Assembly (NCBI RefSeq): GCF_001586275.1
Contig: NZ_CP014545.1
Location: 2,072,501-2,136,500, forward strand
Source of the DNA: Sphingorhabdus sp. M41
GTDB lineage: Bacteria; Pseudomonadota; Alphaproteobacteria; Sphingomonadales; Sphingomonadaceae
DNA: 64,000 nt
Reading direction: 5' to 3'
Each line of letters starts with the position of its first letter. Position 1 is the first letter of the stretch. Below, piece by piece: positions 1 to 64,000 of this stretch. The position numbers and the translations under genes were made by a program. The notes under the pieces were generated by a model. That model did no database searches and had not been told where the DNA came from. It was given only the letters and a program-made list of their open reading frames with translations.

Positions 1-1
1 A

Positions 2-535
2 TATGGCGGTAGCTGTTTTCCCAAAGACACGCTGGCATTGATGAAAACGGCACAGGACAATGACAGTCCGGTTCGCATCGTGGAAGCCGTGGTACAAGTG
101 AATGATCAGCGCAAGCGGGCCATGGGTCGCAAGGTCATTCACGCTCTCGACGGAGATGTTCGCGGGAAAAAAGTAGCTATGCTTGGCCTTACCTTCAAAC
201 CCAATACCGACGACATGCGAGATGCGCCCTCCATTGCGATAGCACAGACGTTGATCGACGGCGGAGCGGAAGTGACGGCTTATGATCCAGAGGGTATGGA
301 GCTTGCAAAGGCGATAATGCCGGACGTGAAGATGGCAGATAGCAGCTACAACGCGGCAAAGGATGCAGATGCAGTCGTGATTGTCACCGAATGGGATGCC
401 TTCCGGGCTCTCGACTTGAAAAAGCTGTGCCAAGTCATGAAGGGTAGCGTGCTGGTCGATTTGCGGAACATTTACAACCCGTCGGAAGTGGCGCAAACAG
501 GCTTGATATACACTAGCATCGGGCGAAACCAGTGA
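2..535 (+). CDS. UDP-glucose 6-dehydrogenase, C-terminal part (5' end outside window)
   Basis: Oxidises UDP-glucose to UDP-glucuronate in the cytoplasm, a precursor for acidic surface polysaccharides. The reading frame is already open at base 2 and begins inside the catalytic motif YGGSCFPKDTLAL, which carries the active-site cysteine. It continues into the C-terminal NAD-dehydrogenase domain with GLTFKPNTDDMRDAPS. The Rossmann and central dimer domains must lie upstream of the window. It ends 16 bases before manA, on the same strand as manA and manC, so it is probably the tail of a sugar-nucleotide operon. A GDP-mannose dehydrogenase is possible, but the GGSCFPKDT motif fits the UDP-glucose enzyme well. 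Confidence 0.9.
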   Translation, partial: YGGSCFPKDTLALMKTAQDNDSPVRIVEAVVQVNDQRKRAMGRKVIHALDGDVRGKKVAMLGLTFKPNTDDMRDAPSIAIAQTLIDGGAEVTAYDPEGMELAKAIMPDVKMADSSYNAAKDADAVVIVTEWDAFRALDLKKLCQVMKGSVLVDLRNIYNPSEVAQTGLIYTSIGRNQ

Positions 536-551
536 ACCTTGATTCCTGATC

Positions 552-1355
552 ATGAAGCTTAAGAAGAAATTCGTCGAAAAGCCGTGGGGCCAGGAATCCT
601 TGCCCGAAATTTACAGTGCGGCAAACGGAAGGAAAATCGGCGAAATCTGGTTCGAAGCGCCGAAAGGCATTTCACCTCAGCTCATGGTCAAATATCTTTT
701 CACCAGTGAAAAACTGTCGATCCAAGTGCATCCCAATGATCGACAGGCGCGCAGAATTGGGTTCCCTCATGGCAAGGAAGAATCCTGGCTTGTCCTCGAT
801 GCAAAGCCTGATGCCGTTTTGGGTCTCGGTCTGAAAAAAACCGTCAGTGCGACGAAGCTGAAAACAGCTGCGATATTGGGAGAAATTGAGCAACTTATTG
901 ATTGGAAGCCCGTCAAGAAGGGTGATTTCTTTCATGTACCTGCTGGCACAATCCACGCCATTGGCCCCGGCATCTCGCTTATCGAAGTCCAGCGAAATGT
1001 CGATATCACTTATCGGATTTACGACTATGGCCGTCCGCGCGAGCTGCATCTCGAAGAAGCGATCGCGGTGGCCAAGCTAAAGCCTTATGATATGAAATAC
1101 CGGGATGAGATTCCAGCAGACAAGTCGGCAAATCTCTCTGTCGGCGCACCATTTGGCATGGTTCAGATAGTCGGCACAGATGATGAGATACTGTCAAAGA
1201 CCGCGAGCCAGGAATGGCAAATCATCCCGTTGGAAGGGTCAGTTACCGTTCGAGGAAAGTTGATCAAGGCAGGAGAATGTGGAATTTGCGCGCGACTTGC
1301 CGATATTGATCTTTCCAGAAATGAAAGGGCCCTCATCGCTTTCACGATGACGTGA
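552..1355 (+). CDS. manA: Class I mannose-6-phosphate isomerase
   Basis: Interconverts fructose-6-phosphate and mannose-6-phosphate, the first step toward GDP-mannose. The 267-residue protein is the short form of the cupin-type, zinc-dependent isomerase. Visible signatures are QVHPND at residues 58-63, KEESW at 75-79 and PAGTIHAI at 130-137; their His, Gln and Glu residues are the metal ligands in the family. ATG start 552 follows the dehydrogenase by 16 bases. It lies 10 bases before the manC start, so the two enzymes of the pathway are co-transcribed and not fused as in bifunctional type II enzymes. Confidence 0.88.
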   Translation: MKLKKKFVEKPWGQESLPEIYSAANGRKIGEIWFEAPKGISPQLMVKYLFTSEKLSIQVHPNDRQARRIGFPHGKEESWLVLDAKPDAVLGLGLKKTVSATKLKTAAILGEIEQLIDWKPVKKGDFFHVPAGTIHAIGPGISLIEVQRNVDITYRIYDYGRPRELHLEEAIAVAKLKPYDMKYRDEIPADKSANLSVGAPFGMVQIVGTDDEILSKTASQEWQIIPLEGSVTVRGKLIKAGECGICARLADIDLSRNERALIAFTMT

Positions 1356-1365
1356 GAAATTGACC

Positions 1366-2433
1366 ATGGCGCAAACAACGAAGATCACTCCCGTCATCCT
1401 GTCCGGTGGTTCCGGAAAAAGGCTTTGGCCGCTTTCGACACCTGAAAAGCCGAAACAATTTCTCGACCTCTTTGGTCCTCTAAGCATGTTTCAACTGACG
1501 CTTCAGCGGTGCGGCGACGAGAGGGTTTATCGAAAGCCGATCATTGTCGGCTCTGCGAGCCATAGCGAAATCATGCGGGAACAGATGCAAGAAGTTGGAT
1601 CGACGGCCAGCACGATCATTTTGGAACCATGTCCCCGCAATACGGCCCCGGCTATTGCACTTGCTGCACTGGCTGCGGACAACCCTACAGATTTGTTGCT
1701 GGTGATGCCAAGCGATCACATTATCAAAAATGTCAGAGCATTCCAAAAAGCTGTGCAGGAATCATTGTCAGTTGCCCAATCCCGCTGGTTGGTGACATTC
1801 GGGATCGAACCCACAGAAGCTGCAACAGGATATGGATATATTCAACAGGGCGACGCTATCGTGGGAAGCGCGAGAAGTCTGTCGGCAAATAAATTCATTG
1901 AGAAACCAACTCGGCAAAACGCCGAAAAAATGCTCGCTGATGGCGGCTATCACTGGAATGCTGGAATATTCCTGTTCCGGGCCGATGCCTATCTGGAAGC
2001 TATGGACAGATATTCACCGGATATGCTTGTCGCCTGCAGAGCCGCCATGGACAGCGAGCAGACACGAGACGGGCTTTGTTATCCCGATCCGGACGCATTT
2101 GCATCGGCGCCCTCTGACTCGATTGACTATGCGATAATGGAAAAAGCAGAAAAAATAGCGGTTACACCAGTCAACCCTGGCTGGTCAGACCTGGGTAGCT
2201 GGGACTCTCTGTTCGAAATCTGTGACAAGGATCAGGATTCAAATGTCATATTCGGCAAGGCCGAAGCAATAGGTTCAAATAATAACCTGATCCATAGCCG
2301 CGAGCTTGAGATAGCAGTGCTCGGCGTAGACAATTTGATCATCGTCACTCATGAGAATAAAGTTCTGGTACTCCCCCGCGGGCTTTCGCAAAATGTCAAA
2401 TCGATGATGCAGGAACTGGAAACAGAAGACTAG
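1366..2433 (+). CDS. manC: Mannose-1-phosphate guanylyltransferase
   Basis: Transfers GMP from GTP to mannose-1-phosphate to make GDP-mannose for polysaccharide synthesis. The nucleotidyltransferase signature SGGSGKRLWPL is at residues 13-23, followed by PKQF and later the FIEKP and WNAGIF motifs of the family. Length is 355 residues with the ATG at 1366; a TTG six bases upstream is in frame but less likely. The C-terminal isomerase domain of the bifunctional enzyme is absent, matching the separate manA upstream. The stop lies only three bases from the convergent small membrane protein gene. Confidence 0.9.
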   Translation: MAQTTKITPVILSGGSGKRLWPLSTPEKPKQFLDLFGPLSMFQLTLQRCGDERVYRKPIIVGSASHSEIMREQMQEVGSTASTIILEPCPRNTAPAIALAALAADNPTDLLLVMPSDHIIKNVRAFQKAVQESLSVAQSRWLVTFGIEPTEAATGYGYIQQGDAIVGSARSLSANKFIEKPTRQNAEKMLADGGYHWNAGIFLFRADAYLEAMDRYSPDMLVACRAAMDSEQTRDGLCYPDPDAFASAPSDSIDYAIMEKAEKIAVTPVNPGWSDLGSWDSLFEICDKDQDSNVIFGKAEAIGSNNNLIHSRELEIAVLGVDNLIIVTHENKVLVLPRGLSQNVKSMMQELETED

Positions 2434-2436
2434 ATT

Positions 2437-2796
2437 TCAGTTTTTTGAATTGTTCGCCTTGATGTCCTTCTCACTCTTGCCAGTGAGCCAGAGCGGCCAA
2501 AATCGCGCAATGATCAAGAATAAGGAAGGTAGCAGCAGAGTGTTCCAGACATCTCTGATCCCTTCATCATAATAGCCCGTAGTCCCGGACACATTCTCTG
2601 GAACAAAGGAATAGTCATAATATTCGTTGACCAACGCTACCACCGCAACGAACAACCAAGGGATCGGGCTGGCAAGCGAACGGCGGCAAAGCAATGCTAT
2701 CGTCAGTTGAACTCCAACACCCGCATAGATATGCAGGGAATCGCGGTCCAGTCCCGTTGACAGTTCCAGCCAGTTTTTGATTTCGAACCAATCCAT
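2437..2796 (-). CDS. Small integral membrane protein, unknown function
   Basis: I do not recognise the family. The 119-residue product has an amphipathic N-terminus and about three hydrophobic stretches (roughly residues 24-40, 44-60 and 88-105) separated by a loop containing Tyr-Tyr-Asp-Tyr and Tyr-Tyr-Asp-Glu, and ends in a Lys/Asn-rich cytoplasmic-looking tail. It is convergent with manC and divergent from wecB inside a polysaccharide locus, so an accessory role in surface glycan production is possible but unproven. The hydrophobic pattern is protein-like and nothing better fits the interval. Confidence 0.6.
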   Translation of the reverse strand: MDWFEIKNWLELSTGLDRDSLHIYAGVGVQLTIALLCRRSLASPIPWLFVAVVALVNEYYDYSFVPENVSGTTGYYDEGIRDVWNTLLLPSLFLIIARFWPLWLTGKSEKDIKANNSKN

Positions 2797-2890
2797 AGGC
2801 GTCCGATTGGGCTAGCAAATTGTCAGGGTCAACGCTTTTTCCACAGATATTATTATGAAAATTTTAGCCAAAAAAGTTTAAGCCACCGGA

Positions 2891-4036
2891 ATGACCACGC
2901 AGACATCAAATAAGCCCAGAGTGTTGACCATTTTTGGCACGAGACCGGAAGCCATCAAGCTTTTTCCGGTCGTTCAGGCCCTGTCAGAGCGGAACACTCT
3001 CGAGACACTGACCTGCGTAACCGCCCAGCACAGGGAAATGCTCGATCAGGTTCTGGATATTGCCGATATCCGGCCGGATTTCGATCTTGACCTGATGAAG
3101 GCCAACCAGAGCCTTGACGATCTTACCGGCAGGCTGCTTTCCGGCATCGGCACGATACTGGACGAAACGAGGCCGCAACGGGTCGTGGTACAAGGAGATA
3201 CGGCCACCGCCATGTGCGGCGCGCTGGCAGCCTATTATCGCCAGATTCCGGTCAGCCATGTCGAAGCCGGGCTGCGCAGCAACAATATCTATCACCCCTG
3301 GCCGGAAGAGGTGAATCGCAAGATCATCGGCACCATTGCCGATCAGCATTTTGCCCCGACGCAGACTTCTGCCGACGCGCTCAAAAAGGAGAATATTCCG
3401 GCGGAGCAAATTTATATTACCGGCAATACAGTGATCGACGCTCTTCTTACAACTGTTGATAAATTTAATGATCCAAACAGTTTGGACAGGAAACTTGCCG
3501 GATTATATGAGAAATTTGGCGACCGCAGGATCATCGGAGTCACCAGCCACAGGAGGGAAAATCTGGGTGACGGACTGACCAATATTGCCAGCGCGCTCCG
3601 GACCATCGCCGAGCGCGATGATGTTGCGCTGATTTTCCCTGTTCATCTCAACCCCAAAGTAAGAGCGATCATGCAAAATGCCTTGGGCGATCTCGACAAT
3701 GTCGCGATGATTGAACCGCTAGACTATCCCAATTTCGTCAGCCTGCTCAACCATTGCCATTTCATGATGACCGATAGCGGCGGCGTGCAGGAGGAGGCAC
3801 CGGCGCTTGGCAAGCCGGTGCTGGTGATGCGGGACACGACGGAACGACCCGAAGGGGTTAAAGCCGGCACCGCAAAACTGGTCGGAACGGACAAAGACGT
3901 GATCTTGACGGAAGCCGGAAGGCTTCTGGATGATGATGCACATTATCTTGCCATGGCACGCGCGCATAATCCCTTTGGCGACGGCACGGCCAGCACGCAA
4001 ATTGCCGACATCATCGAAAACAGCCTCACCGCCTGA
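2891..4036 (+). CDS. wecB: UDP-N-acetylglucosamine 2-epimerase (non-hydrolysing)
   Basis: Converts UDP-GlcNAc to UDP-ManNAc in the cytoplasm. The 381-residue length is standard. Motifs seen are GTRPEAIK at 16-23, QGDT at 101-104, HVEAGLR at 123-129, TSHRREN at 218-224, DSGGVQEE at 295-302 and DTTERPE at 315-321, covering the UDP-binding cleft and catalytic acids. The product is the substrate of the dehydrogenase encoded next downstream, so the pair makes UDP-ManNAcA. It is preceded by a 94-base AT-rich gap that probably holds its promoter. Confidence 0.95.
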   Translation: MTTQTSNKPRVLTIFGTRPEAIKLFPVVQALSERNTLETLTCVTAQHREMLDQVLDIADIRPDFDLDLMKANQSLDDLTGRLLSGIGTILDETRPQRVVVQGDTATAMCGALAAYYRQIPVSHVEAGLRSNNIYHPWPEEVNRKIIGTIADQHFAPTQTSADALKKENIPAEQIYITGNTVIDALLTTVDKFNDPNSLDRKLAGLYEKFGDRRIIGVTSHRRENLGDGLTNIASALRTIAERDDVALIFPVHLNPKVRAIMQNALGDLDNVAMIEPLDYPNFVSLLNHCHFMMTDSGGVQEEAPALGKPVLVMRDTTERPEGVKAGTAKLVGTDKDVILTEAGRLLDDDAHYLAMARAHNPFGDGTASTQIADIIENSLTA

Positions 4037-4141
4037 ATATTTCCGGGCAAGTCGGCATATTACCTAAATATTTACAATGATTGGTTAGTTAACCGGCAGG
4101 AAAACCGCGCCGGATTGGCGCACTGCGGAGTGGCTTCTCAC

Positions 4142-5440
4142 ATGTTATCGGAAGAAAAACCAAGCGTCTGCGTCATGGGTCTGGGCTATATCGGCCTGCC
4201 GACCGCTGCCGTTATCGCTCGTTCGGGTTGCCCGGTACTTGGTATCGACGTCAATGAACAGGTCGTGGAAACCATCAATTCGGGCCATATCCATATCGAG
4301 GAAGTGGATCTTGACGGACTGGTGCAAGGGGTTGTCTCGCGCGGAACACTCCGCGCTTCGCTGTTGGTCGAACCGTCGGATGTCTTCGTCATCGCGGTGC
4401 CGACGCCGTTTGGTGACAATCATATTCCCGACACCAGCTATGTGATGGAAGCAGCAACCAATATCGCCGCGGTGCTAAGGGCGGGTGATAGCGTCATCCT
4501 GGAATCGACCTGCCCTGTCGGCACCACCGAAAAAATGCGGGACTTGATCGCCAAATTGCGCCCGGACCTGAAAATTCCGGGACTGACCAGTGATATTCCC
4601 GATATTGCCATCGCTTATTGCCCGGAACGGGTGCTGCCGGGGAAAATTCTTGAGGAGCTGATCCAGAATGACCGCAGCATCGGCGGTATCACGCCGCGAT
4701 GCGCGCGCAAGGCGCTCGGCTTTTACCGCCGTTTTGTGCGCGGCGAACTGGTGACAACCTCTGCGCGCGCCGCCGAAATGACCAAATTGGTCGAGAACAG
4801 CTATCGCGACGTCAACATCGCCTTTGCCAATGAGCTTTCGATCATCGCCGATCATATGGATCTTGACGTCTGGGAGGTCATCCGCCTTGCCAACCGTCAT
4901 CCGCGCGTCAATATACTGCAGCCCGGCCCCGGTGTCGGCGGCCATTGTATCGCGGTCGACCCATGGTTCATCATCCACAGTGCGCCCGAACAGTCACCGC
5001 TGATCCGCATCGCCCGGGAAGTGAATGACGGCAAGACCGGTCATGTACTGGAACAGGCTTCGCTGCTGATCGACGAACTGCCGGGCGTTTCGATCGCCTG
5101 CTTCGGTCTGGCGTTCAAAGCCAATATCGATGATTTCCGCGAAAGCCCTGCCCTGAAAATCGCCGCCCAACTGGCGCGGCGCTATGGCGGCCGGGTGAAG
5201 ATTGTCGAACCCTATGCCAGCGAGTTACCGGCAGCCTTTGATGGCACCGGTGCCGAGCTGATCGACATCGACCAGGCCCTGGAAAACTGCCCGATCATGA
5301 TCACCCTGACCGATCACGACATGTTCAAATCGATTCCGCTCGACGAACGCACGGGCAAGATTGTCTATGATACACGTGGGATCTGGCCGGACCAGCCGGA
5401 TAATGGGGAAGCGCTTAATGGATTGAAACTAACGAGCTAG
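4142..5440 (+). CDS. wecC: UDP-N-acetyl-D-mannosamine dehydrogenase
   Basis: Performs the NAD-dependent two-step oxidation of UDP-ManNAc to UDP-ManNAcA. With the ATG at 4142 the protein has 432 residues; a TTG 27 bases upstream would add a poor leader. The NAD-binding GLGYIGLP is at residues 13-20, ESTCPVGTT at about 121-129, and the catalytic cysteine lies in PGPGVGGHC (Cys269), followed by AVDPW. The C-terminal domain shows GLAFKANIDDFRESPA. It follows wecB by about 105 bases that include a TTAACC half-site of CtrA type, of unknown meaning. Confidence 0.93.
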   Translation: MLSEEKPSVCVMGLGYIGLPTAAVIARSGCPVLGIDVNEQVVETINSGHIHIEEVDLDGLVQGVVSRGTLRASLLVEPSDVFVIAVPTPFGDNHIPDTSYVMEAATNIAAVLRAGDSVILESTCPVGTTEKMRDLIAKLRPDLKIPGLTSDIPDIAIAYCPERVLPGKILEELIQNDRSIGGITPRCARKALGFYRRFVRGELVTTSARAAEMTKLVENSYRDVNIAFANELSIIADHMDLDVWEVIRLANRHPRVNILQPGPGVGGHCIAVDPWFIIHSAPEQSPLIRIAREVNDGKTGHVLEQASLLIDELPGVSIACFGLAFKANIDDFRESPALKIAAQLARRYGGRVKIVEPYASELPAAFDGTGAELIDIDQALENCPIMITLTDHDMFKSIPLDERTGKIVYDTRGIWPDQPDNGEALNGLKLTS

Positions 5441-5463
5441 GGCTAGTCCTTTTCCGCTTTGCC

Positions 5464-6750
5464 CTACCCGTTGCTGTTATCCTCTGTAATTGGCCACAAA
5501 AGAAACACTAGGGTGATCGCGATGGTAACCGGGTAGAAGAAGACCCCGTCGACAAACGAAAAGCCAATCAAAGTGGAAACCATCAGGGCGGAAACGAGCT
5601 TCGTTGCAGGATTACATTCGCTTCTGACAAACGCCTTGCATAGCAACATGCCAAACAAGCATAGAAATATACCGCCGCCCACCAATCCCCAGTCGAAGAG
5701 AAATTGCAAAATGCTTTGATGGGGATGTTTAAACATACCGATCGCATGGTCGCTGACGAATTGATATTGATGCGCGCCAAAGCCGAATAGCGGTTTGTCA
5801 GAAAGGAGCTGAATGCTCTCCCACCACAAATCGGTCCGGCCGGAGGTGACTTGACCGCCAGTACCAGATGCCCAAAAGCGTTGTATCGCGCCAAAGGCTG
5901 AATTGTCTGGAATAGGTAGAATGACCGACACCAATGCGCCCGATCCGATCATCATTGCTGATCTGGTCAAGAACAACGCTTTGCGCATTGGCGGAAAAAA
6001 TGGAAAGCAGACGGCAAAGCCGAACATGATTCCGAGAACCGGCCCTCGAGAGCCCAACCAGAGCATGACAGCAGTGTTGATAAAAAGCAGCAACATATGC
6101 ACTCTCGGCGCTTTGTTCGGCCATGCGGCCAGATGCCCGAGACCGAGCGCTATTGCAGGGCCAAAAATATAGCCCGTGTGACGCAGGTTGACGAAGCCCG
6201 GCAGGCCATCGTTCCAGTTAAAGTCGCTATCCACCCCTGTAAGAAATAAAAATCCCAATATTGCCAAACCTGCCACGCTGGCTGCGAGCGGCAAAATAGT
6301 GATCAAGGATGATATGCGGTCGGAACGGGGCCGCGTCACAGACATCAGGTGGGCAACCGCTGCAAAAAACAGTACATGGACGACCCAGAACAGCGCCCCT
6401 CTTGTTGCAAGCTCGAAAACGGCGTCCGGATAGAATAGCGGCGCGACCAAAACGCCGAGCCAGGCGAACAGGAGAATTTGCACCGGCAGCTTCAGGGACG
6501 CTAGAGATGCCGACAGGTTCAAACCCGTCGCCACCGCCAGAATAAAAATGCCGATTTCCAAAAACAGGGTTGGCAGGAAAAACAGCCTTGCGGCCAATTG
6601 CCAATCGGAAAATTCGCCGTCAAAAGACGTCAGAAACAGGATATGGATAATCGGAACAGAGAACAGCAGTACAAGCCAGTTCGACACCAGCCATTCGTGC
6701 ACTCCCGCATAGCGCGTGCGGCCCGGTTTTCTAGCCTTCCGCCAGTCCAT
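5464..6750 (-). CDS. O-antigen ligase/polymerase family membrane protein
   Basis: A polytopic inner-membrane protein of 428 residues with about ten to twelve hydrophobic segments. A large periplasmic loop carries Trp-Trp-Glu and FGFGAHQYQF followed by KHPHQSILQFLFDWG, the pattern of Wzy/WaaL-type enzymes that polymerise or ligate glycan repeats. It lies convergent to wecC in the polysaccharide region, which supports a role in assembling the ManNAcA- or mannose-containing polymer. Sequence alone cannot separate ligase from polymerase. The start at 6750 keeps the arginine-rich N-terminus before the first membrane helix. Confidence 0.8.
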   Translation of the reverse strand: MDWRKARKPGRTRYAGVHEWLVSNWLVLLFSVPIIHILFLTSFDGEFSDWQLAARLFFLPTLFLEIGIFILAVATGLNLSASLASLKLPVQILLFAWLGVLVAPLFYPDAVFELATRGALFWVVHVLFFAAVAHLMSVTRPRSDRISSLITILPLAASVAGLAILGFLFLTGVDSDFNWNDGLPGFVNLRHTGYIFGPAIALGLGHLAAWPNKAPRVHMLLLFINTAVMLWLGSRGPVLGIMFGFAVCFPFFPPMRKALFLTRSAMMIGSGALVSVILPIPDNSAFGAIQRFWASGTGGQVTSGRTDLWWESIQLLSDKPLFGFGAHQYQFVSDHAIGMFKHPHQSILQFLFDWGLVGGGIFLCLFGMLLCKAFVRSECNPATKLVSALMVSTLIGFSFVDGVFFYPVTIAITLVFLLWPITEDNSNG

Positions 6751-6948
6751 TGCTATGTCGTCCCCCAGCGTTTTTCCGGCCTAATAGTCCAGACCCACCT
6801 GATCCTTGCACAGATCATGGTTAACAAAACGTAAAAACGGCGGGAACAGCTTGCCTCCGAAGCTCTTCCCCGGGCAGCCCCTCGCCTCACCATATTCAAG
6901 AGTATTTTAACGGGTTCCCTTGCGGGTAATATTTGATATGCAACTGCC

Positions 6949-7827
6949 ATGAACGCTCCGACATTCCGACCCCGCCGATCCTGTCTCTACATGCCTGCAT
7001 CCAACCCGCGCGCGCTGGCAAAGGCAAAGACCCTCGCTGCCGACACGATAATCTTCGATCTGGAAGATGCCGTGGCGCCGGATGCCAAGGAGGAAGCGCG
7101 CGAGCAGGCTTGCGCCGCTCTGCAGTCTGGTGAATATGGCAACCGCGAGCTGATCGTGCGGATCAACGCCACGGATACGCCCTGGTTTGCGCAAGACCTG
7201 CAACAAGCCTGCCGCAGTAAGGCCGACGCTGTGCTGGTACCCAAAATATTGTCCGCAGACGATATCGTGCAGATCAGCGATCTCATGGACGCCTATGACC
7301 CGCACCTGAACACGCGGCTATGGGCCATGATCGAAATGCCGCTGGCCATTCTCAATCTGAAGGAAATCGCGGCGCTTGGCGCAGAACACAGGCTGACCAC
7401 TTTTGTCATGGGGTTCAATGATCTGGCAAAAGAGATGCACGCCGAACAGGATCGCTCCGTATTCGGCCCCGTCATGACCCAGGCGGTTATTGCCGCCCGC
7501 GCATATGGCCTCAATATTATCGACAGCGTGTATAATGATTTCAGTGACCCCATTGGCCTGGAAGCAGAATGTCTGGAAGCAAAGAAGCTGGGCTTTGACG
7601 GCAAGTCCTTGATCCATCCGGCACAGATTGAAACCGCCAACTGGGTTTTTGCTCCCCATGCGGACGCAATCGCGGAAGCCGAGGCGATAATCGCGGCATT
7701 CAACGACCCGGTTAACGCCGGCAAGGGCGTAATCGTCGTCGATGGCAAAATGACCGAGCTGCTACATCTCAAACAGGCCAAACAGCTGGTTGCGATCGCC
7801 GAAGCAATTGCGGCCTTTGGGAAATAG
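6949..7827 (+). CDS. HpcH/HpaI aldolase/citrate lyase family (CoA-ester lyase)
   Basis: A TIM-barrel lyase of 292 residues in the CitE/malyl-CoA lyase superfamily, which cleaves or forms C-C bonds in CoA esters such as citryl-, malyl- or citramalyl-CoA. Diagnostic features are RSCLYMPASNPRAL near the N-terminus, IIFDLEDAVAPDAKEEAR with the metal-binding acid, a second acidic site in MIEMPLAI, and GFDGKSLIHPAQI near the C-terminus. It begins a same-strand run with an aldehyde dehydrogenase and a class III CoA transferase, suggesting a small catabolic operon. The exact substrate cannot be read from sequence. Confidence 0.85.
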   Translation: MNAPTFRPRRSCLYMPASNPRALAKAKTLAADTIIFDLEDAVAPDAKEEAREQACAALQSGEYGNRELIVRINATDTPWFAQDLQQACRSKADAVLVPKILSADDIVQISDLMDAYDPHLNTRLWAMIEMPLAILNLKEIAALGAEHRLTTFVMGFNDLAKEMHAEQDRSVFGPVMTQAVIAARAYGLNIIDSVYNDFSDPIGLEAECLEAKKLGFDGKSLIHPAQIETANWVFAPHADAIAEAEAIIAAFNDPVNAGKGVIVVDGKMTELLHLKQAKQLVAIAEAIAAFGK

Positions 7828-7924
7828 CCTCTTCTCCCTCGACAAGACATCAAAAAACCGTTTAAGTGATCAATTGAAATTGGTTTTGACAGGGCGGCAA
7901 TGCCCTGCCCTTTGGAGAGCAGAT

Positions 7925-9379
7925 ATGGAAGCATTGGAAGCAGCAGCAGGCGAAGTCAGCAAAGACGAGATCATGAAGCTTTTTCAGGCCCAGCGCGATG
8001 CGTTTCATGCCGAATTGCCAGTGAGCTATCAGACCCGCATCGACCGGATCAGCCGGACAGCGCAAATGATTATCGATCACCAGGATGCTCTGTGCGAAGC
8101 GGTTTCCAACGACTTTGGTCATCGCAGCTCGGTGCAAACCGCGATGACCGATCTGATGTCGATCGTCGGCCATGCCAAGGATCACAAGAAAAATCTGAAA
8201 AAATGGATGCGCCCCGAAAAGCGCAAGACCGATTTTCCTCTCGGCCTGCTCGGCGCCAGCGGCCAGGTGGAATATCAACCGAAAGGCGTGGTCGGGGTCA
8301 TTGCACCCTGGAATTTCCCGATCAACCTCGCCTTTGATCCGGCAATCGGTGCCTTGGGTGCCGGCAATCGCGTGATCATAAAATTTTCCGAATTCACGCC
8401 GGAGACCGGAGAATTGTGCAAGAAACTGGTCGCCGACTATTTCGCGCCGGAAGAGATGCTGGTGATTACCGGCGGGCCGGAAACCGGCAAGGCCTTTTCG
8501 GAAATTCCGTGGGATCATCTGATCTTTACCGGTGGTGGCAGCATCGCGAAACATGTCATGGCCGCAGCGGCACAGAATCTGACACCGGTCACGCTGGAGC
8601 TGGGTGGTAAATCGCCAACGATCATCGGTCCTGATGCCGACATCCAACGGACAACGCAGCGGATTGCCCTGGGCAAGATGATGAATGCCGGCCAGATCTG
8701 CCTCGCGCCCGATTACCTGCTGGTCCCGCAGGACAAGGAAGAGGCGATCGTCGAAGGCATTAAATCCAATGTTGCCGAGCAATATCCGACGTTAATCGCC
8801 AATGACGACTATACTTCGGTGATCAATGCCCGGCACAAGGAGCGTTTGCAGAGCCTGATCGACGATGCGGTACAAAAAGGCGCAAAACAGACGATCGTCA
8901 ATCCAGGCAATGAGGATTTCTCCAACACCAACAGCAACAAGATGCCGCTGACTGTGCTGCAGAATGTCAGCGACGACATGCGGGTGATGCAGGAAGAGAT
9001 TTTCGGCCCCGTATTGCCGGTTAAATCCTATCGCCATCTCGACGAAGTGATTGACTATGTGAATGATCATGACCGGCCGCTGGGACTATATTATTTCGGC
9101 GAGGCGGAAAGCGACAAGCGCAAGATACTCGACAAGACGATATCCGGTGGCGTGACAGTGAATGACGTGATCTTCCATATCGCTCAGCATGATCTGCCGT
9201 TCGGTGGAATCGGTCCTTCCGGCATGGGCGCCTATACCGGTCACGATGGCTTCAAGGAGTTCAGCCATGCCAAGGCAGTGTTCCGTCAGCCGAAGATCAA
9301 TATTGCCAAAATCGCGGGCTTCCTGCCGCCTTATGGCGACGCGACGCAAAAAACGCTGAAACAGCAGATGAAATTCTGA
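7925..9379 (+). CDS. Coniferyl-aldehyde dehydrogenase-type aldehyde dehydrogenase
   Basis: NAD(P)-dependent oxidation of an aldehyde to its acid. Start ATG 7925 is chosen because GGAGAG sits just upstream; the frame is open further 5' but lacks a ribosome site. The protein is 485 residues. Visible motifs are IAPWNFPINL (cofactor site), TLELGGKSP with the general-base glutamate, and NAGQICLAPDY with the catalytic cysteine. The short length and the downstream LPFGGIGPSGMGAYTG and FKEFSHAKAV segments resemble the CalB group that acts on coniferyl and related aromatic or long-chain aldehydes. True substrate is uncertain. Confidence 0.85.
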   Translation: MEALEAAAGEVSKDEIMKLFQAQRDAFHAELPVSYQTRIDRISRTAQMIIDHQDALCEAVSNDFGHRSSVQTAMTDLMSIVGHAKDHKKNLKKWMRPEKRKTDFPLGLLGASGQVEYQPKGVVGVIAPWNFPINLAFDPAIGALGAGNRVIIKFSEFTPETGELCKKLVADYFAPEEMLVITGGPETGKAFSEIPWDHLIFTGGGSIAKHVMAAAAQNLTPVTLELGGKSPTIIGPDADIQRTTQRIALGKMMNAGQICLAPDYLLVPQDKEEAIVEGIKSNVAEQYPTLIANDDYTSVINARHKERLQSLIDDAVQKGAKQTIVNPGNEDFSNTNSNKMPLTVLQNVSDDMRVMQEEIFGPVLPVKSYRHLDEVIDYVNDHDRPLGLYYFGEAESDKRKILDKTISGGVTVNDVIFHIAQHDLPFGGIGPSGMGAYTGHDGFKEFSHAKAVFRQPKINIAKIAGFLPPYGDATQKTLKQQMKF

Positions 9380-9391
9380 CGTCAGGCAATA

Positions 9392-10561
9392 ATGGCAGAT
9401 TTTCCTCTAGCAGGACTGAAAGTCCTCGATTTTTCACGCGTCGTCGCCGGGCCTTATGCCACGCGCATGCTCTCCGACCTTGGTGCCGATGTGCTCAAGG
9501 TCGAACCGCCGGAAGGGGATGTCACCCGCAAGCTCGGCAATCCGGGCGAAGGGGTCAGCGGCTATTATCTCCAGCAAAATATCGGCAAGCGCAACATCTG
9601 CGTCGATCTGAAAGCCCCTGGTGCACGCGATCTGATCCTGAAACTGGCCGCCGAAGCCGATATCGTCACCGAGAATTTCCGCCCCGGTGTCATGGACAAG
9701 TTCGGCATCGGCTGGGAAGATTTGTCCAGGGTCAATCCGCGGCTGATCATGCTGTCGATCTCCGGCTATGGCCAGACCGGACCTGATCGCAAAAAGGCCG
9801 CTTATGCCCCGGTGCTGCATGCCCAGTCCGGGCTGATCGCGCGACAGGCAGAAATCGGCGAGGCAAAGCCCGTGGATATCCAGCTGGCCGTGGCCGACAG
9901 CTATAGTTCGCTGCACGGGGTCATCGCCATATTGTCGGCGCTGCGCGTCAGGGACCAGAGCGGCGAAGGTCAGCATATTGATCTGGCGATGATCAGCGTG
10001 CTCCATTCGGTCGACGACTATGCCTATTGGGCGCTCGACGATGATTGGCCGAAACCGGAAGAGAATAGCGTCTGGGACGCGCCTGAAGGGCGGCGGATCC
10101 TGATCACCGGCGACATGAAATGGATATGGGTGATGTTCTCGACGCGCGACGGACTGGTCGACCCGACGCCAGCGGGCGCGGATATAGAGACCAAGGTGCG
10201 GATGCGACGGGAAGCCATGGAGCAGCATATGCTGGATCATGAGAGTTTCGACGCACTGACCGGGACGCTCGACCGGCTCAACCTCGCCTGGGGCGAAGTT
10301 CATCCCTTTGGACCGGCGGTCTATGAACAGCCCAGCGTTAAGGCGCTTGACGTGGTAGTCGACATCACCGACGATGCCGGCAATGCGCGGCGCACCATCC
10401 AGTCGCCCTATCGTTTCTCGAAATCGAAAAGCGGCATCGACAGCAATGCCAGAACCGCAAAACGCGGCGAACATAATGTCGCCGCGCTTCGGGATTGGTT
10501 GGATATGGGTGATGAGGAAATCAGCGCCCTTGCCGAAAGCAAGGCGCTGATTTCAGATTAG
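9392..10561 (+). CDS. Class III CoA transferase (CaiB/BaiF family)
   Basis: Moves CoA between carboxylic acids. The 389-residue protein starts with the typical PLAGLKVLDFSRVVAGPYA and continues with LGADVLKVEPPEGD, TENFRPGVMDKFGIGW and ISGYGQTGPD. The catalytic aspartate of the family is in AVADSY, at residue 169. It follows the aldehyde dehydrogenase by 12 bases and probably shares its transcript. Together with the upstream lyase the set suggests oxidation, CoA activation and cleavage of an organic acid. Its stop almost touches the convergent helicase gene. Confidence 0.9.
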   Translation: MADFPLAGLKVLDFSRVVAGPYATRMLSDLGADVLKVEPPEGDVTRKLGNPGEGVSGYYLQQNIGKRNICVDLKAPGARDLILKLAAEADIVTENFRPGVMDKFGIGWEDLSRVNPRLIMLSISGYGQTGPDRKKAAYAPVLHAQSGLIARQAEIGEAKPVDIQLAVADSYSSLHGVIAILSALRVRDQSGEGQHIDLAMISVLHSVDDYAYWALDDDWPKPEENSVWDAPEGRRILITGDMKWIWVMFSTRDGLVDPTPAGADIETKVRMRREAMEQHMLDHESFDALTGTLDRLNLAWGEVHPFGPAVYEQPSVKALDVVVDITDDAGNARRTIQSPYRFSKSKSGIDSNARTAKRGEHNVAALRDWLDMGDEEISALAESKALISD

Positions 10562-10562
10562 C

Positions 10563-11948
10563 CTAGGCGTCGGCGTTGCGCGCCTGACGACGTTTGAATG
10601 ACTTCGCACCATTATTCCAGTGCTTCGGTCCGTCGCTCTTGGCTCCGGCACCTGCGCTAGAACCCGGCCCACCGCGTCCGGAACCGCCGCCGCCAGGGCG
10701 ACCCTTGCGAGCGCTATGCTTGTTCTTGGGCGGTCCGCTGCGGGTTGGCGTCGCGCCATATTTCTTGGGCTTCTGGCCATAGATGCGCGAAGCAACTTCC
10801 TCGCGCGGCGGCTCGTCATAACCTTCTGGCAATGCGATAACGTCCGGTTTCACGCCGGTCAGTTTCACGACATCGCGGAGGAACTGACGCTCATCCGGTG
10901 CCACCAGCGAGTAGGAGATACCGCTCGCCCCTGCCCGTGCTGTCCGGCCGATCCGGTGGACATATTGTTCCGACACATTCGGCATGTCGAAGTTGATGAC
11001 ATGGGTAATGCCGTCGACATCGATACCGCGCGCCGCAATATCGGTGGCAACAAGAATGTTGATCTTGCCCTTCTTGAAGTCACCCAGAGCGCGTTCGCGC
11101 TGTGGCTGGCTCTTGTTGCCGTGGATGGCAGCGGAGTGGATGCCCACCGCCATCAGATTTTTCACAACCTTGTCGGCACCATGTTTGGTCTGGGTAAATA
11201 CCAGCATGTGATCAGGATTTTCCTTGTTGATGAAATCCTTCAGCAGACGCTGCTTGTCGTCCTGGTTGATATAGGTGACCTTCTGGTCAACCCGCTCGGC
11301 CGTCGTCGACTGCGGCGCAACCGAAACCTGGACCGGATTGGTCAGGAACTGGTCGGCCAGCTGCGAGATGGTCTTGGGCATGGTCGCCGAGAAGAACAGG
11401 CTCTGACGCTGTTTAGGCAGCATCGGAACGATTTTCTTGAGCGGAACAATGAACCCGAGATCGAGCATCTGGTCGGCTTCATCGAGCACCAGGATTTCGA
11501 CCTTGGACAGAGTCAGGTAGCGCTGGTCGATCAGATCGAGCAGACGACCCGGGGTTGCCACCAGTACGTCGACACCGCGCTCGAGAATGCGCTTCTGCCG
11601 GTTGATCGGCACGCCGCCGAAGGCAGAGGTGATGAACAGGCCGAGACCTTTGGAATAGCCGGTCATGCTGTCGGCAATCTGACGCGCCAGTTCACGGGTC
11701 GGAGCCAGTACCAGCATCCGGCACTCATAACGTCCGGCACGGCGTTTGTCGTTCAGCAGATGATGAAGCGAAGGCAGCGAGAAGGCTGCCGTCTTGCCGG
11801 TACCGGTTTGCGCGATGCCAAGAATGTCCTTGCCTTCAAGCGCAGGGGGGATGGCTTGCTGCTGGATCGGGGATGGAGTGGTGTAGCCGCCTTCGGCCAC
11901 GCGTTTTTGAATAGGTTCCGCCAATGCGAAATCAGAAAATTTAGTCAA
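10563..11948 (-). CDS. DEAD-box RNA helicase, RhlE-like
   Basis: ATP-dependent RNA helicase for RNA remodelling or ribosome assembly. I place the start at TTG 11948, because AAGG lies about nine bases upstream and the product then begins TKFSDFALAEPIQ, the usual start of this family (461 residues). The frame is open to 12095 but that leader is not conserved-looking. Motifs in order: SPIQQQAIP (Q motif), AQTGTGKT (I), PTRELARQI (Ia), DEADQML (II), SAT (III), HRIGRTARAG (VI). The C-terminal 70 residues are Gly/Arg/Lys-rich and probably disordered and RNA-binding. Confidence 0.92.
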   Translation of the reverse strand: MTKFSDFALAEPIQKRVAEGGYTTPSPIQQQAIPPALEGKDILGIAQTGTGKTAAFSLPSLHHLLNDKRRAGRYECRMLVLAPTRELARQIADSMTGYSKGLGLFITSAFGGVPINRQKRILERGVDVLVATPGRLLDLIDQRYLTLSKVEILVLDEADQMLDLGFIVPLKKIVPMLPKQRQSLFFSATMPKTISQLADQFLTNPVQVSVAPQSTTAERVDQKVTYINQDDKQRLLKDFINKENPDHMLVFTQTKHGADKVVKNLMAVGIHSAAIHGNKSQPQRERALGDFKKGKINILVATDIAARGIDVDGITHVINFDMPNVSEQYVHRIGRTARAGASGISYSLVAPDERQFLRDVVKLTGVKPDVIALPEGYDEPPREEVASRIYGQKPKKYGATPTRSGPPKNKHSARKGRPGGGGSGRGGPGSSAGAGAKSDGPKHWNNGAKSFKRRQARNADA

Positions 11949-12504
11949 TTTTTTATACCTTGTAATAGCAGCAAGTGTCCAGCGCACAGCATGGAAGCTA
12001 TACGCGTGTTCGCCGTCTGTTAAGACGACCCGCGTGATCAGGCTGCCGGAAAGAAAGAAGCAATGAAGGCGATAGGTTCGAGATGATCTTGTCACCTCTC
12101 ACGCAGAACTTCCGCCAGACGGTCAATCGATATTGCCGCCCTTGCTGCGATGCAACATAGGTGTTTTTGAGATTAAGTCAAGCGGTGTGGTTTCGCCCTG
12201 CGAATTTCCGGTTGGCATGTTCTTCTCGCTGGGTCGCTTCGGGATGGATATGCGCTTCCTGTCGAAAGCGGGTCCTGACTTTTGCTCATTTTGTGCGAAG
12301 ACAACCAGGTCGCAGGCAGTCGTTTACTGAAACAACCTGTGATCATTTCAATGCCGGGCCGAAAGCGGAAGCTGCGGTTTCAGTGGTGCAGCGCACGAAC
12401 ATCCAACTTCTATCGAATAGGTCAGGTAGATCTGAACGATGGCGCAATGGTTTAGCAGAATTTAATCTTTCTTCACTAGCAAAACACTTTTCCAGTGGTG
12501 CATA
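11949..12504. other. Intergenic gap, 556 bases, no convincing gene
   Basis: Separates two divergently transcribed genes, the helicase (minus) and the glycosyltransferase unit (plus). Frames running through it give products without domain character. It must contain promoters for both directions, and the long distance before the TTG start would allow a long 5' leader on the helicase mRNA, as seen for cold-shock helicases. I see no strong hairpin or repeat. Confidence 0.5.
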
Positions 12505-13557
12505 ATGAACATCGAACGTGCGACGATAAAACCGAAAATTGCGGTAGTCATCCCCTGCTTCCGCGTGCGCGAACATATATTGTCCGTTTTGGCGGCTATC
12601 GGACCCGAAATTGCCGCGATCTACGTCATCGATGATAAATGCCCTGACCAGAGCGGTGATCTTGTACTGACAGAAAATCGTGATCCGAGGGTCAAAGTAT
12701 CAATCCACGAAGAGAATAAAGGCGTGGGTGGCGCGGTGATGACAGGATATCAGGCGGCGCTCGGCGATGGCGCTGATATCGTGGTCAAAGTTGACGGTGA
12801 TGGTCAGATGGACCCGTCCCTTATTTCCGAGCTGATCCATCCGATTGTAACAGGGCGAGCGGATTACACCAAAGGTAACCGGTTTTATTCCATCTACTAT
12901 GTGCGGCAAATGCCGCGCATGCGGTTGTTCGGCAATGCTGCCTTGTCGTTCATGACGAAAATTTCGAGCGGATATTGGAGCATTTTCGATCCGACCAACG
13001 GTTTTACTGCCATTCATCGGACGGCCTTGTCGCGCCTCGAGCTTCGCAATATTTCCGAGCGATATTTTTTCGAATCCGACATGCTCATCAATCTTGGCAA
13101 TATCCGGGCTGTTGTAAGCGACGTCCCGATGGAGGCCAAATATGAGGAGGAAGAGAGCAACCTCAAAATACGCGACGTTGTCGGACAGTTTTTCACCTCC
13201 AACATCCGCGAGACGACAAAGCGGGTGCTTTACAGCTATTTCATGCGCGATTTCAGTCTCGCCTCCGCGCAGCTTGCAATCGGCATGTTGTTTCTGCTCT
13301 TCGGCGTCCTGTTTGGCACCTATAACTGGTATCTCTCGATGAGCATGGGCGATACCGCGTCGACCGGTACGGTCATGATCGCGACCCTGCCGATCATCCT
13401 GGGTTTTCAGCTGGTACTGGCCTTTCTGGGCTTTGACATGGGCAATGAACCCAAAACTGTTTTGCATGAACCGCGCAGGCGGAGAAGCGATCATCTGGAC
13501 CCGGCCCTACCGGGTGACGCCACCAACGAAGGCGCAAATCGCGTCAGTCATCAATGA
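12505..13557 (+). CDS. Family 2 glycosyltransferase with C-terminal membrane helices
   Basis: Transfers sugar from a nucleotide or lipid-linked donor at the cytoplasmic face of the membrane. The N-terminal GT-A domain shows VVIPCFRV, an IDDKCPD segment, and VKVDGDGQMDP with the metal-binding Asp-Gly-Asp, typical of DPM1/GtrB-type enzymes. Two membrane helices follow near residues 250-310. Length is 350 residues from ATG 12505. The stop overlaps the start of the GtrA gene by ATGA, so translation is probably coupled. The trio likely loads a polyprenyl phosphate with sugar, flips it and transfers it to a glycan. Confidence 0.88.
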   Translation: MNIERATIKPKIAVVIPCFRVREHILSVLAAIGPEIAAIYVIDDKCPDQSGDLVLTENRDPRVKVSIHEENKGVGGAVMTGYQAALGDGADIVVKVDGDGQMDPSLISELIHPIVTGRADYTKGNRFYSIYYVRQMPRMRLFGNAALSFMTKISSGYWSIFDPTNGFTAIHRTALSRLELRNISERYFFESDMLINLGNIRAVVSDVPMEAKYEEEESNLKIRDVVGQFFTSNIRETTKRVLYSYFMRDFSLASAQLAIGMLFLLFGVLFGTYNWYLSMSMGDTASTGTVMIATLPIILGFQLVLAFLGFDMGNEPKTVLHEPRRRRSDHLDPALPGDATNEGANRVSHQ

Positions 13558-13994
13558 TGCGAGGACGCATTTCCCATATCTTGGGCGCAGAGCAAAGCTT
13601 GTCCGCGCAAGCCATGCGATATCTGATCGTGGGCGGACTTGTTTTTGCGTTTGATTTCGGCGTGTTTACCGGCCTGTTGCTCTTGAACCCCCACTGGCTG
13701 TTCGCCGCTAATATCGCCGGAAAAATCGGCGGCGCGCTTTTGGGCTTTTTCCTGCACCGTCACTTCACTTTTTCGTGGCAAAAGCGCCAGCGAGCATCGA
13801 CGCAGTTCATATCCTATGGCGCGGTTCTTTTGCTCAATCTGATCATTTCATCCGGGCTGGTTTATCTATTCGTTATATCGATGAATATCGAGGCGCTCAT
13901 TGGCAGGCTCTTCTCCGACATTGTCACCATTGTCCTGGCCTTTTTATTGAGCCGCAATCTGGTTTTCAGACGGGGCACGCAAGATGATCAATAA
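13554..13994 (+). CDS. GtrA family membrane protein (putative polyprenyl-phosphate-sugar flippase)
   Basis: A 146-residue protein with four predicted membrane helices. It has the GtrA pattern YLIVGGLVFAFDFGVF near residue 24, GKIGGALLGFFLHRHFTF in the middle and LLSRNLVFR at the end. GtrA proteins are thought to move undecaprenyl-phosphate-linked sugars across the inner membrane. It is translationally coupled on both sides: ATGA overlap with the glycosyltransferase, and an 11-base overlap with the next membrane protein. Confidence 0.88.
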   Translation: MMRGRISHILGAEQSLSAQAMRYLIVGGLVFAFDFGVFTGLLLLNPHWLFAANIAGKIGGALLGFFLHRHFTFSWQKRQRASTQFISYGAVLLLNLIISSGLVYLFVISMNIEALIGRLFSDIVTIVLAFLLSRNLVFRRGTQDDQ

Positions 13995-15567
13995 TCTGCA
14001 ACATCTACTGGATCGGCGGCCCGGCGCCATTGCTCTATTCATCCTGTTTTTGGCTCTTACGGCTTGGGCTTGGGTCGGGTTTTTGGGTTCGGATGATGTT
14101 ACCTACGCGATCGGAGCTTATGGCTGGATCGAACAATTTCCGTTTGTTGGCGGCCATGGAACCATCCGCTACCCGATTACCATTCCCATGGCCCTTTCGT
14201 TTCTGACTTTCGGCCATAATGAATATGCCATGGTCCTGCCCAGCTATCTGGCGATGGTGGCACTGCTGCTCTGCATTTGGCGATCCATCGTCCATATTTC
14301 CGGAGTTTTTGCAGCAAACCTGAGCCTGCTGTTGCTGGTCACCTTGCCGCTTGTCGTAGTCCAGACCACCATCGCGAGCGTTGATATTGTCGAGGCCTTT
14401 TTTCTGTTCGCTTCGGTGCTATTCTATGCGCGCTACGCCCGTGGTGAAGGACGGATGCGGGACTTGCTGTTTTCCGGCATGCTGGCCGGCCTGGCCTTCC
14501 TCACCCGCGAAACCGCAATTTTCATCGCGGTCTTTTATGCCATTCTCTTTCTGCGCGGCTACAAGTTCAGCCGTGTGCGTTATCTGACGATTGCCGCTGG
14601 CTTCTTGATGATATGGGCGCTTGAAATTGCCTATCTGTGGATCATGACGGGCGACCCGTTGTTTCGGTTCAACATTTCGATGAACCATGATGCCACGATC
14701 GACCGGAGCATTGATCTTGCCGGCAATCTTATCATTCATCCCGCCATTGATCCGCTGCTGGTGCTGCTGTTCAATCAGGAATTCATGCTGCTGTTCTGGA
14801 TTGGTGTGCCCCTGTCAATTTGGTTTTGCTTTTCCGGCCCTGATACGGTTTTGCGCCAGTTTGCACGGATCATAACATTATTCGGAACAAGCTGGTTCAT
14901 CTGCGTCGGCGCGGCGGTAACCTTGCTGCCGCTAAACCCACGCTATTTCCTGATCACTGCCCTGGCGATAGCGATTGTCGCGGGTATAGCCTTGTATCAG
15001 CTTTGGATCACCAAAGGACGAGCGCGAACTGCGATTGCAATATTATTCATCATAGTGGCGACAAATTTACTCGGCATTTTTGTCGAGAACAGACAACCGT
15101 TGTTCGGAGAACGGCAGCTGGCGCAGATAGCGGCTCAGAATAGCGAGATCATTTATACCGATCCCATGACGCGCTACCGTGCCGATATGCTGTTGAAATG
15201 GGAGAATGAGCAAGCTGCGGTCATCGGCGATATACCGCCTGACGGCGCGCTATTTCTGTACAATCCGGCGAAGTTCGAGAGCAGCAATCGTTTCATGGAT
15301 GCGGACATGCAGACACTGCTAACGCCAAAGCCAGAATGGGAGATGGTAGAAACTTCCGAACCAACGCCCGAACTGATAGTGACCTTGACGGAAAAAACGG
15401 GAGCAGACCGCTTCATCCCGGGAAGCATATGGCAAAAATTGCGCTACCGGCACCAGCCAGTGACACTATATCGCGTTCCCGGCCGGACTTCCCCAAGAAG
15501 CCCAACGCCTTCAAACAGACAGAATAATTCGGACGCCCGCGTTCAGACAATGACCGCAACCAACTGA
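13984..15567 (+). CDS. ArnT/PMT-like integral membrane glycosyltransferase
   Basis: A 527-residue polytopic protein with about ten to twelve membrane helices followed by a soluble C-terminal part from about residue 370. The early periplasmic loop has FLGSDDVTYA, with an Asp pair in the position of the catalytic acids of GT39/GT83 enzymes, and a later AFLTRETAIFIAVFYA segment typical of the superfamily. Such enzymes use polyprenyl-phosphate sugars as donors on the periplasmic side, matching the GT2 and GtrA genes upstream. The acceptor (lipid A, protein or glycan) is unknown. Confidence 0.75.
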   Translation: MINNLQHLLDRRPGAIALFILFLALTAWAWVGFLGSDDVTYAIGAYGWIEQFPFVGGHGTIRYPITIPMALSFLTFGHNEYAMVLPSYLAMVALLLCIWRSIVHISGVFAANLSLLLLVTLPLVVVQTTIASVDIVEAFFLFASVLFYARYARGEGRMRDLLFSGMLAGLAFLTRETAIFIAVFYAILFLRGYKFSRVRYLTIAAGFLMIWALEIAYLWIMTGDPLFRFNISMNHDATIDRSIDLAGNLIIHPAIDPLLVLLFNQEFMLLFWIGVPLSIWFCFSGPDTVLRQFARIITLFGTSWFICVGAAVTLLPLNPRYFLITALAIAIVAGIALYQLWITKGRARTAIAILFIIVATNLLGIFVENRQPLFGERQLAQIAAQNSEIIYTDPMTRYRADMLLKWENEQAAVIGDIPPDGALFLYNPAKFESSNRFMDADMQTLLTPKPEWEMVETSEPTPELIVTLTEKTGADRFIPGSIWQKLRYRHQPVTLYRVPGRTSPRSPTPSNRQNNSDARVQTMTATN

Positions 15568-15675
15568 ACGACAAGCACCGAATACCGGCTCCTCTCTACC
15601 GGCGAGCATCCATTTCCCAGCCTAGCGGCCGCCAAAAAACTATCAATTCCGGCAGATATATTTATGGCCTAGCCG

Positions 15676-16512
15676 ATGACCGACACAAAGCCCCATAATC
15701 GCGACAAGAATTATCTCGTCAAAAGCGACAGCCCTTTTCTGAAGGCGCTCGGCGTTTCCAACGACGCCGGAGAGATCAAACCCAATAAATATGCGAAATA
15801 TCGGCAAATCTGCCGTTTTGTCGAAATTTTCATCGAGCGGATCGAGCGGACTCAGGCGGTAAAACAGAAACGGGTCAAGGTTCTGGATATCGGATCGGGC
15901 AAGGGCTATCTGACCTTTGCGATGTATGATCAACTGGCCAAGGCGGGACTCAACCCGAAGATTGACGGTGTTGATACACGCACGGAAATGGTCGACCTGT
16001 GCAATGAAGCAGCGCAAACGTCCGGCTTTGAAAATCTGGCGTTTCACAACATGAAGGCCGAGGATTTCGTTCAGGGCTATTATGATGCGATCATCGCCCT
16101 GCACGCCTGCGACACGGCGACGGATGATGCCTTATTCTATGGCATAAGGTCGAAATCCAAACTGATCGTCTGCGCGCCCTGTTGCCAGCACGAGGTTCTG
16201 GTCGACCTGCAGAAGAGCGAGACCGCAAACCGGAAATTCATCTCGCACGGCCTGTTCCTGCAAAAACAGGCCGACCTGATCACCGACAACAGCCGCGTGA
16301 TGCTGCTCCGGTCGCAGGGCTACCAGGTCGATGTCATCGATTTCGTCTCTACCGAGCACACGCAAAAGAACACGCTGATCACAGCCATCAAGAAGAACAA
16401 GCCGTCGCCTAAATATCTCGAGCAATATGAAGCCTATAAAAAGGCCTATGGTTTTGGCGGGATCAAGCTGGAGGCGCTGATGCGCGAAGCTGGATTGATC
16501 CGCCCGGAATAA
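15676..16512 (+). CDS. SAM-dependent methyltransferase (Methyltransf_32-like)
   Basis: Cytoplasmic class I methyltransferase of 278 residues. The SAM site is seen as VLDIGSGKGYLTFAM, followed by an acidic GVDTRTEM strand end and by IIALHACDTATDD, a motif I associate with the RRNAD1/METTL25-type family. A Cys pair in VCAPCCQHEV follows. The N-terminus (DKNYLVKSDSPFLKALGVS) is also characteristic of bacterial members. Substrate is not known; an RNA or protein target is possible. It is separated from neighbours by modest gaps and appears monocistronic. Confidence 0.8.
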   Translation: MTDTKPHNRDKNYLVKSDSPFLKALGVSNDAGEIKPNKYAKYRQICRFVEIFIERIERTQAVKQKRVKVLDIGSGKGYLTFAMYDQLAKAGLNPKIDGVDTRTEMVDLCNEAAQTSGFENLAFHNMKAEDFVQGYYDAIIALHACDTATDDALFYGIRSKSKLIVCAPCCQHEVLVDLQKSETANRKFISHGLFLQKQADLITDNSRVMLLRSQGYQVDVIDFVSTEHTQKNTLITAIKKNKPSPKYLEQYEAYKKAYGFGGIKLEALMREAGLIRPE

Positions 16513-16730
16513 AATCCAGGCGTTGTTTTCGCGCCGCTGTCGCTAACCACCGCTCCAATACATCTCGCCGGTCCAGGTCACCTTGAAAGAGAGCATCGGT
16601 ATTGACGGGCCTTGACGGCCGCAACTTGCCCGGAATCAGATAGGCTTCTTTCAGGCCCAAGCGCTATCTTCCCTAAGTTGAAAGCGTGGGAGTCATGTTA
16701 CCTTTCGAACGATGGCAAGAATGGATTTTG

Positions 16731-17447
16731 TCAGAGCCGCACAAGTCCAAGATGAAGCCCTTTTAGAATTGCAGCAATCCTGTGGTTCACGCTTAACTTC
16801 TCGAAAATACGACGCACATATGTATCAACAGAGCTGCCCGAAATATCCAGAATTGTCGCTATATCAGAATTGGATTTGCCGCGAGCAATCCACAAAAGGA
16901 CCTCATTTTCTCGATTTGAAAGGCTGGGAATGCTGCTTTCGCCGCGCTCAGCCAGCCGGACCATCTTATTGTGAAAAATCTCCGTTTTATCGGTTAGTTG
17001 CCGAAGCGAATCGGCATCGCTGGCGATTATTTCGCGACCAAATGAATAGGTAACATAGGCTTCGCGGCCCTGCGGGCCATAAAACGGCGCCGCCCAGCCG
17101 TGAATCAGGCCATGTTCCTCCATTAATTGGACAAACGCAGACTGCTCCGGAGTAAGATCTTGCTCTTCAATCGCCTGTTTCCACGTCATCGACTTACCCG
17201 TGCGTGTGACATAGTCGGCAATCGGGTCGTGCTTTCGGACGTCGTAATCGTCATCATATAACGACGCCCATGTGTCGGAGAATCCAAAATGGAAGAGCTG
17301 GGCAGCTTCGTCTAGTTGAGAACGGTAAGCAGGGACCAAACGGTAACTCGCACTCGTGACGCCGATCGAACGGGCGAATTTTCTCGCCTCAACTAAGAGT
17401 GAGATAAGAGCCCTAATATCTCCATATAAATTTGGCGATAAAGCCAC
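16731..17447 (-). CDS. LuxR-type regulator with autoinducer-binding domain (LuxR solo)
   Basis: A quorum-sensing type transcription factor. I choose GTG 17447 because AGGAG lies seven bases upstream; the frame is open from TTG 17477 without such a site. The product has 238 residues. The N-terminal domain retains the acyl-homoserine-lactone pocket pattern: Trp60, Tyr64, Tyr68, Asp74-Pro75 and Trp89. The C-terminal HTH begins LSNRENEVLLWIARGKSN and ends with KLSVNHRIAAI. No luxI-like synthase is present in the window, so it is a solo receptor here. It faces a 600-base AT-rich gap holding a possible small divergent ORF. Confidence 0.88.
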   Translation of the reverse strand: MALSPNLYGDIRALISLLVEARKFARSIGVTSASYRLVPAYRSQLDEAAQLFHFGFSDTWASLYDDDYDVRKHDPIADYVTRTGKSMTWKQAIEEQDLTPEQSAFVQLMEEHGLIHGWAAPFYGPQGREAYVTYSFGREIIASDADSLRQLTDKTEIFHNKMVRLAERGESSIPSLSNRENEVLLWIARGKSNSDIATILDISGSSVDTYVRRIFEKLSVNHRIAAILKGLHLGLVRL

Positions 17448-18048
17448 AGCTAAACTCCTATGCCGGTCATCGACCAAATTTTTCAGAACTGGAACTCAAT
17501 ATATAAAAACAACTCATATGTATTGTCAATCAAGGGATAAGTGGTGATTTCTATGGGGAAAATTAAAAACCCGAACGTCCATAAATATATGATGGAAAAC
17601 GATATTAATAGTTATTTTCATTTGCCCATTTCTAATCGAAATGACACGCTAATGAATGATATTCTGTAATAAAAATACCCATTACCAAAGCAATACATAA
17701 AATCTATTGCTCAAATATGGGCAGAAACCAAAGCGAAGGAGGGAAGAATAAGTTCTTACTCATTTTATCCCTGCTGTGAAGAATTACTCAACCTTGCTAG
17801 TATATTCGCAAATTCACATCCATCCGAGGCAATCTTGAAATCAATGACAAATTTTTAGCTCTAACAAGCATCCAATATTGAGGCGTTAGCTGACTGACTG
17901 CTTATACATTTGAATGGCCTCGGCTGGGCGGCCACTCAAATATAGACACTGGCCATCGTTCCTACTTGATGCGGCAAGCAGACTGGTTAGAGTGGCTCAT
18001 TGGCCTCGCATCGCGCGAGGCACATGCCCCTTCAAGACGGATGATATT
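17442..18048. other. AT-rich intergenic gap upstream of LuxR solo and ggt
   Basis: About 600 bases between divergent genes, clearly richer in A and T than the flanks. Apart from one short ORF (17553-17669) I see no gene. The stretch must contain promoters for the LuxR gene and the gamma-glutamyltransferase. I did not find a clear dyad of lux-box type. The low GC suggests either a regulatory region or a remnant of transferred DNA. Confidence 0.4.
17553..17669 (+). CDS. Possible 38-residue peptide divergent from LuxR solo
   Basis: A short ORF beginning ATG 17553, with in-frame GTG codons at 17541 and 17544 preceded by AAGGGA. The predicted peptide starts MGKIKNPNVHKYMMEN and is rich in Asn, Ile and Met, with no signal sequence. 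It is transcribed away from the LuxR regulator from the same AT-rich gap. No family is recognised. In AT-rich DNA a chance ORF of this length is quite possible, hence the low confidence. Confidence 0.25.
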   Translation: MGKIKNPNVHKYMMENDINSYFHLPISNRNDTLMNDIL

Positions 18049-19839
18049 ATGCGCAACCTGCTTCTTTCCACTATTGCTCTCGCCGCTTTCACAATCAGCC
18101 CTGCTGCCGCGCAGGAAACAGCGGCTCCGGAAAAGCCGGCACTTGATATCGGTGGTGGCGGACGGCCGGTTGGCGAAGCCTGGTCGCGCAGTCCGGTTCA
18201 TGCACAGCATGGCATGGCGGCGACAGCCCATCCGCTGGCCAGCCAGATCGCCATCGACATATTGAAAAAAGGCGGCACCGCCGTGGATGCCGCGATAGCG
18301 GCGAACGCGGCCCTGGGCCTGATGGAGCCGACCGGCAACGGCATTGGCGGCGATCTGTTCGCGATTATCTGGGATCCGAAGACGCAGAAATTATACGGCC
18401 TGAACGGATCGGGCAAAAGCCCGATGGGGACCAGCTACCAGCAGTTCATCAAGCAGCTCAAGGGCAGCAAGACGATTCCGCCCTTTGGCCCGATGCCGAT
18501 CACCGTACCCGGGACAGTCGACGCATGGTTCGAAATGCACGGAAAGTTCGGCAAGCTGAGCATGGCCGACATTCTTGCGCCCACAATATCCTACGCCAAC
18601 GAAGGCCATCCGGTAGCTCCGGTAATCGGCTATTATCTCGACAGCAATCTCAAGCGGTTCGAGCAAAGCCTCGATATGATCGGTGATTTCGACAATGCGC
18701 GGAATACCTATTTCAAGAATGGCGCGCCCAGGGCGGGAGAGATTTTCAAGAACCCCGATCTCGCCAATACACTCGGCAAGATTGCTACCGGTGGCCGCGA
18801 TGCCTTTTACAAGGGCGACATTGCGAAAACCATCGACGCCTATTTCAAGCGGATTGGCGGCAATCTGCGCTACGAGGATTTTGCCGCGCACAGCAGCTTA
18901 TGGGTAGAACCGGGCTGCGTTGACTATCGCAAGGGCTATGAACTATGCGAACTGCCGCCAAACTCACAAGGTTTTGCGGCGCTGCAAATGGCGAATATCC
19001 TGAAAAATGTTGATCTGGCCCGATGGCCGCGGGGCAGCGCTGAAGTGCTGCACTATATCACCGAGGCCAAACGACTGGCCTTTGAAGATGTCGCGCGCTT
19101 TTACGCTGATCCGGAGGCATCCCCTGCCCCGCTGGAATGGCTGTTGTCGGATGATTATGGCAAAGAGCGTTTCGACCTGATCGACCCGGCAAAAGCCACG
19201 TCCGGCTTCGGCCCCGGCGAGCCCAAGCTGGAAGGCGAAGGCGACACGACCTATCTCACCGTCGCCGACAAGGATGGCATGATGGTCTCGCTGATCCAGT
19301 CCAATTATCGCGGCATGGGTAGCGGGCTGGTTGCAGACGGGCTCGGCTTCATGTTTCAGGATCGCGGCGAATTATACTCGCTCGATGCCAAGCATCCCAA
19401 TGCCTATGCGCCCGGCAAGCGCCCGTTCCAGACGATCATTCCGGCCTTCATGAAGAAGGACGGCAAGCCGTTCATGTCCTTTGGCCTGATGGGCGGCGGT
19501 ATGCAGCCGCAGGGCCATGTCCAGGTGATGATCAACATGGTGGACTATGGCATGAACCTGCAGGAAGCCGGCGACGCGGCACGCCTGAACCATGATGGTG
19601 GCCGCCAGCCGACCGATGATCTGGCGGGAACCGGCGCTGATCTTCTGGGTATACTCCATGTCGAACCGGGTATATCGGCGGAAACGATCGAACGGCTCAA
19701 GGCGATGGGCCACGAGGTTAAAGTCGTGAGCAATGGTGCAATGTTTGGCGGCTATCAGGCGATCACGCGCGATGCGAAGACTGGCGTGTACACCGGCGCG
19801 ACCGAAATGCGTAAGGACGGTCAGGCGATTGGCTACTAA
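18049..19839 (+). CDS. ggt: Gamma-glutamyltransferase, secreted
   Basis: Cleaves or transfers the gamma-glutamyl group of glutathione in the periplasm. ATG 18049 gives 596 residues with a signal peptide (MRNLLLSTIALAAFT through AAA-Q, cleavage about residue 22); the frame is open further upstream but would bury this signal. The large-subunit signature HPLASQIAIDILKKGG and GNGIGGDLFAI are present. The autoprocessing threonine is Thr400 in GDTTYLTVADKDG, followed by the MGSGLVADGLGFMFQDRG oxyanion region. The precursor should self-cleave into two subunits. A DsrE gene follows 45 bases downstream. Confidence 0.93.
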   Translation: MRNLLLSTIALAAFTISPAAAQETAAPEKPALDIGGGGRPVGEAWSRSPVHAQHGMAATAHPLASQIAIDILKKGGTAVDAAIAANAALGLMEPTGNGIGGDLFAIIWDPKTQKLYGLNGSGKSPMGTSYQQFIKQLKGSKTIPPFGPMPITVPGTVDAWFEMHGKFGKLSMADILAPTISYANEGHPVAPVIGYYLDSNLKRFEQSLDMIGDFDNARNTYFKNGAPRAGEIFKNPDLANTLGKIATGGRDAFYKGDIAKTIDAYFKRIGGNLRYEDFAAHSSLWVEPGCVDYRKGYELCELPPNSQGFAALQMANILKNVDLARWPRGSAEVLHYITEAKRLAFEDVARFYADPEASPAPLEWLLSDDYGKERFDLIDPAKATSGFGPGEPKLEGEGDTTYLTVADKDGMMVSLIQSNYRGMGSGLVADGLGFMFQDRGELYSLDAKHPNAYAPGKRPFQTIIPAFMKKDGKPFMSFGLMGGGMQPQGHVQVMINMVDYGMNLQEAGDAARLNHDGGRQPTDDLAGTGADLLGILHVEPGISAETIERLKAMGHEVKVVSNGAMFGGYQAITRDAKTGVYTGATEMRKDGQAIGY

Positions 19840-19884
19840 AATGGCGACAAGATTGCCTCAAACAGCAAACGAACAGGATCAAAA

Positions 19885-20430
19885 ATGAAAATAATCCGTC
19901 TCGCCCTGATGCTCCCCTTGTTGGCGCTCGCACAAACCGCGTCGGCGCAGATGGAAAATTTCAAACCTGGACCGGTCTTCGAATCTTTTGGCCCGACGGC
20001 ACCAGTTGAGCAAAGCGAACCGGTGGCGAAAGATGCTATGTTCAACATTGCCTTCGACGTCGCCACGCCCGCTGAATCGGGCAAGATCAATCGCACCATC
20101 GAAAGCGCTGCCCGCTTCATCAACATGCACGTTGCCGCTGGCGTTCCGGAAGAGAATATCCGTCTTGCCATCGTCGTCCATGGCGGTGCCTCGCTCGATC
20201 TCACCAGTCAGGAATTTTTCGCGGCGCACAAGGATGGCGCACAAAATGCCAGCGCAGCAGCCATCGCGCAATTGCAGGAACATGGCGTGATATTCTATCT
20301 CTGTGGCCAAAGCGCGGCGGCCCATGGCATCGACAATGCCGACCTGCTGCCGGGCATTAATATGTCTCTCTCCGCAATGACCGCCCATGCCTTGCTGCAA
20401 CAGCAGGGCTTTACCATCAACCCCTTCTGA
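19885..20430 (+). CDS. Secreted DsrE-family protein
   Basis: A 181-residue exported protein. Residues 1-21 form a signal peptide (MKIIRLALMLPLLALAQTA, cleavage after ASA). The mature part has the DsrE/YchN fold pattern: a strand FNIAFDVA, RLAIVVHGGASLDL, and a later GVIFYLCGQSAAAHGI containing the only obvious cysteine. DsrE-like proteins take part in sulfur-relay or thiol chemistry. Its place directly after gamma-glutamyltransferase suggests a link to glutathione-derived sulfur in the periplasm, but this is inference. It may be co-transcribed with the hydrolase downstream. Confidence 0.8.
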   Translation: MKIIRLALMLPLLALAQTASAQMENFKPGPVFESFGPTAPVEQSEPVAKDAMFNIAFDVATPAESGKINRTIESAARFINMHVAAGVPEENIRLAIVVHGGASLDLTSQEFFAAHKDGAQNASAAAIAQLQEHGVIFYLCGQSAAAHGIDNADLLPGINMSLSAMTAHALLQQQGFTINPF

Positions 20431-20448
20431 ACCAGCGGCAAACGCGTT

Positions 20449-21144
20449 ATGTTGAAGGTCGCAAGCTATAATATTCACAAGGGCATCGGTACGGATCGAC
20501 GGCGCAATCCGGGCCGGATCATCGATGTGCTGAACGAAATCGACGCCGATATCATCGCGCTGCAGGAGGCGGATCGCCGCTTTGGTGCGCGAGCCGCCGC
20601 CATCCCTGAAAAACTGCTGGAAATGCACAGCGACTATCGCGCGATTCCGCTGGATGTACAGATCGATTCAATGGGCTGGCATGGCAATGCGATATTGGCC
20701 CGCAAATCTGCGACGGTGATCGCGCATGATATCATGCATATCCCCTGCCTCGAACCGCGCGGCGCGATCATGGCCCATTTCGAACTGGCAGGACAACAGC
20801 TGGCAGTTTTCGGTATGCATCTCGATCTGTCCGGCCTGTGGCGCAGACGGCAGGCCGCAGCCATCATCAAGCTTGCACAGGAAAAGCAAAAAGACGCGCC
20901 GGTGCTGCTGATGGGCGATCTCAACGAGTGGAGCGCGGCCGGCGGCTGTCTGAAGGATTTCGGCAAGGCTTTCGAGATGATCCATTGCGGTCGGAGCTTT
21001 CATTCCCGCGGCCCGATTGCGACGCTCGACCGGATCATGCACTCGGACGGCATCCGCTCATTCGAGGCGGGCGTCCACGATAGCCCGTCGGCGCGCAAGG
21101 CATCCGACCATTTGCCGGTATGGGCCAAAATCGCGGTCGACTGA
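20449..21144 (+). CDS. Endonuclease/exonuclease/phosphatase (EEP) family protein
   Basis: A 231-residue Mg-dependent phosphoesterase. It begins MLKVASYNIHKGIGTDRR, then ADIIALQEADRR with the metal-binding Glu, a central GMHLDL, LMGDLNEW with the Asp-Asn pair and a final ASDHLPVWA with the catalytic His. This layout is that of small cytoplasmic EEP hydrolases, and no signal peptide is seen. The substrate could be a nucleic acid, a phospholipid or an inositol phosphate. It starts 18 bases after the DsrE stop and precedes the cco operon, from which it is separated by a promoter gap. Confidence 0.85.
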   Translation: MLKVASYNIHKGIGTDRRRNPGRIIDVLNEIDADIIALQEADRRFGARAAAIPEKLLEMHSDYRAIPLDVQIDSMGWHGNAILARKSATVIAHDIMHIPCLEPRGAIMAHFELAGQQLAVFGMHLDLSGLWRRRQAAAIIKLAQEKQKDAPVLLMGDLNEWSAAGGCLKDFGKAFEMIHCGRSFHSRGPIATLDRIMHSDGIRSFEAGVHDSPSARKASDHLPVWAKIAVD

Positions 21145-21171
21145 ACGCCTGCCCGCCAGTTTATTGCCCAA

Positions 21172-21179
21172 CTACGTAA
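21172..21179 (+). promoter_or_regulatory. FixJ-like binding site upstream of ccoN
   Basis: CTACGTAA lies 66 bases before the ccoN start. It matches seven of eight positions of CTACKTAC, the complement of the published rhizobial FixJ consensus GTAMGTAG. The same eight bases occur before the peroxiredoxin gene, and a related GTACGTAC precedes fixL. No TTGAT-N4-ATCAA FNR-type box was found in this gap. Confidence 0.4.
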
Positions 21180-21244
21180 CTCTACTGATATAGCCCCAAC
21201 CGGCAGACTGCTAGCGGCTTTCCTATAGAACGGGGAAGGACGTT

Positions 21245-22903
21245 ATGGACAATTTACTGGTGAAGGCCGGCGGGTGGTTGCTGCTCGTGTTTTTGGCATT
21301 CGTTGCGATGGTATTGGCTGCGGATGGAGGATTTGCCGTGCATATGGCAATCATCATGATCGCCTGCCTGATCGCGCTCTGGGTGACGGTCAGCAAGGCT
21401 GATTATGCCGCCATCGGGCGCGGCATATTGAGAGCGCCCGCAGATCCCGGCAAATATGACGACGATCCGATCCGCTGGGGCGTGATCGCGACCCTGTTCT
21501 GGGGCATGGCGGGCTTCGCTGTTGGCTTGTTCATCGCTCTGCAGCTCGCCTTTCCGGTGCTCAATCTGGGGCTGGAATATACCACTTTCGGGCGACTCCG
21601 CCCGCTGCACACTTCTGCCGTCATTTTCGCTTTCGGAGGCAATGCGCTGATTGCGACGAGTTTCTATATCGTCCAGCGCACTTGCAGGGCGAGGCTGGCC
21701 TTCCCCCGCCTCGCCCGTTTTGTCTTCTGGGGCTATCAGCTGTTCATCGTGCTGGCCGCTACCGGCTATCTTTTGGGCGTCACCCAGTCGAAGGAATATG
21801 CCGAGCCCGAATGGTATGTCGATATCTGGCTCACCATTGTCTGGGTCAGCTATGCAGCCGTGTTCATCGGCACGATCGTCAAGCGCTCGGAACCGCATAT
21901 CTATGTCGCCAACTGGTTCTTCCTGGCATTCATCCTGACCGTGGCGATGCTGCATCTGGTCAATGGCCTGGCGATGCCGGTCAGCCTGCTCGGCGCAAAA
22001 AGCTACAGCGCCTTTGCCGGGGTTCAGGATGCGCTGACCCAATGGTGGTACGGCCATAATGCGGTCGGCTTTTTCCTGACCGCCGGCTTCCTTGGCATGA
22101 TGTATTATTTCGTGCCGAAACAGGCCGAGCGACCGGTCTACAGCTATCGCCTGTCGATCATCCACTTCTGGTCGCTGATCTTCCTCTATATCTGGGCCGG
22201 TCCGCACCATCTTCACTATACCGCGCTGCCCGACTGGGCGCAGACGCTGGGCATGGTCTTCTCGATCGTCCTGTGGATGCCAAGCTGGGGCGGCATGATC
22301 AACGGCCTGATGACGCTGAACGGCGCCTGGGACAAGATCCGCACCGATCCGATCATCCGGATGATGGTGCTCGCACTCGCCTTTTACGGCATGAGCACGT
22401 TCGAAGGCCCAATGATGTCGATCAAATCGGTCAACAGCCTGTCGCATTATACCGACTGGACCATCGGCCATGTGCACAGCGGTGCGCTCGGCTGGAACGG
22501 CATGATCACCTTCGCCGCGCTATACTTCATGGTGCCGCGTCTCTGGGGTCATCCGAGATTGTACAGCCTGCGGATGGTGAACTGGCACTTCTGGCTCGCG
22601 ACCATCGGTATCGTTCTCTACGTCGCCTCGATGTGGGTCGCCGGTATCATGCAGGGCCTGATGTGGCGCGAATATGGTGACGACGGCTATCTCGTCTACG
22701 CCTTCAGCGAAGTCGTCTCGGCGATGTTCCCGATGTATCTGATCCGCGCAGCCGGTGGCCTGCTCTATCTCGCTGGCGCAGCCGTGATGATCTACAATGT
22801 CTGGATGACCATTGCCGGCAAGGTCCGGGATGAGAAATCGATGACCGAAACACCCTATGACCAATCCGCCGACAAGCCGCTGGTCGCGGCCCCGGCAGAG
22901 TGA
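21245..22903 (+). CDS. ccoN: cbb3-type cytochrome c oxidase subunit I
   Basis: Catalytic heme-copper subunit of the high-affinity terminal oxidase, reducing oxygen to water in the inner membrane. 552 residues with about 12 to 14 membrane helices. Heme and CuB ligand regions are visible: [41 protein letters not shown] and [12 protein letters not shown]. The N-terminus carries one extra helix, as in many alphaproteobacterial CcoN. A strong ribosome site (GGGGAAGG) precedes ATG 21245. It opens an operon of eight oxidase genes whose ends mostly overlap. Confidence 0.96.
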
Positions 22904-22916
22904 GGGAGACAGGAAC

Positions 22917-23651
22917 ATGACCACACTCACGCAAAAGCACAAGAAGATCGAGCGCAGCATCACGCTGCTGGCGGTACTCTCTCTGGTCACGGTGGCAATC
23001 GGCGGGATCGTCGAGATCGCACCGCTTTTCTGGATCGACAATACAGTGGAGGAAGTCGACGGAGTGCGGCCCTATACCCCGCTCGAACTGGCTGGCCGCA
23101 ATATCTATGTCCGTGAGGGCTGCTATTCCTGCCACAGCCAGATGATCCGGCCGTTCCGCGACGAGGTGGAGCGCTATGGCCATTATTCGCTGGCGGCGGA
23201 ATCGATGTATGACCATCCGTTTCAATGGGGTTCCAAGCGCACCGGGCCGGATCTGGCTAGAGTCGGAGGCCGCTATTCGGATGAATGGCATGTTCAGCAT
23301 CTGACCGACCCGCGCGCCGTCGTGCCGGAATCGATCATGCCGCCTTATGCCTTTCTTGCCGAAAAGAAATTGAACGCGGGCGACATGAGCGGCCATCTGC
23401 GCGCCCTGAAGCGGGTTGGCGTTCCCTATAGCGAGGAAGCGATCGAAAAGGCCAATGAGGATCTGCTGACCCAGGTCGATCCGATGGCCAGCACGACCGA
23501 GCTCGAGAAACGCTATCCCAAGGTGCAGGTCCGCGACTTTGACGGCAATCCGGACAGTCTCACCGAAATGGACGCCCTGGTCGCCTATTTACAGATGATC
23601 GGCACATTGGTCGATTTCGAGGCAGGTGAAGCACAGGAGCTGCCCCGATGA
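22917..23651 (+). CDS. ccoO: cbb3-type cytochrome c oxidase subunit II (monoheme)
   Basis: Membrane-anchored monoheme cytochrome c that carries electrons to CcoN. ATG 22917 is preferred, with GGGAGACAGG just upstream; an open frame further 5' runs into ccoN. 244 residues with one N-terminal helix (about 18-38) and the heme site CYSCH at residues 69-73 inside [17 protein letters not shown], the family signature. The TGA stop overlaps the ccoQ start as ATGA. Confidence 0.95.
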
Positions 23652-23809
23652 ACTATGAAGCGCTGCGCCACTTTGCCGACAGCTGGGGCCTATTGTTCAT
23701 GGCTCTGGTCTTTCTGACCCTGATCGGCTGGACCTTTCGCCCCGGTGCCGGACGCCGGCACGAACAGGCCGCCCATATGATTTTTGACGAGGACAAGAAT
23801 GATGTCTGA
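23648..23809 (+). CDS. ccoQ: cbb3 oxidase small subunit CcoQ
   Basis: A 53-residue protein starting [14 protein letters not shown], with one membrane helix ([17 protein letters not shown]) followed by a short positively charged stretch and an acidic tail with FDEDKND. This is the size and layout of CcoQ, which stabilises the oxidase complex. It is squeezed between ccoO and ccoP: ATGA overlap with ccoO, and it ends inside the first codons of ccoP. It is easily missed by gene finders because of its length. Confidence 0.9.
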
Positions 23810-24737
23810 GAAGAAACGCGTTGATCAACCGACCGGTACCGAAACCGTCGGCCATGAATGGGACGGTATCGAGGAACTCGACACGCCGATGCCGCGCTGG
23901 TGGCTGCTGACGCTATATGCGACAATCGTCTGGGCAATTGGCTATGTCATTCTCTATCCCGCCATACCGATGCTGAACTCCGCGAGCGAAGGCCTGCTCG
24001 GCTGGAGCAGCCGGGGCGACTACGCACAATCGGTGTCTGCGCGCGAAACTGAGCTGGAGCCAATCCGGCAGGCGCTGGTATCGACCGATATTCGCAAGCT
24101 GCACGGCAGTCCCGAACTGATGCAGCAGGCGGTCGAAGGCGGCCGGTCTGCCTTCAAGGTTCACTGTGTTCAGTGCCACGGCTCCGGTGCTGCTGGATCG
24201 AAGGGCTATCCCAATCTCAACGATGATGACTGGCTTTGGGGCGGCGATCTCGAAACGATCGAATATACGCTGATCCACGGCATCCGTAATCCGGACCACG
24301 ACCAGACCCGCTTCTCGCAAATGCCGGCCTTCGGCAAGGACGGCATATTGCAGTCGAATGAAATCCAGGATCTGGTTTCTCATGTCCGCGTCCTCGCGGG
24401 CCGGGAGAAGCAGAGCGCTGCAGCCACACGCGGAGCGGCCTTGTTTGAAACCAATTGTGCAGTCTGTCACGGCGCCGATGGCACCGGCGACCGCACTCAG
24501 GGCGCGCCCAATCTCACCGATGCGATCAGCCTCTATGGGCTCGACCGCGCTTCGCTGACCGACACGATCACCAACAGCCGTTACGGCGTGATGCCGCGCT
24601 GGGGACAGCGGCTCGACAGCGCGACCATCCGGATGCTGACGGCCTATGTCCATTCGCTTGGCGGCGGCGAAAAACTGCCAGCGCTGGATGAAACGGCTGG
24701 CACGCCGGGCGAAAGCGGGAACGATGAGCAATCCTAA
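23799..24737 (+). CDS. ccoP: cbb3-type cytochrome c oxidase subunit III (diheme)
   Basis: Diheme cytochrome c subunit that accepts electrons from soluble c-type cytochromes. 312 residues from ATG 23799 (a second ATG follows immediately at 23802). The N-terminus has VGHEWDGIEELDTPMPRWW, diagnostic of CcoP, then one membrane helix. Two heme-binding motifs are visible: CVQCH at residues 123-127 and CAVCH at 220-224. The distal axial methionines probably lie in SQMPAFG and GVMPRWG. Overlaps both ccoQ and ccoG by about a dozen bases. Confidence 0.95.
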   Translation: MMSEKKRVDQPTGTETVGHEWDGIEELDTPMPRWWLLTLYATIVWAIGYVILYPAIPMLNSASEGLLGWSSRGDYAQSVSARETELEPIRQALVSTDIRKLHGSPELMQQAVEGGRSAFKVHCVQCHGSGAAGSKGYPNLNDDDWLWGGDLETIEYTLIHGIRNPDHDQTRFSQMPAFGKDGILQSNEIQDLVSHVRVLAGREKQSAAATRGAALFETNCAVCHGADGTGDRTQGAPNLTDAISLYGLDRASLTDTITNSRYGVMPRWGQRLDSATIRMLTAYVHSLGGGEKLPALDETAGTPGESGNDEQS

Positions 24738-26181
24738 GGAAATTCTCGATCCCGAGCTGAAACTTTATGAATCGCGCAAGAATGTTTTTCCGAAGGCGGT
24801 TGACGGCACGTTCCGGCGGCTGAAATGGGTGATCATGGCGATCACCCTCGCCATCTATTATGTCACGCCATGGATCCGCTGGGATCGCGGGCCCTATGCC
24901 CCCAATCAGGCGGTGCTCGTCGATCTCGCCAACCGGCGTTTCTACATGTTCGGCATCGAAATCTGGCCGCATGAATTTTATTATGTCGCGGGCATGCTGG
25001 TCATGGCCGGTATCGGGCTTTTTCTCGTCACCTCTGCTGTGGGCCGGGCATGGTGCGGCTATTCCTGCCCGCAGACTGTCTGGACCGACCTGTTCCAACA
25101 TGTCGAACGCGCCATCGACGGTGACCGCAATGCCCAGTTCCGCCTGCAGGACGCGCCCTGGGGACCGAAGAAGATCGGCAAACGGTTGTTGAAATGGTCG
25201 GTGTGGCTGTTCATCGCCTTCTGGACCGGTGGTGCGTGGATCATGTATTTCGCCGATGCGCCCACGCTTGTGGTGGATTTCTGGAGCGGTCAGGCCCCGT
25301 TTGTCGCTTATGCCACGGTGGGCGTGCTGACGCTGACCACCTTCATCTTCGGCGGCTTCATGCGCGAACAGGTGTGCATCTACATGTGTCCCTGGCCGCG
25401 CATCCAGACCGCGATGATGGACGAAAAATCGCTGACCGTCACCTACAAGGACTGGCGCGGCGAGCCGCGCGGCAGCGTGAAAAAGGCGGAGGCCCAGCCG
25501 GGTGCCTTCGGCGACTGCATCGACTGCAACCAGTGTGTAGCGGTGTGTCCAACCGGCATCGATATCCGCGAAGGACCGCAAATCGGCTGCATCACCTGCG
25601 CCCTGTGCATCGACGCCTGCGACAAGGTTATGGATCAGGTCGGGCGTCCGCGCGGACTGATCGACTATGCCACGCTGGAAGACGCCGAACTGGAAAAGGC
25701 CGGCAAACCTCATAATCCGGTGCTGAAAACATTGTTCCGTCCCCGCACGATCCTTTATTTCTCGATCTGGGGCGCAATCGGACTGGCGATGCTGTTCGCG
25801 GTCGGCAACCGGACGCGCATCGATATCAGCGCAAATCATGACCGCAACCCGGTTTATGTCCAGCTCGCCGACGGCCATGTCCGCAACAGCTACACGATCA
25901 ATCTGCGCAATATGGAGAACCGACCGCGCGACATGATCATCGGCATGACTGAACTCAAGGGCGCCGTGATGTGGTCCAACGCCGGATCACGGGAAGCTGC
26001 GGGCCAGACGCTGGTCACCACGGTTCCGGCCGACAGCGTAGCGAGACTGCGGCTTTATGTCGCCGCTCCGGGTGACGGACGGGTCCGGGAGGACTTCGCC
26101 CTGACAGTGATCGCTGCGGATGACGCGGAAGCGAGCGATATTGACGAGGTATTTTTCGAAAGACCGGAGACAGGCGAATGA
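24724..26181 (+). CDS. ccoG: Cytochrome oxidase assembly ferredoxin-like protein CcoG
   Basis: Membrane iron-sulfur protein (FixG/RdxA) proposed to act in copper reduction or redox supply during cbb3 assembly. ATG 24724 lies within the last codons of ccoP and begins MSNPKEILDPELKLYESRK; 485 residues. Several membrane helices precede two 4Fe-4S motifs: CIDCNQCVAVCPTGID and CITCALCIDACDKV. An immunoglobulin-like C-terminal domain follows the last helix. The stop overlaps the ccoH start. Confidence 0.94.
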   Translation: MSNPKEILDPELKLYESRKNVFPKAVDGTFRRLKWVIMAITLAIYYVTPWIRWDRGPYAPNQAVLVDLANRRFYMFGIEIWPHEFYYVAGMLVMAGIGLFLVTSAVGRAWCGYSCPQTVWTDLFQHVERAIDGDRNAQFRLQDAPWGPKKIGKRLLKWSVWLFIAFWTGGAWIMYFADAPTLVVDFWSGQAPFVAYATVGVLTLTTFIFGGFMREQVCIYMCPWPRIQTAMMDEKSLTVTYKDWRGEPRGSVKKAEAQPGAFGDCIDCNQCVAVCPTGIDIREGPQIGCITCALCIDACDKVMDQVGRPRGLIDYATLEDAELEKAGKPHNPVLKTLFRPRTILYFSIWGAIGLAMLFAVGNRTRIDISANHDRNPVYVQLADGHVRNSYTINLRNMENRPRDMIIGMTELKGAVMWSNAGSREAAGQTLVTTVPADSVARLRLYVAAPGDGRVREDFALTVIAADDAEASDIDEVFFERPETGE

Positions 26182-26654
26182 GCGAGAAAACTCCTGCAGT
26201 GAAGAAATTCACCGGCTATCATGCCGCGGCGATGATCGTTGCCTTTTTCGGGGTGGTCGTGGTTGTCAATCTGGTGATGGCGCAATTTGCTCTGTCGACA
26301 TTCAGCGGCACGGTCGTCGACAACAGCTATGTGGCGAGCCAGAAATATAATGAATGGCTGGAACAGGCCCGCAATCAGAAGGAATATCGCTGGACCGTGT
26401 CGCCTGCCTTCCGGAAAGCGGGCAAGGCCGCCATAACCATCACCGCCGAAGACGGCACCGCCCTGCAAAAAGCGACGATGACTGCTGTTGCAGAACATCC
26501 GATTGGTCAGTCCGATCCGTTCGAGGTCAGCTTCGCCCAGACCGGTACAGGCGAATATCACAGCGTGCAGTCCCTGCCCGAGGGCCGCTGGAAACTGAAG
26601 ATCATCATCACCCAGGATGACAAGAATATGCGCGTGGTTCGGGATATCTGGTGA
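26178..26654 (+). CDS. ccoH: FixH family protein (CcoH)
   Basis: Small membrane protein required for assembly or stability of cbb3 oxidase. 158 residues with one N-terminal helix (AAMIVAFFGVVVVVNLVMA) containing the polar Asn typical of FixH, then a periplasmic beta-rich domain with YNEWLEQARNQKEYRW. The start overlaps ccoG by ATGA and its end overlaps ccoI by GTGA, so translation is coupled throughout. Confidence 0.92.
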   Translation: MSEKTPAVKKFTGYHAAAMIVAFFGVVVVVNLVMAQFALSTFSGTVVDNSYVASQKYNEWLEQARNQKEYRWTVSPAFRKAGKAAITITAEDGTALQKATMTAVAEHPIGQSDPFEVSFAQTGTGEYHSVQSLPEGRWKLKIIITQDDKNMRVVRDIW

Positions 26655-28774
26655 ACGCGATCGCGCCTATCAGCAACGGTCAGTCGCAATCGATCGTCTC
26701 CCGCTTTGCCGTGCCGGCAATCCGTTGCGCCGGTTGCATCTCGAAAATCGAGAACGGCCTGAGCGGCGTGCCCGGCATAATTTCCTCGCGGGTCAATTTC
26801 TCGACCAAGCAGGTGGCGATAACCCATCTGCCGGAACTGGATGACGACCAGCTCAGGCGCAAGATCGAGACGCTCGGCTTCGAAGCGCAGATTCTCGCCG
26901 ACAATCCTTTGGCCGAAGAAAAAGGCAGCACCGACAAGCTGATCCGCGCGCTGGCCGTCGCCGGCTTCGGGATGATGAATATCATGCTGCTGTCGGTCAG
27001 CGTCTGGTCCGGTGCAGCCGGAGTCACCCGGGATTTGTTCCACTGGCTCTCCGCTTTGATCGCCATTCCGGTAATCGCTTATTCGGGTCGCCCGTTTTTT
27101 GCATCTGCCGCCATGGCCCTGCGCTACGGTCGGACCAATATGGATGTGCCTATCTCGATCGGCATCTTGCTGGCAACCGGCCTCAGCATCTATGAAACCG
27201 CTACAGGCGGTGCCCATGCCTATTTTGACGGCGCGGTAATGCTGCTGTTCTTCCTGCTCGCCGGCCGGGTGCTGGACGGTATGATGCGGGATCGCGCGCG
27301 GGAAGGCATTGGTGCGCTACTGAAACAGACCGCGCCGGGTGCGATGATAGTGGAAAATGACGGCAACACCCGCTGGGTCGCCGCCAAAGAACTGCAACCG
27401 GACATGCGGATGATGGTTGCGGCCGGTGGCAATCTCGCGGCCGACGGAATGATTGAAACGGGTTCGAGCAGCTTCGACTGCTCGCTGATGACCGGCGAAA
27501 GCGAACCGCAGCCAAAGGGCAAAGGCGATATGGTTCTGGCCGGAACGCTGAACCTGTCATCACCGGTCATTGTGCGAGTCACGGCCATTGGCGAAGACAC
27601 CAGCGTTTCGGACATCGCCCGGTTGATGGACGAAGCCGGACAGCGACGCTCCTTCTACGTGCGCGTCGCCGATCGCGCGGCCCGCTATTATGCACCGGCG
27701 GTCCATAGCCTCGCCCTGCTCGCCTTTGCCTACTGGATGTTTGCCGGTGCCGGCTGGCACCAGTCGCTGCTGATCGCGGTCGCAGTGCTTATCATTACCT
27801 GTCCCTGTGCGCTCGGGCTCGCGGTACCGGCCGCGCAGGTCGTGGCCTCGGGCGCATTGCTGCGCAAGGGTGTGATGGTCAAGGACGGCAGCGCACTGGA
27901 GCGACTGGCGGAGGTCGATTACGCGCTGTTCGACAAGACCGGGACGCTCACCCTTGGTCGGCCGACACCGGTCAATCTCGATGACCTCAGCCTTACCCAG
28001 AAACAGGTCACACTGGCGCTCGCACAGGCCAGCCGCCATCCGATCAGCAAGGGTATCCGCTCCGGCTTGCTGGCGCTTGATATTGAACCCGCCGCGTTGG
28101 ACGATATTCAGGAAGTGCCCGGCAAAGGCATGACTGCACACTGGAATGGTGTAAAAGTGATGCTCGGCAAGCCCGAAAAGTCCGAGGACCATCTGTCCAG
28201 CCAGTTGACCGTCGGGAGCGAGAATGTCGTGCTGCAACTGCAGGACGAAATCCGGCCGGACGCGCCAGAGGCCATTGCAAGATTGCAGGCCTTCGGACTT
28301 CCTGCCTCGATCATATCCGGTGACAATATTCGCTCCGTGTCGCTTGTATCAGGCGCTCTGGATATTCCTGCCCAGGCTGGTGCCTCGCCGCAGGACAAGG
28401 TCGAAGCCATCACCCGGCTGACCGACAGCGGTCACAAGGTGCTGATGGTGGGCGATGGTCTGAACGACGGCCCTGCCCTTGCCGCGGCCCATGTCTCGAT
28501 TGCGCCGGGATCGGCCAGCGATGTCGGCCAGCAGGCTGCCGATGCCGTCTTTACCAGCGAATCCCTGCTGCCGGTTGCGCTTTCCGTGAAAGTTGCACGC
28601 CGCACCATGCAGATCGTCCACCAGAATTTCGCCCTCGCCATCGGCTATAATATTTTCGCCGTGCCGCTCGCTCTTACCGGCATGGTAACGCCGCTGATCG
28701 CCGCAATCGCCATGTCACTCTCATCGCTGATCGTTGTCGGCAATGCCCTGCGCCTCAACGGAGCAGCCAATTGA
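26651..28774 (+). CDS. ccoI: Copper-translocating P-type ATPase for oxidase assembly (CcoI/FixI)
   Basis: Exports copper to the periplasm for insertion into CcoN. The start is GTG 26651 in a GTGA overlap with ccoH; 707 residues. An N-terminal heavy-metal domain has CAGC at residues 26-29. The core shows TGES, the copper-site helix motif CPCALG, the phosphorylation motif DKTGTLT and GDGLNDGPAL. The short N-terminus and operon position identify the FixI group rather than a general copper-resistance pump. Confidence 0.94.
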   Translation: MNAIAPISNGQSQSIVSRFAVPAIRCAGCISKIENGLSGVPGIISSRVNFSTKQVAITHLPELDDDQLRRKIETLGFEAQILADNPLAEEKGSTDKLIRALAVAGFGMMNIMLLSVSVWSGAAGVTRDLFHWLSALIAIPVIAYSGRPFFASAAMALRYGRTNMDVPISIGILLATGLSIYETATGGAHAYFDGAVMLLFFLLAGRVLDGMMRDRAREGIGALLKQTAPGAMIVENDGNTRWVAAKELQPDMRMMVAAGGNLAADGMIETGSSSFDCSLMTGESEPQPKGKGDMVLAGTLNLSSPVIVRVTAIGEDTSVSDIARLMDEAGQRRSFYVRVADRAARYYAPAVHSLALLAFAYWMFAGAGWHQSLLIAVAVLIITCPCALGLAVPAAQVVASGALLRKGVMVKDGSALERLAEVDYALFDKTGTLTLGRPTPVNLDDLSLTQKQVTLALAQASRHPISKGIRSGLLALDIEPAALDDIQEVPGKGMTAHWNGVKVMLGKPEKSEDHLSSQLTVGSENVVLQLQDEIRPDAPEAIARLQAFGLPASIISGDNIRSVSLVSGALDIPAQAGASPQDKVEAITRLTDSGHKVLMVGDGLNDGPALAAAHVSIAPGSASDVGQQAADAVFTSESLLPVALSVKVARRTMQIVHQNFALAIGYNIFAVPLALTGMVTPLIAAIAMSLSSLIVVGNALRLNGAAN

Positions 28775-28923
28775 GCGGCCTGGCAATCCTGATACCCGTC
28801 GCCCTGCTGATGGGGCTTTGCGGCCTGGTGTTCTTTTTCTGGGCCATGCGAAACGACCAGTTCGAGGATCTCGATGGCGCGGCCCAGCGGGTGTTGATCG
28901 ACGAGCAGGACGAGCCATCATGA
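28771..28923 (+). CDS. ccoS: cbb3 oxidase maturation protein CcoS
   Basis: A 50-residue single-helix protein needed for cofactor insertion into cbb3 oxidase. It starts at TTG 28771, overlapping the ccoI stop as TTGA. The helix LIPVALLMGLCGLVFFFWAM is followed by RNDQFEDLDGAAQRVLID, the conserved CcoS tail. The stop overlaps the next small ORF by ATGA, showing that the operon continues one gene beyond the usual end. Confidence 0.92.
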   Translation: MSGLAILIPVALLMGLCGLVFFFWAMRNDQFEDLDGAAQRVLIDEQDEPS

Positions 28924-29153
28924 TATGCCGGATCAGGAAGTCCCCGTTCAGCCGGTTTGCGATCGCCGGAATTGCGCTGCCGCTTGCCGCGATGCCGCTT
29001 TCAGCGAAATCGGAAATGATGACAATCAGTCTGTGCTCTGCCGATGGCGAGGTGCGAAATATCTCCATTCCTGTTGATCAGGACAATGGCAGGAATGATT
29101 GCGCCAAACCGTGCCACGCCTGCCTGTCCCGCAAGAAAGGCACGAAAAGCTGA
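28920..29153 (+). CDS. Small secreted cysteine-rich protein at the end of the cco operon
   Basis: 77 residues from ATG 28920, coupled to ccoS by ATGA. A basic N-terminus and the hydrophobic stretch FAIAGIALPLAAMPLSA make a signal peptide. The mature part of about 47 residues has SLCSADGEVRNISIPV and DCAKPCHACLSRKK, giving four cysteines and one histidine in a possible metal-binding arrangement. Similar small proteins occur in sphingomonads as I recall, without assigned function. Its position suggests a role in copper or heme handling for the oxidase, which is inference. It converges on fixJ with 14 bases between the stops. Confidence 0.75.
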   Translation: MICRIRKSPFSRFAIAGIALPLAAMPLSAKSEMMTISLCSADGEVRNISIPVDQDNGRNDCAKPCHACLSRKKGTKS

Positions 29154-29167
29154 ATTTCCGGATTCTG

Positions 29168-29806
29168 CTATTTTTCCTGCCCGTCATGGTCATTGGCACC
29201 TTCCGCAGCAAAACCGATGCGCAAAGCCTCGGCCAGACTGCGCACCCGCAATTTTTCCATCATATTGGCGCGATATATCTCCACCGTGCGCGGTGAAATA
29301 CCGAGATCATAAGCGATGGTCTTGTTGGGAAATCCGGCCAGCAACCCGTCGAGTACGTCCTGCTCTCTTCCGGTCAGACAGGCCAGTCTGACCTTCGCTT
29401 CGGAAGCAGCCATTTCCTTCAAGCTGCTATCCGCCAGTCGCACGAATGCCTCTTCCATGGCCGCGATCAGGGCTTCCTTCTCATATGGTTTTTCGAGGAA
29501 GTTGACCGCCCCGGCCCGCATCGCCTGAACCGCGATTTCTATATCGCCGTGCCCGGTCAGGATCACGACTGGCATATCAATACCATCCTTGATCATTTGC
29601 TGCTGCACCTGCAGGCCGTCCATTTCCGGCATCCGGACGTCCAGCAAAACGCATCCCCGGTCGGCGCCTTTTGCCAGCTTCAAAAATGCAACGCCGGACT
29701 CTACCGGCTGAACTGAAAATCCTGCGTGTCGCAGCATGAATGCGGCCGACCGCCGCACGCTATCATCATCGTCAACCACATAGACCAGCCGCTCATTCGT
29801 CAACAT
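29168..29806 (-). CDS. fixJ: Oxygen-response regulator FixJ
   Basis: DNA-binding partner of FixL. 212 residues. The receiver has VDDDDSVRRS at the acid pocket, the phosphoacceptor Asp56 in LLDVRMPEMDG, ILTGHGD and the LEKPYEKEAL lysine. The C-terminal LuxR/FixJ-type HTH starts LTGREQDVLDGLLAG and contains IAYDLGISPRTVEIYRANMMEKL. It overlaps fixL by 14 bases, so the pair is co-translated. It is expected to activate ccoN and other low-oxygen genes; matching sites are listed separately. Confidence 0.93.
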   Translation of the reverse strand: MLTNERLVYVVDDDDSVRRSAAFMLRHAGFSVQPVESGVAFLKLAKGADRGCVLLDVRMPEMDGLQVQQQMIKDGIDMPVVILTGHGDIEIAVQAMRAGAVNFLEKPYEKEALIAAMEEAFVRLADSSLKEMAASEAKVRLACLTGREQDVLDGLLAGFPNKTIAYDLGISPRTVEIYRANMMEKLRVRSLAEALRIGFAAEGANDHDGQEK

Positions 29807-31325
29807 CTTGCTCCTGTTCCGCCTTTTCCAAAGTTAGCCGAAATATGGTTCCCCCGCCCGGATTGGGTTCCACGCGGATAGTCCCGCCATGTGCTTCTAT
29901 GATTGTCCGGCATATCGAAAGGCCCAATCCCATGCCATCCCCTTTGGTACTGGCAAATGGATCGAAAAGCCTGTCGCCCAGTTCCTGATCGATGCCGGAA
30001 CCGGTATCCGAGACCGAGATCTCCACCCGCTCGTCATCTATCGACCTCACACCGATATGCAGCTTTTTCTCAGCGCTATCGGCCATCGCCTCGATCGCAT
30101 TGCGCATCAGATTGACCATCACCTGCTGGATTTGCACGCGATCGACAAAGACGTGATTGGTATCAGGCGCGATATCGATCGAGAATTCCACGCCTTTTTC
30201 CTGGGCACCGATCGTACCGAGGACAGTCGCGTCTTCCACCACCTGAGCGATAGACAAAACCCTGCGGTTGATCTCGCCGCGCGATACAAATTCCCGCAGA
30301 CGCCGGACAATGATACCCGCCCGCAGGCTCTCGGAGACGCTTTCCGCCAAAGCTTCCCGAAAAAACTCCCGGTTCTCCGCCAGATCACCATCCATCATGT
30401 CCCGCGCCGCTGAAAGATAGTTGGCGATCGCGGTCAGCGGCTGGTTGATTTCATGGGCAAGCGAAGAGGCTAATGTACCGACCGCGCTCAGCCGAGAGGC
30501 ATGGGCCAGATCCGCTTGCAGGGACTGCAGTTCCGCTTCCGTCTGCGTTTTTTCGGTGAGATCTATGATGAAACCGGTAAAATAGCGCTCATTGCCGATT
30601 TTTGCTTCGCCGACTTCCAGTTGCAGCGGAAACGTCGTTCCGTCTTTTCTGCTGCCGACAACGGTTCGACCGATGCCGATGATCCGCTTTTCATTGGTCC
30701 GTATATAGCGTTCGATATATCCATCATGGGCCGCCCGATAGGGCTCCGGCATGAGGATTTTCACATTTTCTCCAATGATTTCTTCTTGCTCATAGCCGAA
30801 CATTTTTTCGGCCGTGGTGCTGAAAGAACTGATCAGTCCGGCTTCATCAATCACGATCATCGCGTCGGGAATCGTCGTCAGAATCGATTTCAATATTGAA
30901 TCTGCCTGATCGAGTTTTTTCTCGGTATTTTTATGCGCTGTTATATCTTGAAAGGAAATCAGAACGGCATCAACATGACCTTCGGAATTGGCCAGAGGTG
31001 CCAGATTGCAAAGCGTAAGCATCGAACGGCCGTCCGGAAATTCCAGCTGCAATTCGAACGGCTCGATATTCCTGTTGATGCTGACATCAAATGCGAGCGC
31101 CATTGATTTCTGGAAAATTGGCTGGTGGGATGGCGCGACGCAGGTTCCCGGCGCACCGTGGGGCAGTTCCGCGATGCTGGCTACACCCATGATATTCAGC
31201 CCTGCAATACTGCAGTTGATCGCCTGCAGATCGCGATCGACTATCATGACACAATTAGGCAGGTTGGACAGAACGGATTCCAGACCGAATGTCCGATTCG
31301 TGTCAAAAGCGCTGGTTTTACGCAC
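29793..31325 (-). CDS. fixL: Oxygen-sensing PAS histidine kinase FixL
   Basis: Senses oxygen through heme and phosphorylates FixJ. 510 residues: a first PAS (about 14-130), a second PAS (about 140-262), then HisKA with phospho-acceptor His291 in SSLAHEINQPLTAI and an HATPase domain (DTGSGI, GMGLGLSICRTI). The second PAS keeps the FixL heme pocket: His200 in YRAAHDGYIERY and Arg220 in IIGIGRTVVG, matching the heme-ligand His and oxygen-switch Arg of rhizobial FixL. No membrane helix, so it is cytoplasmic. Upstream lies a FixJ-like site, suggesting autoregulation. Confidence 0.92.
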   Translation of the reverse strand: MRKTSAFDTNRTFGLESVLSNLPNCVMIVDRDLQAINCSIAGLNIMGVASIAELPHGAPGTCVAPSHQPIFQKSMALAFDVSINRNIEPFELQLEFPDGRSMLTLCNLAPLANSEGHVDAVLISFQDITAHKNTEKKLDQADSILKSILTTIPDAMIVIDEAGLISSFSTTAEKMFGYEQEEIIGENVKILMPEPYRAAHDGYIERYIRTNEKRIIGIGRTVVGSRKDGTTFPLQLEVGEAKIGNERYFTGFIIDLTEKTQTEAELQSLQADLAHASRLSAVGTLASSLAHEINQPLTAIANYLSAARDMMDGDLAENREFFREALAESVSESLRAGIIVRRLREFVSRGEINRRVLSIAQVVEDATVLGTIGAQEKGVEFSIDIAPDTNHVFVDRVQIQQVMVNLMRNAIEAMADSAEKKLHIGVRSIDDERVEISVSDTGSGIDQELGDRLFDPFASTKGDGMGLGLSICRTIIEAHGGTIRVEPNPGGGTIFRLTLEKAEQEQDVDE

Positions 31326-31368
31326 TTATTAATTATACCCTTCGGCTGCCCCATCGCAAAGAGCGATT

Positions 31369-31376
31369 GTACGTAC
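31369..31376 (-). promoter_or_regulatory. FixJ-like site upstream of fixL
   Basis: The self-complementary GTACGTAC, 44 bases before the fixL start, matches seven of eight positions of the rhizobial FixJ consensus GTAMGTAG. This suggests feedback on fixLJ itself. Confidence 0.35.
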
Positions 31377-31382
31377 CCTACA

Positions 31383-31396
31383 CAAAATACGGGTAT
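31383..31396 (-). promoter_or_regulatory. Motif shared by the fixL and uspA upstream regions (copy 1)
   Basis: CAAAATACGGGTAT lies about 58 to 71 bases upstream of fixL. A 12-of-14 match (CAATATACGGGTTT) lies 74 to 87 bases upstream of the uspA-type gene in the same orientation. It could be a common promoter element or operator. Confidence 0.35.
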
Positions 31397-31441
31397 TGCC
31401 AAAAGGAAATCGAGACCGTCTTTGGCGCGAGGCTTCATCGT

Positions 31442-32254
31442 TCAATGTGAAACGACAAGTGGAATATGGCAGTTTTTGAACAGGTTGCGCGTTACGCCGC
31501 CGAACAGAAACTCTCTTGCCCGGCTATGCCCGTAAGCACCCATGACGATATATTCCGCCTTCACATTTTTCGCTTCCGCCAGAAGCGTGGCTTCCACCGG
31601 ACCCTCGCCAGCCGGGGGACTATGAATTTCGGACTTGATGCCGTGATAGGCGAGATATTCCGAAGCAGAGAGCTGCGGCAAGTCGTGATCCTTGTCCTCC
31701 TCGACCGTCAATATATGGACATCGCTAGACATTTTCAGCAACGGCACGGCAGCTCGTAGCGCATTGCCCGCCTCCAGGCTGCCGTTCCAGGCGACCAGTG
31801 CCGGTCCGCAAGCATCAAATTTCTTCACATTGTCAGGCTGAACCACGACCGGAGCCGTCGCATTGAACAGCACATCTCCCAATATTCCGAGCGGCAGCGC
31901 CGCATCCTTCTCACCGCTGGCAGAGCTCAAGACGATGATGTCGACCAAGGCCGAATTTTTGGACAGACCGCGCGAGGGATCTACATTTTCTTCTCGATAA
32001 TCCCAGGAGACACCTTCACCAGCCAGCCGTTTTTCGATCTCCGCACGCAGCTTTTCGTCCTGTTCCCGTGCCAATTTGCTGATATCATACATCACCGACA
32101 TGCCGGTGACGCCATCAAAAGCCATTTGGGGATTATAGGGATTGGCGCGCAGACAATGAAGATGTCCACCCACCGAACGGGTCAGGTCAAGCGCCGCTTG
32201 GAGCCGAGCCTCAAGGCCCGCATCGTCGGCAATATATAGCAGCACTGATTTCAT
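31442..32254 (-). CDS. Universal stress protein with tandem UspA domains
   Basis: 270 residues with two UspA-like halves. The first half begins KSVLLYIADDAG and contains RANPYNP. The second half contains LVAWNGSLEAGNALRAAVPLL and ends with YIVMGAYGHSRAREFLFGG followed by TRNLF, the ATP-binding G-2X-G-9X-G pattern. The first half lacks that glycine pattern, so only the C-terminal domain is likely to bind nucleotide. An AGGAG site precedes the ATG at 32254. Position next to fixLJ and the shared upstream motif suggest low-oxygen or redox induction. Confidence 0.88.
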   Translation of the reverse strand: MKSVLLYIADDAGLEARLQAALDLTRSVGGHLHCLRANPYNPQMAFDGVTGMSVMYDISKLAREQDEKLRAEIEKRLAGEGVSWDYREENVDPSRGLSKNSALVDIIVLSSASGEKDAALPLGILGDVLFNATAPVVVQPDNVKKFDACGPALVAWNGSLEAGNALRAAVPLLKMSSDVHILTVEEDKDHDLPQLSASEYLAYHGIKSEIHSPPAGEGPVEATLLAEAKNVKAEYIVMGAYGHSRAREFLFGGVTRNLFKNCHIPLVVSH

Positions 32255-32327
32255 GAATTTTCTCCTGTAATCCTCTCCCCGTTCGGGGAAAGGCGATGGC
32301 TTAGGAATAGCTGGAGAAATAACCGCT

Positions 32328-32341
32328 CAATATACGGGTTT
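32328..32341 (-). promoter_or_regulatory. Motif shared by the fixL and uspA upstream regions (copy 2)
   Basis: CAATATACGGGTTT, 74 to 87 bases before the UspA start, matches the fixL upstream motif at 12 of 14 positions. A further TATACGGATATCC immediately beside it loosely resembles the FixJ-type sites. Confidence 0.35.
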
Positions 32342-32365
32342 ATACGGATATCCAGAAGGTCTCGA

Positions 32366-32953
32366 TCAGTCCCCGGCGGCGCCATGGGCGGCTATTTTAT
32401 CCAGCCAGCGCAGGCGATGTTTTTCGCTGCTATCCACATTGCCGATCAATGACGTGGACACCGGATCGATACCGGCAAGCTCCAAGATATTTCTGCGAAA
32501 ACTGCGAACACTGTGGGACGCGAAATAGGCGCGGTAGAAAAACGCTGGCATGCCCATGCTGACAATGAGGCGCGCCGAGCGACCGCGCAGCAATTTCTTT
32601 GGCATTTGCTTGCTGTCCTCATCACCATAGTCGAGAGCAAAATTGGGACAAAAAGCATGTTCGATAAATGCCTTGAGCAAAGCGGGCATGTCTCCCATCC
32701 AGAGCGGGTAATAGAAGACGATATGTTGCGCCCATCCAATTGCATCCTGCCCCGGCCTAACGGCGTCGGGCACATCTTCTTCAAGCCATTGCTTGCGGCT
32801 TTGCAGGATCGGAATATCATGATCGGACAAGCGGATTACCCGCACGTCATGCCCTGCAGCGCGGGCTGCGTCAGCATATGCCGAGACGATGGCATGACCA
32901 AAGCGACTGGGACTTGGGTCTGGATGGCCATCTATTACCGCAATACGTTTCAC
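32366..32953 (-). CDS. NAD(P)H-dependent flavoprotein oxidoreductase (flavodoxin-like fold)
   Basis: 195 residues of the NQO1/MdaB/KefF-type family, which reduces quinones or similar acceptors using FMN or FAD. It starts at GTG 32953 with KRIAVIDGHPDPSPSRFGHAI, the flavin-phosphate loop, and has HIVFYYPLWMGDMPALLKAFIEH, the family signature. The C-terminal half has SARLIVSMGMPAFFYRAYF. The start overlaps the stop of the upstream secreted protein (GTGA), indicating coupled translation. The neighbourhood suggests redox-stress defence. Confidence 0.87.
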   Translation of the reverse strand: MKRIAVIDGHPDPSPSRFGHAIVSAYADAARAAGHDVRVIRLSDHDIPILQSRKQWLEEDVPDAVRPGQDAIGWAQHIVFYYPLWMGDMPALLKAFIEHAFCPNFALDYGDEDSKQMPKKLLRGRSARLIVSMGMPAFFYRAYFASHSVRSFRRNILELAGIDPVSTSLIGNVDSSEKHRLRWLDKIAAHGAAGD

Positions 32954-33585
32954 GGTGCCGCTGCTTCCGTCTTTTCACTAGCGGGCGTTTGCCACTGGAA
33001 GGCGGTGATCAATTCCATGATCGCTTCTTGAGCAGCGGTATCGACTTCCAGGGGATAGGAAGCCGTCAAACGCGCATCCCAATAGCCATAATCCATCGCG
33101 GTAACGCTGAAGTGCCAGGGCACCCCGCCCTTGTCGCCGTCAAAAATCCCTTGATAGGCCGCAATATCGGGTCGTCCGGAGACGAAATAATCCCCTTCCG
33201 AAACGACTGCAGCGCTTGAATATTGCGACAACAGATCGGGTTTTACGATCTTGTAATGATCTTCGGCATTCAGTTCTTCGAGATGGATGATCACGATTTT
33301 TATTGCGATCTCATGATCTTCAAAATCGCGCAGATATCCAATTTCGAAATTATTGCCGGAGAAATCGGTCGTCATTTCACACTCGCGGCGAAATCCCGCA
33401 ACGGTTGCCGGGAATATGAACCCGCTGTCTTTGTGAATGATCGACCCTGGCTCTTTATAGGGCGCGAACGGATCAAATAGTGGTGCCGATCCGATCACAC
33501 ATTCCGCTGCGGCAGGACTGGTTGTAAAGGTCAGCGCCATTGCTGCGAGGGATGCGAATCCGGCTAGTTTCCATTTCGTCAGCAT
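32950..33585 (-). CDS. Secreted protein of unknown function
   Basis: 211 residues with a signal peptide (basic MLTKWK, hydrophobic LAGFASLAAMALTF, cleavage near AAA-E). The mature part is acidic, with IHKDSGFIFPATVAGFRREC and a repeat-free alpha/beta-looking body ending in an Ala/Glu-rich tail. One cysteine near the mature N-terminus and one in the middle could form a disulfide. I do not recognise the family. It is coupled by GTGA to the flavoprotein gene downstream, so the two probably act together, perhaps across the membrane. Confidence 0.65.
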   Translation of the reverse strand: MLTKWKLAGFASLAAMALTFTTSPAAAECVIGSAPLFDPFAPYKEPGSIIHKDSGFIFPATVAGFRRECEMTTDFSGNNFEIGYLRDFEDHEIAIKIVIIHLEELNAEDHYKIVKPDLLSQYSSAAVVSEGDYFVSGRPDIAAYQGIFDGDKGGVPWHFSVTAMDYGYWDARLTASYPLEVDTAAQEAIMELITAFQWQTPASEKTEAAAP

Positions 33586-33615
33586 ATTACTTCCCCCTAG
33601 GGTCGGATTTTCGAT

Positions 33616-33975
33616 CTACTCGTGACAGCTGATGACGCGAAACGGCAGTTCGCTGCCATCGGTTTCCGTGATCGTCAGATATTCGCCAACTTTAAGCGGG
33701 TGATCCTTGAGCCGGAAAATGGCTTCATCATCTTCGTCGCCTACTTTGTAGGAGAAGACCCATCCCTTCGGCGAAGCAATAACCACCCCGCTCTGATCGG
33801 CCTCCCCGGGCCAGAACCGCCTTACCACCGGCCGTTTTTCAGCTTTTTTCAGCGTCTCCGGTTCAATGAAGCCGTCATCGTTCAAGGGAACGCGAAAGAC
33901 ATAAGCATGGGCTGACGAGCCATTGGGATGGTCAGCGGTTCGGGCCAGTTCAAGGCGGATTGTTTTCCAGGTCAT
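33616..33975 (-). CDS. Small conserved-looking cytoplasmic protein, unknown function
   Basis: 119 residues, no signal peptide or helix long enough to span a membrane. It starts MTWKTIRLELARTADHPNGSS and has RPVVRRFWPGEADQSGVVI and SPKGWVFSYKVGDEDDEAIF. The end PFRVISC closes a beta-rich sequence. The composition is that of a real folded protein and similar ORFs are familiar from sphingomonads, but I cannot name a family. It lies between the secreted protein and a stress-type membrane protein, all on the minus strand. Confidence 0.6.
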   Translation of the reverse strand: MTWKTIRLELARTADHPNGSSAHAYVFRVPLNDDGFIEPETLKKAEKRPVVRRFWPGEADQSGVVIASPKGWVFSYKVGDEDDEAIFRLKDHPLKVGEYLTITETDGSELPFRVISCHE

Positions 33976-34040
33976 GCATCATGTCTGGACGAGTGAAATG
34001 GTCGGCGCGATACGCAATATTGCGTAGTTGGCTGAATGAT

Positions 34041-34592
34041 TTACCCGGGAAGCGTGTGAATATGGGCGTCGTGAGCGGAGTGCCCCGAAAGCAGCTCAAC
34101 CGCTTTTGCCTCATCCTTTTTGTCCCAGGTCCGCACCCAGAGCAACAAACCGCCCTTTTCCAGCTGTTCCGCGATATAATCGGCATGATGTTGATTGATG
34201 AAGCGAGCCAGAGCGATTCCGATCGCAGTACCCGAACCACCCAGGGCGAGCGCCGCCAGTGCAGCAGCCAGAGCTCCGCCTGAAGCCACGAGCACAATCC
34301 CGGCAAAGGCTCCCACATATAACAGACTGCCAATCACCGCCCCTTCCGCATCGCCGATGCTTTCTATCGGGACATAGGCCTTTGTCATCGCCTCCGGATC
34401 ATCCTCGATTTCGGCAACCGACTCGAAGCGGTGCCCAAGCTTTTCCTCGACCGCAGTCACTGGCGCGAGCACGCTAATTTCTGCGCGGTCAAATCCGTGA
34501 CTCAACAGGTCATCAATCGCAGCCTGCAACTGTTCCTCGCTGTCGAATATGCCCACCGCTTCCCGGACTTCGGCTTGATTGGATTCTGCCAT
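34041..34592 (-). CDS. Stress-type membrane protein with YflT/17M-like N-terminal domain
   Basis: 183 residues from ATG 34592, chosen over the ATG at 34598 because GAGGAG is seven bases upstream. The N-terminal domain (VGIFDSEEQLQAAIDDLLSH then DRAEISVLAP) resembles the general stress protein 17M/YflT domain. A glycine- and alanine-rich hydrophobic region (about residues 85-130) makes two membrane helices, and the C-terminal domain has INQHHADYIAEQLEKGGLLLW. Located just downstream of the peroxiredoxin gene on the same strand, so likely part of the same stress group. Confidence 0.65.
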   Translation of the reverse strand: MAESNQAEVREAVGIFDSEEQLQAAIDDLLSHGFDRAEISVLAPVTAVEEKLGHRFESVAEIEDDPEAMTKAYVPIESIGDAEGAVIGSLLYVGAFAGIVLVASGGALAAALAALALGGSGTAIGIALARFINQHHADYIAEQLEKGGLLLWVRTWDKKDEAKAVELLSGHSAHDAHIHTLPG

Positions 34593-34603
34593 TTGCATTC
34601 TCC

Positions 34604-35233
34604 TCAAGCAACGTCGGTCAAGCGGAGATAGGGCCGCAATTCGTCCCATCCCTGAGGGAAGAGTGTACTGGCCTCGTCATTGGCGATCGACGGCGGGATG
34701 ATGACTTTACCACCGGGGCGCCAGTCTGCCGGTGTGGCAATGCGTTTTGCATCCGAGAGTTGCAGCGCGTCGATCACGCGCAATATCTCGTCGAAATTGC
34801 GACCGACGCTCATCGGGTAAGTCATCGTCAACCGGATCTTCTTCTCGGGATCGATGATGAATACCGAACGCACCGCAGCCGTGTCGCTCTCTTCCGGATG
34901 GATCATGTCATAGAGTCTGGCGATCTTGTGATCTGCATCTGCGACGATCGGGAATTCCAGGTTGGTATGCTGTGTCTCGTTGACGTCGGATATCCATTTC
35001 AGATGTTCCTCGGCCGTGTCTGTTGACAGACCCAGTGGCTTGGTATTGCGCTCTGCGAACTTGTCGGCAAGTTGCGCGGTCCGGCCCATTTCCGTCGTGC
35101 ATACCGGCGTGAAATCGGCAGGATGACTGAAGAAAAATACCCAATTGTCACCAGCCCATTTGTGAAATTCAATCTCTCCAATAGTGCTGTCCGTGGTAAA
35201 ATCTGGAGCGGTGTCGCCAATATGCAATGACAT
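34604..35233 (-). CDS. 1-Cys peroxiredoxin (Prx6 type)
   Basis: Reduces hydrogen peroxide and organic peroxides in the cytoplasm. ATG 35233 follows AAAGGA and gives MSLHIGDTAPDFTTDSTIGE; an upstream start at 35263 is possible but adds an unconserved leader. 209 residues. The peroxidatic Cys45 is in HPADFTPVCTTEMG, and PVCTTE marks the Prx6 subfamily. No obvious resolving cysteine is seen. A FixJ-like box lies 76 bases upstream, tying it to the oxygen-response circuit. Confidence 0.92.
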   Translation of the reverse strand: MSLHIGDTAPDFTTDSTIGEIEFHKWAGDNWVFFFSHPADFTPVCTTEMGRTAQLADKFAERNTKPLGLSTDTAEEHLKWISDVNETQHTNLEFPIVADADHKIARLYDMIHPEESDTAAVRSVFIIDPEKKIRLTMTYPMSVGRNFDEILRVIDALQLSDAKRIATPADWRPGGKVIIPPSIANDEASTLFPQGWDELRPYLRLTDVA

Positions 35234-35308
35234 CTGATTGGTCCTTTGTAATTTTTCTGACATTTGCTCTCAGGTAAGCTCCATCAGCAACGGAATGAAT
35301 CCGTAAAC

Positions 35309-35316
35309 CTACGTAA
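35309..35316 (+). promoter_or_regulatory. FixJ-like site upstream of the peroxiredoxin gene
   Basis: CTACGTAA is identical to the box before ccoN and matches seven of eight positions of CTACKTAC. In the gene direction it reads TTACGTAG, and it lies 76 bases before the start. The flanking bases also contain a second similar half, ATCCGTAA. Confidence 0.4.
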
Positions 35317-35439
35317 ATCCGGCAATTACACGGTCGCCTGAATAATCCGCCGCAGTAGCGGAGCGAACAGATCCTTCTTTCCTACATGAAACCAAATAGG
35401 TTATATTTAACCCCTTCCCTAACGAAAGGCGGTTCCCTC

Positions 35440-35991
35440 ATGACCAATTCCCTCGATATCGATACACTGATCGACAAAGCCATCACTCTGGAAGGTGGCT
35501 TTTCCAACCATCCTGCAGATCGGGGCGGCCCGACACGCTGGGGTGTCACGGAAGCCGTGGCACGGACACATGGCTATGCGGGTAAAATGCAGCATTTCCC
35601 ACGCGAACAAGCGGCTGCCATCTATAAACGCATATATTGGCATCAGCCAGGCTTTGACCGGATTGCACAACGGGCCCGGCATCTAGCCGCCGAACTATTT
35701 GATACCGGAATCAATATGGGCGTTCGCACGGCTGCGGGCTTCCTACAGCGCGCCCTGAATGCGCTCAACCGTAACGGGCGCGATTACAAGGATATTGCGG
35801 CTGATCGCGTGATCGGCAGCGAGACACTGGCTGCCCTGGACGCGTTTCTGCGCAAGCGGGGCGCTCAAGGCGAACAAGTCCTGTTGAAAGCGGTCGAGGC
35901 ACTCCAGGGCGCCCGCTATATCAGGCTCGCAGAAACACGCCCGGCCAATGAGGCCTTTCTATATGGCTGGCTAGCCCATCGGATCGGCTGA
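35440..35991 (+). CDS. Glycoside hydrolase 108 family N-acetylmuramidase (endolysin-like)
   Basis: Cuts peptidoglycan. ATG 35440 gives 183 residues, with GAAAGG upstream; an in-frame ATG at 35386 adds 18 residues. The catalytic region ITLEGGFSNHPADRGGPTRW contains the family glutamate, followed by GVTEAVARTHGY. The PG-binding type C-terminal domain has ELFDTGINMG and AAGFLQRALNALN. No signal peptide is seen, so export would need a holin. Such a holin is encoded 157 bases downstream, making a phage or gene-transfer-agent type lysis pair. Confidence 0.87.
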   Translation: MTNSLDIDTLIDKAITLEGGFSNHPADRGGPTRWGVTEAVARTHGYAGKMQHFPREQAAAIYKRIYWHQPGFDRIAQRARHLAAELFDTGINMGVRTAAGFLQRALNALNRNGRDYKDIAADRVIGSETLAALDAFLRKRGAQGEQVLLKAVEALQGARYIRLAETRPANEAFLYGWLAHRIG

Positions 35992-36148
35992 AATCCGCCA
36001 GAATCCAGTTTTCTTATAACAGTGTAAAGTTTGTCAAGATTGGCAGCCCTCTTAAGTCTCTTTCTGAATTGATCCCTCCCCCAAAGCCCGTTCTTGGCAC
36101 CAACTTACACATGGTCTGAAATCTCAAATACCGACAGGAGACCTCGAA

Positions 36149-36562
36149 ATGTCCATTCTCTCGACGCTTATTGGCCCCGTTTCAAATATCATCGACAAGA
36201 TCCTTCCAGACAAGGAAGCGCGTGACCGGGCCAAGCTCGAACTTCTGAAACTGGAAGGCAGTCAGGAACTGGAAGAAGTTCGCGTGCAGATGTCGGCCAT
36301 ATTGGCCGAGGCGCAATCGGCCGACCCGTGGACAAGCCGGGCGCGCCCCAGTTTTCTCTATGTCATGTATCTGTTACTGCTCTGGTCGATCCCGATGGGG
36401 CTGATCGCAGCATTTCGTCCGGAAGCCGCCCGCGACATTGCTTCCGGGATGAACGCCTATCTGGCCGGCATCCCCGAGCCGCTTTATGCACTCTTTGGCA
36501 CCGGCTATCTTGGCTACACGGTGGCGAGGCAATGGGGAAAGATTCGCGGGGTTGAACGATAG
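36149..36562 (+). CDS. GTA-type holin (3TM holin family)
   Basis: 137 residues. N-terminal SILSTLIGPVSNIIDKILPD and an amphipathic helix are followed by DPWTSRARPSFLYVMYLLLL, then hydrophobic stretches at about 70-90 and 108-126. The segment around TSRARPSFLY is the hallmark of the GTA_holin_3TM family. A clear GGAGA ribosome site is at 36137-36141. Together with the muramidase gene it forms a small lysis cassette. No capsid, tail or packaging gene is visible nearby in the window. Confidence 0.8.
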   Translation: MSILSTLIGPVSNIIDKILPDKEARDRAKLELLKLEGSQELEEVRVQMSAILAEAQSADPWTSRARPSFLYVMYLLLLWSIPMGLIAAFRPEAARDIASGMNAYLAGIPEPLYALFGTGYLGYTVARQWGKIRGVER

Positions 36563-36733
36563 CGCCTAGCGACATCATGGCGAGCCTCACAAAAGACATG
36601 GCCGAACGTCCCGTAAAGGGATCTTCACCCCGCGATCTGCCAGATTAATGCAATATTTACGAAATAGGCTTGCCATGCCCGTATCTTTCCAGATAAAGGG
36701 GAAAGTCTAGTTCATCCAAAGGGGATATTTTAA

Positions 36734-36985
36734 ATGACTACCGAAACAAACTTCCGCAAAATGCTTGCTGTAGCTGGCGGCCTGGCTCTCGCTGTTCCTG
36801 CTCTTTCTGCATGTGCAGAACAGGCTGACGACGCAGTTGTTGTAGCTGAAGAAGCTGCTGAAGAAGCAACATGTGCAGCTGAAGAAGCAACCTGTGCAGC
36901 TGAAGAAGCTACCGATGCGGTTGCTGATGCGACTGAAGAAGCTGCTGGCGATGCCGAAGCTGCTGCTGAAGAAGTTACCGAGTAA
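36734..36985 (+). CDS. Small Ala/Glu-rich repeat lipoprotein
   Basis: 83 residues from ATG 36734 with GGGG upstream. Residues 1-27 form a lipoprotein signal ending PALSAC, with Cys at position 27 as the lipidation site. The mature part is almost entirely Ala, Glu, Asp, Thr and Val in short repeats, including two tandem ATCAAEE units. It is strongly acidic and probably helical or disordered on the periplasmic side of a membrane. No family is known to me; it resembles small, abundant alanine-rich lipoproteins. Confidence 0.75.
   Translation: MTTETNFRKMLAVAGGLALAVPALSACAEQADDAVVVAEEAAEEATCAAEEATCAAEEATDAVADATEEAAGDAEAAAEEVTE
36866..36907 (+). repeat. Two tandem 21-base repeats inside the lipoprotein gene
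   Basis: Units 36866-36886 and 36887-36907 differ at one base. Each encodes ATCAAEE. Flanking codons are degenerate versions of the same GCTGAAGAA theme, suggesting expansion by slippage. Confidence 0.85.
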
Positions 36986-37002
36986 GCTTAGCTTATTCAG
37001 CA

Positions 37003-37629
37003 TTGGAAAATGCTTTAGAAAGGCTGTTTGAGCTTACCGGCCAGATAGCTAAAGAGGGCGTCTCGCTAGTACCCAGAGTGGTACCGGCAGACGCCCCTTT
37101 CGTTCAATATCAGCATTATCCCAAAGGGGACTGCATCGCGCCCGGCAACAAGTCGCGCTGGTTCTACCATGCGCACAAGCCGGAAGAACGCGAAGACGGC
37201 GAGCATGGCCATTTTCACATGTTCCTGCCGCTCGACCTGTTTGACGGCGTCGAACCTTATTATCAGCCACCCGCAAAGCTGCCCAATGGCAAGAAGACGC
37301 AAGGCGTGGTCCATTTCGGGGCTCTGAGCTTTGGCCTGGATGGCATGCCGATCAGTTGGTTCACCACCAACTACTGGGTCACCTATGAATATATGATGCC
37401 GGCCGAGGCTATCGCTTCGCGACTGCGTAATTTCGATATGACCGGTGCCCCTGGCGATCCGCTGGTCAACGAATGGCTAACCGCCGCGGTCCTCCAGTTT
37501 CACGATCCGATCATCGAGATGGTTCGCAAGCGCGACATCTTCCTGAAGGAAAAGAAACAGGAACTCGGCTCCGCCGTCTTCACCGACAAGAAGGTCGAGA
37601 TACTCTCCCGCACCCCCTTTGATCTATAA
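37003..37629 (+). CDS. DUF6969-like protein
   Basis: 208 residues if started at TTG 37003; no good ribosome site is visible, and another start within the first 20 codons is possible. The core has FVQYQHYPKGDC, then YHAHKPEERE and GEHGHFHMFLP, a histidine-rich region, and SWFTTNYWVTYEYM. As I recall, this pattern (Gln-His-Tyr-Pro, His-Ala-His, Gly-Glu-His-Gly-His-Phe-His) is that of DUF6969. The clustered histidines could bind a metal. Function unknown. It converges on the class II aldolase gene across a short dyad. Confidence 0.75.
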   Translation: MENALERLFELTGQIAKEGVSLVPRVVPADAPFVQYQHYPKGDCIAPGNKSRWFYHAHKPEEREDGEHGHFHMFLPLDLFDGVEPYYQPPAKLPNGKKTQGVVHFGALSFGLDGMPISWFTTNYWVTYEYMMPAEAIASRLRNFDMTGAPGDPLVNEWLTAAVLQFHDPIIEMVRKRDIFLKEKKQELGSAVFTDKKVEILSRTPFDL

Positions 37630-37631
37630 AG

Positions 37632-37656
37632 CCCGGGCCTAGTGATCATGCCCGGG
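37632..37656. terminator. GC-rich dyad between convergent genes
   Basis: CCCGGGC at 37632-37638 pairs with GCCCGGG at 37650-37656 around an 11-base loop, exactly where two convergent genes end. There is no T-run on either side, so it would be a weak or non-canonical bidirectional terminator. Confidence 0.35.
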
Positions 37657-38481
37657 ATTGGTGCGCTTCAGCTTTCGCATCAGGCCCGGCCAGATCAGAT
37701 TGTCGCCCAATCCCCTCTGGAACGCAGCGGAAGCCTGCTGGTGCACGCGATGCCCCATCTCTGCGCTGTCCTCATGAAGATGCTCTTCCCCGCCAACAGA
37801 TTGCGCCAATATCTGCGTCTTGCAGGCATTTTCGAGAATATACATGCGCAGAAAGGCAATCGCACAATTCTCGCCGACGGTTAAGGTACCATGGTTGCGC
37901 AGGATCAGCAGGTTCTTTTCGCCGAGATCATTGATCAGACGGTCCCGCTCGTCGAGGTCGAGCGCAATGCCTTCATAATCATGATAGGCAAGGTCATCAT
38001 GTACTTGCATAGCAAATTGCGTGTAACGCCGGAGGCCCGCCTTCTGAACCGATACGGCAATACCATAAGGTGTGTGAACATGGATCACGCATCCCGCATC
38101 CTCGCGGGCGCTGTGGACCGCACTGTGAATGGTGAAGCCGGCGGGATTGATGAAATAGGGTGTATCCTGCTTGATATTGCCTTCGAGATCGATCTTGACC
38201 AATGCGGACGCAGTCATTTCGTCAAACAATACGCCATAAGGATTGATCAGAAACCGCTCCTCACCGTCTTCATCGGGAAGCCGCGCGGAAATATGGGTGA
38301 ACACCAGATCGGTCCAGGCGTGCATCGCACAAAGCCGGTAGGTAGCCGCCAGATCGCAACGCAACTGCCATTCAACTTCGGAGACCATATCCTTCAGACT
38401 TGGTATATCGTGCGGATCGGGAATCGAAAATCCAGGGCCAACGCCCATTGCGGATTCATTGGTCTGGATTGCGGTAGCCAT
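37639..38481 (-). CDS. Class II aldolase/adducin family protein
   Basis: 280 residues from ATG 38481, which has AAAGGA at the right distance; the frame is open to 38514. Zinc-dependent aldolase fold with THISARLP, FLINPYGVLFDEM, the His-Xaa-His of VIHVHTPYGIAV and the third ligand in LRNHGTLTVG. The family includes fuculose-phosphate aldolase and ribulose-phosphate epimerase, but this member belongs to the longer adducin-like group found in many proteobacteria whose substrate is not established. Apparently monocistronic. Confidence 0.88.
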   Translation of the reverse strand: MATAIQTNESAMGVGPGFSIPDPHDIPSLKDMVSEVEWQLRCDLAATYRLCAMHAWTDLVFTHISARLPDEDGEERFLINPYGVLFDEMTASALVKIDLEGNIKQDTPYFINPAGFTIHSAVHSAREDAGCVIHVHTPYGIAVSVQKAGLRRYTQFAMQVHDDLAYHDYEGIALDLDERDRLINDLGEKNLLILRNHGTLTVGENCAIAFLRMYILENACKTQILAQSVGGEEHLHEDSAEMGHRVHQQASAAFQRGLGDNLIWPGLMRKLKRTNPGHDH

Positions 38482-38654
38482 GCTCAATTCCTTTGATAGC
38501 GAATGCTTTTTCAAAGCAAATTGCCATGCATTGCCCGAATTGGCAACAAAACTATCTTGGGAGGGTTGAGGGCAGATGGCTGGTCGAGCGCCGGATCGTG
38601 TATGAGCTTTGAGGATCGGACGGCGCCATTTTGCCGTGTCCGCCTCACCGCATA

Positions 38655-39677
38655 TCAGCCGGTTCCGCTGGCCATATTATATTGCGTGCCGGATTCGTCG
38701 CAGATCCCGTCGCGAGTCGTTTTTTTCGCGGCAAGAAGATTGAGGTTTGCTTGCTCAAGCCAGTCTTCACAAACACCCATATCAGGCGATATTTCACAGA
38801 AGCTCACATCAAAAAAGATATCTGTGTTTGCCTGCTCCAATTCTCTTCGCAGATTTTCCGTCGCTTGCCGCGCTTTCTCTTCCGCGGTGCATGTGAGGAG
38901 CACGGCAAATTGCGTTCCGCCCAGACGCCCGATATAATTCGACCGCCGAAGGCGCCGGACCAGAGGCTGGATGATAGACCTCAATAACGCGTTGCCGGAG
39001 GGACTGCCAAAACGCTTGCTGACCATTTTATACAGGTCCACATCAAAAATCACGAGTGTACTTTTTATCCCTTGCCGTTCGTGCAGGGAAATTGCCTTTT
39101 GCACTTCTACCGCAAATCCGCTCCGGGTGAGAGCACCAGTCAGCCGATCCTTTTTTGCTTGTTGTCGCAACTCAAGTTCATGAATGACCAGTTCCGCCAT
39201 TCGTTCCAGCCATTTGACATTCTCGTCGCAATACTGCCTCGGGACAAGATCCGTGGCACATAGCGCCCCAATATTATGTCCATCAGGCGTTACCAGCGGC
39301 ACGCCAATATAGCTCCGGTAAAATGGGCTGCTGTGGACAACGGGATTGTCCTTGAAGCGCGCGTCTTGCCGGGCATCTTCGATAATCGTCGGTCGATTTT
39401 GAATAATGGTGTAATTGCTAAAGGAGCAATCTCGCGGTATTTCTGACGCTGCAAGGCCGATTTTCGATTTCAACCACATCCGATCTCCATCCAAGAACGC
39501 AATGCCAACGCTAGGGACATCGAGAGCCAATTTTACCGCTTGCGTAATATGGTCGAAGCAATCTTCTGCTGCACTGTCCAGCACATCATACCGTTCCAAG
39601 GCGAATTGCCGCGCCGCTTCAGCTTCAAACTGCAAGCGTTCTGCGTTCCCCATCTTATCACCCGGTTTCACCCTCAT
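38655..39677 (-). CDS. GAF-GGDEF protein with degenerate active site
   Basis: 340 residues. A GAF domain spans about residues 28-170 (VGIAFLDGDRMWLKS, FYRSYIGVPLVTPDGHNIGAL). A GGDEF domain follows from about 178 (DRLTGALTRSGF, VIFDVDLYK). The signature is GGTQF at residues 253-257 instead of GG(D/E)EF, and the usual Asn of the substrate helix and the GH and GD positions are Ser, GS and GN. Catalysis of c-di-GMP is therefore unlikely; it may bind GTP or act through protein contacts. Start is ATG 39677 or the ATG eight codons later. Confidence 0.85.
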   Translation of the reverse strand: MRVKPGDKMGNAERLQFEAEAARQFALERYDVLDSAAEDCFDHITQAVKLALDVPSVGIAFLDGDRMWLKSKIGLAASEIPRDCSFSNYTIIQNRPTIIEDARQDARFKDNPVVHSSPFYRSYIGVPLVTPDGHNIGALCATDLVPRQYCDENVKWLERMAELVIHELELRQQAKKDRLTGALTRSGFAVEVQKAISLHERQGIKSTLVIFDVDLYKMVSKRFGSPSGNALLRSIIQPLVRRLRRSNYIGRLGGTQFAVLLTCTAEEKARQATENLRRELEQANTDIFFDVSFCEISPDMGVCEDWLEQANLNLLAAKKTTRDGICDESGTQYNMASGTG

Positions 39678-40079
39678 GAAATCAGTGACGGAGAAACTCG
39701 CAAAAACCTAAGGGGCCTCCTTGTAAAATGACTGGAACGACGAGCGATTGCGCTTAAATAAATCGGTCTCGCACACTCCCGTCGGGGATCGGCCAACTTG
39801 GTCCTTTTAAAATTCTGTAAGATCGTCAACATATTTTGACTGATAATGGCCAAGCGCTGCAGCCGCGATGAATGTAAAATGCTTGATCTGCCAGCCCCCT
39901 GCACATTGACAATTGCTCTGCAGAGTGGATAAGGTTTAGCAAAACTTTACCTCCCCAGATTAAGAAGTTAAACCGCAAGAAATCCAAAATATCATGGTAG
40001 GTGATGAAAAATTCGACCACGCGTTTTTTTGCTTCAAGTAGTCAAGACTGGGGGACTCTAAAATTGCAGTGTAACGGCA
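39678..40079. other. Intergenic gap, 402 bases
   Basis: Divergent spacer between the GAF-GGDEF gene and a winged-helix regulator gene. It is AT-rich toward 39940-40040. Small frames through it lack ribosome sites and domain character. It should contain both promoters. No hairpin or repeat stands out. Confidence 0.4.
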
Positions 40080-40562
40080 ATGGATAGTATTGAAGCTGAT
40101 CTAGCGGAGCTTCGCTTAACTATAAAGCAGGCAAACGAGAAATTTGAAATTCTGGACAAGAAGATTTCAGATTCTTGCGGCCAGCTCAGCAATGATCGGT
40201 GCTCCGACAGCAAAGATTTGGACCCGGCAGGCCTAATTGATCGCGCCGAGAAATTCCTCCATTGGGGGCGATTAAAATCTGGGGCTCTGGATACAGGAAA
40301 CGGGTTATTTGCAGATTCCTGCTGGAACATGTGTCTTGATATATACATCTGTGGTCTCAAAGACGAACAAGTGACAGTTTCGGCCATCGCACATAGTTCG
40401 GGCATCCCGATGACCACTGCGATGCGATATATAAATGTCATGGTCGAACAAGGATTGCTGGAAAAGTCCTCAAATCCAGCCGATAATCGCATGGTTTTTG
40501 TTGCGGTTTCGGGTGAATGTCGAAAAAGGATAGAGAGCCTATTGTCCAGCGCTCCTTTCTGA
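40080..40562 (+). CDS. Winged-helix (MarR-like) DNA-binding protein
   Basis: 160 residues. An N-terminal coiled-coil-like segment (about residues 1-40, DLAELRLTIKQANEKFEILD) precedes a winged-helix domain at about 85-155: CWNMCLDIYICGL, VSAIAHSSGIPMTTAMRYIN, VMVEQGLLEKS and DNRMVFVAVSGE. It resembles a group of small sphingomonad regulators with an atypical MarR fold. A second, shorter relative is encoded at 48103-48465. Target unknown. It sits just before a sigma-54 activator on the same strand. Confidence 0.75.
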   Translation: MDSIEADLAELRLTIKQANEKFEILDKKISDSCGQLSNDRCSDSKDLDPAGLIDRAEKFLHWGRLKSGALDTGNGLFADSCWNMCLDIYICGLKDEQVTVSAIAHSSGIPMTTAMRYINVMVEQGLLEKSSNPADNRMVFVAVSGECRKRIESLLSSAPF

Positions 40563-40935
40563 AGTCCGGACCGCCCTATCGTAGGGTATTGGGATGGCGG
40601 GGAATTGGCTATACATTTTCAGAACTTTTAGACGAACAGGGCCGCTGCCTGAATCCTGTGGGGAATAGCGAAAAACCGAGCAGGCCGCGCTTGCGTTTAC
40701 TAACTGTCCTTCACGCAACTGCGGCGTTACCCTGCAGGGGCTTCGGGACCATAGGCCTGGATGGAGGCTTTAAGCCTGCCTAGCCCAAATCAAGAATCCC
40801 CCCCGTTAACCCATATTTAACAATATGCGGCCATTTGCATCTTTACCAGGTGACGGTTCGACGATTGCGGGATCTTCGAACCACCCTTCCCCGGCAAATC
40901 GGGGATGTGTGTGTATTTGTTATCTGGGTAGTATA
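40563..40935. other. Regulatory gap upstream of the sigma-54 activator
   Basis: 373 bases without a convincing gene. It contains a palindromic AGGCTTTAAGCCT at 40765-40777, a TTAA-N7-TTAAC CtrA-type box at 40806-40821, and an overlapping inverted repeat CATATT-TAAC-AATATG at 40812-40827. Frames continuing upstream of ATG 40936 do not look like protein. The size and signals suggest a regulated promoter. Confidence 0.5.
40806..40821 (+). promoter_or_regulatory. CtrA-type box TTAA-N7-TTAAC
   Basis: TTAA, seven bases, TTAAC: an exact match to the full alphaproteobacterial CtrA site. It lies 115 bases before the sigma-54 activator start. CtrA controls flagellar and cell-cycle genes in this class, which fits the flagellar-type genes nearby. 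Confidence 0.45.
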
Positions 40936-42036
40936 ATGACCGATGTAAATTTAGAGACATTGATTGCTGAAAAGCTGATTGGCAATAGTCCAATAATGCA
41001 ACAGCTGCGTACAATCGTAAACTTTGCCGGCCGCTGCAATAGCTCAATCTTGATCACCGGCCCTTCCGGCAGCGGCAAGGAAGTTGTTGCCGAAGCCATC
41101 CATGCCATTTCAGATCGCAGGAATGCCACCAATATCGCAGTCAATTGCGGTGCGCTTCCGGATCAATTGATCGAGTCCGAATTGTTCGGGCACGAGAAAG
41201 GTAGCTTTACCGGTGCCGTAAACCGGCATGTCGGGCTGTTTGAACAAGCCGATGGCGGGACCATATTCCTCGACGAAATCGGTGATATGCCCATTAACAT
41301 GCAGGTCAAGCTACTGCGTGTGTTGGAAACTCGTATTGTCAACCGTGTCGGAGGCAATCGCAACATCGGCGTCGACATCAGAGTGATTGCTGCAACGCAT
41401 CAAAATCTTAGAGAATGCATCAACAACAAATCGTTCCGCGAAGATCTCTACTATCGGCTTTGCGTAGTGCCCATCGAAGTACCTGCACTCAGCGAACGCA
41501 CTGAAGATATACCTGAGCTAGTCGCTCATTTCCTGAGCAATCTGGGCGGAAGCTCTCCCCTCCCCATTTTTACCAAAGAAGCCTTTGCGGCGCTGCAGCA
41601 TTATGATTGGCCGGGCAATGTGCGCGAGTTGCGTAATGCCATTGAACGGGCCTGTGTTTTCTTTTCTGGCAAACAAGTTTTCGCCGAAGACGTCGCCAAG
41701 CTTATACATTCCGATATAGCTCCGGCTCATCCAACAGGGGGAGCGACGGCATCGACTGCGACAGATCGGTCACTGAAGGACCAATATGCTCCGCATATCG
41801 CCGATCAAGCTCTCCCGGTTTTTGAGCCACGGGGAGATGATGTTCGGGACCTGAATCTTCATCTCCAGCATGAAGAACGCCGAATCATAATGAGAGCGCT
41901 GGACGGATCGCACGGCGTGGTCTCTCGGGCAGCGCGATCGATCAATATAAAGCGGACCACTTTGATCGACAAAATGCGCAAGCATAATATCGACGGGCGT
42001 GTTGCAGAGCCGATGGATTGCCAGGTCACGGCTTGA
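40936..42036 (+). CDS. Sigma-54-dependent activator without receiver domain (FleQ/FlrC/FlbD type)
   Basis: 366 residues from ATG 40936. The AAA+ domain occupies about 15-240 with Walker A GPSGSGKE, the sigma-54 contact loop GHEKGSFTGA (Ser in place of the first Ala of GAFTGA), Walker B GGTIFLDEIGDM and the arginine-finger region FREDLYYRL. The Fis-type HTH is at the C-terminus (AARSINIKRTTLIDKMRKH). There is no N-terminal receiver, so it is not directly controlled by a phosphorelay. Nearby FliA, FliS and FlhA remnants suggest descent from a flagellar master regulator. It converges on the FliS-like gene. Confidence 0.88.
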   Translation: MTDVNLETLIAEKLIGNSPIMQQLRTIVNFAGRCNSSILITGPSGSGKEVVAEAIHAISDRRNATNIAVNCGALPDQLIESELFGHEKGSFTGAVNRHVGLFEQADGGTIFLDEIGDMPINMQVKLLRVLETRIVNRVGGNRNIGVDIRVIAATHQNLRECINNKSFREDLYYRLCVVPIEVPALSERTEDIPELVAHFLSNLGGSSPLPIFTKEAFAALQHYDWPGNVRELRNAIERACVFFSGKQVFAEDVAKLIHSDIAPAHPTGGATASTATDRSLKDQYAPHIADQALPVFEPRGDDVRDLNLHLQHEERRIIMRALDGSHGVVSRAARSINIKRTTLIDKMRKHNIDGRVAEPMDCQVTA

Positions 42037-42052
42037 ACCAAACCGGTTTTTG

Positions 42053-42448
42053 TTATTTAAATATCACGATATCGTTCCAGGTTTTTTCAATCTGTTGAAA
42101 CATCTCTCGGGCAGATTCGATGCGCTCGACACATGTTTCTCTTCCCTCGACCTGAATGCGCTTTGCGGCTTCAGTGTAAATTATGCGCAACGTCTGTGCC
42201 AATTCTCCAGCTGCATCAAAATTTAATTCTTTGTCCAAACCACTGAGAATAGCGCGCGCATTCGCGCGATATTGGAAAAGACGAGCGCCTTCCCCGCGCC
42301 GAGCACTTACGATTATCAGGTCCAGTGTCTCCCCGAGTTCCTTAAAAAGCACAGCGACGAGGCTATAAGGCGGCGTTGCCAGAGCTCTACCTTCCTTGCG
42401 ATCGGTTTGGCAATTCGAGTTTCGATTCTTGCGGGCTTGAAACGTCAT
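42053..42448 (-). CDS. fliS: FliS-like flagellar export chaperone
   Basis: 131 residues from ATG 42448, with GGGAAAG upstream; the open frame extends to 42523. The body is all-helical, with the FliS pattern: YSLVAVLFKELGETLDLIIV, RANAILSGLDKELNFDAAGE in near form, then LAQTLRIIYTEAAKRI and a final FQQIEKTWNDI. FliS keeps flagellin unfolded before export. No flagellin gene is visible in the window. Similarity is by pattern only and the sequence is divergent, so the call is moderate. Confidence 0.6.
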   Translation of the reverse strand: MTFQARKNRNSNCQTDRKEGRALATPPYSLVAVLFKELGETLDLIIVSARRGEGARLFQYRANARAILSGLDKELNFDAAGELAQTLRIIYTEAAKRIQVEGRETCVERIESAREMFQQIEKTWNDIVIFK

Positions 42449-43510
42449 ATTCGATGGCTTTCCCAGATCAGTTTCTACAATCGTTAAAAGAATGGAATTG
42501 CTGGTCGATAGTGATTTGCGCAAAGCACAAAGCTGAGAGTTTCAATTCAAGTTCTGTTAAGTTGGTGAATTATTGTCGGCACGGAAGGACTGAATAAAAC
42601 GCCTGGCCTCTGAGGACAGCGAAGCGGCCTGCAAAAGCCCTCCGGAATGACAATTCCGAAACCTGGCCGAACATCCGTGGTAACATTCGCAAGCATGATA
42701 CATGTCCTTTGCATATTCTACGGCCAATCCGTACGCAAATTAAGGATTTTAAACATTTGTAATCCACGCCATGGGACACTTCATCGGTTGCCATGAATGA
42801 AATTAAAAATTGTCGTCAAGCCGGACAGCACTCCTTCTCCAAGCTCCTCGTGCTGCTTAAGTTTCGGAGTTCATATCGACGCCAATGCAGCGTATATTTG
42901 ACCTTTGCATTGATAGTCGACTGGTCTCCGTCACATCATCAGACCGCTAAAAACGCGACAAGATCAACATTTCCTGCGTTCTGGCGAGAATAGTGGAGGC
43001 TTCAGTTCTGCACCGCATTGCTGAATTCGATACGCGATAAATAGATAAGGGAAGCTTGGGACTGAAGGAACGCCCCGTCACAGTATACCATGACGGGGTC
43101 GCTAGCTTTCGTATCCTTACCCTTGGTTGCCGTACGAGTATTGCGGGGTAACTGCGCGGCAGAAGGTAAGTATTGATTGCACGAGTGATACATCTTCTCA
43201 CTCGCTAGCAACGCGCCAAGTTTTAGAAAATTAGTGACCAGACTAACTTCCAATTTCTCGTACAGCATCGCTATTCCTCACTTTGCAGACCGAGCGCCGG
43301 ATCTTTTGACCTGCGCTCATGGAGTACTTTGCAATGCATGTGCCAATTTTATAAACGCCAAAAATTAGCCGTGGGTCGCGATGGCACTGTCGGAATTTCA
43401 TCAGGTGTGTCGGAAAGTTGACATGCCCGATCCTGCACGTCGAAAACTCGACGCCAATATTGGTTAGAAATTGGCTATTTCGAACTAGTGGCGGAAGCGA
43501 TTTATCAATC
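42449..43510. other. Gene-poor stretch between fliS-like and fliA genes
   Basis: About 1 kb with only one plausible small ORF (43002-43268, minus). Other frames are rich in rare codons and show no domains or ribosome sites. It may be where flagellar genes were deleted. No insertion-sequence ends or tRNA were seen. Confidence 0.4.
43002..43268 (-). CDS. Possible 88-residue protein of unknown function
   Basis: Starts at ATG 43268 with GAGGA four to eight bases upstream. The predicted product begins MLYEKLEVSLVTNFLKLG and is mildly basic, with three cysteines or fewer and no signal peptide. No family is recognised. It lies on the same strand as fliA and the fliS-like gene, in an otherwise empty interval, so it may be a small gene of this module or a chance frame. 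Confidence 0.3.
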   Translation of the reverse strand: MLYEKLEVSLVTNFLKLGALLASEKMYHSCNQYLPSAAQLPRNTRTATKGKDTKASDPVMVYCDGAFLQSQASLIYLSRIEFSNAVQN

Positions 43511-44251
43511 TTAGGCTCCGACCATTGCTACCTGCAGCTTCTCCAATGCACGCTTTTTGATCTGACAAATGCGCACTGCAGACACGTCAAGGATCGCACC
43601 GATCTCATCAAGCTGCAATTCTTCCACAAAATAGCAATTCAGCACCAGTTGTTCGCGCTCATTGAGCTGCTTTAATTTCGCAGACAGCAAATCAGCCATT
43701 TGTGACTTTTCCAATTTATCATGCTGATCATCTTCATCATCAGTAAACAAGCTGCTGGAATCGCTGTAGATTTCGTCGAGTGATCCCACGTGAATATCGA
43801 TCGCTCGGTCTGTATTCCTGCGGAAATCGCCTGGAGCCATGTCCATCGACAGAGCCAGTTCTGAATCAGTCGGCTCGCGGCCCAGTTCCTGTAAAAGCTT
43901 GCCCCGATACCCCCGGACCTTCTTGTGCCAGTCAACAGATGTTCTGCGCAGATTGCATGTCGTTCTCAGGTCATCAATCATGGCGCCCCGCACTCGCACG
44001 TACAGATAGGTACTAAAGCTATGCCCTTGATCCACATATCGTTTTGCGGCCTCTACCATGGCGACAAGTCCCACCTGAATGAGGTCCTCGATTTCCATTT
44101 GGTCGGGTGCGAATGATTTTACCTGCCAGGCAATTTTAGTGACCAAAGACTGGTTCTCCTGGATCAGTCGATTTTCATCTATGTTCGTTGCGCCATAAGC
44201 CTGCGATGCGCGGCTTTTTGTTTTCAACATGTGGTGTCCCCGACTGGTCAT
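43511..44251 (-). CDS. fliA: RNA polymerase sigma-28 factor FliA
   Basis: Sigma factor for late flagellar and chemotaxis genes. 246 residues from ATG 44251 (overlapping the flhA stop as TAATG); a second ATG at 44230 has GGGGA in front. Region 2 reads DLIQVGLVAMVEAAKRY and FSTYLYVRVRGAMIDDLR, typical of FliA. Region 3 has LGREPTDSELALSMDM. Region 4 shows LNEREQLVLNCYFVEELQLD and AVRICQIKKRALEKL. The full set of regions is intact. An anti-sigma FlgM-like gene lies 2 kb upstream. Confidence 0.88.
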   Translation of the reverse strand: MTSRGHHMLKTKSRASQAYGATNIDENRLIQENQSLVTKIAWQVKSFAPDQMEIEDLIQVGLVAMVEAAKRYVDQGHSFSTYLYVRVRGAMIDDLRTTCNLRRTSVDWHKKVRGYRGKLLQELGREPTDSELALSMDMAPGDFRRNTDRAIDIHVGSLDEIYSDSSSLFTDDEDDQHDKLEKSQMADLLSAKLKQLNEREQLVLNCYFVEELQLDEIGAILDVSAVRICQIKKRALEKLQVAMVGA

Positions 44252-45564
44252 TAAATTTGATTTCCATTTGTGACAGCCACCCGGTGGCTGGATCGTGGAG
44301 CGCCTATCTTGGCGTGCACCTCGATCGGTTTATCTTCAGGCAGTTCCAGATACGAAAGTACGGACAAGTCAGGGAACCGCGGTTTCAGCAAAGCACTAAG
44401 CGAACGGCGCACCACCGGAGACGTGATCAAGGCCACGTTGCGGGCCTCAGGCGGCAAGGCCTGGATGCCGGCATTCACCGCTTCAATTATGTTTTGCACC
44501 AGCAGCGGGTCGATTGGATAGCTGGCACCCTCGCCCGCTTTCAGTGACCTGACGACCAGGCCTTCAATTGACGCATCCACAGTCATAATTGGCAGGGGAA
44601 GGCTGTCCGGCACCATGGTCTGGACAATCAAATCGGCAATTTGCTGCCTTACGACTTCGACCTTTGATGCGGTTTCACTATGCAAGCTGGATGCTACCGA
44701 CATCGCGATGGAAATTCTGCGAAAATCTTTTAACGGTATTTTTTCAGCCAGAAGATCACGGCATACTGCGGTAATGGCATCTAGCGACAAGGCCTCTGGG
44801 AGGAGGCTTTCGACAAGCTGCGGCGCCGATTTCTTCAGGTTATCCAGCAGTTTCGTCGCGTCATCGATACCAAATAACTTCGCTGCATTGCGCTCTACGA
44901 CGTCCTTTAGATGGGCTGCAATCACGGTGACTGAGTCGACCACCAGATATCCTGCACCGATGGCGTGATCTTGACTATCGGCATGAATCCACACCGCGTG
45001 CATCCCGAATGTCGGGTCTTTGCAAGGCCGTCCGTCGACCATTGAATCCGCGTCGCCGTGATTGATGGCCAGAACTTCTCCGGGCCACACCATATTCTCG
45101 GCGAGAACCATTCTACCCATCACTATTCGATAACTGTTCGGTTCGAGGGACAAATCCACTTTGATAGGAATGTACGGCACATCGAAGCCAAGCTTCCTGG
45201 ATAGCTGATCCCCGATTCCAGCGACCCGGTTTATCAAAGGAGCGCCCTTTTGGTCTTCAACCAGCGAGAAAAGTCCGTATCCAATTTTGATGACCAGATG
45301 TGTCTGGATCGGAACATCTTCCCATTCGATCCGTCCCGAATGTCTCTCATCATTCAGGCTAGCGATCGGGTCCGGGGACTTGGGATTGTAGAGCAGACAA
45401 AGGGAAAAACCGCCTGCAAAAGCTGCCGCTGTTAAAACCGCAAGAACCGCCACGGCGGGCGAGATGATCGCGACAATCAGGCCAAGCGCCGACACCGCCA
45501 GCAATCCGGTTTTCATGGGCGCTGAAATCATTTTCACCCTGCAAATTCTGCGTGTCATTTTCAT
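44251..45564 (-). pseudogene. flhA: FlhA lacking most of its transmembrane domain
   Basis: 437 residues, whereas FlhA is normally about 690. Only the last two membrane helices remain (GLLAVSALGLIVAII and AVLAVLTAAAFAGGFSLCLL, about residues 20-55). The cytoplasmic domain then follows complete: HLVIKIGYGLFSLV, PNSYRIVMGRMVLAENM, WPGEVLAINHGD, YLVVDSVTVIAAHLKDVV and NVALITSPVVRRSLSALL. The missing six helices and the FHIPEP region form the export gate. No frameshifted copy of them is seen upstream, so the 5' part appears deleted. The remaining frame is intact and overlaps fliA, so it may still be expressed. Confidence 0.8.
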
Positions 45565-46276
45565 CTACAATTCACGATAGACGGTCAGAGAACGGGCAAA
45601 ACGAGCTGCGCTATCCGAAGGCCTGGTTTTTCCCGACTGCCCTCGGCCACTGAGACCTGCTATTGTGATCCGGAGACAATCTGCTGACAGCAGCCGCAAG
45701 CCCATGAGTGATTGCCGCCCGTTCATTGCGAGCCCGGCCCATCCTGACATGCCACCGCGCTGCGCTCGCGCTGTCTGACGGCTGCACACCGCGTCGCCCT
45801 GCACAGCGGTTGGCATGGACAACATCGGTGACTTGCGGCACCCACGGTTTATTATGATCGATTGACTTGACATATATTGCTCAAATTCTCCTGTCAGGGA
45901 GACATGCAATGATCATGCCAATACTATGCAAAAGTCGAGCGTCGGCGTATTAATGTCCGATCTCGTCATCTTTCCGACCGGCTCGGTTTTCGCAAACATG
46001 CCGTACAATCTGTGTGGCATCCGAACAGAAGATGCACTCTGAACGAGCGATGCCGTCCCGATGAACCGGATCAGCAACTCTAGTTCTGGAAATTTTCAGC
46101 GCATCCGCCCCCGATCGGCAAAGAGTATATTCGCCGCCTCACTGTATAGGCCTCCCAAGCCTATCACGCAGAAACCGGGGCCCTTGGCCACCAAGAGAGG
46201 CGATGGGCCCGTTCCGATCCTTTATTAGTGAGAGCCAGCCAGCTCTGGGAATTTCAAAATGTCGGACGGATTGACC
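45565..46276. other. Gap upstream of truncated flhA, 712 bases
   Basis: No convincing gene. One minus-strand frame ends exactly at the flhA start but has unlikely composition. The missing N-terminal half of FlhA is not recognisable in any frame here. A GC-rich imperfect dyad with GGGCCC cores lies near 46177-46212. The interval probably marks a deletion junction. Confidence 0.45.
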
Positions 46277-46567
46277 TCAATATGTCGAATGCACTTCAAG
46301 AACCGCTGCATTAAGAATCTTAACCGCTAGCGCGTCGGTATCGACATGGTAGTCACCGGACAGAAATTGCAGTCTTATATCCGCCACCTTCTTCGCATCA
46401 AACGCAGGTCTTCCGGTCGTCAGAATTTTCGGAACTGCCGGGTTCCCGTCTGGCGCCGTCGATTTCTCGACACTCGCGGCGGCAACACCGCTTTTGGCAG
46501 CAGCCTCCTTCAAACCCAAGCTTGTCCGCCGCTTACTCATAACCAAATAACTTTCATTTGGGTTCAT
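46277..46567 (-). CDS. flgM: FlgM-like anti-sigma-28 factor
   Basis: 96 residues from ATG 46567 (alternative ATG 46540). The N-terminal half is low-complexity and probably disordered. The C-terminal half FDAKKVADIRLQFLSGDYHV followed by DTDALAVKILNAA matches the sigma-28-binding helices of FlgM (Val-Asp-x-x-Lys-Val, Ile-x-x-Gly-x-Tyr-x-Val-Asp, Ile/Leu-Ala-x-Lys-Leu). FlgM normally holds FliA until exported through the flagellar hook. FliA is encoded nearby but the export gate gene is truncated. Divergent but recognisable. Confidence 0.6.
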   Translation of the reverse strand: MNPNESYLVMSKRRTSLGLKEAAAKSGVAAASVEKSTAPDGNPAVPKILTTGRPAFDAKKVADIRLQFLSGDYHVDTDALAVKILNAAVLEVHSTY

Positions 46568-47447
46568 ATCACATCATCGTTACCGCGCCCCAATAGCAAG
46601 TCTCGGCCTGCTGCGTCGTGTCTGACGGCGTGCGTAACTTCCTTCATGGACATCTACGGGTCGTTAGGACAAAATTAAGATCTTGCTGAAGAATATTTTG
46701 GCGACCGAATGGCACCGCTCTTATTTCATTTGGAAGGAACGTTAGCTAGAGGATCCTTCTTTCATTTCGGCTCCGAATATCAACACCGACACAGAAGGCC
46801 TCCCTTGATTGGACTACACGCCGTCAGTGAAACAAATCCCCTCTCAAACCGAATGAAATAGACAGCTATCGACAAAGCCACGCGCATGACGCCCCACAAC
46901 TGCCCCCAAATTGGGTGTAAAATGCTGGTTTCAAGCCAAATTGAGAGGGATATCAATTGATCTCTGATGTCCGGAATGGGATATACAATAATTGGAAAGG
47001 TTGAATACTTTCCACTGAGGTTGACAAGCCCCCGCAGGCCTTAACCTTGGTGAACGTAGTGCACCTGGTATGCGCTCTTCAGTTTTGGGCAGGACGTTTA
47101 ATCTCGTCCTGCCCAATTGAACTTATTGGCCATATCAGTTGGCTGTCATCTCTTCACAAATCGTCGTAATTGACTGACTGCGGGAATAATTCGGATTGTA
47201 CGCAAGACTTCCGAAATTCCGGCGTGCAAACATTAGTATAATTCCTTGCTCGTTTACGATGATTTACTTGCTCTGCATTGAAATAATATGACAATTATTT
47301 TTGAGCTACGTCATAATCAGATAGTTTATATTGATTATATAACAACTTACTCGTACTGCCTCCGCGTGGGTTGGCCAATCAGCTAGGTTCTAGGTTGAAA
47401 ACCAAGAATGGGAATTTGATGTCGCACAACAGCTTTTTAAGCAATCA
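46568..47447. other. Gene desert of 880 bases
   Basis: No gene can be supported on either strand. The right half (47170-47400) is strongly AT-rich. The only clear structure is the perfect hairpin at 47085-47116. The stretch may contain a non-coding RNA or be eroded sequence between a flagellar relic and the next small genes. Confidence 0.45.
47085..47116. repeat. Perfect 12-base inverted repeat with 8-base loop
   Basis: TTGGGCAGGACG (47085-47096) is followed by TTTAATCT and its exact complement CGTCCTGCCCAA (47105-47116). There is no T-run on either side and no adjacent gene end, so it is not a textbook terminator. It could be an RNA structure, a protein-binding dyad or a repeat element. Confidence 0.8.
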
Positions 47448-47630
47448 ATGTCGCGAGGCGTAACAAATGGGAATATCGATGTGCGCAGGTTGATCGAAAA
47501 ACTTCACGATGTGTTGAATTTTCTTGATGAGAAGAATTTGGCGATCCCTGCAATAAAGGTCGAAGAAGCAATCAACGCTTTAAAAATCGTAGAGATGGAA
47601 AACTCAGAGCCATCGACACCGGAACCATAA
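47448..47630 (+). CDS. Small protein of unknown function
   Basis: 60 residues from ATG 47448. The product is helical-looking and charged: RRLIEKLHDVLNFLDEKNLA then IKVEEAINALKIVEM, ending in a Ser/Thr/Pro/Glu tail. No signal peptide. The ordered heptad-like pattern of hydrophobic residues suggests a real, perhaps dimerising peptide. No family recognised. The ribosome site is weak. It follows the gene desert and converges on the small secreted protein gene. Confidence 0.4.
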   Translation: MSRGVTNGNIDVRRLIEKLHDVLNFLDEKNLAIPAIKVEEAINALKIVEMENSEPSTPEP

Positions 47631-47691
47631 ACCGGCATATCCCTAGCGTTTGCGCCCGTAACAGCGCGGCGCGGGGTGATGAACATCAACC

Positions 47692-48003
47692 TTATTGAAT
47701 TTCATAAATCAGAAAAACACATGTCGCCTCTTCCAGGTGCGGGGCAGGATCACATTCCTGTTCGTTCACCTGTATCAAATCAGGTCGGTCGGAGATATCC
47801 GAGCTGATGGATCCATTTCCTGTAAGTTCAATTCTGCGATGGAGCATGACTGTAACGTCGGCCACTGTTGAAGCCGCGCCATTCACATTGGCTGCTGCTC
47901 CCCGCTCATATGTGCAGACGATCATCGCAAGTCCAATCGCTAATGGCAGACGGAAGGCTCGTGCCACGGCAAGTGATGCAGAATATTTTGCGATGGCTAA
48001 CAA
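47692..48003 (-). CDS. Small secreted protein of unknown function
   Basis: Up to 103 residues from TTG 48003; a GTG at 47967 would also serve. The N-terminal 35-40 residues include a hydrophobic stretch (FRLPLAIGLAMIVCTY) of signal or anchor type. The mature part has VTVMLHRRIELTGNGSISSD and two cysteines (EQECDPAPHLEEATC) that may pair. No known family. It lies upstream of several small minus-strand genes of the same kind. Confidence 0.5.
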   Translation of the reverse strand: MLAIAKYSASLAVARAFRLPLAIGLAMIVCTYERGAAANVNGAASTVADVTVMLHRRIELTGNGSISSDISDRPDLIQVNEQECDPAPHLEEATCVFLIYEIQ

Positions 48004-48102
48004 CTCCTTCGGTCTTGAAACACTATCAAGAACTCGGGGGTAATAACGGTCAAAGCGGCAGGATTTTAACTTCTCGTCGAGAACCTTTGGCCGCTGGCTA
48101 TT

Positions 48103-48465
48103 CTATATTTCGCTCTCCCTGTTATTCAAATCCAGACATTGCTCACACCAAGCGGCCGCTTCATTCGTCAACTGTACATAACCAAATTCGTGATTCTTGT
48201 GTAAATGGCATCGTACGACATAGCCTTCGGCCTCCAAAATCGCTGCCAATCTCGTTATAACTGGAATGGGTCTACGCAAGTCATCGACCAGCTTCGACAG
48301 AGCAACGCACCGGTTTTCAGCGCTCGCGATATAGGCTTCGAGAACAAGTTCCCAAGCCGGATCGCCGAAGATTTGTGAATTCGAAAAATATAGATTTCGC
48401 TGCCTCCGGGCGCGAAGCTCGTTTTTAGCACGGGCGATATATTTTGAGTCAACCTCAAGGGTCAT
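48103..48465 (-). CDS. Small winged-helix DNA-binding protein, relative of 40080-40562
   Basis: 120 residues. A basic N-terminus (ARAKNELRARRQRNLYF) leads into SQIFGDPAWELVLEAYIASA, then a winged-helix-like core with VALSKLVDDLRRPIPVITRL, AAILEAEGYVVRC and FGYVQLTNEAAAW. This matches the layout of the regulator at 40080-40562. Its start overlaps the stop of the radC-like gene (coding ends at 48462), so the two may be co-translated. Confidence 0.65.
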   Translation of the reverse strand: MTLEVDSKYIARAKNELRARRQRNLYFSNSQIFGDPAWELVLEAYIASAENRCVALSKLVDDLRRPIPVITRLAAILEAEGYVVRCHLHKNHEFGYVQLTNEAAAWCEQCLDLNNRESEI

Positions 48466-49229
48466 ATTATTTTTAACTTTCTAAAACTGGCCCAGCGATC
48501 GCGCGTTATGATAATGTGATCATGCAAGCATATTTCCAATTCCAGGCAGAGTGCATGAATAGACCTTGTGAATTCTATGTCGGATTTGCTGGGTGTCACG
48601 CTCCCGCCCGGATGATTGTGAGCCAAAATAATCCCGCTTGCATCAAGTTCCAGCGCCCGTTTCAAGATGCTACGGGGCCGAACATATATTCGCTGCGGAG
48701 AGCCATCTCCGAACTCCTGATCACTCAGCAAATGATGTGAACTGTCCAAAAACAATATACGCATTATCTCGTTGGTACGAGAGCCCATGCGCGCCTGCAG
48801 ATATTTGACAAGCCGTTGATCGGTGGCCGAAATGAGCTTGCGAGGCAGTTCATTCCTCAAATTCGCGAGCATGAATTTCTCCGTTGCCTTGAGCAACTTT
48901 AGCACCGGTTCGTTATTACCTAAAACCCGGTTTAGTGCTGCTTCGGACTCGGCGAGCATACGGCCAATTGAACCAAATTCTTCCAGCAGTTCGCGAGAGA
49001 TCCTGCCGGCTTGATCAGGCTCTACAATCTCTATGAGTTGCGCCAGGACCTGTCGGTCCCGATGGTTTTCAGTCGTTTCTGATGGTAAAATGTGCCCATC
49101 ATCAGCAGAGCCAATAATGGATAAGAAGAGGCTATTTGCATGATCATATAAGCTTTTGGGTGAATCGTCATGTCTAGCAATCTCGTGACGTGGGCCACTA
49201 GAGCGATTGTCTGGAGTGAAACTACGCAT
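48462..49229 (-). CDS. RadC/JAB-domain protein
   Basis: 255 residues if started at ATG 49229; ATG 49253 is also possible. The N-terminal helical domain shows HRDRQVLAQLIEIV and RELLEEFGSIGRML, the RadC pattern. The JAMM-type metal site is complete: GIILAHNHPGGSVTPSKSD with an upstream Glu-Ile segment. Domain similarity begins only at about residue 50, and the first 200 bases overlap the gene for a membrane protein in another frame. RadC proteins are common on mobile elements and their biochemical role is uncertain. Confidence 0.75.
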   Translation of the reverse strand: MRSFTPDNRSSGPRHEIARHDDSPKSLYDHANSLFLSIIGSADDGHILPSETTENHRDRQVLAQLIEIVEPDQAGRISRELLEEFGSIGRMLAESEAALNRVLGNNEPVLKLLKATEKFMLANLRNELPRKLISATDQRLVKYLQARMGSRTNEIMRILFLDSSHHLLSDQEFGDGSPQRIYVRPRSILKRALELDASGIILAHNHPGGSVTPSKSDIEFTRSIHALCLELEICLHDHIIITRDRWASFRKLKII

Positions 49230-49471
49230 AACGGCCAAAATCGATTTGCGCATAGTGCAATCGCGAGCAGGCCGATCCAAGCGGCCACGTCGATGACCAA
49301 ATGCCCGGGATCCAGTTTGGCATATTCAAGCGGCGTAAACATGTGAACAGCCGGATCCAATACCAGCATGCCAATAACAACACATGCAACCCATCGTTCC
49401 GGCCCACCTCCCCGATACAACGCATAAACGCAGATCGCACCGAGGAAGAGAAGAAAAACGAGAGTTCGCAT
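49031..49471 (-). CDS. Membrane protein of unknown function overlapping radC
   Basis: 146 residues with about four to five hydrophobic helices: LVFLLFLGAICVYALY, WVACVVIGMLVLD, LVIDVAAWIGLLAIALCA and a final MIMQIASSYPLLALLMMG. It starts at ATG 49471 and ends inside the radC-like coding region, an overlap of about 200 bases. The strong hydrophobic pattern indicates this frame is real. No named family; similar small membrane proteins occur in sphingomonads. Confidence 0.65.
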   Translation of the reverse strand: MRTLVFLLFLGAICVYALYRGGGPERWVACVVIGMLVLDPAVHMFTPLEYAKLDPGHLVIDVAAWIGLLAIALCANRFWPLCVVSLQTIALVAHVTRLLDMTIHPKAYMIMQIASSYPLLALLMMGTFYHQKRLKTIGTDRSWRNS

Positions 49472-49517
49472 TCTTTAGATGGACCATCCCCAAGCATGCC
49501 AGTCAACCTCTGATCGT

Positions 49518-49856
49518 TTATGCGGCGACTGAATGCAAATTGCCGGGGCCGACTGCAGCCTGAGCAGGCGGACATGTATCGTGAACATCCAAGCCAGCAA
49601 ATTCTTGCCCGACTTTCTTCAGTTCACCATGCACCCGCAGAACATCGCTGCTGGCCTCAACAAGCGCCATTTGTGCCTTTGCCAACCTTCGAACGGCAAT
49701 CTGTCCGGTAGCTGCTGGCACACCGGTATCGACGCGCGCTTGCACCAAAGTGGCCAGCAAGTTCGAAACGGAGATGAGAGCCTGATCTATGGAAGTCTCT
49801 GTTTGAGGCACATCTTGCTTGATTCGATCGGATGCTATTCTGATTTGATAAGACAT
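49518..49856 (-). CDS. Small helical protein of unknown function
   Basis: 112 residues from ATG 49856 (frame open to 49874). The product MSYQIRIASDRIKQDVPQTE then SIDQALISVSNLLATLVQAR is largely helical, with a C-terminal HDTCPPAQAA segment. No signal peptide or membrane helix. I recall similar proteins in sphingomonads next to HTH regulators, which is also the case here: a LuxR-type HTH membrane protein gene lies 64 bases upstream on the same strand. Function unknown. Confidence 0.6.
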   Translation of the reverse strand: MSYQIRIASDRIKQDVPQTETSIDQALISVSNLLATLVQARVDTGVPAATGQIAVRRLAKAQMALVEASSDVLRVHGELKKVGQEFAGLDVHDTCPPAQAAVGPGNLHSVAA

Positions 49857-49919
49857 AGTTTTCCCTCTCCGCAAAATGCGGATTCTTGCTGTTTCGAAAA
49901 ATGAGAGCCTAGTCGGTGG

Positions 49920-50489
49920 CTAGGCTGTCAACAGACTGGAAAGAGACTGGGAAACTGACAAGCCAATCAATACAATTGCCAAAATTCCGATAGTCAGAAT
50001 GACGATGATCGCAATTCTTTGCGCGGTTCCCCAATTACCTTCTGTCTCCTTCAAGATTTGCGGCCACACGTTCAAATCATGCTCGGCATCCAAGTCATAA
50101 AGGACGGATACTTCTTCAAGCATGGATGAACCCGACCGCTCGTCCTGAGGTCCTTCTGGACCGAAAGTGTCATCATAGGGAACACCTACCGGATCATATA
50201 ATATCCGATCATAGGTGCCGGATGCCCTCGCATATATTAATGCGGCTTCATCTCGGGTGGCCGCCCCCAGTACACGTCGGGCGCTCACCAAGCGTTGGTC
50301 CACTGCTGGCTTGGAAATCTCAAGAATCCGGGCAATTTCCTTGGAGGATTTTCTGAGCACCACGAGATGCAAGCATTCTCGCTGCTTTGCAGTTAACTTT
50401 GCCACGCGCGATGACTCTAGCTCGATATCGTCCAAGGTTAAGTCCCATAAATTGCGCTTCTCCTTACCGAGTCGGCCTATGGAACGCAA
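49920..50489 (-). CDS. LuxR-type HTH protein with C-terminal membrane anchor
   Basis: 189 residues. An N-terminal HTH (about 30-80) reads LTAKQRECLHLVVLRKSSKE and IARILEISKPAVDQRLVSAR, typical of NarL/FixJ-type domains. A linker of about 80 residues follows, then one strong membrane helix (IAIIVILTIGILAIVLIGL, about 158-178) near the end. There is no receiver or autoinducer domain. A DNA-binding domain tethered to the inner membrane recalls ToxR-type regulation but with the LuxR fold. Confidence 0.78.
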   Translation of the reverse strand: MRSIGRLGKEKRNLWDLTLDDIELESSRVAKLTAKQRECLHLVVLRKSSKEIARILEISKPAVDQRLVSARRVLGAATRDEAALIYARASGTYDRILYDPVGVPYDDTFGPEGPQDERSGSSMLEEVSVLYDLDAEHDLNVWPQILKETEGNWGTAQRIAIIVILTIGILAIVLIGLSVSQSLSSLLTA

Positions 50490-50757
50490 CCGAGTCAGCG
50501 AGCGGGAAAGATAGCCGGGCCATCATTTTGAACGAACAAATCGTGCCAGTAAAAGTCCTGCCAGCACGTGTTCCAGCCGACTTAATCAATCCTAATTCAT
50601 TGAAGCTGCTCGAGGAACTACAGTGAGTTGAATCTGGAATGAGCCAATTTTCCGGCCGCAGCCAATTGATAGGTCGCCGATTGTCCTGTCGCAGAAAACT
50701 GCCCAGTCGATGATTGATCGGCCAAAGTGGCAAATCATTTTTGGCAACAACCGATAA

Positions 50758-52890
50758 CTAGACTACGGAGCGGTCGCCCGAAGGCATCCATTCATCCAGA
50801 ATTGCCAGGAGCTGAACCAAGTTGAGCGGCTTCGACAGATGGGCCTGCATACCGGCAGATAGCGCATCTTCTATATCCTGGTCATATGCATTGGCGGTCA
50901 TGGCAATGATCGGCAGGGACTCGGCCGAAAATCCGCGTGCACGAATTTGTCTTGTCGCCTCAATACCGTCGAGCTTAGGCATCTGAATATCCATCAGCAC
51001 AAGTTCGAACGGCTGTTCTGAGTTATGCGCCTCCTCGACGACCGCGAGCGCTTCGATTCCATTTCGGGCCATTACACATTCATGCCCGTATTTGTCCAAC
51101 ACGGCTTCTATAAGTCCCTGATTTATCTGATTGTCTTCTGCCACCAGGATTTTTCTACCGGCCGACAAAACGCTTTGCTCAATTTCTGCATCCAACTGAT
51201 TTACAATTGTCTCCTGACTTTCCGCCTCCATCGACCGAACCGGAAGCGTGACGAAAAAAGTCGTGCCTTTGCCGAATTCGCTTTGCAAGCTAATCGCGCC
51301 GCCCATCAAATCCGCAAGTTGGCGACTAATCGCAAGGCCCAAACCAGTACCTCCAAATTTGCGGGCAGTTGATTCGTCGGCTTGACTGAATTCGTCAAAA
51401 ATTACGGATTGCCGTTCGGGCGCGATGCCGATGCCAGTGTCAGAAATCGCCAATTCTATCAGTTCATGATTACCAAGGCCGATTTTTCTGGCTTGAACCG
51501 ACACGCCTCCCTGCTGGGTAAATTTTACGGCATTGCCGATGAGGTTTGAGAGAATCTGACGTATGCGCAACTGATCGCCCAGAAATTTTTGCGGCAATGA
51601 ATCATCATATTCCGATTCCAGTTTCAGACCTTTTTGAGCTGCGGCGGCTTTCATCAGCCGGACCGAACCTTCAATCGCATGCCGAATATCGATCGGCTCT
51701 TCGGCCAACGTCATCTGCCCCGCATCGATTTTCGATATATCCAATATATCATTGATCAAAGCGACCATCGAGTGGCCCGACTCAGAGATTAATTCAGCAT
51801 ATTGGCGTTGTTCGTCATCCAACTCGCTATCCAATAGCAACTGGGTAAACCCCATTACGCCATTCATCGGTGTTCGTATTTCGTGGCTCATATTGGCCAG
51901 AAAACTCGACTTGGCCTTGATCGCGGCTTTCGATGAAGCCAGTCGCATACTGGTATCCAGCTGCAAGCGCTCTGCCTGATTATCAACCCTTGCATCTCGG
52001 ATCGACACGATTGCCAGAAGCAACATTGTTACAACTGCGAGCACGCTTAGTTGAAAATTTGCATCGAAAAGTTCGAGTTTGAGGCCCCAATTCACCAACA
52101 GGCTTAGTAAAAATGGTACGCCAAGCAGAAATGGCATCATTCGCCTAGCGCTAGCGCTTCCACGGCCGTCCGCCACCAATATCGCTATCCATCCTCGATC
52201 GGGACGAGCGAGTAGAACCATTGCAAATAATATCGCAAATGCAATCGTGGTGTGGATTGCCATCGTCGTAAACAACGCCACGGCATAAAGAGAGGAAGCG
52301 CCAAAAGCATAAGCAATCAACGCCAACATTGCGATCCCGGATCCCAGCGTTGTTGAAAAATTGTAAAGATGGTCCTTGGTACTCTGGATCGGCATCCGGA
52401 GCAGCGCGGTTCCCAAAAGGAAAAAGCACAGCGAAGTCGCGATAGACATATGCTCGATTACAAAAGACGAATTTTCAGGCCAGATAGCGGCATCAATGCC
52501 GGACGACGGTGATTTCACGATAAAGGCGACATTGATTGCGGAACCGGTCATTGCCAAAAATGCGCTCAGTTGGACGACGATCGTTGAAAACCGTTGCCTA
52601 GGGTAGATCGACCAAAGGAGAATGGATGCAGAACACAACGCGAAAAGAAATGCGGTGCTTGGCACCATGGCAGCAAATGAAGGGTGGAGGCTCGTAAGCT
52701 CCTTTATGCCCCTGCCCCAACCGAAGACAAGAACCGAAAGTGTCGTTAACAGCACCAGGAGCGGAGGCGCAACTTTCCAGATCCAATTGGTTAGAATTGT
52801 GCCGTGGAAAAGAGTGGTTTGACCGTTCTCAATTTTATTTTGTAGAGGAAGTGCTTCATTTTCCGCTATTTCACTGAAAACCTGAGGCAC
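50758..52890 (-). CDS. Hybrid histidine kinase with multi-helix membrane sensor
   Basis: 710 residues. About eight membrane helices in the first 300 residues form the sensor. HisKA has [19 protein letters not shown] at about 330-350, HATPase has [11 protein letters not shown] and [14 protein letters not shown], and the C-terminal receiver has [13 protein letters not shown] and [13 protein letters not shown]. No Hpt domain is present. The downstream partner could be the REC-Hpt protein encoded at 56389-57174. The upstream gap contains a large inverted repeat. Confidence 0.88.
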
Positions 52891-53230
52891 CTTTTTATCC
52901 TTTTATAATCTGGACCAAAAAGGACAGACACCTAAGTTGACCTAGCATATTTAAGTTACGGCTCAAATTGGTAAACTTAAATATTAGGGGCCATTGCTAA
53001 TTTACCATTTCGCAGATCTATTGAAGCAATCCTGACCTGCGATGTCTTTTCTTTCATTCCAAAACTAAAAGCGGTTATTCAGTCAATGAACACCTCCGCA
53101 AAGGTTGTATGGATTACAAACCCAATCGCTTGTTCAGGGCATTGCGATATTGGTCGTCTACACAGATGATACCGATTTTCGGATTGCCAGTTCTAGCCTG
53201 CTATCGTTTCATATGCTGAATATCAGAATG
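52891..53230. other. Gap upstream of the first hybrid kinase, 340 bases
   Basis: No gene. Contains the inverted repeat 52947-52984 and, nearer the kinase start, a further TAAGTT direct repeat unit (52933-52938). A short frame here resembling the end of a receiver (IICVDDQYRNALNKRL) has no start and is probably chance. Confidence 0.45.
52947..52984. repeat. 11-base perfect inverted repeat upstream of hybrid kinase
   Basis: ATATTTAAGTT (52947-52957) and AACTTAAATAT (52974-52984) are exact complements separated by 16 bases. An additional CTAAGTT lies 20 bases before the left arm. The spacing of about two helical turns suits a dimeric regulator. It lies 57 to 94 bases upstream of the kinase start. 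Confidence 0.6.
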
Positions 53231-55573
53231 TTATTTAGCTTCATTCGGGACGGTCTGGACTTGAACAGCATCTTCGTTCACCCAATCAAGCACTGCTTCC
53301 CGCAAACCTTCAATGGAAATGGGTTTCGCAAGATGCGCTTGCATTCCGGCCTCAATGCAACGTTCTACATCTTGTTCGAACGCATTAGCAGTAAGCGCTA
53401 TGATAGGAAGCATTTGTCCATCGATGCCTTGTTCTCGCACCATTTGTGCAGCTTTGATACCATCTACATAGGGCATCTGCAAATCCATCAATACCAGATC
53501 ATATTGATTTTCCGCTAGGGCAGCTTTTCTGATCATCGCAACCGCCTCGGCACCATCGACTGCAAGTTCAAATTCATAACCCAGCCGGTTCAGCATTTCT
53601 CCAATCAACACCTGATTTACATCATGATCTTCCGCTACCAAGATACGTATAGCACCCCCTGCATTTTCGCTATGTGGCTGCGGCTGGGTCGGAAATTTGA
53701 TCAGATTTTCAGATGCCCCCTTTTCGAGTCTGGCTACAGGTATTTCCAAGGTGAATTTCGAACCGCGCCCGACTTGACTTTCCAATTGAATCGAGCCCCC
53801 CATAAGCTCAACCAATTGCCTGCTGATCGTCAGGCCCAATCCGCTGCCGCCATGTTTTCTTGCTGTTGAATCGTCCTCTTGGATAAACGGTTCAAAAATT
53901 GCCTCCTGCCGATCCGAAGCAATACCTAACCCGGTATCGGCGACCGATATCGTCAGTTCCGATTGTTGACAATCAACTTGCCCGGATGGACCCAATTCTC
54001 TGAATTTTGCCGATATGGTAATATAGCCGGTTTCTGTAAATTTGATGGCATTGGCCAATAGATTCATCACAACCTGACGCATCCGGTAACCATCCACCTC
54101 AATCCACACCGGCAAATCTCTGTCCACCTCGACCAAGATCGTCAGATTCTTTTCTTCCGCATTCGGGGAAAAAATCTTTACGCAACTATTTAGCAAATCT
54201 CGCACGTCAAAGGGTTCCGGTGTGATTGTCATCGAGCCGGAATCCACTTTGGAAATATCCAAAATGTCGTTGAGCAGAGTCATCATCGCTGAACCGGAGT
54301 CAGATATCAGCCTAACATATTTCTTTTGTGTTTCGTTCAGCGTGCCATCGTCCAACAATTGGGTAAAGCCTATAACGCCGTTCATTGGTGTTCGAATCTC
54401 GTGGCTCATGTTGGCAAGGAATTTCGACTTGGCACCAGTCGCAGCTTCGGCGACTTCCAAAGCACTGACGATCTCCTTTTCCTTGTCGACAAGTATTTTG
54501 GTTTTGTTTGCAACCTCTTGCTTTACATAGGATTCACGACGAGCAAAGAAAATCACGAGAGTGACGAAGGCGAGCATCAGCGCCAATCCGCCAATCAGAA
54601 CAAACTTGGGCTCCTGCGTTCCAACACTGCTTTCGAATTCCGGTGTGCTGTGCCACGAAACAGTCCATTCCTGCCCCATGATCGGCAAGACCTTTGTTAC
54701 CGAATATTGAGCTGACCGCGATGCGATGGATTCTGGCCCATTCTCGAAAATCAATTCGGATTCACTGGTGGATTTTCCATCATGAACGGTGATACTGAAA
54801 TTTTTACCTTGGCTGGCCGTCAGATCCTGCATAAAACGTGACGCGATAAATGGTGCGTATATCCAGCCCCGAAATGCGGCGCGGCGCTGTGATACAGTTT
54901 CCAGCGGCCACCTTGGCTGGTACATTGGCCGAAGCAGCAGAAACCCTGCACTTTTCTCATGGTCTTGCACCAAGAATATTCGCTTTGTGATGGTTGCCTT
55001 TCCGGAATCTCTCGCCGCTTGTGCGGCCGCCCGACGATTGGCTTCAAAGCCAATATCCAGACCTACGGCTTCGCTGTTTTTTGAGTTTGGTTCAATATAG
55101 ACAATCGGCAGGATTTCCGACCATTGTGTTCTGGGATGCACAGCGAAATCCTTGACGCCGCGGGACCGAACATCCTCCACATATTCGCGTTCCTGTGAAC
55201 GCAATACTTGCTCGATAAAACCAATTCCATTGATGCCGGGCAATGTTTCTTCGATCTTGAGTATGTCAACGAAAGTCTTCCAATCGTCTGTCGTCACCAG
55301 ATCCGACGCCGCGAACAGGGCAGCACCGCTGTCCAGCGATTGTCGATAGGATTCTATTCTATGAATAAGCGCCTGCTCATTATCTTTGGACAAAGTCTCA
55401 AAGGCTGCATGATTCCGCTCATATGTCGTTGTCTTGGTCAAGAGCCACGAAAAAATCGTGACACCTAGCAATATGGTGACACCCAAAACCAATGTGATGC
55501 CGGCCGTTAAGTCGACTGGAAAAAACTCATTGTATTTCAGTTTACGACGGATCCGTTTCAAAAAGGGTGTCAT
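53231..55573 (-). CDS. CHASE-domain hybrid histidine kinase
   Basis: 780 residues. Two membrane helices (about 22-45 and 325-345) flank a periplasmic CHASE-type sensor with LPGINGIGFIEQVLRSQE, FAVHPRT and IVYIEPNSKNSEAVGLDIG. HisKA has [19 protein letters not shown], HATPase has DTGLGIASDRQE and GGSGLGLTISRQLVELM, and the receiver has ILVAEDHDVNQVLIGEML and LVLMDLQMPYVDG. No Hpt domain. CHASE domains often bind small ligands such as cytokinins or adenine derivatives. It overlaps the lone receiver gene by ATGA. Confidence 0.9.
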   Translation of the reverse strand: MTPFLKRIRRKLKYNEFFPVDLTAGITLVLGVTILLGVTIFSWLLTKTTTYERNHAAFETLSKDNEQALIHRIESYRQSLDSGAALFAASDLVTTDDWKTFVDILKIEETLPGINGIGFIEQVLRSQEREYVEDVRSRGVKDFAVHPRTQWSEILPIVYIEPNSKNSEAVGLDIGFEANRRAAAQAARDSGKATITKRIFLVQDHEKSAGFLLLRPMYQPRWPLETVSQRRAAFRGWIYAPFIASRFMQDLTASQGKNFSITVHDGKSTSESELIFENGPESIASRSAQYSVTKVLPIMGQEWTVSWHSTPEFESSVGTQEPKFVLIGGLALMLAFVTLVIFFARRESYVKQEVANKTKILVDKEKEIVSALEVAEAATGAKSKFLANMSHEIRTPMNGVIGFTQLLDDGTLNETQKKYVRLISDSGSAMMTLLNDILDISKVDSGSMTITPEPFDVRDLLNSCVKIFSPNAEEKNLTILVEVDRDLPVWIEVDGYRMRQVVMNLLANAIKFTETGYITISAKFRELGPSGQVDCQQSELTISVADTGLGIASDRQEAIFEPFIQEDDSTARKHGGSGLGLTISRQLVELMGGSIQLESQVGRGSKFTLEIPVARLEKGASENLIKFPTQPQPHSENAGGAIRILVAEDHDVNQVLIGEMLNRLGYEFELAVDGAEAVAMIRKAALAENQYDLVLMDLQMPYVDGIKAAQMVREQGIDGQMLPIIALTANAFEQDVERCIEAGMQAHLAKPISIEGLREAVLDWVNEDAVQVQTVPNEAK

Positions 55574-55968
55574 AAACCTGTCCCAACTCTTTGCGTCGAT
55601 TCCCGCGGACCCAATAATGAAGAGATGCGGTCGGCCAGATCTTGCGGCAGAAAGGGTTTCGCCATATAATCTGCAGCCCCTCCGCGGAAGGCCTCTGCCA
55701 TGGCATTTTCACCGGTTAGACTGGTCAGCACCAACACCGGGATTGCCGAGGTTCTCGCCTGCCTCTTGAGAACGGGCAGGACTTCCGGGCCTCTTAATCC
55801 AGGCATGCGGTTATCTAAAATGATGAGGTCCGGCCGTGTTCTGAGGGCGGCGGACAGTACACTATATCCATTGTCCACTACGGTAACCCTGTGACCGCAA
55901 GATTCAAGTTTATGATGCACCAAATCGCCAAGTAGCGCATCGTCATCTGCAAAAAGGATAGTCGCCAA
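55570..55968 (-). CDS. Single-domain response regulator
   Basis: 132 residues, receiver only. It has ILFADDDALLGDL, the phospho-acceptor in LIILDNRMPGLRG, VLVLTSLTGENAM and the conserved Lys in MAKPFLPQDLA. The TGA stop overlaps the start of the CHASE kinase (ATGA), so the two are made together. A stand-alone receiver without output domain probably acts as phosphate sink or shuttle. Confidence 0.9.
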   Translation of the reverse strand: MATILFADDDALLGDLVHHKLESCGHRVTVVDNGYSVLSAALRTRPDLIILDNRMPGLRGPEVLPVLKRQARTSAIPVLVLTSLTGENAMAEAFRGGAADYMAKPFLPQDLADRISSLLGPRESTQRVGTGL

Positions 55969-56388
55969 TTTCAGTTCCTTTGCGGTTGAATTTCTCGCCT
56001 CACTCGGCCCGAGAAAATGAAACAGAAGTTTGGGTCAAACCGGTCCTGCACATGTCTCGATGTAATTACGGATTGATCACATGAAAATTAATCAATATGC
56101 TCCCAATAAAAATGGCGACAACGAACATTCCGCCTAGAATATTTTGGATTTCCGGGACTCTCGGTTGATAATTATATCCAGTCATCGGGCTGCCCCCTCT
56201 TGATTCCAAGGTAGAAATTCGGTGTCTGCAACTTCATAAACCGATCATTGGATTTACCGCCCCCATCGGCTGTGATGAACTTTAACCCTTAACTGCGGGC
56301 CATAATTGCCGTCTTTCATCTTGGTTCAATTGAGGTGCCGACTGACTTTGAAGCTGGATTGGTAAGAGCCAAAAAGAAAGAGAATAGC
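55969..56388. other. Divergent regulatory gap with a small ORF
   Basis: 420 bases between the receiver gene (minus) and the REC-Hpt gene (plus). It contains one well-supported small membrane ORF (56066-56185, minus). Near 56285 there is TTTAACCCTTAAC, two TTAA elements too close for a full CtrA site. Confidence 0.5.
56066..56185 (-). CDS. 39-residue single-helix membrane peptide
   Basis: ATG 56185 follows a strong ribosome site, AGAGGGGGC, about six to fourteen bases upstream. The peptide begins MTGYNYQPRVPEIQNILGG and has one membrane helix (MFVVAIFIGSILINF) and a short tail ending in HVINP. It lies upstream of the lone receiver and CHASE kinase on the same strand. No known family. A small membrane peptide in front of a kinase operon could act as regulator or cofactor of that kinase; this is inference. 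Confidence 0.55.
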   Translation of the reverse strand: MTGYNYQPRVPEIQNILGGMFVVAIFIGSILINFHVINP

Positions 56389-57174
56389 ATGAAGCAGAAT
56401 CAGGGCATGAACCGCGCTAACGCACAAGCGCAACTTCAATGTCAAAATAATGCGTCCAATTCATCCACTGCCAAGGCTCGCCTGTTGTTGGTGGAAGATC
56501 ACGATGTGAACCAAATTCTCATTCAGGCTATGACCAAGCGACTGGGCTACGAAACCGAACTGGCTTCTGATGGGACCGAGGCTGTAGCCCAAATATCTCA
56601 ATCAATATCCAACGACAAGCCGTTCGATCTTGTACTGATGGATATCCAGATGCCTTTTATGGACGGATATGAAGCGACTCGCATCATCCGAACAAGCGGA
56701 ATATCTGAAGAAATTCTTCCGATAATCGCAATCACCGCAAATGCGTATGGAGATGATATTCGCAATTGCCTAGAGGCCGGAATGCAAGCCCATATTGCCA
56801 AACCTGTCGATATCTCAATCCTTGAATCTGTCTTGAAGCACTGGATCAAACCTAAGCAACCGGACGACAATAGTTCAGCGGCAAAAGAGGCCAAAAGCGA
56901 ACTATCTGAAGATTTGGTGAAACGTTTTCGATTGCGCAAGGAGGAAACGATCAGCGCTGTTATTGGCCTTGTCAGAAAAGGCACGTTTTCGGAAGGTGAA
57001 ATCCGGAAAATTCAAGATGAACTGCATAAGTTGGCCGGCACCGCTGCTATGTTTGGTGAAGCTGAATTGGGCGAACAAGCCAAGCTGCTCGAGGATGGGT
57101 TAAGCGAGTGGCAAATAGAGGAATTCCCCCAGAAAATGCAGAATGCACTGCATGATTTTCTCAAAGCTGCATGA
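56389..57174 (+). CDS. Receiver-Hpt phosphorelay protein
   Basis: 261 residues from ATG 56389 (AAAGAGA upstream; the frame opens at GTG 56335). The receiver has LLLVEDHDVNQ and phospho-acceptor Asp85 in [13 protein letters not shown], with Lys138 in HIAKPV. A linker leads to a C-terminal Hpt domain with the phospho-histidine His213 in DELHKLAGTAAMFGEAEL. The receiver closely resembles those of the two hybrid kinases, which lack Hpt domains, so this protein is a plausible shared phosphotransfer hub. It is divergent from the kinase operon. Confidence 0.88.
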   Translation: MKQNQGMNRANAQAQLQCQNNASNSSTAKARLLLVEDHDVNQILIQAMTKRLGYETELASDGTEAVAQISQSISNDKPFDLVLMDIQMPFMDGYEATRIIRTSGISEEILPIIAITANAYGDDIRNCLEAGMQAHIAKPVDISILESVLKHWIKPKQPDDNSSAAKEAKSELSEDLVKRFRLRKEETISAVIGLVRKGTFSEGEIRKIQDELHKLAGTAAMFGEAELGEQAKLLEDGLSEWQIEEFPQKMQNALHDFLKAA

Positions 57175-57537
57175 GAATATCGCTGCTCGCATAGCTCCAA
57201 TTGTTTCTGCGGTACACAGGTGGTTACAAACGAGGGTTAAGCCGTCAGTGTGCCAGCATGTGCATCATAGGACAATCTTGCTGTGATTGGCGCGCAACTA
57301 TCCCAGTCCAATTGATTGCCTGAATCGAAAACTATTTCCGGCACGCCACGCCGACGGCGCCGGCAACCGCCTCTGGTGATAATTTGTCCGCCAGCCATCT
57401 GGCCAGGAAAATCGTTCCAACGACCACGCTGGCGCAACTGACAACCTAGCGTATACGCCCACCTCAGGCGGGAGACCTAGCGTCGCAATGGGAGCTGCTG
57501 TTCCCATTCAAAAATTTTTAAATGGAAAATAGCGGAA
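57175..57537. other. Gap with a possible gene remnant, next to tRNA-Arg
   Basis: 363 bases with no intact gene. The minus strand carries a frame from about 57475 to 57237 that looks like protein but has no proper start (listed separately). No attachment-site repeat of the tRNA 3' end was seen. Confidence 0.4.
57237..57475 (-). pseudogene. Possible 5'-truncated coding remnant downstream of tRNA-Arg
   Basis: The frame reads LRWAYTLGCQLRQRGRWNDF, then PGQMAGGQIITRGG, and VFDSGNQLDWDSCAPITARL to a TAA stop. The sequence has real-protein character, but an in-frame stop lies just upstream and the only start is TTG 57437. Function not recognised. Position immediately beyond the 3' end of a tRNA gene is typical for remnants of integrated elements. 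Confidence 0.35.
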
Positions 57538-57614
57538 TGGTGCGCCCGACAGGATTCGAACCTGTGGCCCCCAGATTAGGAATCTGATGCTCTATCCGAC
57601 TGAGCTACGGGCGC
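57538..57614 (-). tRNA. tRNA-Arg (anticodon CCT)
   Basis: Seventy-seven bases including an encoded CCA (57538-57540). The acceptor stem GCGCCCG pairs with CGGGCGC. The D-arm contains AGCTCAGTCGGATAGAGC, the anticodon loop is TTCCTAA with CCT in the centre, and the T-loop reads GGTTCGAATCC. All stems pair normally. It reads AGG arginine codons. Confidence 0.97.
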
Positions 57615-57658
57615 ATTAAGTTTGCGCGTTTAGCCCCAAAGGCAAGAGCATGCCAGAA

Positions 57659-58153
57659 TCAATTTTTGGATTCAGGAGGTAGAACCGGAAGAGGCAGAGG
57701 CAATGCCGCGATGCCCTCTTCCACCAGATCGGCCACTTCTTCCTGCGACGCAGTGCCGTGAATTGGCTTTTCATCCGCCTCCCCATAATGGATATCACGG
57801 GCCCGGTCGGCAAATTTGTCGCCCACCCATTCGGAATTGGCCAGCATCTTCTCTTGTACCTTTGCCAGCTTGCCAAGCATTTCCTTATATTCAGCTGGCA
57901 CAACCTCACTGTTGCTCACCGGCTTGGTTACCTCGGGCGCAGTTCGATCATCCGTTGGCTTCATTGCAGCCTGCTGCTGATTTCCTTTTCTGCCCAAATT
58001 GGGCGCCATGACAGCCTTGGCGATATTGGTGCTGCCACAAATGGGGCACTCCAGTAATCCGCGATCCTGCTGCTCCGCATAATCTTTCGAGGATCCGAAC
58101 CAACCCTCGAACCGATGCTCCCCCTTCACGCATATCAAGTCGAAGATTATCAT
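57659..58153 (-). CDS. DUF1178 family protein
   Basis: 164 residues from ATG 58153 (MIIFDLICVKGEHRFEGWFG), the typical start of the family; an open frame further 5' overlaps the nitrilase gene. A zinc-ribbon-like CPICGSTNIAKAVMAPN follows at about residues 37-53. The C-terminal half contains ADRARDIHYGEADEKPIHGT, also conserved. Function unknown, possibly a cofactor-binding or regulatory protein. The start overlaps the nitrilase stop (ATGA), a widespread association in alphaproteobacteria. Confidence 0.92.
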   Translation of the reverse strand: MIIFDLICVKGEHRFEGWFGSSKDYAEQQDRGLLECPICGSTNIAKAVMAPNLGRKGNQQQAAMKPTDDRTAPEVTKPVSNSEVVPAEYKEMLGKLAKVQEKMLANSEWVGDKFADRARDIHYGEADEKPIHGTASQEEVADLVEEGIAALPLPLPVLPPESKN

Positions 58154-58983
58154 CTCATGTTCACCGGTGGTTCGAAATTCCTGCGGTTTGCAACAGCAGG
58201 AACCCTGGAACGTACCTCCGCCACTTTGCCCAGATCGAGGTCGCAAAAATCAAGCCCGGCTTCCTCACCCATATCAAGCAATATTTCGCCCCAGGGATCA
58301 ATCACCATCGAGTGGCCATAGGTCGAACGGCCGTCCTCATGCTGTCCACATTGCCCAGCCGCCACGACAAAGGCACCAGCTTCGATCGCACGAGCTCTCA
58401 ACAATATTTCCCAATGAGCCTTTCCCGTCGGAACAGTAAATGCTGCCGGAACGGCCAATATGTCTGCACCGGCATTGGTCAATGCTTCGTATAGCCCTGG
58501 AAAGCGAACATCATAACAAATCGACAACCCCAGCGTTGCATCGGGGATCGACGCCACGACCGCATTGTGACCGCCTACATAAGCAGAGGATTCGCGAAGC
58601 GTTTCATCAGTACTCAGATCAACATCAAATAAATGAATCTTGTCATAGCGCGCGGTAATTTCCCCGTCGGGATTGATCAGATAGGAGCGGTTAAGCCATT
58701 TCTCGCCTGAATCGCCTGAGGCTTTTATGGCCAGAGAACCAAGATGTACCCATATCCTCGACTTCCTGGCTTGCGAACGAGCGGTCGACAGAAGGACATC
58801 ATCTTCTTCCGTCCTGATCATTTCGGCCGCGCGCAACCGATTTCGATCGAGCAACCCCGTCATCTCTGGCGTAAAGATCATGGCGGCTCCGCCGCTCGCA
58901 GCCTCAACAGCGAGCGAGCGAAATTGTCTGGCATTTTCCTCAGGATCAATGCCGCTACACATCTGGGCGAGCGCAATTTTCAA
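58150..58983 (-). CDS. Carbon-nitrogen hydrolase (Nit1/YafV/deaminated glutathione amidase type)
   Basis: 277 residues. The nitrilase triad is visible: Glu in IFTPEMTG, Lys in ARYDKIHLFDVDLS and Cys in GLSICYDVRFPGLY. The latter motif, with the following TNAGADILAVPAAF, is that of the Nit1/NitFhit-like group that hydrolyses deaminated glutathione or omega-amides. No signal peptide. It follows glutaredoxin, with a few bases between, and precedes DUF1178 in a coupled operon, suggesting thiol repair or metabolism. Confidence 0.9.
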   Translation of the reverse strand: MKIALAQMCSGIDPEENARQFRSLAVEAASGGAAMIFTPEMTGLLDRNRLRAAEMIRTEEDDVLLSTARSQARKSRIWVHLGSLAIKASGDSGEKWLNRSYLINPDGEITARYDKIHLFDVDLSTDETLRESSAYVGGHNAVVASIPDATLGLSICYDVRFPGLYEALTNAGADILAVPAAFTVPTGKAHWEILLRARAIEAGAFVVAAGQCGQHEDGRSTYGHSMVIDPWGEILLDMGEEAGLDFCDLDLGKVAEVRSRVPAVANRRNFEPPVNMR

Positions 58984-58989
58984 AACAGA

Positions 58990-59247
58990 TCAACTCGCCA
59001 AAAGTGCATCGAGCTCGCCGGACCGGTCCAAGGCGGACAAATCGTCCGAACCTCCAATATGGCGGTCATCGATAAATATCTGCGGAACAGTCGTCCGGCC
59101 ACCTGAGCGCTGGATCATTTCTTCACGTTTTTCACCGCCCATGGTGATGTCTGTCTCTTCGAAACTTACATTCTTTTTTTCAAGCAAGGCCTTTGCCCGA
59201 AAGCAGAAACCGCAGGTAAATTTTGTATATATTTCAATTTTCGACAT
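58990..59247 (-). CDS. grxC: Glutaredoxin 3
   Basis: 85 residues, full-length. The redox site is CGFCFRAK at about residues 12-19 (Cys-x-x-Cys), followed by GGRTTVPQIFIDDRHIGGSDD, the cis-Pro and glutathione-binding loop. Cytoplasmic dithiol glutaredoxin that uses glutathione to reduce disulfides. The typical CPYC is CGFC here. Forms an operon with the nitrilase and DUF1178 genes. Confidence 0.95.
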   Translation of the reverse strand: MSKIEIYTKFTCGFCFRAKALLEKKNVSFEETDITMGGEKREEMIQRSGGRTTVPQIFIDDRHIGGSDDLSALDRSGELDALLAS

Positions 59248-59325
59248 ATTTCGATCTTTCTACCATTATTCCGCAAATGGGCTGCCAGCGGTTTAATTTC
59301 AAGCGAGCGCTAACTGTTCCAGACT

Positions 59326-60063
59326 CTAGCCATTTTCGAAATCGCTTATAACTCTTGCCCAGCAGAAAACGAGCACTTGTTCCGCTCCAGCTTTTTTGAG
59401 CAAGCGGGCACAGGCATTGCTGGTCGATCCGCTGGTGTATACATCGTCGACCAGCAGGACGGACTTGCCCGCGATGGCCAGCCGCGCATCGGCCCGAAGT
59501 GCGAACGCCGTATCGACGGTTTTTCTCCGTTGTGTGCCGCTCATTCCTCTCAATAGAGGGGTAGGCTTGTGGCGAAAAATGACATCATGGTTCATCCCGA
59601 TACCAGCGCTCCGGCTAAGTTCTCTGCCAATCAGAACCGACTGGTTGAACCCGCGAAGCCACAGGCGAGAGCGATGGAGCGGTACTGGAACAATGACCGA
59701 ATTTTCGGAACATTCGGCAGCGAATTTTTGAAGATGTTCTGCGATCAATATTGCAAGCCCCAATCTGGTGCCGTATTTCAGACGCATCGCGATCAACGCA
59801 CTTTGATCATCATAACGCACCACGGCCCGGACCCCATCATGGGAAGGCGGGTCCGCAAGACATTTCACACAAAGACTATCATCGGCACGATCATAAGCAA
59901 ACGGGAGTCCGCAACCGGCACACCACGGCCTTGCGAGGAAATCCAGTCCTTGCCAGCAAGACAGGCAGAAGCGGTTATCTGCGTCCACCGTAACCCCGCA
60001 TATCGGACATCTTGGCGGCAAGGCAAAATCTAGAAGAGGTTTAAACAAGGCTCGCAACGGCAT
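59326..60063 (-). CDS. ComF family protein (phosphoribosyltransferase-like)
   Basis: 245 residues from ATG 60063. The N-terminal region has zinc-ribbon cysteines (PPRCPICG, CLSCWQGL, CAGCGLPF and CVKCLADPP), and the C-terminal PRTase-like domain shows IVPVPLHRSRLWLRGFNQS and the PRPP loop VLLVDDVYTSGSTSNAC. ComF homologs are linked to DNA uptake in competent bacteria, but in alphaproteobacteria the role is uncertain. It is followed by the grxC group and divergent from a methyltransferase gene. Confidence 0.92.
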   Translation of the reverse strand: MPLRALFKPLLDFALPPRCPICGVTVDADNRFCLSCWQGLDFLARPWCAGCGLPFAYDRADDSLCVKCLADPPSHDGVRAVVRYDDQSALIAMRLKYGTRLGLAILIAEHLQKFAAECSENSVIVPVPLHRSRLWLRGFNQSVLIGRELSRSAGIGMNHDVIFRHKPTPLLRGMSGTQRRKTVDTAFALRADARLAIAGKSVLLVDDVYTSGSTSNACARLLKKAGAEQVLVFCWARVISDFENG

Positions 60064-60103
60064 TTGATCTTTTTGTCCAGCGCTCCTAAAGCCGCAAGAC
60101 CCT

Positions 60104-60982
60104 ATGACCGATACAGTCAATGTCCCTGAAGTTTTTAACCGCACGCGACGGCGCATTGTCCGAGACCGCGCCTATGTCCGGGCACGTGGCGAAGGCTTTC
60201 TCTCAAAGATCATGGCTGAAGAAATTCTGGAGCGGCTAAATGTCGTCAAGCGCACGTTTAGGCGGGCGCTCATAGTCGGCCTTCCCTCTGCCACGCTTGG
60301 ACGAGAGCTGAAAAAGCGTGGCATGGCTGTTGTCTACGCTGATTCCAGTGCGCGGATTGCGAACGATCTCGGCGGCGTGATATGTGATGATGATCGCTTG
60401 CCATTTGCCGACCACAGCTTTGACCTGATAATCAATGTGGGATCACTGGACGCCGTTAATGATTTGCCAGGGGCGCTTGTTTTGAGTCGTCGAATATTGA
60501 TGCCTGACGGTTTGCTGCTAGCCGCCTTGGTCAGCGCAGAGAGCTTCCCGTCCCTTAAAACTATAATGATGAAAGCCGAGGAAGATCGAGTTGCGGCGCA
60601 TATTCATCCGCAACTCGACGTCCGAACGGCTGGTGATCTCTTGGCGCGCGCTGGGTTGACGTTACCCGTGGCTGACAGCGAGAGCCTGAACCTCAGATAT
60701 TCAACCCTGCAACGCCTGATTGACGATCTGAGAGATGCGGGAGGGAGCAATATCATGACTGACAGCGTCTCACCGATCAGACGCGATGTCTATCGGAACA
60801 TCCGCTCGTTATTCGAGACCCAAACAGATGCCGCCGGTAAATTTACGGAGACCGTCACGCTGTTATATCTTTGCGCATGGGCTCCTCATCCAGACCAGCC
60901 GAAACCGGCGCGCAGGGGAAGTGGACAGACATCTCTCGCCACCACTCTTTCCGGAGGCGACAAAAACCGGGTAAAAAGCTAA
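60104..60982 (+). CDS. SAM-dependent methyltransferase, NDUFAF5/BioC-like
   Basis: 292 residues. Begins with VFNRTRRRIVRDRAYVRA, then the SAM strand RRALIVGLPSATLGREL, an acidic VVYADSSA, GGVICDDDRLPFADHSFDLI and the GALVLSRRILMPDGLLLAA segment. This is the layout of the family related to the arginine hydroxylase NDUFAF5 of complex I, common next to comF in alphaproteobacteria. The first glycine-rich loop is atypical. Cytoplasmic. It converges on mutT with a four-base overlap. Confidence 0.85.
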   Translation: MTDTVNVPEVFNRTRRRIVRDRAYVRARGEGFLSKIMAEEILERLNVVKRTFRRALIVGLPSATLGRELKKRGMAVVYADSSARIANDLGGVICDDDRLPFADHSFDLIINVGSLDAVNDLPGALVLSRRILMPDGLLLAALVSAESFPSLKTIMMKAEEDRVAAHIHPQLDVRTAGDLLARAGLTLPVADSESLNLRYSTLQRLIDDLRDAGGSNIMTDSVSPIRRDVYRNIRSLFETQTDAAGKFTETVTLLYLCAWAPHPDQPKPARRGSGQTSLATTLSGGDKNRVKS

Positions 60983-61401
60983 GCTGAATCCCGAAGTACG
61001 CTGGACAACATATCGACCAATGGTCCATCGGCTGGTGGCATCGGTAGGTCATGGATCGCGTCGACCGAAAGCCACAGGAGGTCCAACGATTCCGGACTTT
61101 CAACATGACCTGCCCACTTGCGACAGATATATAGCAGGAGCACCAAATGCTGTTCCTCCAGAGCTTCGCTGGCAAAGGCCACCGGCGCAATATCAGGTTC
61201 CTGTACGTTGATGCCCAATTCTTCTTTCAGCTCACGAACCAAGGCCGCTTCCGGAGTCTCTCCCGCTTCGACCTTGCCACCCGGGAACTCCCAGAGCCCG
61301 GCCATTGGCTTGCCTTCTGGCCTCTTTTGCAGCAGGACTCGGCCATTCTTATCAATCAGCGCAGCTGCGGTGACAAACAGATATGTCGGATTTTTTTCCA
61401 T
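60979..61401 (-). CDS. mutT: 8-oxo-dGTP diphosphatase (MutT)
   Basis: Removes oxidised dGTP from the nucleotide pool. 140 residues; the Nudix box is complete as GGKVEAGETPEAALVRELKE followed by ELGI. Preceded by PMAGLWEFP, typical of MutT. The start at 61401 gives an N-terminal FVTAAALIDKNGRVLLQKRP strand, as in homologs. Stop overlaps the convergent methyltransferase end. Confidence 0.92.
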   Translation of the reverse strand: MEKNPTYLFVTAAALIDKNGRVLLQKRPEGKPMAGLWEFPGGKVEAGETPEAALVRELKEELGINVQEPDIAPVAFASEALEEQHLVLLLYICRKWAGHVESPESLDLLWLSVDAIHDLPMPPADGPLVDMLSSVLRDSA

Positions 61402-61493
61402 ATTTTTATGCGACGTAAGGATTTTGTTAATTCCTTTCTGTGAAACGGGTCTCGTTCACGACTTAGCAGAACTTTATCCACGTGGAGAGAGAC

Positions 61494-61667
61494 ATGTTTG
61501 ATCTTTTGAAAAAATTATGTCGTTCCAACAAGGGTGCGACGGCTGTTGAATATGGTTTGATTTTGGCTCTCGTAGCGATTGCAGCACTTGTTGCAATCAC
61601 CGGGGTTGCCAATCAGACCGCCAACACATGGGATGGTGTCGCCGATCAGGTGACAGAAGTTTCATAA
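61494..61667 (+). CDS. Flp family type IVb pilin (copy 1)
   Basis: 57 residues from ATG 61494 with GGAGAGAG in front. Prepilin signature GATAVEYGLI follows a short basic leader; the peptidase site is between Gly and Ala, with Glu at +5. A hydrophobic helix (LILALVAIAALVAITGVA) and short tail complete the Flp pilin. Such pilins are assembled by the Tad machinery, which is not in the window. A second copy lies 109 bases downstream. Confidence 0.92.
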   Translation: MFDLLKKLCRSNKGATAVEYGLILALVAIAALVAITGVANQTANTWDGVADQVTEVS

Positions 61668-61776
61668 AGCCTTGCCCACTTAAATCTTTGGTAAAGTTTC
61701 TACGCTAGGCGGTTGAATATTGGATGCTAATTTATCCAATTGGGAAAGTGAATTTGTCAAATCTAGGAGACCAGAC

Positions 61777-61947
61777 ATGAAATTCGTACGTAAAATGTTC
61801 AAGAATGAAGAAGGCGCAACGGCTATCGAATATGGCCTGATTGCTGCTTTGATCGCTGTTGCAGCTATTGTTGCAATGGGTCAGTTGGGTAACACGCTCA
61901 GCAATACGTTCACTGACGTCGACACGGCAATGACCCCGACAGAATAA
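61777..61947 (+). CDS. Flp family type IVb pilin (copy 2)
   Basis: 56 residues from ATG 61777, AGGAGA upstream. The leader MKFVRKMFKNEEG precedes ATAIEYGLIAALIAVAAIVA, the cleavage and helix region of Flp pilins. Same layout as copy 1 but divergent in sequence, so the duplication is not recent. A strong terminator follows directly. An upstream TAAAGTTT (61690-61697) resembles half of a sigma-28 promoter, but the second half is poor. Confidence 0.92.
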   Translation: MKFVRKMFKNEEGATAIEYGLIAALIAVAAIVAMGQLGNTLSNTFTDVDTAMTPTE

Positions 61948-61955
61948 TTTACGAA

Positions 61956-61992
61956 AAAGGACGGTAGCTCTGAGGCTACCGTCCTTTTTTTT
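61956..61992 (+). terminator. Rho-independent terminator after the Flp pilin genes
   Basis: GGACGGTAGC (61959-61968), a six-base loop, and GCTACCGTCC (61975-61984) form a perfect 10-base stem followed by eight T residues and preceded by A-rich sequence. It can stop transcription of the pilin genes and, reading the other way, of the M48 peptidase gene. Confidence 0.95.
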
Positions 61993-62002
61993 GCATTCAA
62001 AA

Positions 62003-63502
62003 TTAGTAAGTGATGATTTTCACACTTTGGCCAACACGCAATACGTCATTCTCAGCTAAGCGATTAAGCACCATAAAACGGTCCTGTTGAAAAGTTGAAT
62101 AGGCCATTCGCGAAGACAGGCTCGAAATCGTGTCTCCGCTTTTTACAGTGACGATATCGACTTTGCGTGGCCTGATCTCAGCCGCTTGGGTTGCAGAAAG
62201 CCTGACCATACTCTGATACATTGGCGAAAAAACTCCCGCGCTTCCGGCCGGGGCAATTGTTGCGAAATGATAGGCACTGGTTTTCGAAAATTCATAAGCG
62301 AAGACTGTTACGTCAACCTGACCGTTGTTACTGTCAACCCGTGCCATCGCATAAGATGCCGGCACCCCATTCACTGTCGTTCTTTCAACTGGACCATGAG
62401 AAATGGTTTTGCCTTCCCCCGCGAGACCTTTGAAAGCCGCATCAATATATGCTGCCATATTTCCGTTGTAAGCGCCGGTCGTAAATTGCCCCTGTCCACT
62501 CGAACCGGAAATGGAAACGGAACGCGCACCATTTTGCATGGAGAAACCGCTGGGAACACTGAATTTCAATTTGAGATTGGGATGAAGGAAGCTATTTCCT
62601 TCGATCACACCTTGTTTGGGATCATCACCATAGAGAATTCCGTCGAGCTTTTGTAGAAACTGATCCCGATTGCGAACGCCACCCACTCTGCTCAACTTAC
62701 CAGCATTTGTTGCGGCACGAGAGACTCTTCGCGCGGGATCAGGGTGCGTACTCGCCCATTCAGGCGCAGTCCGAGCATCACGCCCCGCTACTCGGACATC
62801 TATCGCCGATTGCGCGGCTAGCGAGTATAACATCGACGAAAGCGCCTGAGGATCATAACCCGCCGACGCGAGGTAGCGGATGCCTAGATCGTCAGCCTCA
62901 TATTCCTGTTTGCGCGAATATTTTAGAGTTAAAAGCTGGCTTCCGGTACCGAAGACTTCCTGTCCTATACGCCCAATAGCAGAATCGCCCAACAATACCT
63001 GGGACCCAATTTGTCCCAATATGCCCAAAATACTGTTTCGCGTCGCCGCTTTCTGTCTTTTTTCACTATGTCTGGCAGCGACATGGCCGACTTCATGACC
63101 CAGAACTCCAGCCATTTCGGCCTCATCATTCATCAATGCCATCAGTTGCCGGGTAAGATAGACATAACCTCCGGGAATAGCGAAGGCGTTGTTAACCGGG
63201 CTATTCAGAAGCGTCACCGTAAAGTCGCTGCGAGCATTACCCAAGCCGGATTGCACTGCGATATTTTGTCCTACACCCACTACATAGCCAACTTGCGGAC
63301 CGGTATAGGCACCTCCAAATTCTTCGAGCAATTGCGGATGCGCTTCTGCACCTTTCTTTTTTTCTGCTGCGGATATTGACCGAGCCTCACCCGACTGGCT
63401 TCCGGCAGAATTTACCGAGCCGGCATCTGCTCCGCTCCCCGTGCACGCTACCAAAGCGATTACTCCGGCGGCACTCATCAGTTTCGTTGAAAATTGTCTC
63501 AT
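62003..63502 (-). CDS. M48 family metalloprotease lipoprotein with LysM domain
   Basis: 499 residues from ATG 63502. Lipoprotein signal with VIALVAC (lipobox, Cys about residue 21). The peptidase domain has the zinc motif HEVGH in MAGVLGHEVGHVAARHSEK and the third-ligand region SRKQEYEADDLGIRYL. A C-terminal LysM-like domain starts near VTVKSGDTISSLSSRM. This is the BepA/YfgC-related group that degrades misfolded outer-membrane proteins, here with an added peptidoglycan-binding module. Periplasmic, anchored to a membrane. Confidence 0.9.
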   Translation of the reverse strand: MRQFSTKLMSAAGVIALVACTGSGADAGSVNSAGSQSGEARSISAAEKKKGAEAHPQLLEEFGGAYTGPQVGYVVGVGQNIAVQSGLGNARSDFTVTLLNSPVNNAFAIPGGYVYLTRQLMALMNDEAEMAGVLGHEVGHVAARHSEKRQKAATRNSILGILGQIGSQVLLGDSAIGRIGQEVFGTGSQLLTLKYSRKQEYEADDLGIRYLASAGYDPQALSSMLYSLAAQSAIDVRVAGRDARTAPEWASTHPDPARRVSRAATNAGKLSRVGGVRNRDQFLQKLDGILYGDDPKQGVIEGNSFLHPNLKLKFSVPSGFSMQNGARSVSISGSSGQGQFTTGAYNGNMAAYIDAAFKGLAGEGKTISHGPVERTTVNGVPASYAMARVDSNNGQVDVTVFAYEFSKTSAYHFATIAPAGSAGVFSPMYQSMVRLSATQAAEIRPRKVDIVTVKSGDTISSLSSRMAYSTFQQDRFMVLNRLAENDVLRVGQSVKIITY

Positions 63503-63612
63503 ATCAAGCTCCTCAGGACGCAATGTATAAGAACGAAGCAACTGGTAAAGGGTTCCGTGTGTAAAATGACGTTTCAAGCGTTGAGGGCAACGCAAAATGT
63601 ATTTTGTCTGGT

Positions 63613-64000
63613 TTAAAGCGCACCAATTTGCAGGAATTTTTCGCGACGCATCAGTCTAAGCTCTTCGCGATCGAACTTCCCGAGCTGCTCAAATTCTTCT
63701 TCGATCGCCTTGCCCAGAGATGCGATAGCCAATACTTGGTCGCGGTGCGCGCCGCCCACAGGCTCCTGGATGATCCGGTCAATCACTCCCAGCTTTTCAA
63801 GATTTTGGGCAGTGATTTGCATTGCATCCGCTGCCACATCGGCCTTGTCTCCGGTACGCCAAAGAATCGATGCACAACCTTCTGGTGAGATTACCGAATA
63901 AACGGCATGTTCAAACATCAGCACTCGTTCCGCAGCAGCCAAAGCCACAGCGCCTCCTGACCCACCTTCACCAACGATTATGGCCACCATGGGTACACCG
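63613..64000 (-). CDS. accA: Acetyl-CoA carboxylase carboxyltransferase subunit alpha, C-terminal part
   Basis: Partial: the frame runs off the right edge of the window. The visible segment has VAIIVGEGGSGGAVALAAAE, the glycine-rich CoA/oxyanion site, VYSVISPEGCASILWRTGDK and AQNLEKLGVIDRIIQEPVGG, all highly conserved in AccA. The protein ends with FDREELRLMRREKFLQIG. It catalyses carboxyl transfer to acetyl-CoA in fatty acid synthesis. Confidence 0.95.
   Translation of the reverse strand, partial: GVPMVAIIVGEGGSGGAVALAAAERVLMFEHAVYSVISPEGCASILWRTGDKADVAADAMQITAQNLEKLGVIDRIIQEPVGGAHRDQVLAIASLGKAIEEEFEQLGKFDREELRLMRREKFLQIGAL

Follow-up and report, generated by a model that had tools for sequence, protein, structure and literature searches.

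A shortened FlhA retained alongside FliA and FlgM in four Parasphingorhabdus/Sphingorhabdus species: possible part of an export-free sigma28 control module

The 64,000-nucleotide stretch of Sphingorhabdus sp. M41 analysed here, which we call the window, includes an flhA gene that has lost most of its membrane part and is still open. The question it raises is whether this gene (flhA') is a passenger in decay or codes for a protein that is kept in use, as in the sequence-only reading, which saw in it a possible sink, anchored in the membrane, for FliS and other export chaperones. The window's genome (G000) is a single contig of 3.34 Mb, the other genomes carrying the truncated form are G003, G015 and G024, and by genus we mean Parasphingorhabdus/Sphingorhabdus. 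The gene is as follows.

44251..45564, minus strand: flhA', best read as FlhA residues 1 to about 40, with TM1, joined in frame to residues about 304-704, the C-terminal part being TM8, the linker and D1-D4

The truncated gene and its origin

The frame has 437 amino acids, an ATG start and no internal stops, as the sequence-only reading had it, and the plus strand over the same stretch has many stops. A full FlhA has eight TM helices. These and the FHIPEP loop are absent as a full set from flhA', through an in-frame deletion of 267 residues found in all four copies, which bears out the earlier claim that six helices (TM2-TM7) and the loop are missing. The C-domain is there in full. The Pfam FHIPEP model matches with 248.7 bits (cut-off 29.1) over profile positions 258-655 of 657. 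The FlhA equivalog TIGR01398 gives 272.1 bits, under its cut-off of 772.1, and 818.7 bits for the full-length FlhA of P. flavimaris. flhA' is a derived FlhA by descent, yet it falls outside the defining tests of the export gate, scoring above the cut-off of the broader Pfam model and below that of the equivalog.

In the AlphaFold2 model of FlhA' the C-domain is mostly at pLDDT 70-90, and residues 1-87 are below 50, so that the model is uninformative on the helices. The best Foldseek match of the modelled C-domain is 6ch2_C, which is FlhA-C in complex with FliT-FliD (E 3.3e-33, TM-score 0.92 by target length), and the predicted structure has the four-domain fold of FlhA-C.

For the two helices the best assignment is TM1 and TM8, with the native start and TM1 fused in frame to TM8. 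The first 42 residues of the window's FlhA' score a mean of 50 and a maximum of 60, gapless, against TM1 of 13 full-length relatives, and at most 26 against TM7; in a control of 200 shuffles against 3 relatives, 95% scored under about 34. The copies of G003, G015 and G024 also score higher with TM1, by smaller margins, and that of G015 is a near tie (TM1 mean 40.2, TM7 39.1). When the start is placed at TM1, all 12 comparisons (four copies, three references) have their best gapless junction at a loss of 267 residues, joining residue 31-42 to residue 299-310. A DNA alignment with P. flavimaris of 206 bases at 62%, spanning the end of the transglycosylase gene and the start of flhA, puts the two flhA starts in register. 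Our initial reading of the helices as TM7 and TM8 was dropped given the TM1 scores, this alignment and the junction scan. As the number of helices lost is even, the C-domain should be cytoplasmic.

A FlhA match starting at profile position 249-258 was found in four of 98 genomes (G000 and 97 relatives), all in the one genus, where the carriers are four of 32 genomes. When a profile built from the four truncated copies was scanned over those 32 genomes, the copies themselves gave 798-845 bits, a FlhA of 704-705 aa in 18 genomes gave 585-626 bits, a second FlhA type gave 424-451 bits and the full-length FlhA of G000 only 129 bits; at E 1e-20, eight of the 32 had no match. This ranking makes flhA', by sequence, an orthologue of the FlhA that serves the genus's primary flagellum. 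Three genomes also have a third FlhA-like protein, 666-711 aa long, whose FHIPEP matches are split (G006 C1:2180737-2182560, G031 C1:116798-118621, G036 C5:112831-114639), with a further FliP-like gene nearby in G006 and G031, and this type possibly belongs to a non-flagellar type III system.

The four carriers form one clade both in the FlhA-C tree (support 100/99, 19 rows) and in the FliA tree (98/97, 19 rows), and the simplest history is thus a single deletion event followed by descent. The sequence-only reading had proposed looking for the same form in related genomes, and it was found, free of stops, in four species of one clade. A search for related loci with the single FlhA' protein as query found nothing, and with the alignment as query it gave 36 loci with one truncated copy, that of G003 (L059). 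The plasmid protein search gave 366 records, each under 60% identity, the best being in Sphingomonas paeninsulae, within a full-length flhA.

Genes and promoter-like boxes around flhA'

The neighbouring features of the window are these.

40936..42036, plus strand: sigma54 activator (AAA+ and HTH_8), 70-75% identical to orthologues in three flagellated relatives
42053..42448, minus strand: fliS, Pfam PF02561 at 41.6 bits (cut-off 26.7), by alignment without the N-terminal FlhA-docking tyrosine
43002..43268, minus strand: second sigma54 activator remnant, an N-terminal piece of 88 aa
43511..44230, minus strand: fliA, sigma28, 239 aa from the start common to relatives; a longer reading of 246 aa starts at 44251
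45565..45909, minus strand: transglycosylase remnant; in relatives a lytic transglycosylase gene sits between P1 and flhA
46277..46567, minus strand: flgM, anti-sigma28, Pfam PF04316 at 28.2 bits (cut-off 25), with orthologues in the three other carriers
47692..48003, minus strand: 103-aa protein with two conserved Cys and a hydrophobic segment at the N-terminus; candidate FliA output gene

In flagellated G022 the order, with gene names from our own reading of the ORFs, is flgA, flgM, a small gene, transglycosylase, flhA, fliA, flagellin, a second sigma54 activator, fliE-fliF-...-flhB, fliD, fliS and a sigma54 activator, and P. flavimaris (G011) has the module genes in the same order. In the four carriers we recognise only flgM, flhA', fliA, fliS, the last sigma54 activator and broken remnants, and the genes that flank this module also flank the flagellar cluster of P. 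flavimaris. The other three carriers have the second-activator remnant in shorter or frame-shifted form.

In G003, G015 and G024, each 100% complete, our searches found no other FlhA, no FliP (the partner gate protein), no flagellin and no rod or hook family. These three genomes have fliA and flgM without flagellar structural genes, the FlgM of G003 being slightly under the Pfam cut-off. G000 has a second flagellum and therefore does not belong to this type: at C1:2690000-2729800 (L043, L044) lies a cluster of flagellar and chemotaxis genes of a different type, which includes a full-length FlhA and a FliP, and that FlhA is only 24% identical to FlhA' over 319 residues. Searches of G000 for FliA and FliS matched the relic copies alone, the second cluster giving no match of its own.

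With regard to the junction of flhA' and fliA, a TAATG overlap had been described. It is present for the 246-aa reading of fliA, in the window and by coordinates in G015, but not for the start common to the flagellated relatives, the ATG at 44230, 21 nt further in; from the flhA' stop to that shared start there are 18-26 nt in all four carriers. FliA of G003, G015 and G024 is 81-85% identical to that of the window, which gives 183.9 bits with TIGR02479 (cut-off 189.6); the window's FlgM and FliS are likewise under their NCBIfam cut-offs. Three of the four carriers have a FlgM that passes the Pfam cut-off (G003 24.3 bits, cut-off 25), and the FliS-like gene, present in all four, likewise passes its own in three (G003 23.9, cut-off 26.7).

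Other conserved frames lie near the module. An HTH protein of the LuxR/sigma-region-4 type, with a hydrophobic segment at its C-terminus (49920-50489, minus strand), adjoins it in all four carriers. A 60-aa frame beside the 103-aa gene (47448-47630, plus strand), which has no Pfam match, is conserved in the carriers and some flagellated relatives. A conserved frame for a 146-aa membrane protein (49031-49471, minus strand) overlaps the start of the RadC frame (48462-49280, minus strand) by 250 bases in another reading frame, and the like is seen in the three other carriers and P. flavimaris; RadC may start further in than its frame suggests.

The promoter-like features are as follows.

42717..42743, minus strand: sigma28-like box upstream of fliS, aligning with the pre-fliD box of flagellated G022
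43331..43345, minus strand: sigma54-like promoter P2 (TGGCACATGCATTGC), after fliA, today the closest box of this kind upstream of fliS
43409..43452, minus strand: two imperfect repeats, GTCGA..TCGAC and GTCAA..CCGAC, upstream of P2
45906..45920, minus strand: sigma54-like promoter P1 (TGGCATGATCATTGC), before the flhA'-fliA operon
46653..46678, minus strand: sigma28-like box (TTAATTTTGTCCTAACGACCCGTAGA) upstream of flgM
48043..48069, minus strand: sigma28-like box upstream of the 103-aa protein gene

The sigma54-like boxes (TGGCACGNNNNTTGC) P1 and P2 are at orthologous places in all four carriers with no or one mismatch, and have counterparts in G022 and G011. In a scan at up to one mismatch, run without a shuffled control, both matches in each of loci L033, L034 and L035 are P1 and P2, and there are three matches in 24 kb of the window, one inside fliS. 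P2 is in relatives the promoter of the second sigma54 activator. The two imperfect repeats before it are likely activator sites, and the aligned relatives have GTCGG..CCGAC-like repeats at the corresponding place. P2 and the repeats are retained although the coding sequence behind them is shorter or frame-shifted in three carriers.

For sigma28 a first pattern, TWAAN15RCCGWTAA, was dropped, as it gave 27 matches in nine genomes against 97 for the reversed pattern, finding the fliC promoters of four flagellated genomes and nothing in the relic loci. The second, TTAATTN{13,14}CCGTWRA, was derived from fliC and flgM promoters with one fliS box already known, and its matches at fliC and flgM are therefore not independent; it gave 22 matches in ten genomes against four for the reversed pattern, and in the whole of G000 just two, upstream of flgM and fliS. 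Its matches in flagellated G022, G007 and G028 include sites at or near flgM, fliC and fliD, where the fliC boxes and the flgM boxes of G022 and G007 were assigned by position and the remaining flgM and fliD ones by distance, and in G011 it matches at flgM and fliC. Matches outside the clusters are at G015 C1:1949375, G024 C1:1443984 and G028 C5:27985; another at G022 C1:161283 has no clear gene in its surroundings, and one is in G025 (C12:206997), a genome without FliA. A third, looser pattern, made after the alignments were seen and so descriptive, has three matches in each of L033, L034 and L035, nine of nine at flgM, fliS and the 103-aa gene; in 20 kb of the window its two matches are the 103-aa gene box and a site elsewhere, the boxes of flgM and fliS being passed over, as both end in CCGTAGA. 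A further sigma28-like box is at 52980 (minus strand), upstream of a hybrid histidine kinase (50758-52890).

The 103-aa protein of the window, which has no Pfam or NCBIfam match, is probably exported or secreted. Homologues of its gene are present in 19 of 32 genomes (E 0.01), and in the three flagellated genomes examined, G011, G007 and G006, the homologue adjoins the flagellar cluster and is preceded by what is by eye a similar box, with TTAG for TTAA in G011.

Selection, conserved surfaces and the rival explanations

Omega was estimated with model MG+F3X4 on sets of four sequences and, for FlhA, 339 C-domain codons; with dS near or above 1, partly saturated, and some pairs giving no value, it is 0.170 for the flhA' C-domain of the four carriers, against 0.034 for full-length FlhA of four near flagellated relatives and 0.029 for four others. 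For fliA it is 0.055 in the carriers, 0.048 in the near flagellated and 0.030 in the others, and for the other relic genes 0.196 (FliS), 0.475 (FlgM), 0.136 (sigma54 activator) and 0.245 (103-aa gene). Identity of the C-domain is 57-73% among carriers and 88-95% among near flagellated species, and that of FliA 81-89% and 84-91% respectively. flhA' is thus under purifying selection, five times weaker than that on full-length FlhA, and fliA is hardly changed. Neutral evolution simulated from the P. flavimaris sequence to 0.2 substitutions per site gave a mean of 4.9 stops, and zero in only one of 500 runs, against none in any of the four real copies. The sequence-only reading would have been given up if close relatives had the full gene here and this were a private deletion of one strain under relaxed selection; relatives do have the full gene and constraint is about five-fold relaxed, but more than one strain has the deletion.

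Taking columns invariant in 14 flagellated relatives (the distant FlhA type L061 excluded), with domain limits that we take to be those of FlhA, all four copies keep 0 of 15 in the linker and 111 of 229 in the C-domain: 29/60 and 5/14 in D1, 18/35 in D2, 23/53 in D3 and 36/67 in D4. For the membrane part the count is 4/31, understated since it used the older TM7-TM8 reading.

For the residues of the FlhA-C dimple and linker we follow the roles given in the available portions of PMC10965912 and PMC8166844. The docking dimple at the D1/D2 interface is present in FlhA': every copy has Asp456, Pro457, Phe459 and Gly460, three have Thr490, which is Ala in the window, and Val482 and Val487 vary. The Pro442 column has Asp in 14/14 flagellated relatives and three copies, and His in the window, whose copy is with these changes the most divergent of the four in the dimple. 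The check proposed for the chaperone-binding surface therefore comes out in favour of conservation for most of the dimple, but not for Val482, Val487 and the window's residue 490. Of the GYXLI motif GYxL is kept, the last place being Phe in all four copies and Val in flagellated relatives. In the linker, for the window, G015, G003 and G024 in that order, residue 351 is R/P/P/P (Q in flagellated relatives), 354 is W/R/E/R and 356 is D/D/A/N, so that of the export switch Glu351/Trp354/Asp356 the window retains two of three (Trp354 and Asp356) and it is changed in the other three copies. That the dimple is kept and the switch lost holds as a trend across the set, but not strictly for every copy.

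The main rival to the sigma28 switch that we favour is slow decay: FlhA' would be a passenger, open only because the downstream fliA needs translation through flhA'. The short distance from the flhA' stop to fliA, with overlap in two of four carriers if fliA is read long, fits such a passenger, as do the five-fold higher omega and the large loss of linker and membrane columns. However translation coupling requires an open frame and not constraint on amino acids, for which omega of 0.17 and the 111 flagellate-invariant C-domain columns are the evidence, and neighbouring leftovers in the same loci, the transglycosylase and the N-terminus of the second activator, have degenerated. Since flhA' is free of stops in four species, has omega of 0.17 and retains most of the dimple, it is not plain decay, as the sequence-only reading had argued, and we think the passenger unlikely, while giving it more weight than the other alternatives.

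A sink for export chaperones is in our view improbable, and less likely than slow decay. It would account for a mostly conserved dimple and for the FliS-like gene kept in all four carriers, but the available text of PMC8166844 has Tyr-10 of Salmonella FliS entering the FlhA dimple, and the four carriers have C, N, R and L at the docking-tyrosine position, against Tyr in the three flagellated relatives aligned; the equivalence with Tyr-10 is by a weak alignment (E 0.4, hand-extended over six residues). Three of the four genomes also have no flagellin for FliS to serve, and a sink working in the known manner thus loses ground on both counts. It is very improbable that FlhA' interacts with another export machine as helper or dominant negative. 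The second flagellum of G000, at C1 2.69-2.73 Mb, would provide one, but three of the four carriers have neither FliP nor a full FlhA, for which reason we set this link aside, and the 24% identity between FlhA' and the full FlhA of G000 is also against it.

A proposed sigma28 module without export and its known relatives

What remains in the carriers is the FliA-FlgM control set, and for this reason we look to sigma28 control rather than chaperone storage. We suggest, with about even confidence for and against, that the locus is a retained export-free sigma28 control module in which FlgM, or a complex containing it, docks on FlhA' at the membrane. The lineage would have lost its primary flagellum and retained the late-gene checkpoint. 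The sigma54 activator would be expected to drive flhA'-fliA and perhaps fliS, and FliA to drive flgM, fliS and the small gene for the probably exported protein, if the boxes are active and paired with these regulators. FlgM would hold FliA in check, and FlhA' would take up FlgM at the membrane, alone or as FliA-FlgM or FliS-FlgM, probably by the retained D1/D2 dimple. Such uptake would stand in for FlgM export in setting how much FliA is free, be it by release or by sequestration.

The docking role is suggested by reported contacts of the kept proteins and by a proposal for H. pylori. In the part of PMC8527033 available to us, Salmonella FlgM binds FliA, FliS binds FlgM, and FliA is the export chaperone of FlgM. 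In the accessible text of PMC3930126, FlhA-C and not secretion is the proposed means by which FlgM inhibition is lifted in H. pylori, and a truncated FlhA supports the RpoN regulon without export. A bolder version, which we hold only tentatively, is that FlhA' is a two-helix membrane receptor for the anti-sigma factor and with FliS makes an export-free partner switch over FliA and a probably secreted output; if true, a flagellar checkpoint has been kept alive as ordinary signalling.

In favour of the switch we count the same deletion in all four carriers, the single clade that they form, FliA retained in three genomes where the flagellar genes looked for are missing, the omega pattern, the freedom from stops against the neutral simulation, the dimple, the boxes and the reported contacts. 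Against it we count the five-fold relaxation of flhA' and the weak constraint on FlgM (omega 0.475), the scores of G003 FlgM and FliS under Pfam and of the window's FliA, FlgM and FliS under NCBIfam cut-offs, and the window's copy, most divergent in the dimple and with two of three linker switch residues. The sigma28-like match in G025, which has no FliA, the small 103-aa gene as sole candidate output, and the FlhA-FlgM contact, taken from one distant organism through the available part of a review, also count against it.

Among known systems, FlhA' shares with the FlhA export gate (FHIPEP/TIGR01398) its orthology by sequence and gene order, the modelled FlhA-C fold, most of the dimple and the GYxL motif. 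It differs in the 267 missing residues, the poorly kept linker, the score under the equivalog cut-off and the absence of FliP from three of the four carrier genomes. With H. pylori, in the accessible text of PMC3930126, it shares the proposed relief of FlgM through FlhA-C binding and not secretion, but H. pylori has a full flagellum, whereas that of the carrier system is gone. The kept proteins are among those for which the available part of PMC8527033 reports mutual contact in Salmonella (FliS-FlgM-FliA), but the carrier system is without its flagellin or exporter and its FliS has lost the docking tyrosine.

The nearest parallel is with non-flagellated Legionella of the L. oakridgensis type, in which, as the available text of PMC5655016 has it, fliA and flgM were kept after loss of the flagellum, the flagellar regulon of L. 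oakridgensis being reduced to FliA and FlgM and FlgM control necessarily different from export. Retention of these two genes is thus already known, and a survey, in the part available, found FliA in 41% of non-motile genomes (PMC12199754). The carriers additionally keep FlhA-C, FliS, the sigma54 activator and both promoter classes. The literature searched, as titles and abstract openings with thin cover of subscription journals, describes no shortened FlhA that persists with FliA and FlgM, and a conserved FlhA C-domain on a two-helix anchor within a FliA-FlgM set, together with FliS and both promoter classes, seems to be new. How FlgM is controlled without a flagellar exporter is the question raised for L. 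oakridgensis in the available text of PMC5655016, and the docking domain of FlhA' on its two-helix anchor is a definite candidate part for such control in four species. With the promoter-like boxes of the circuit still readable, this makes the question directly testable in marine bacteria and shows which flagellar parts may serve as regulators alone.
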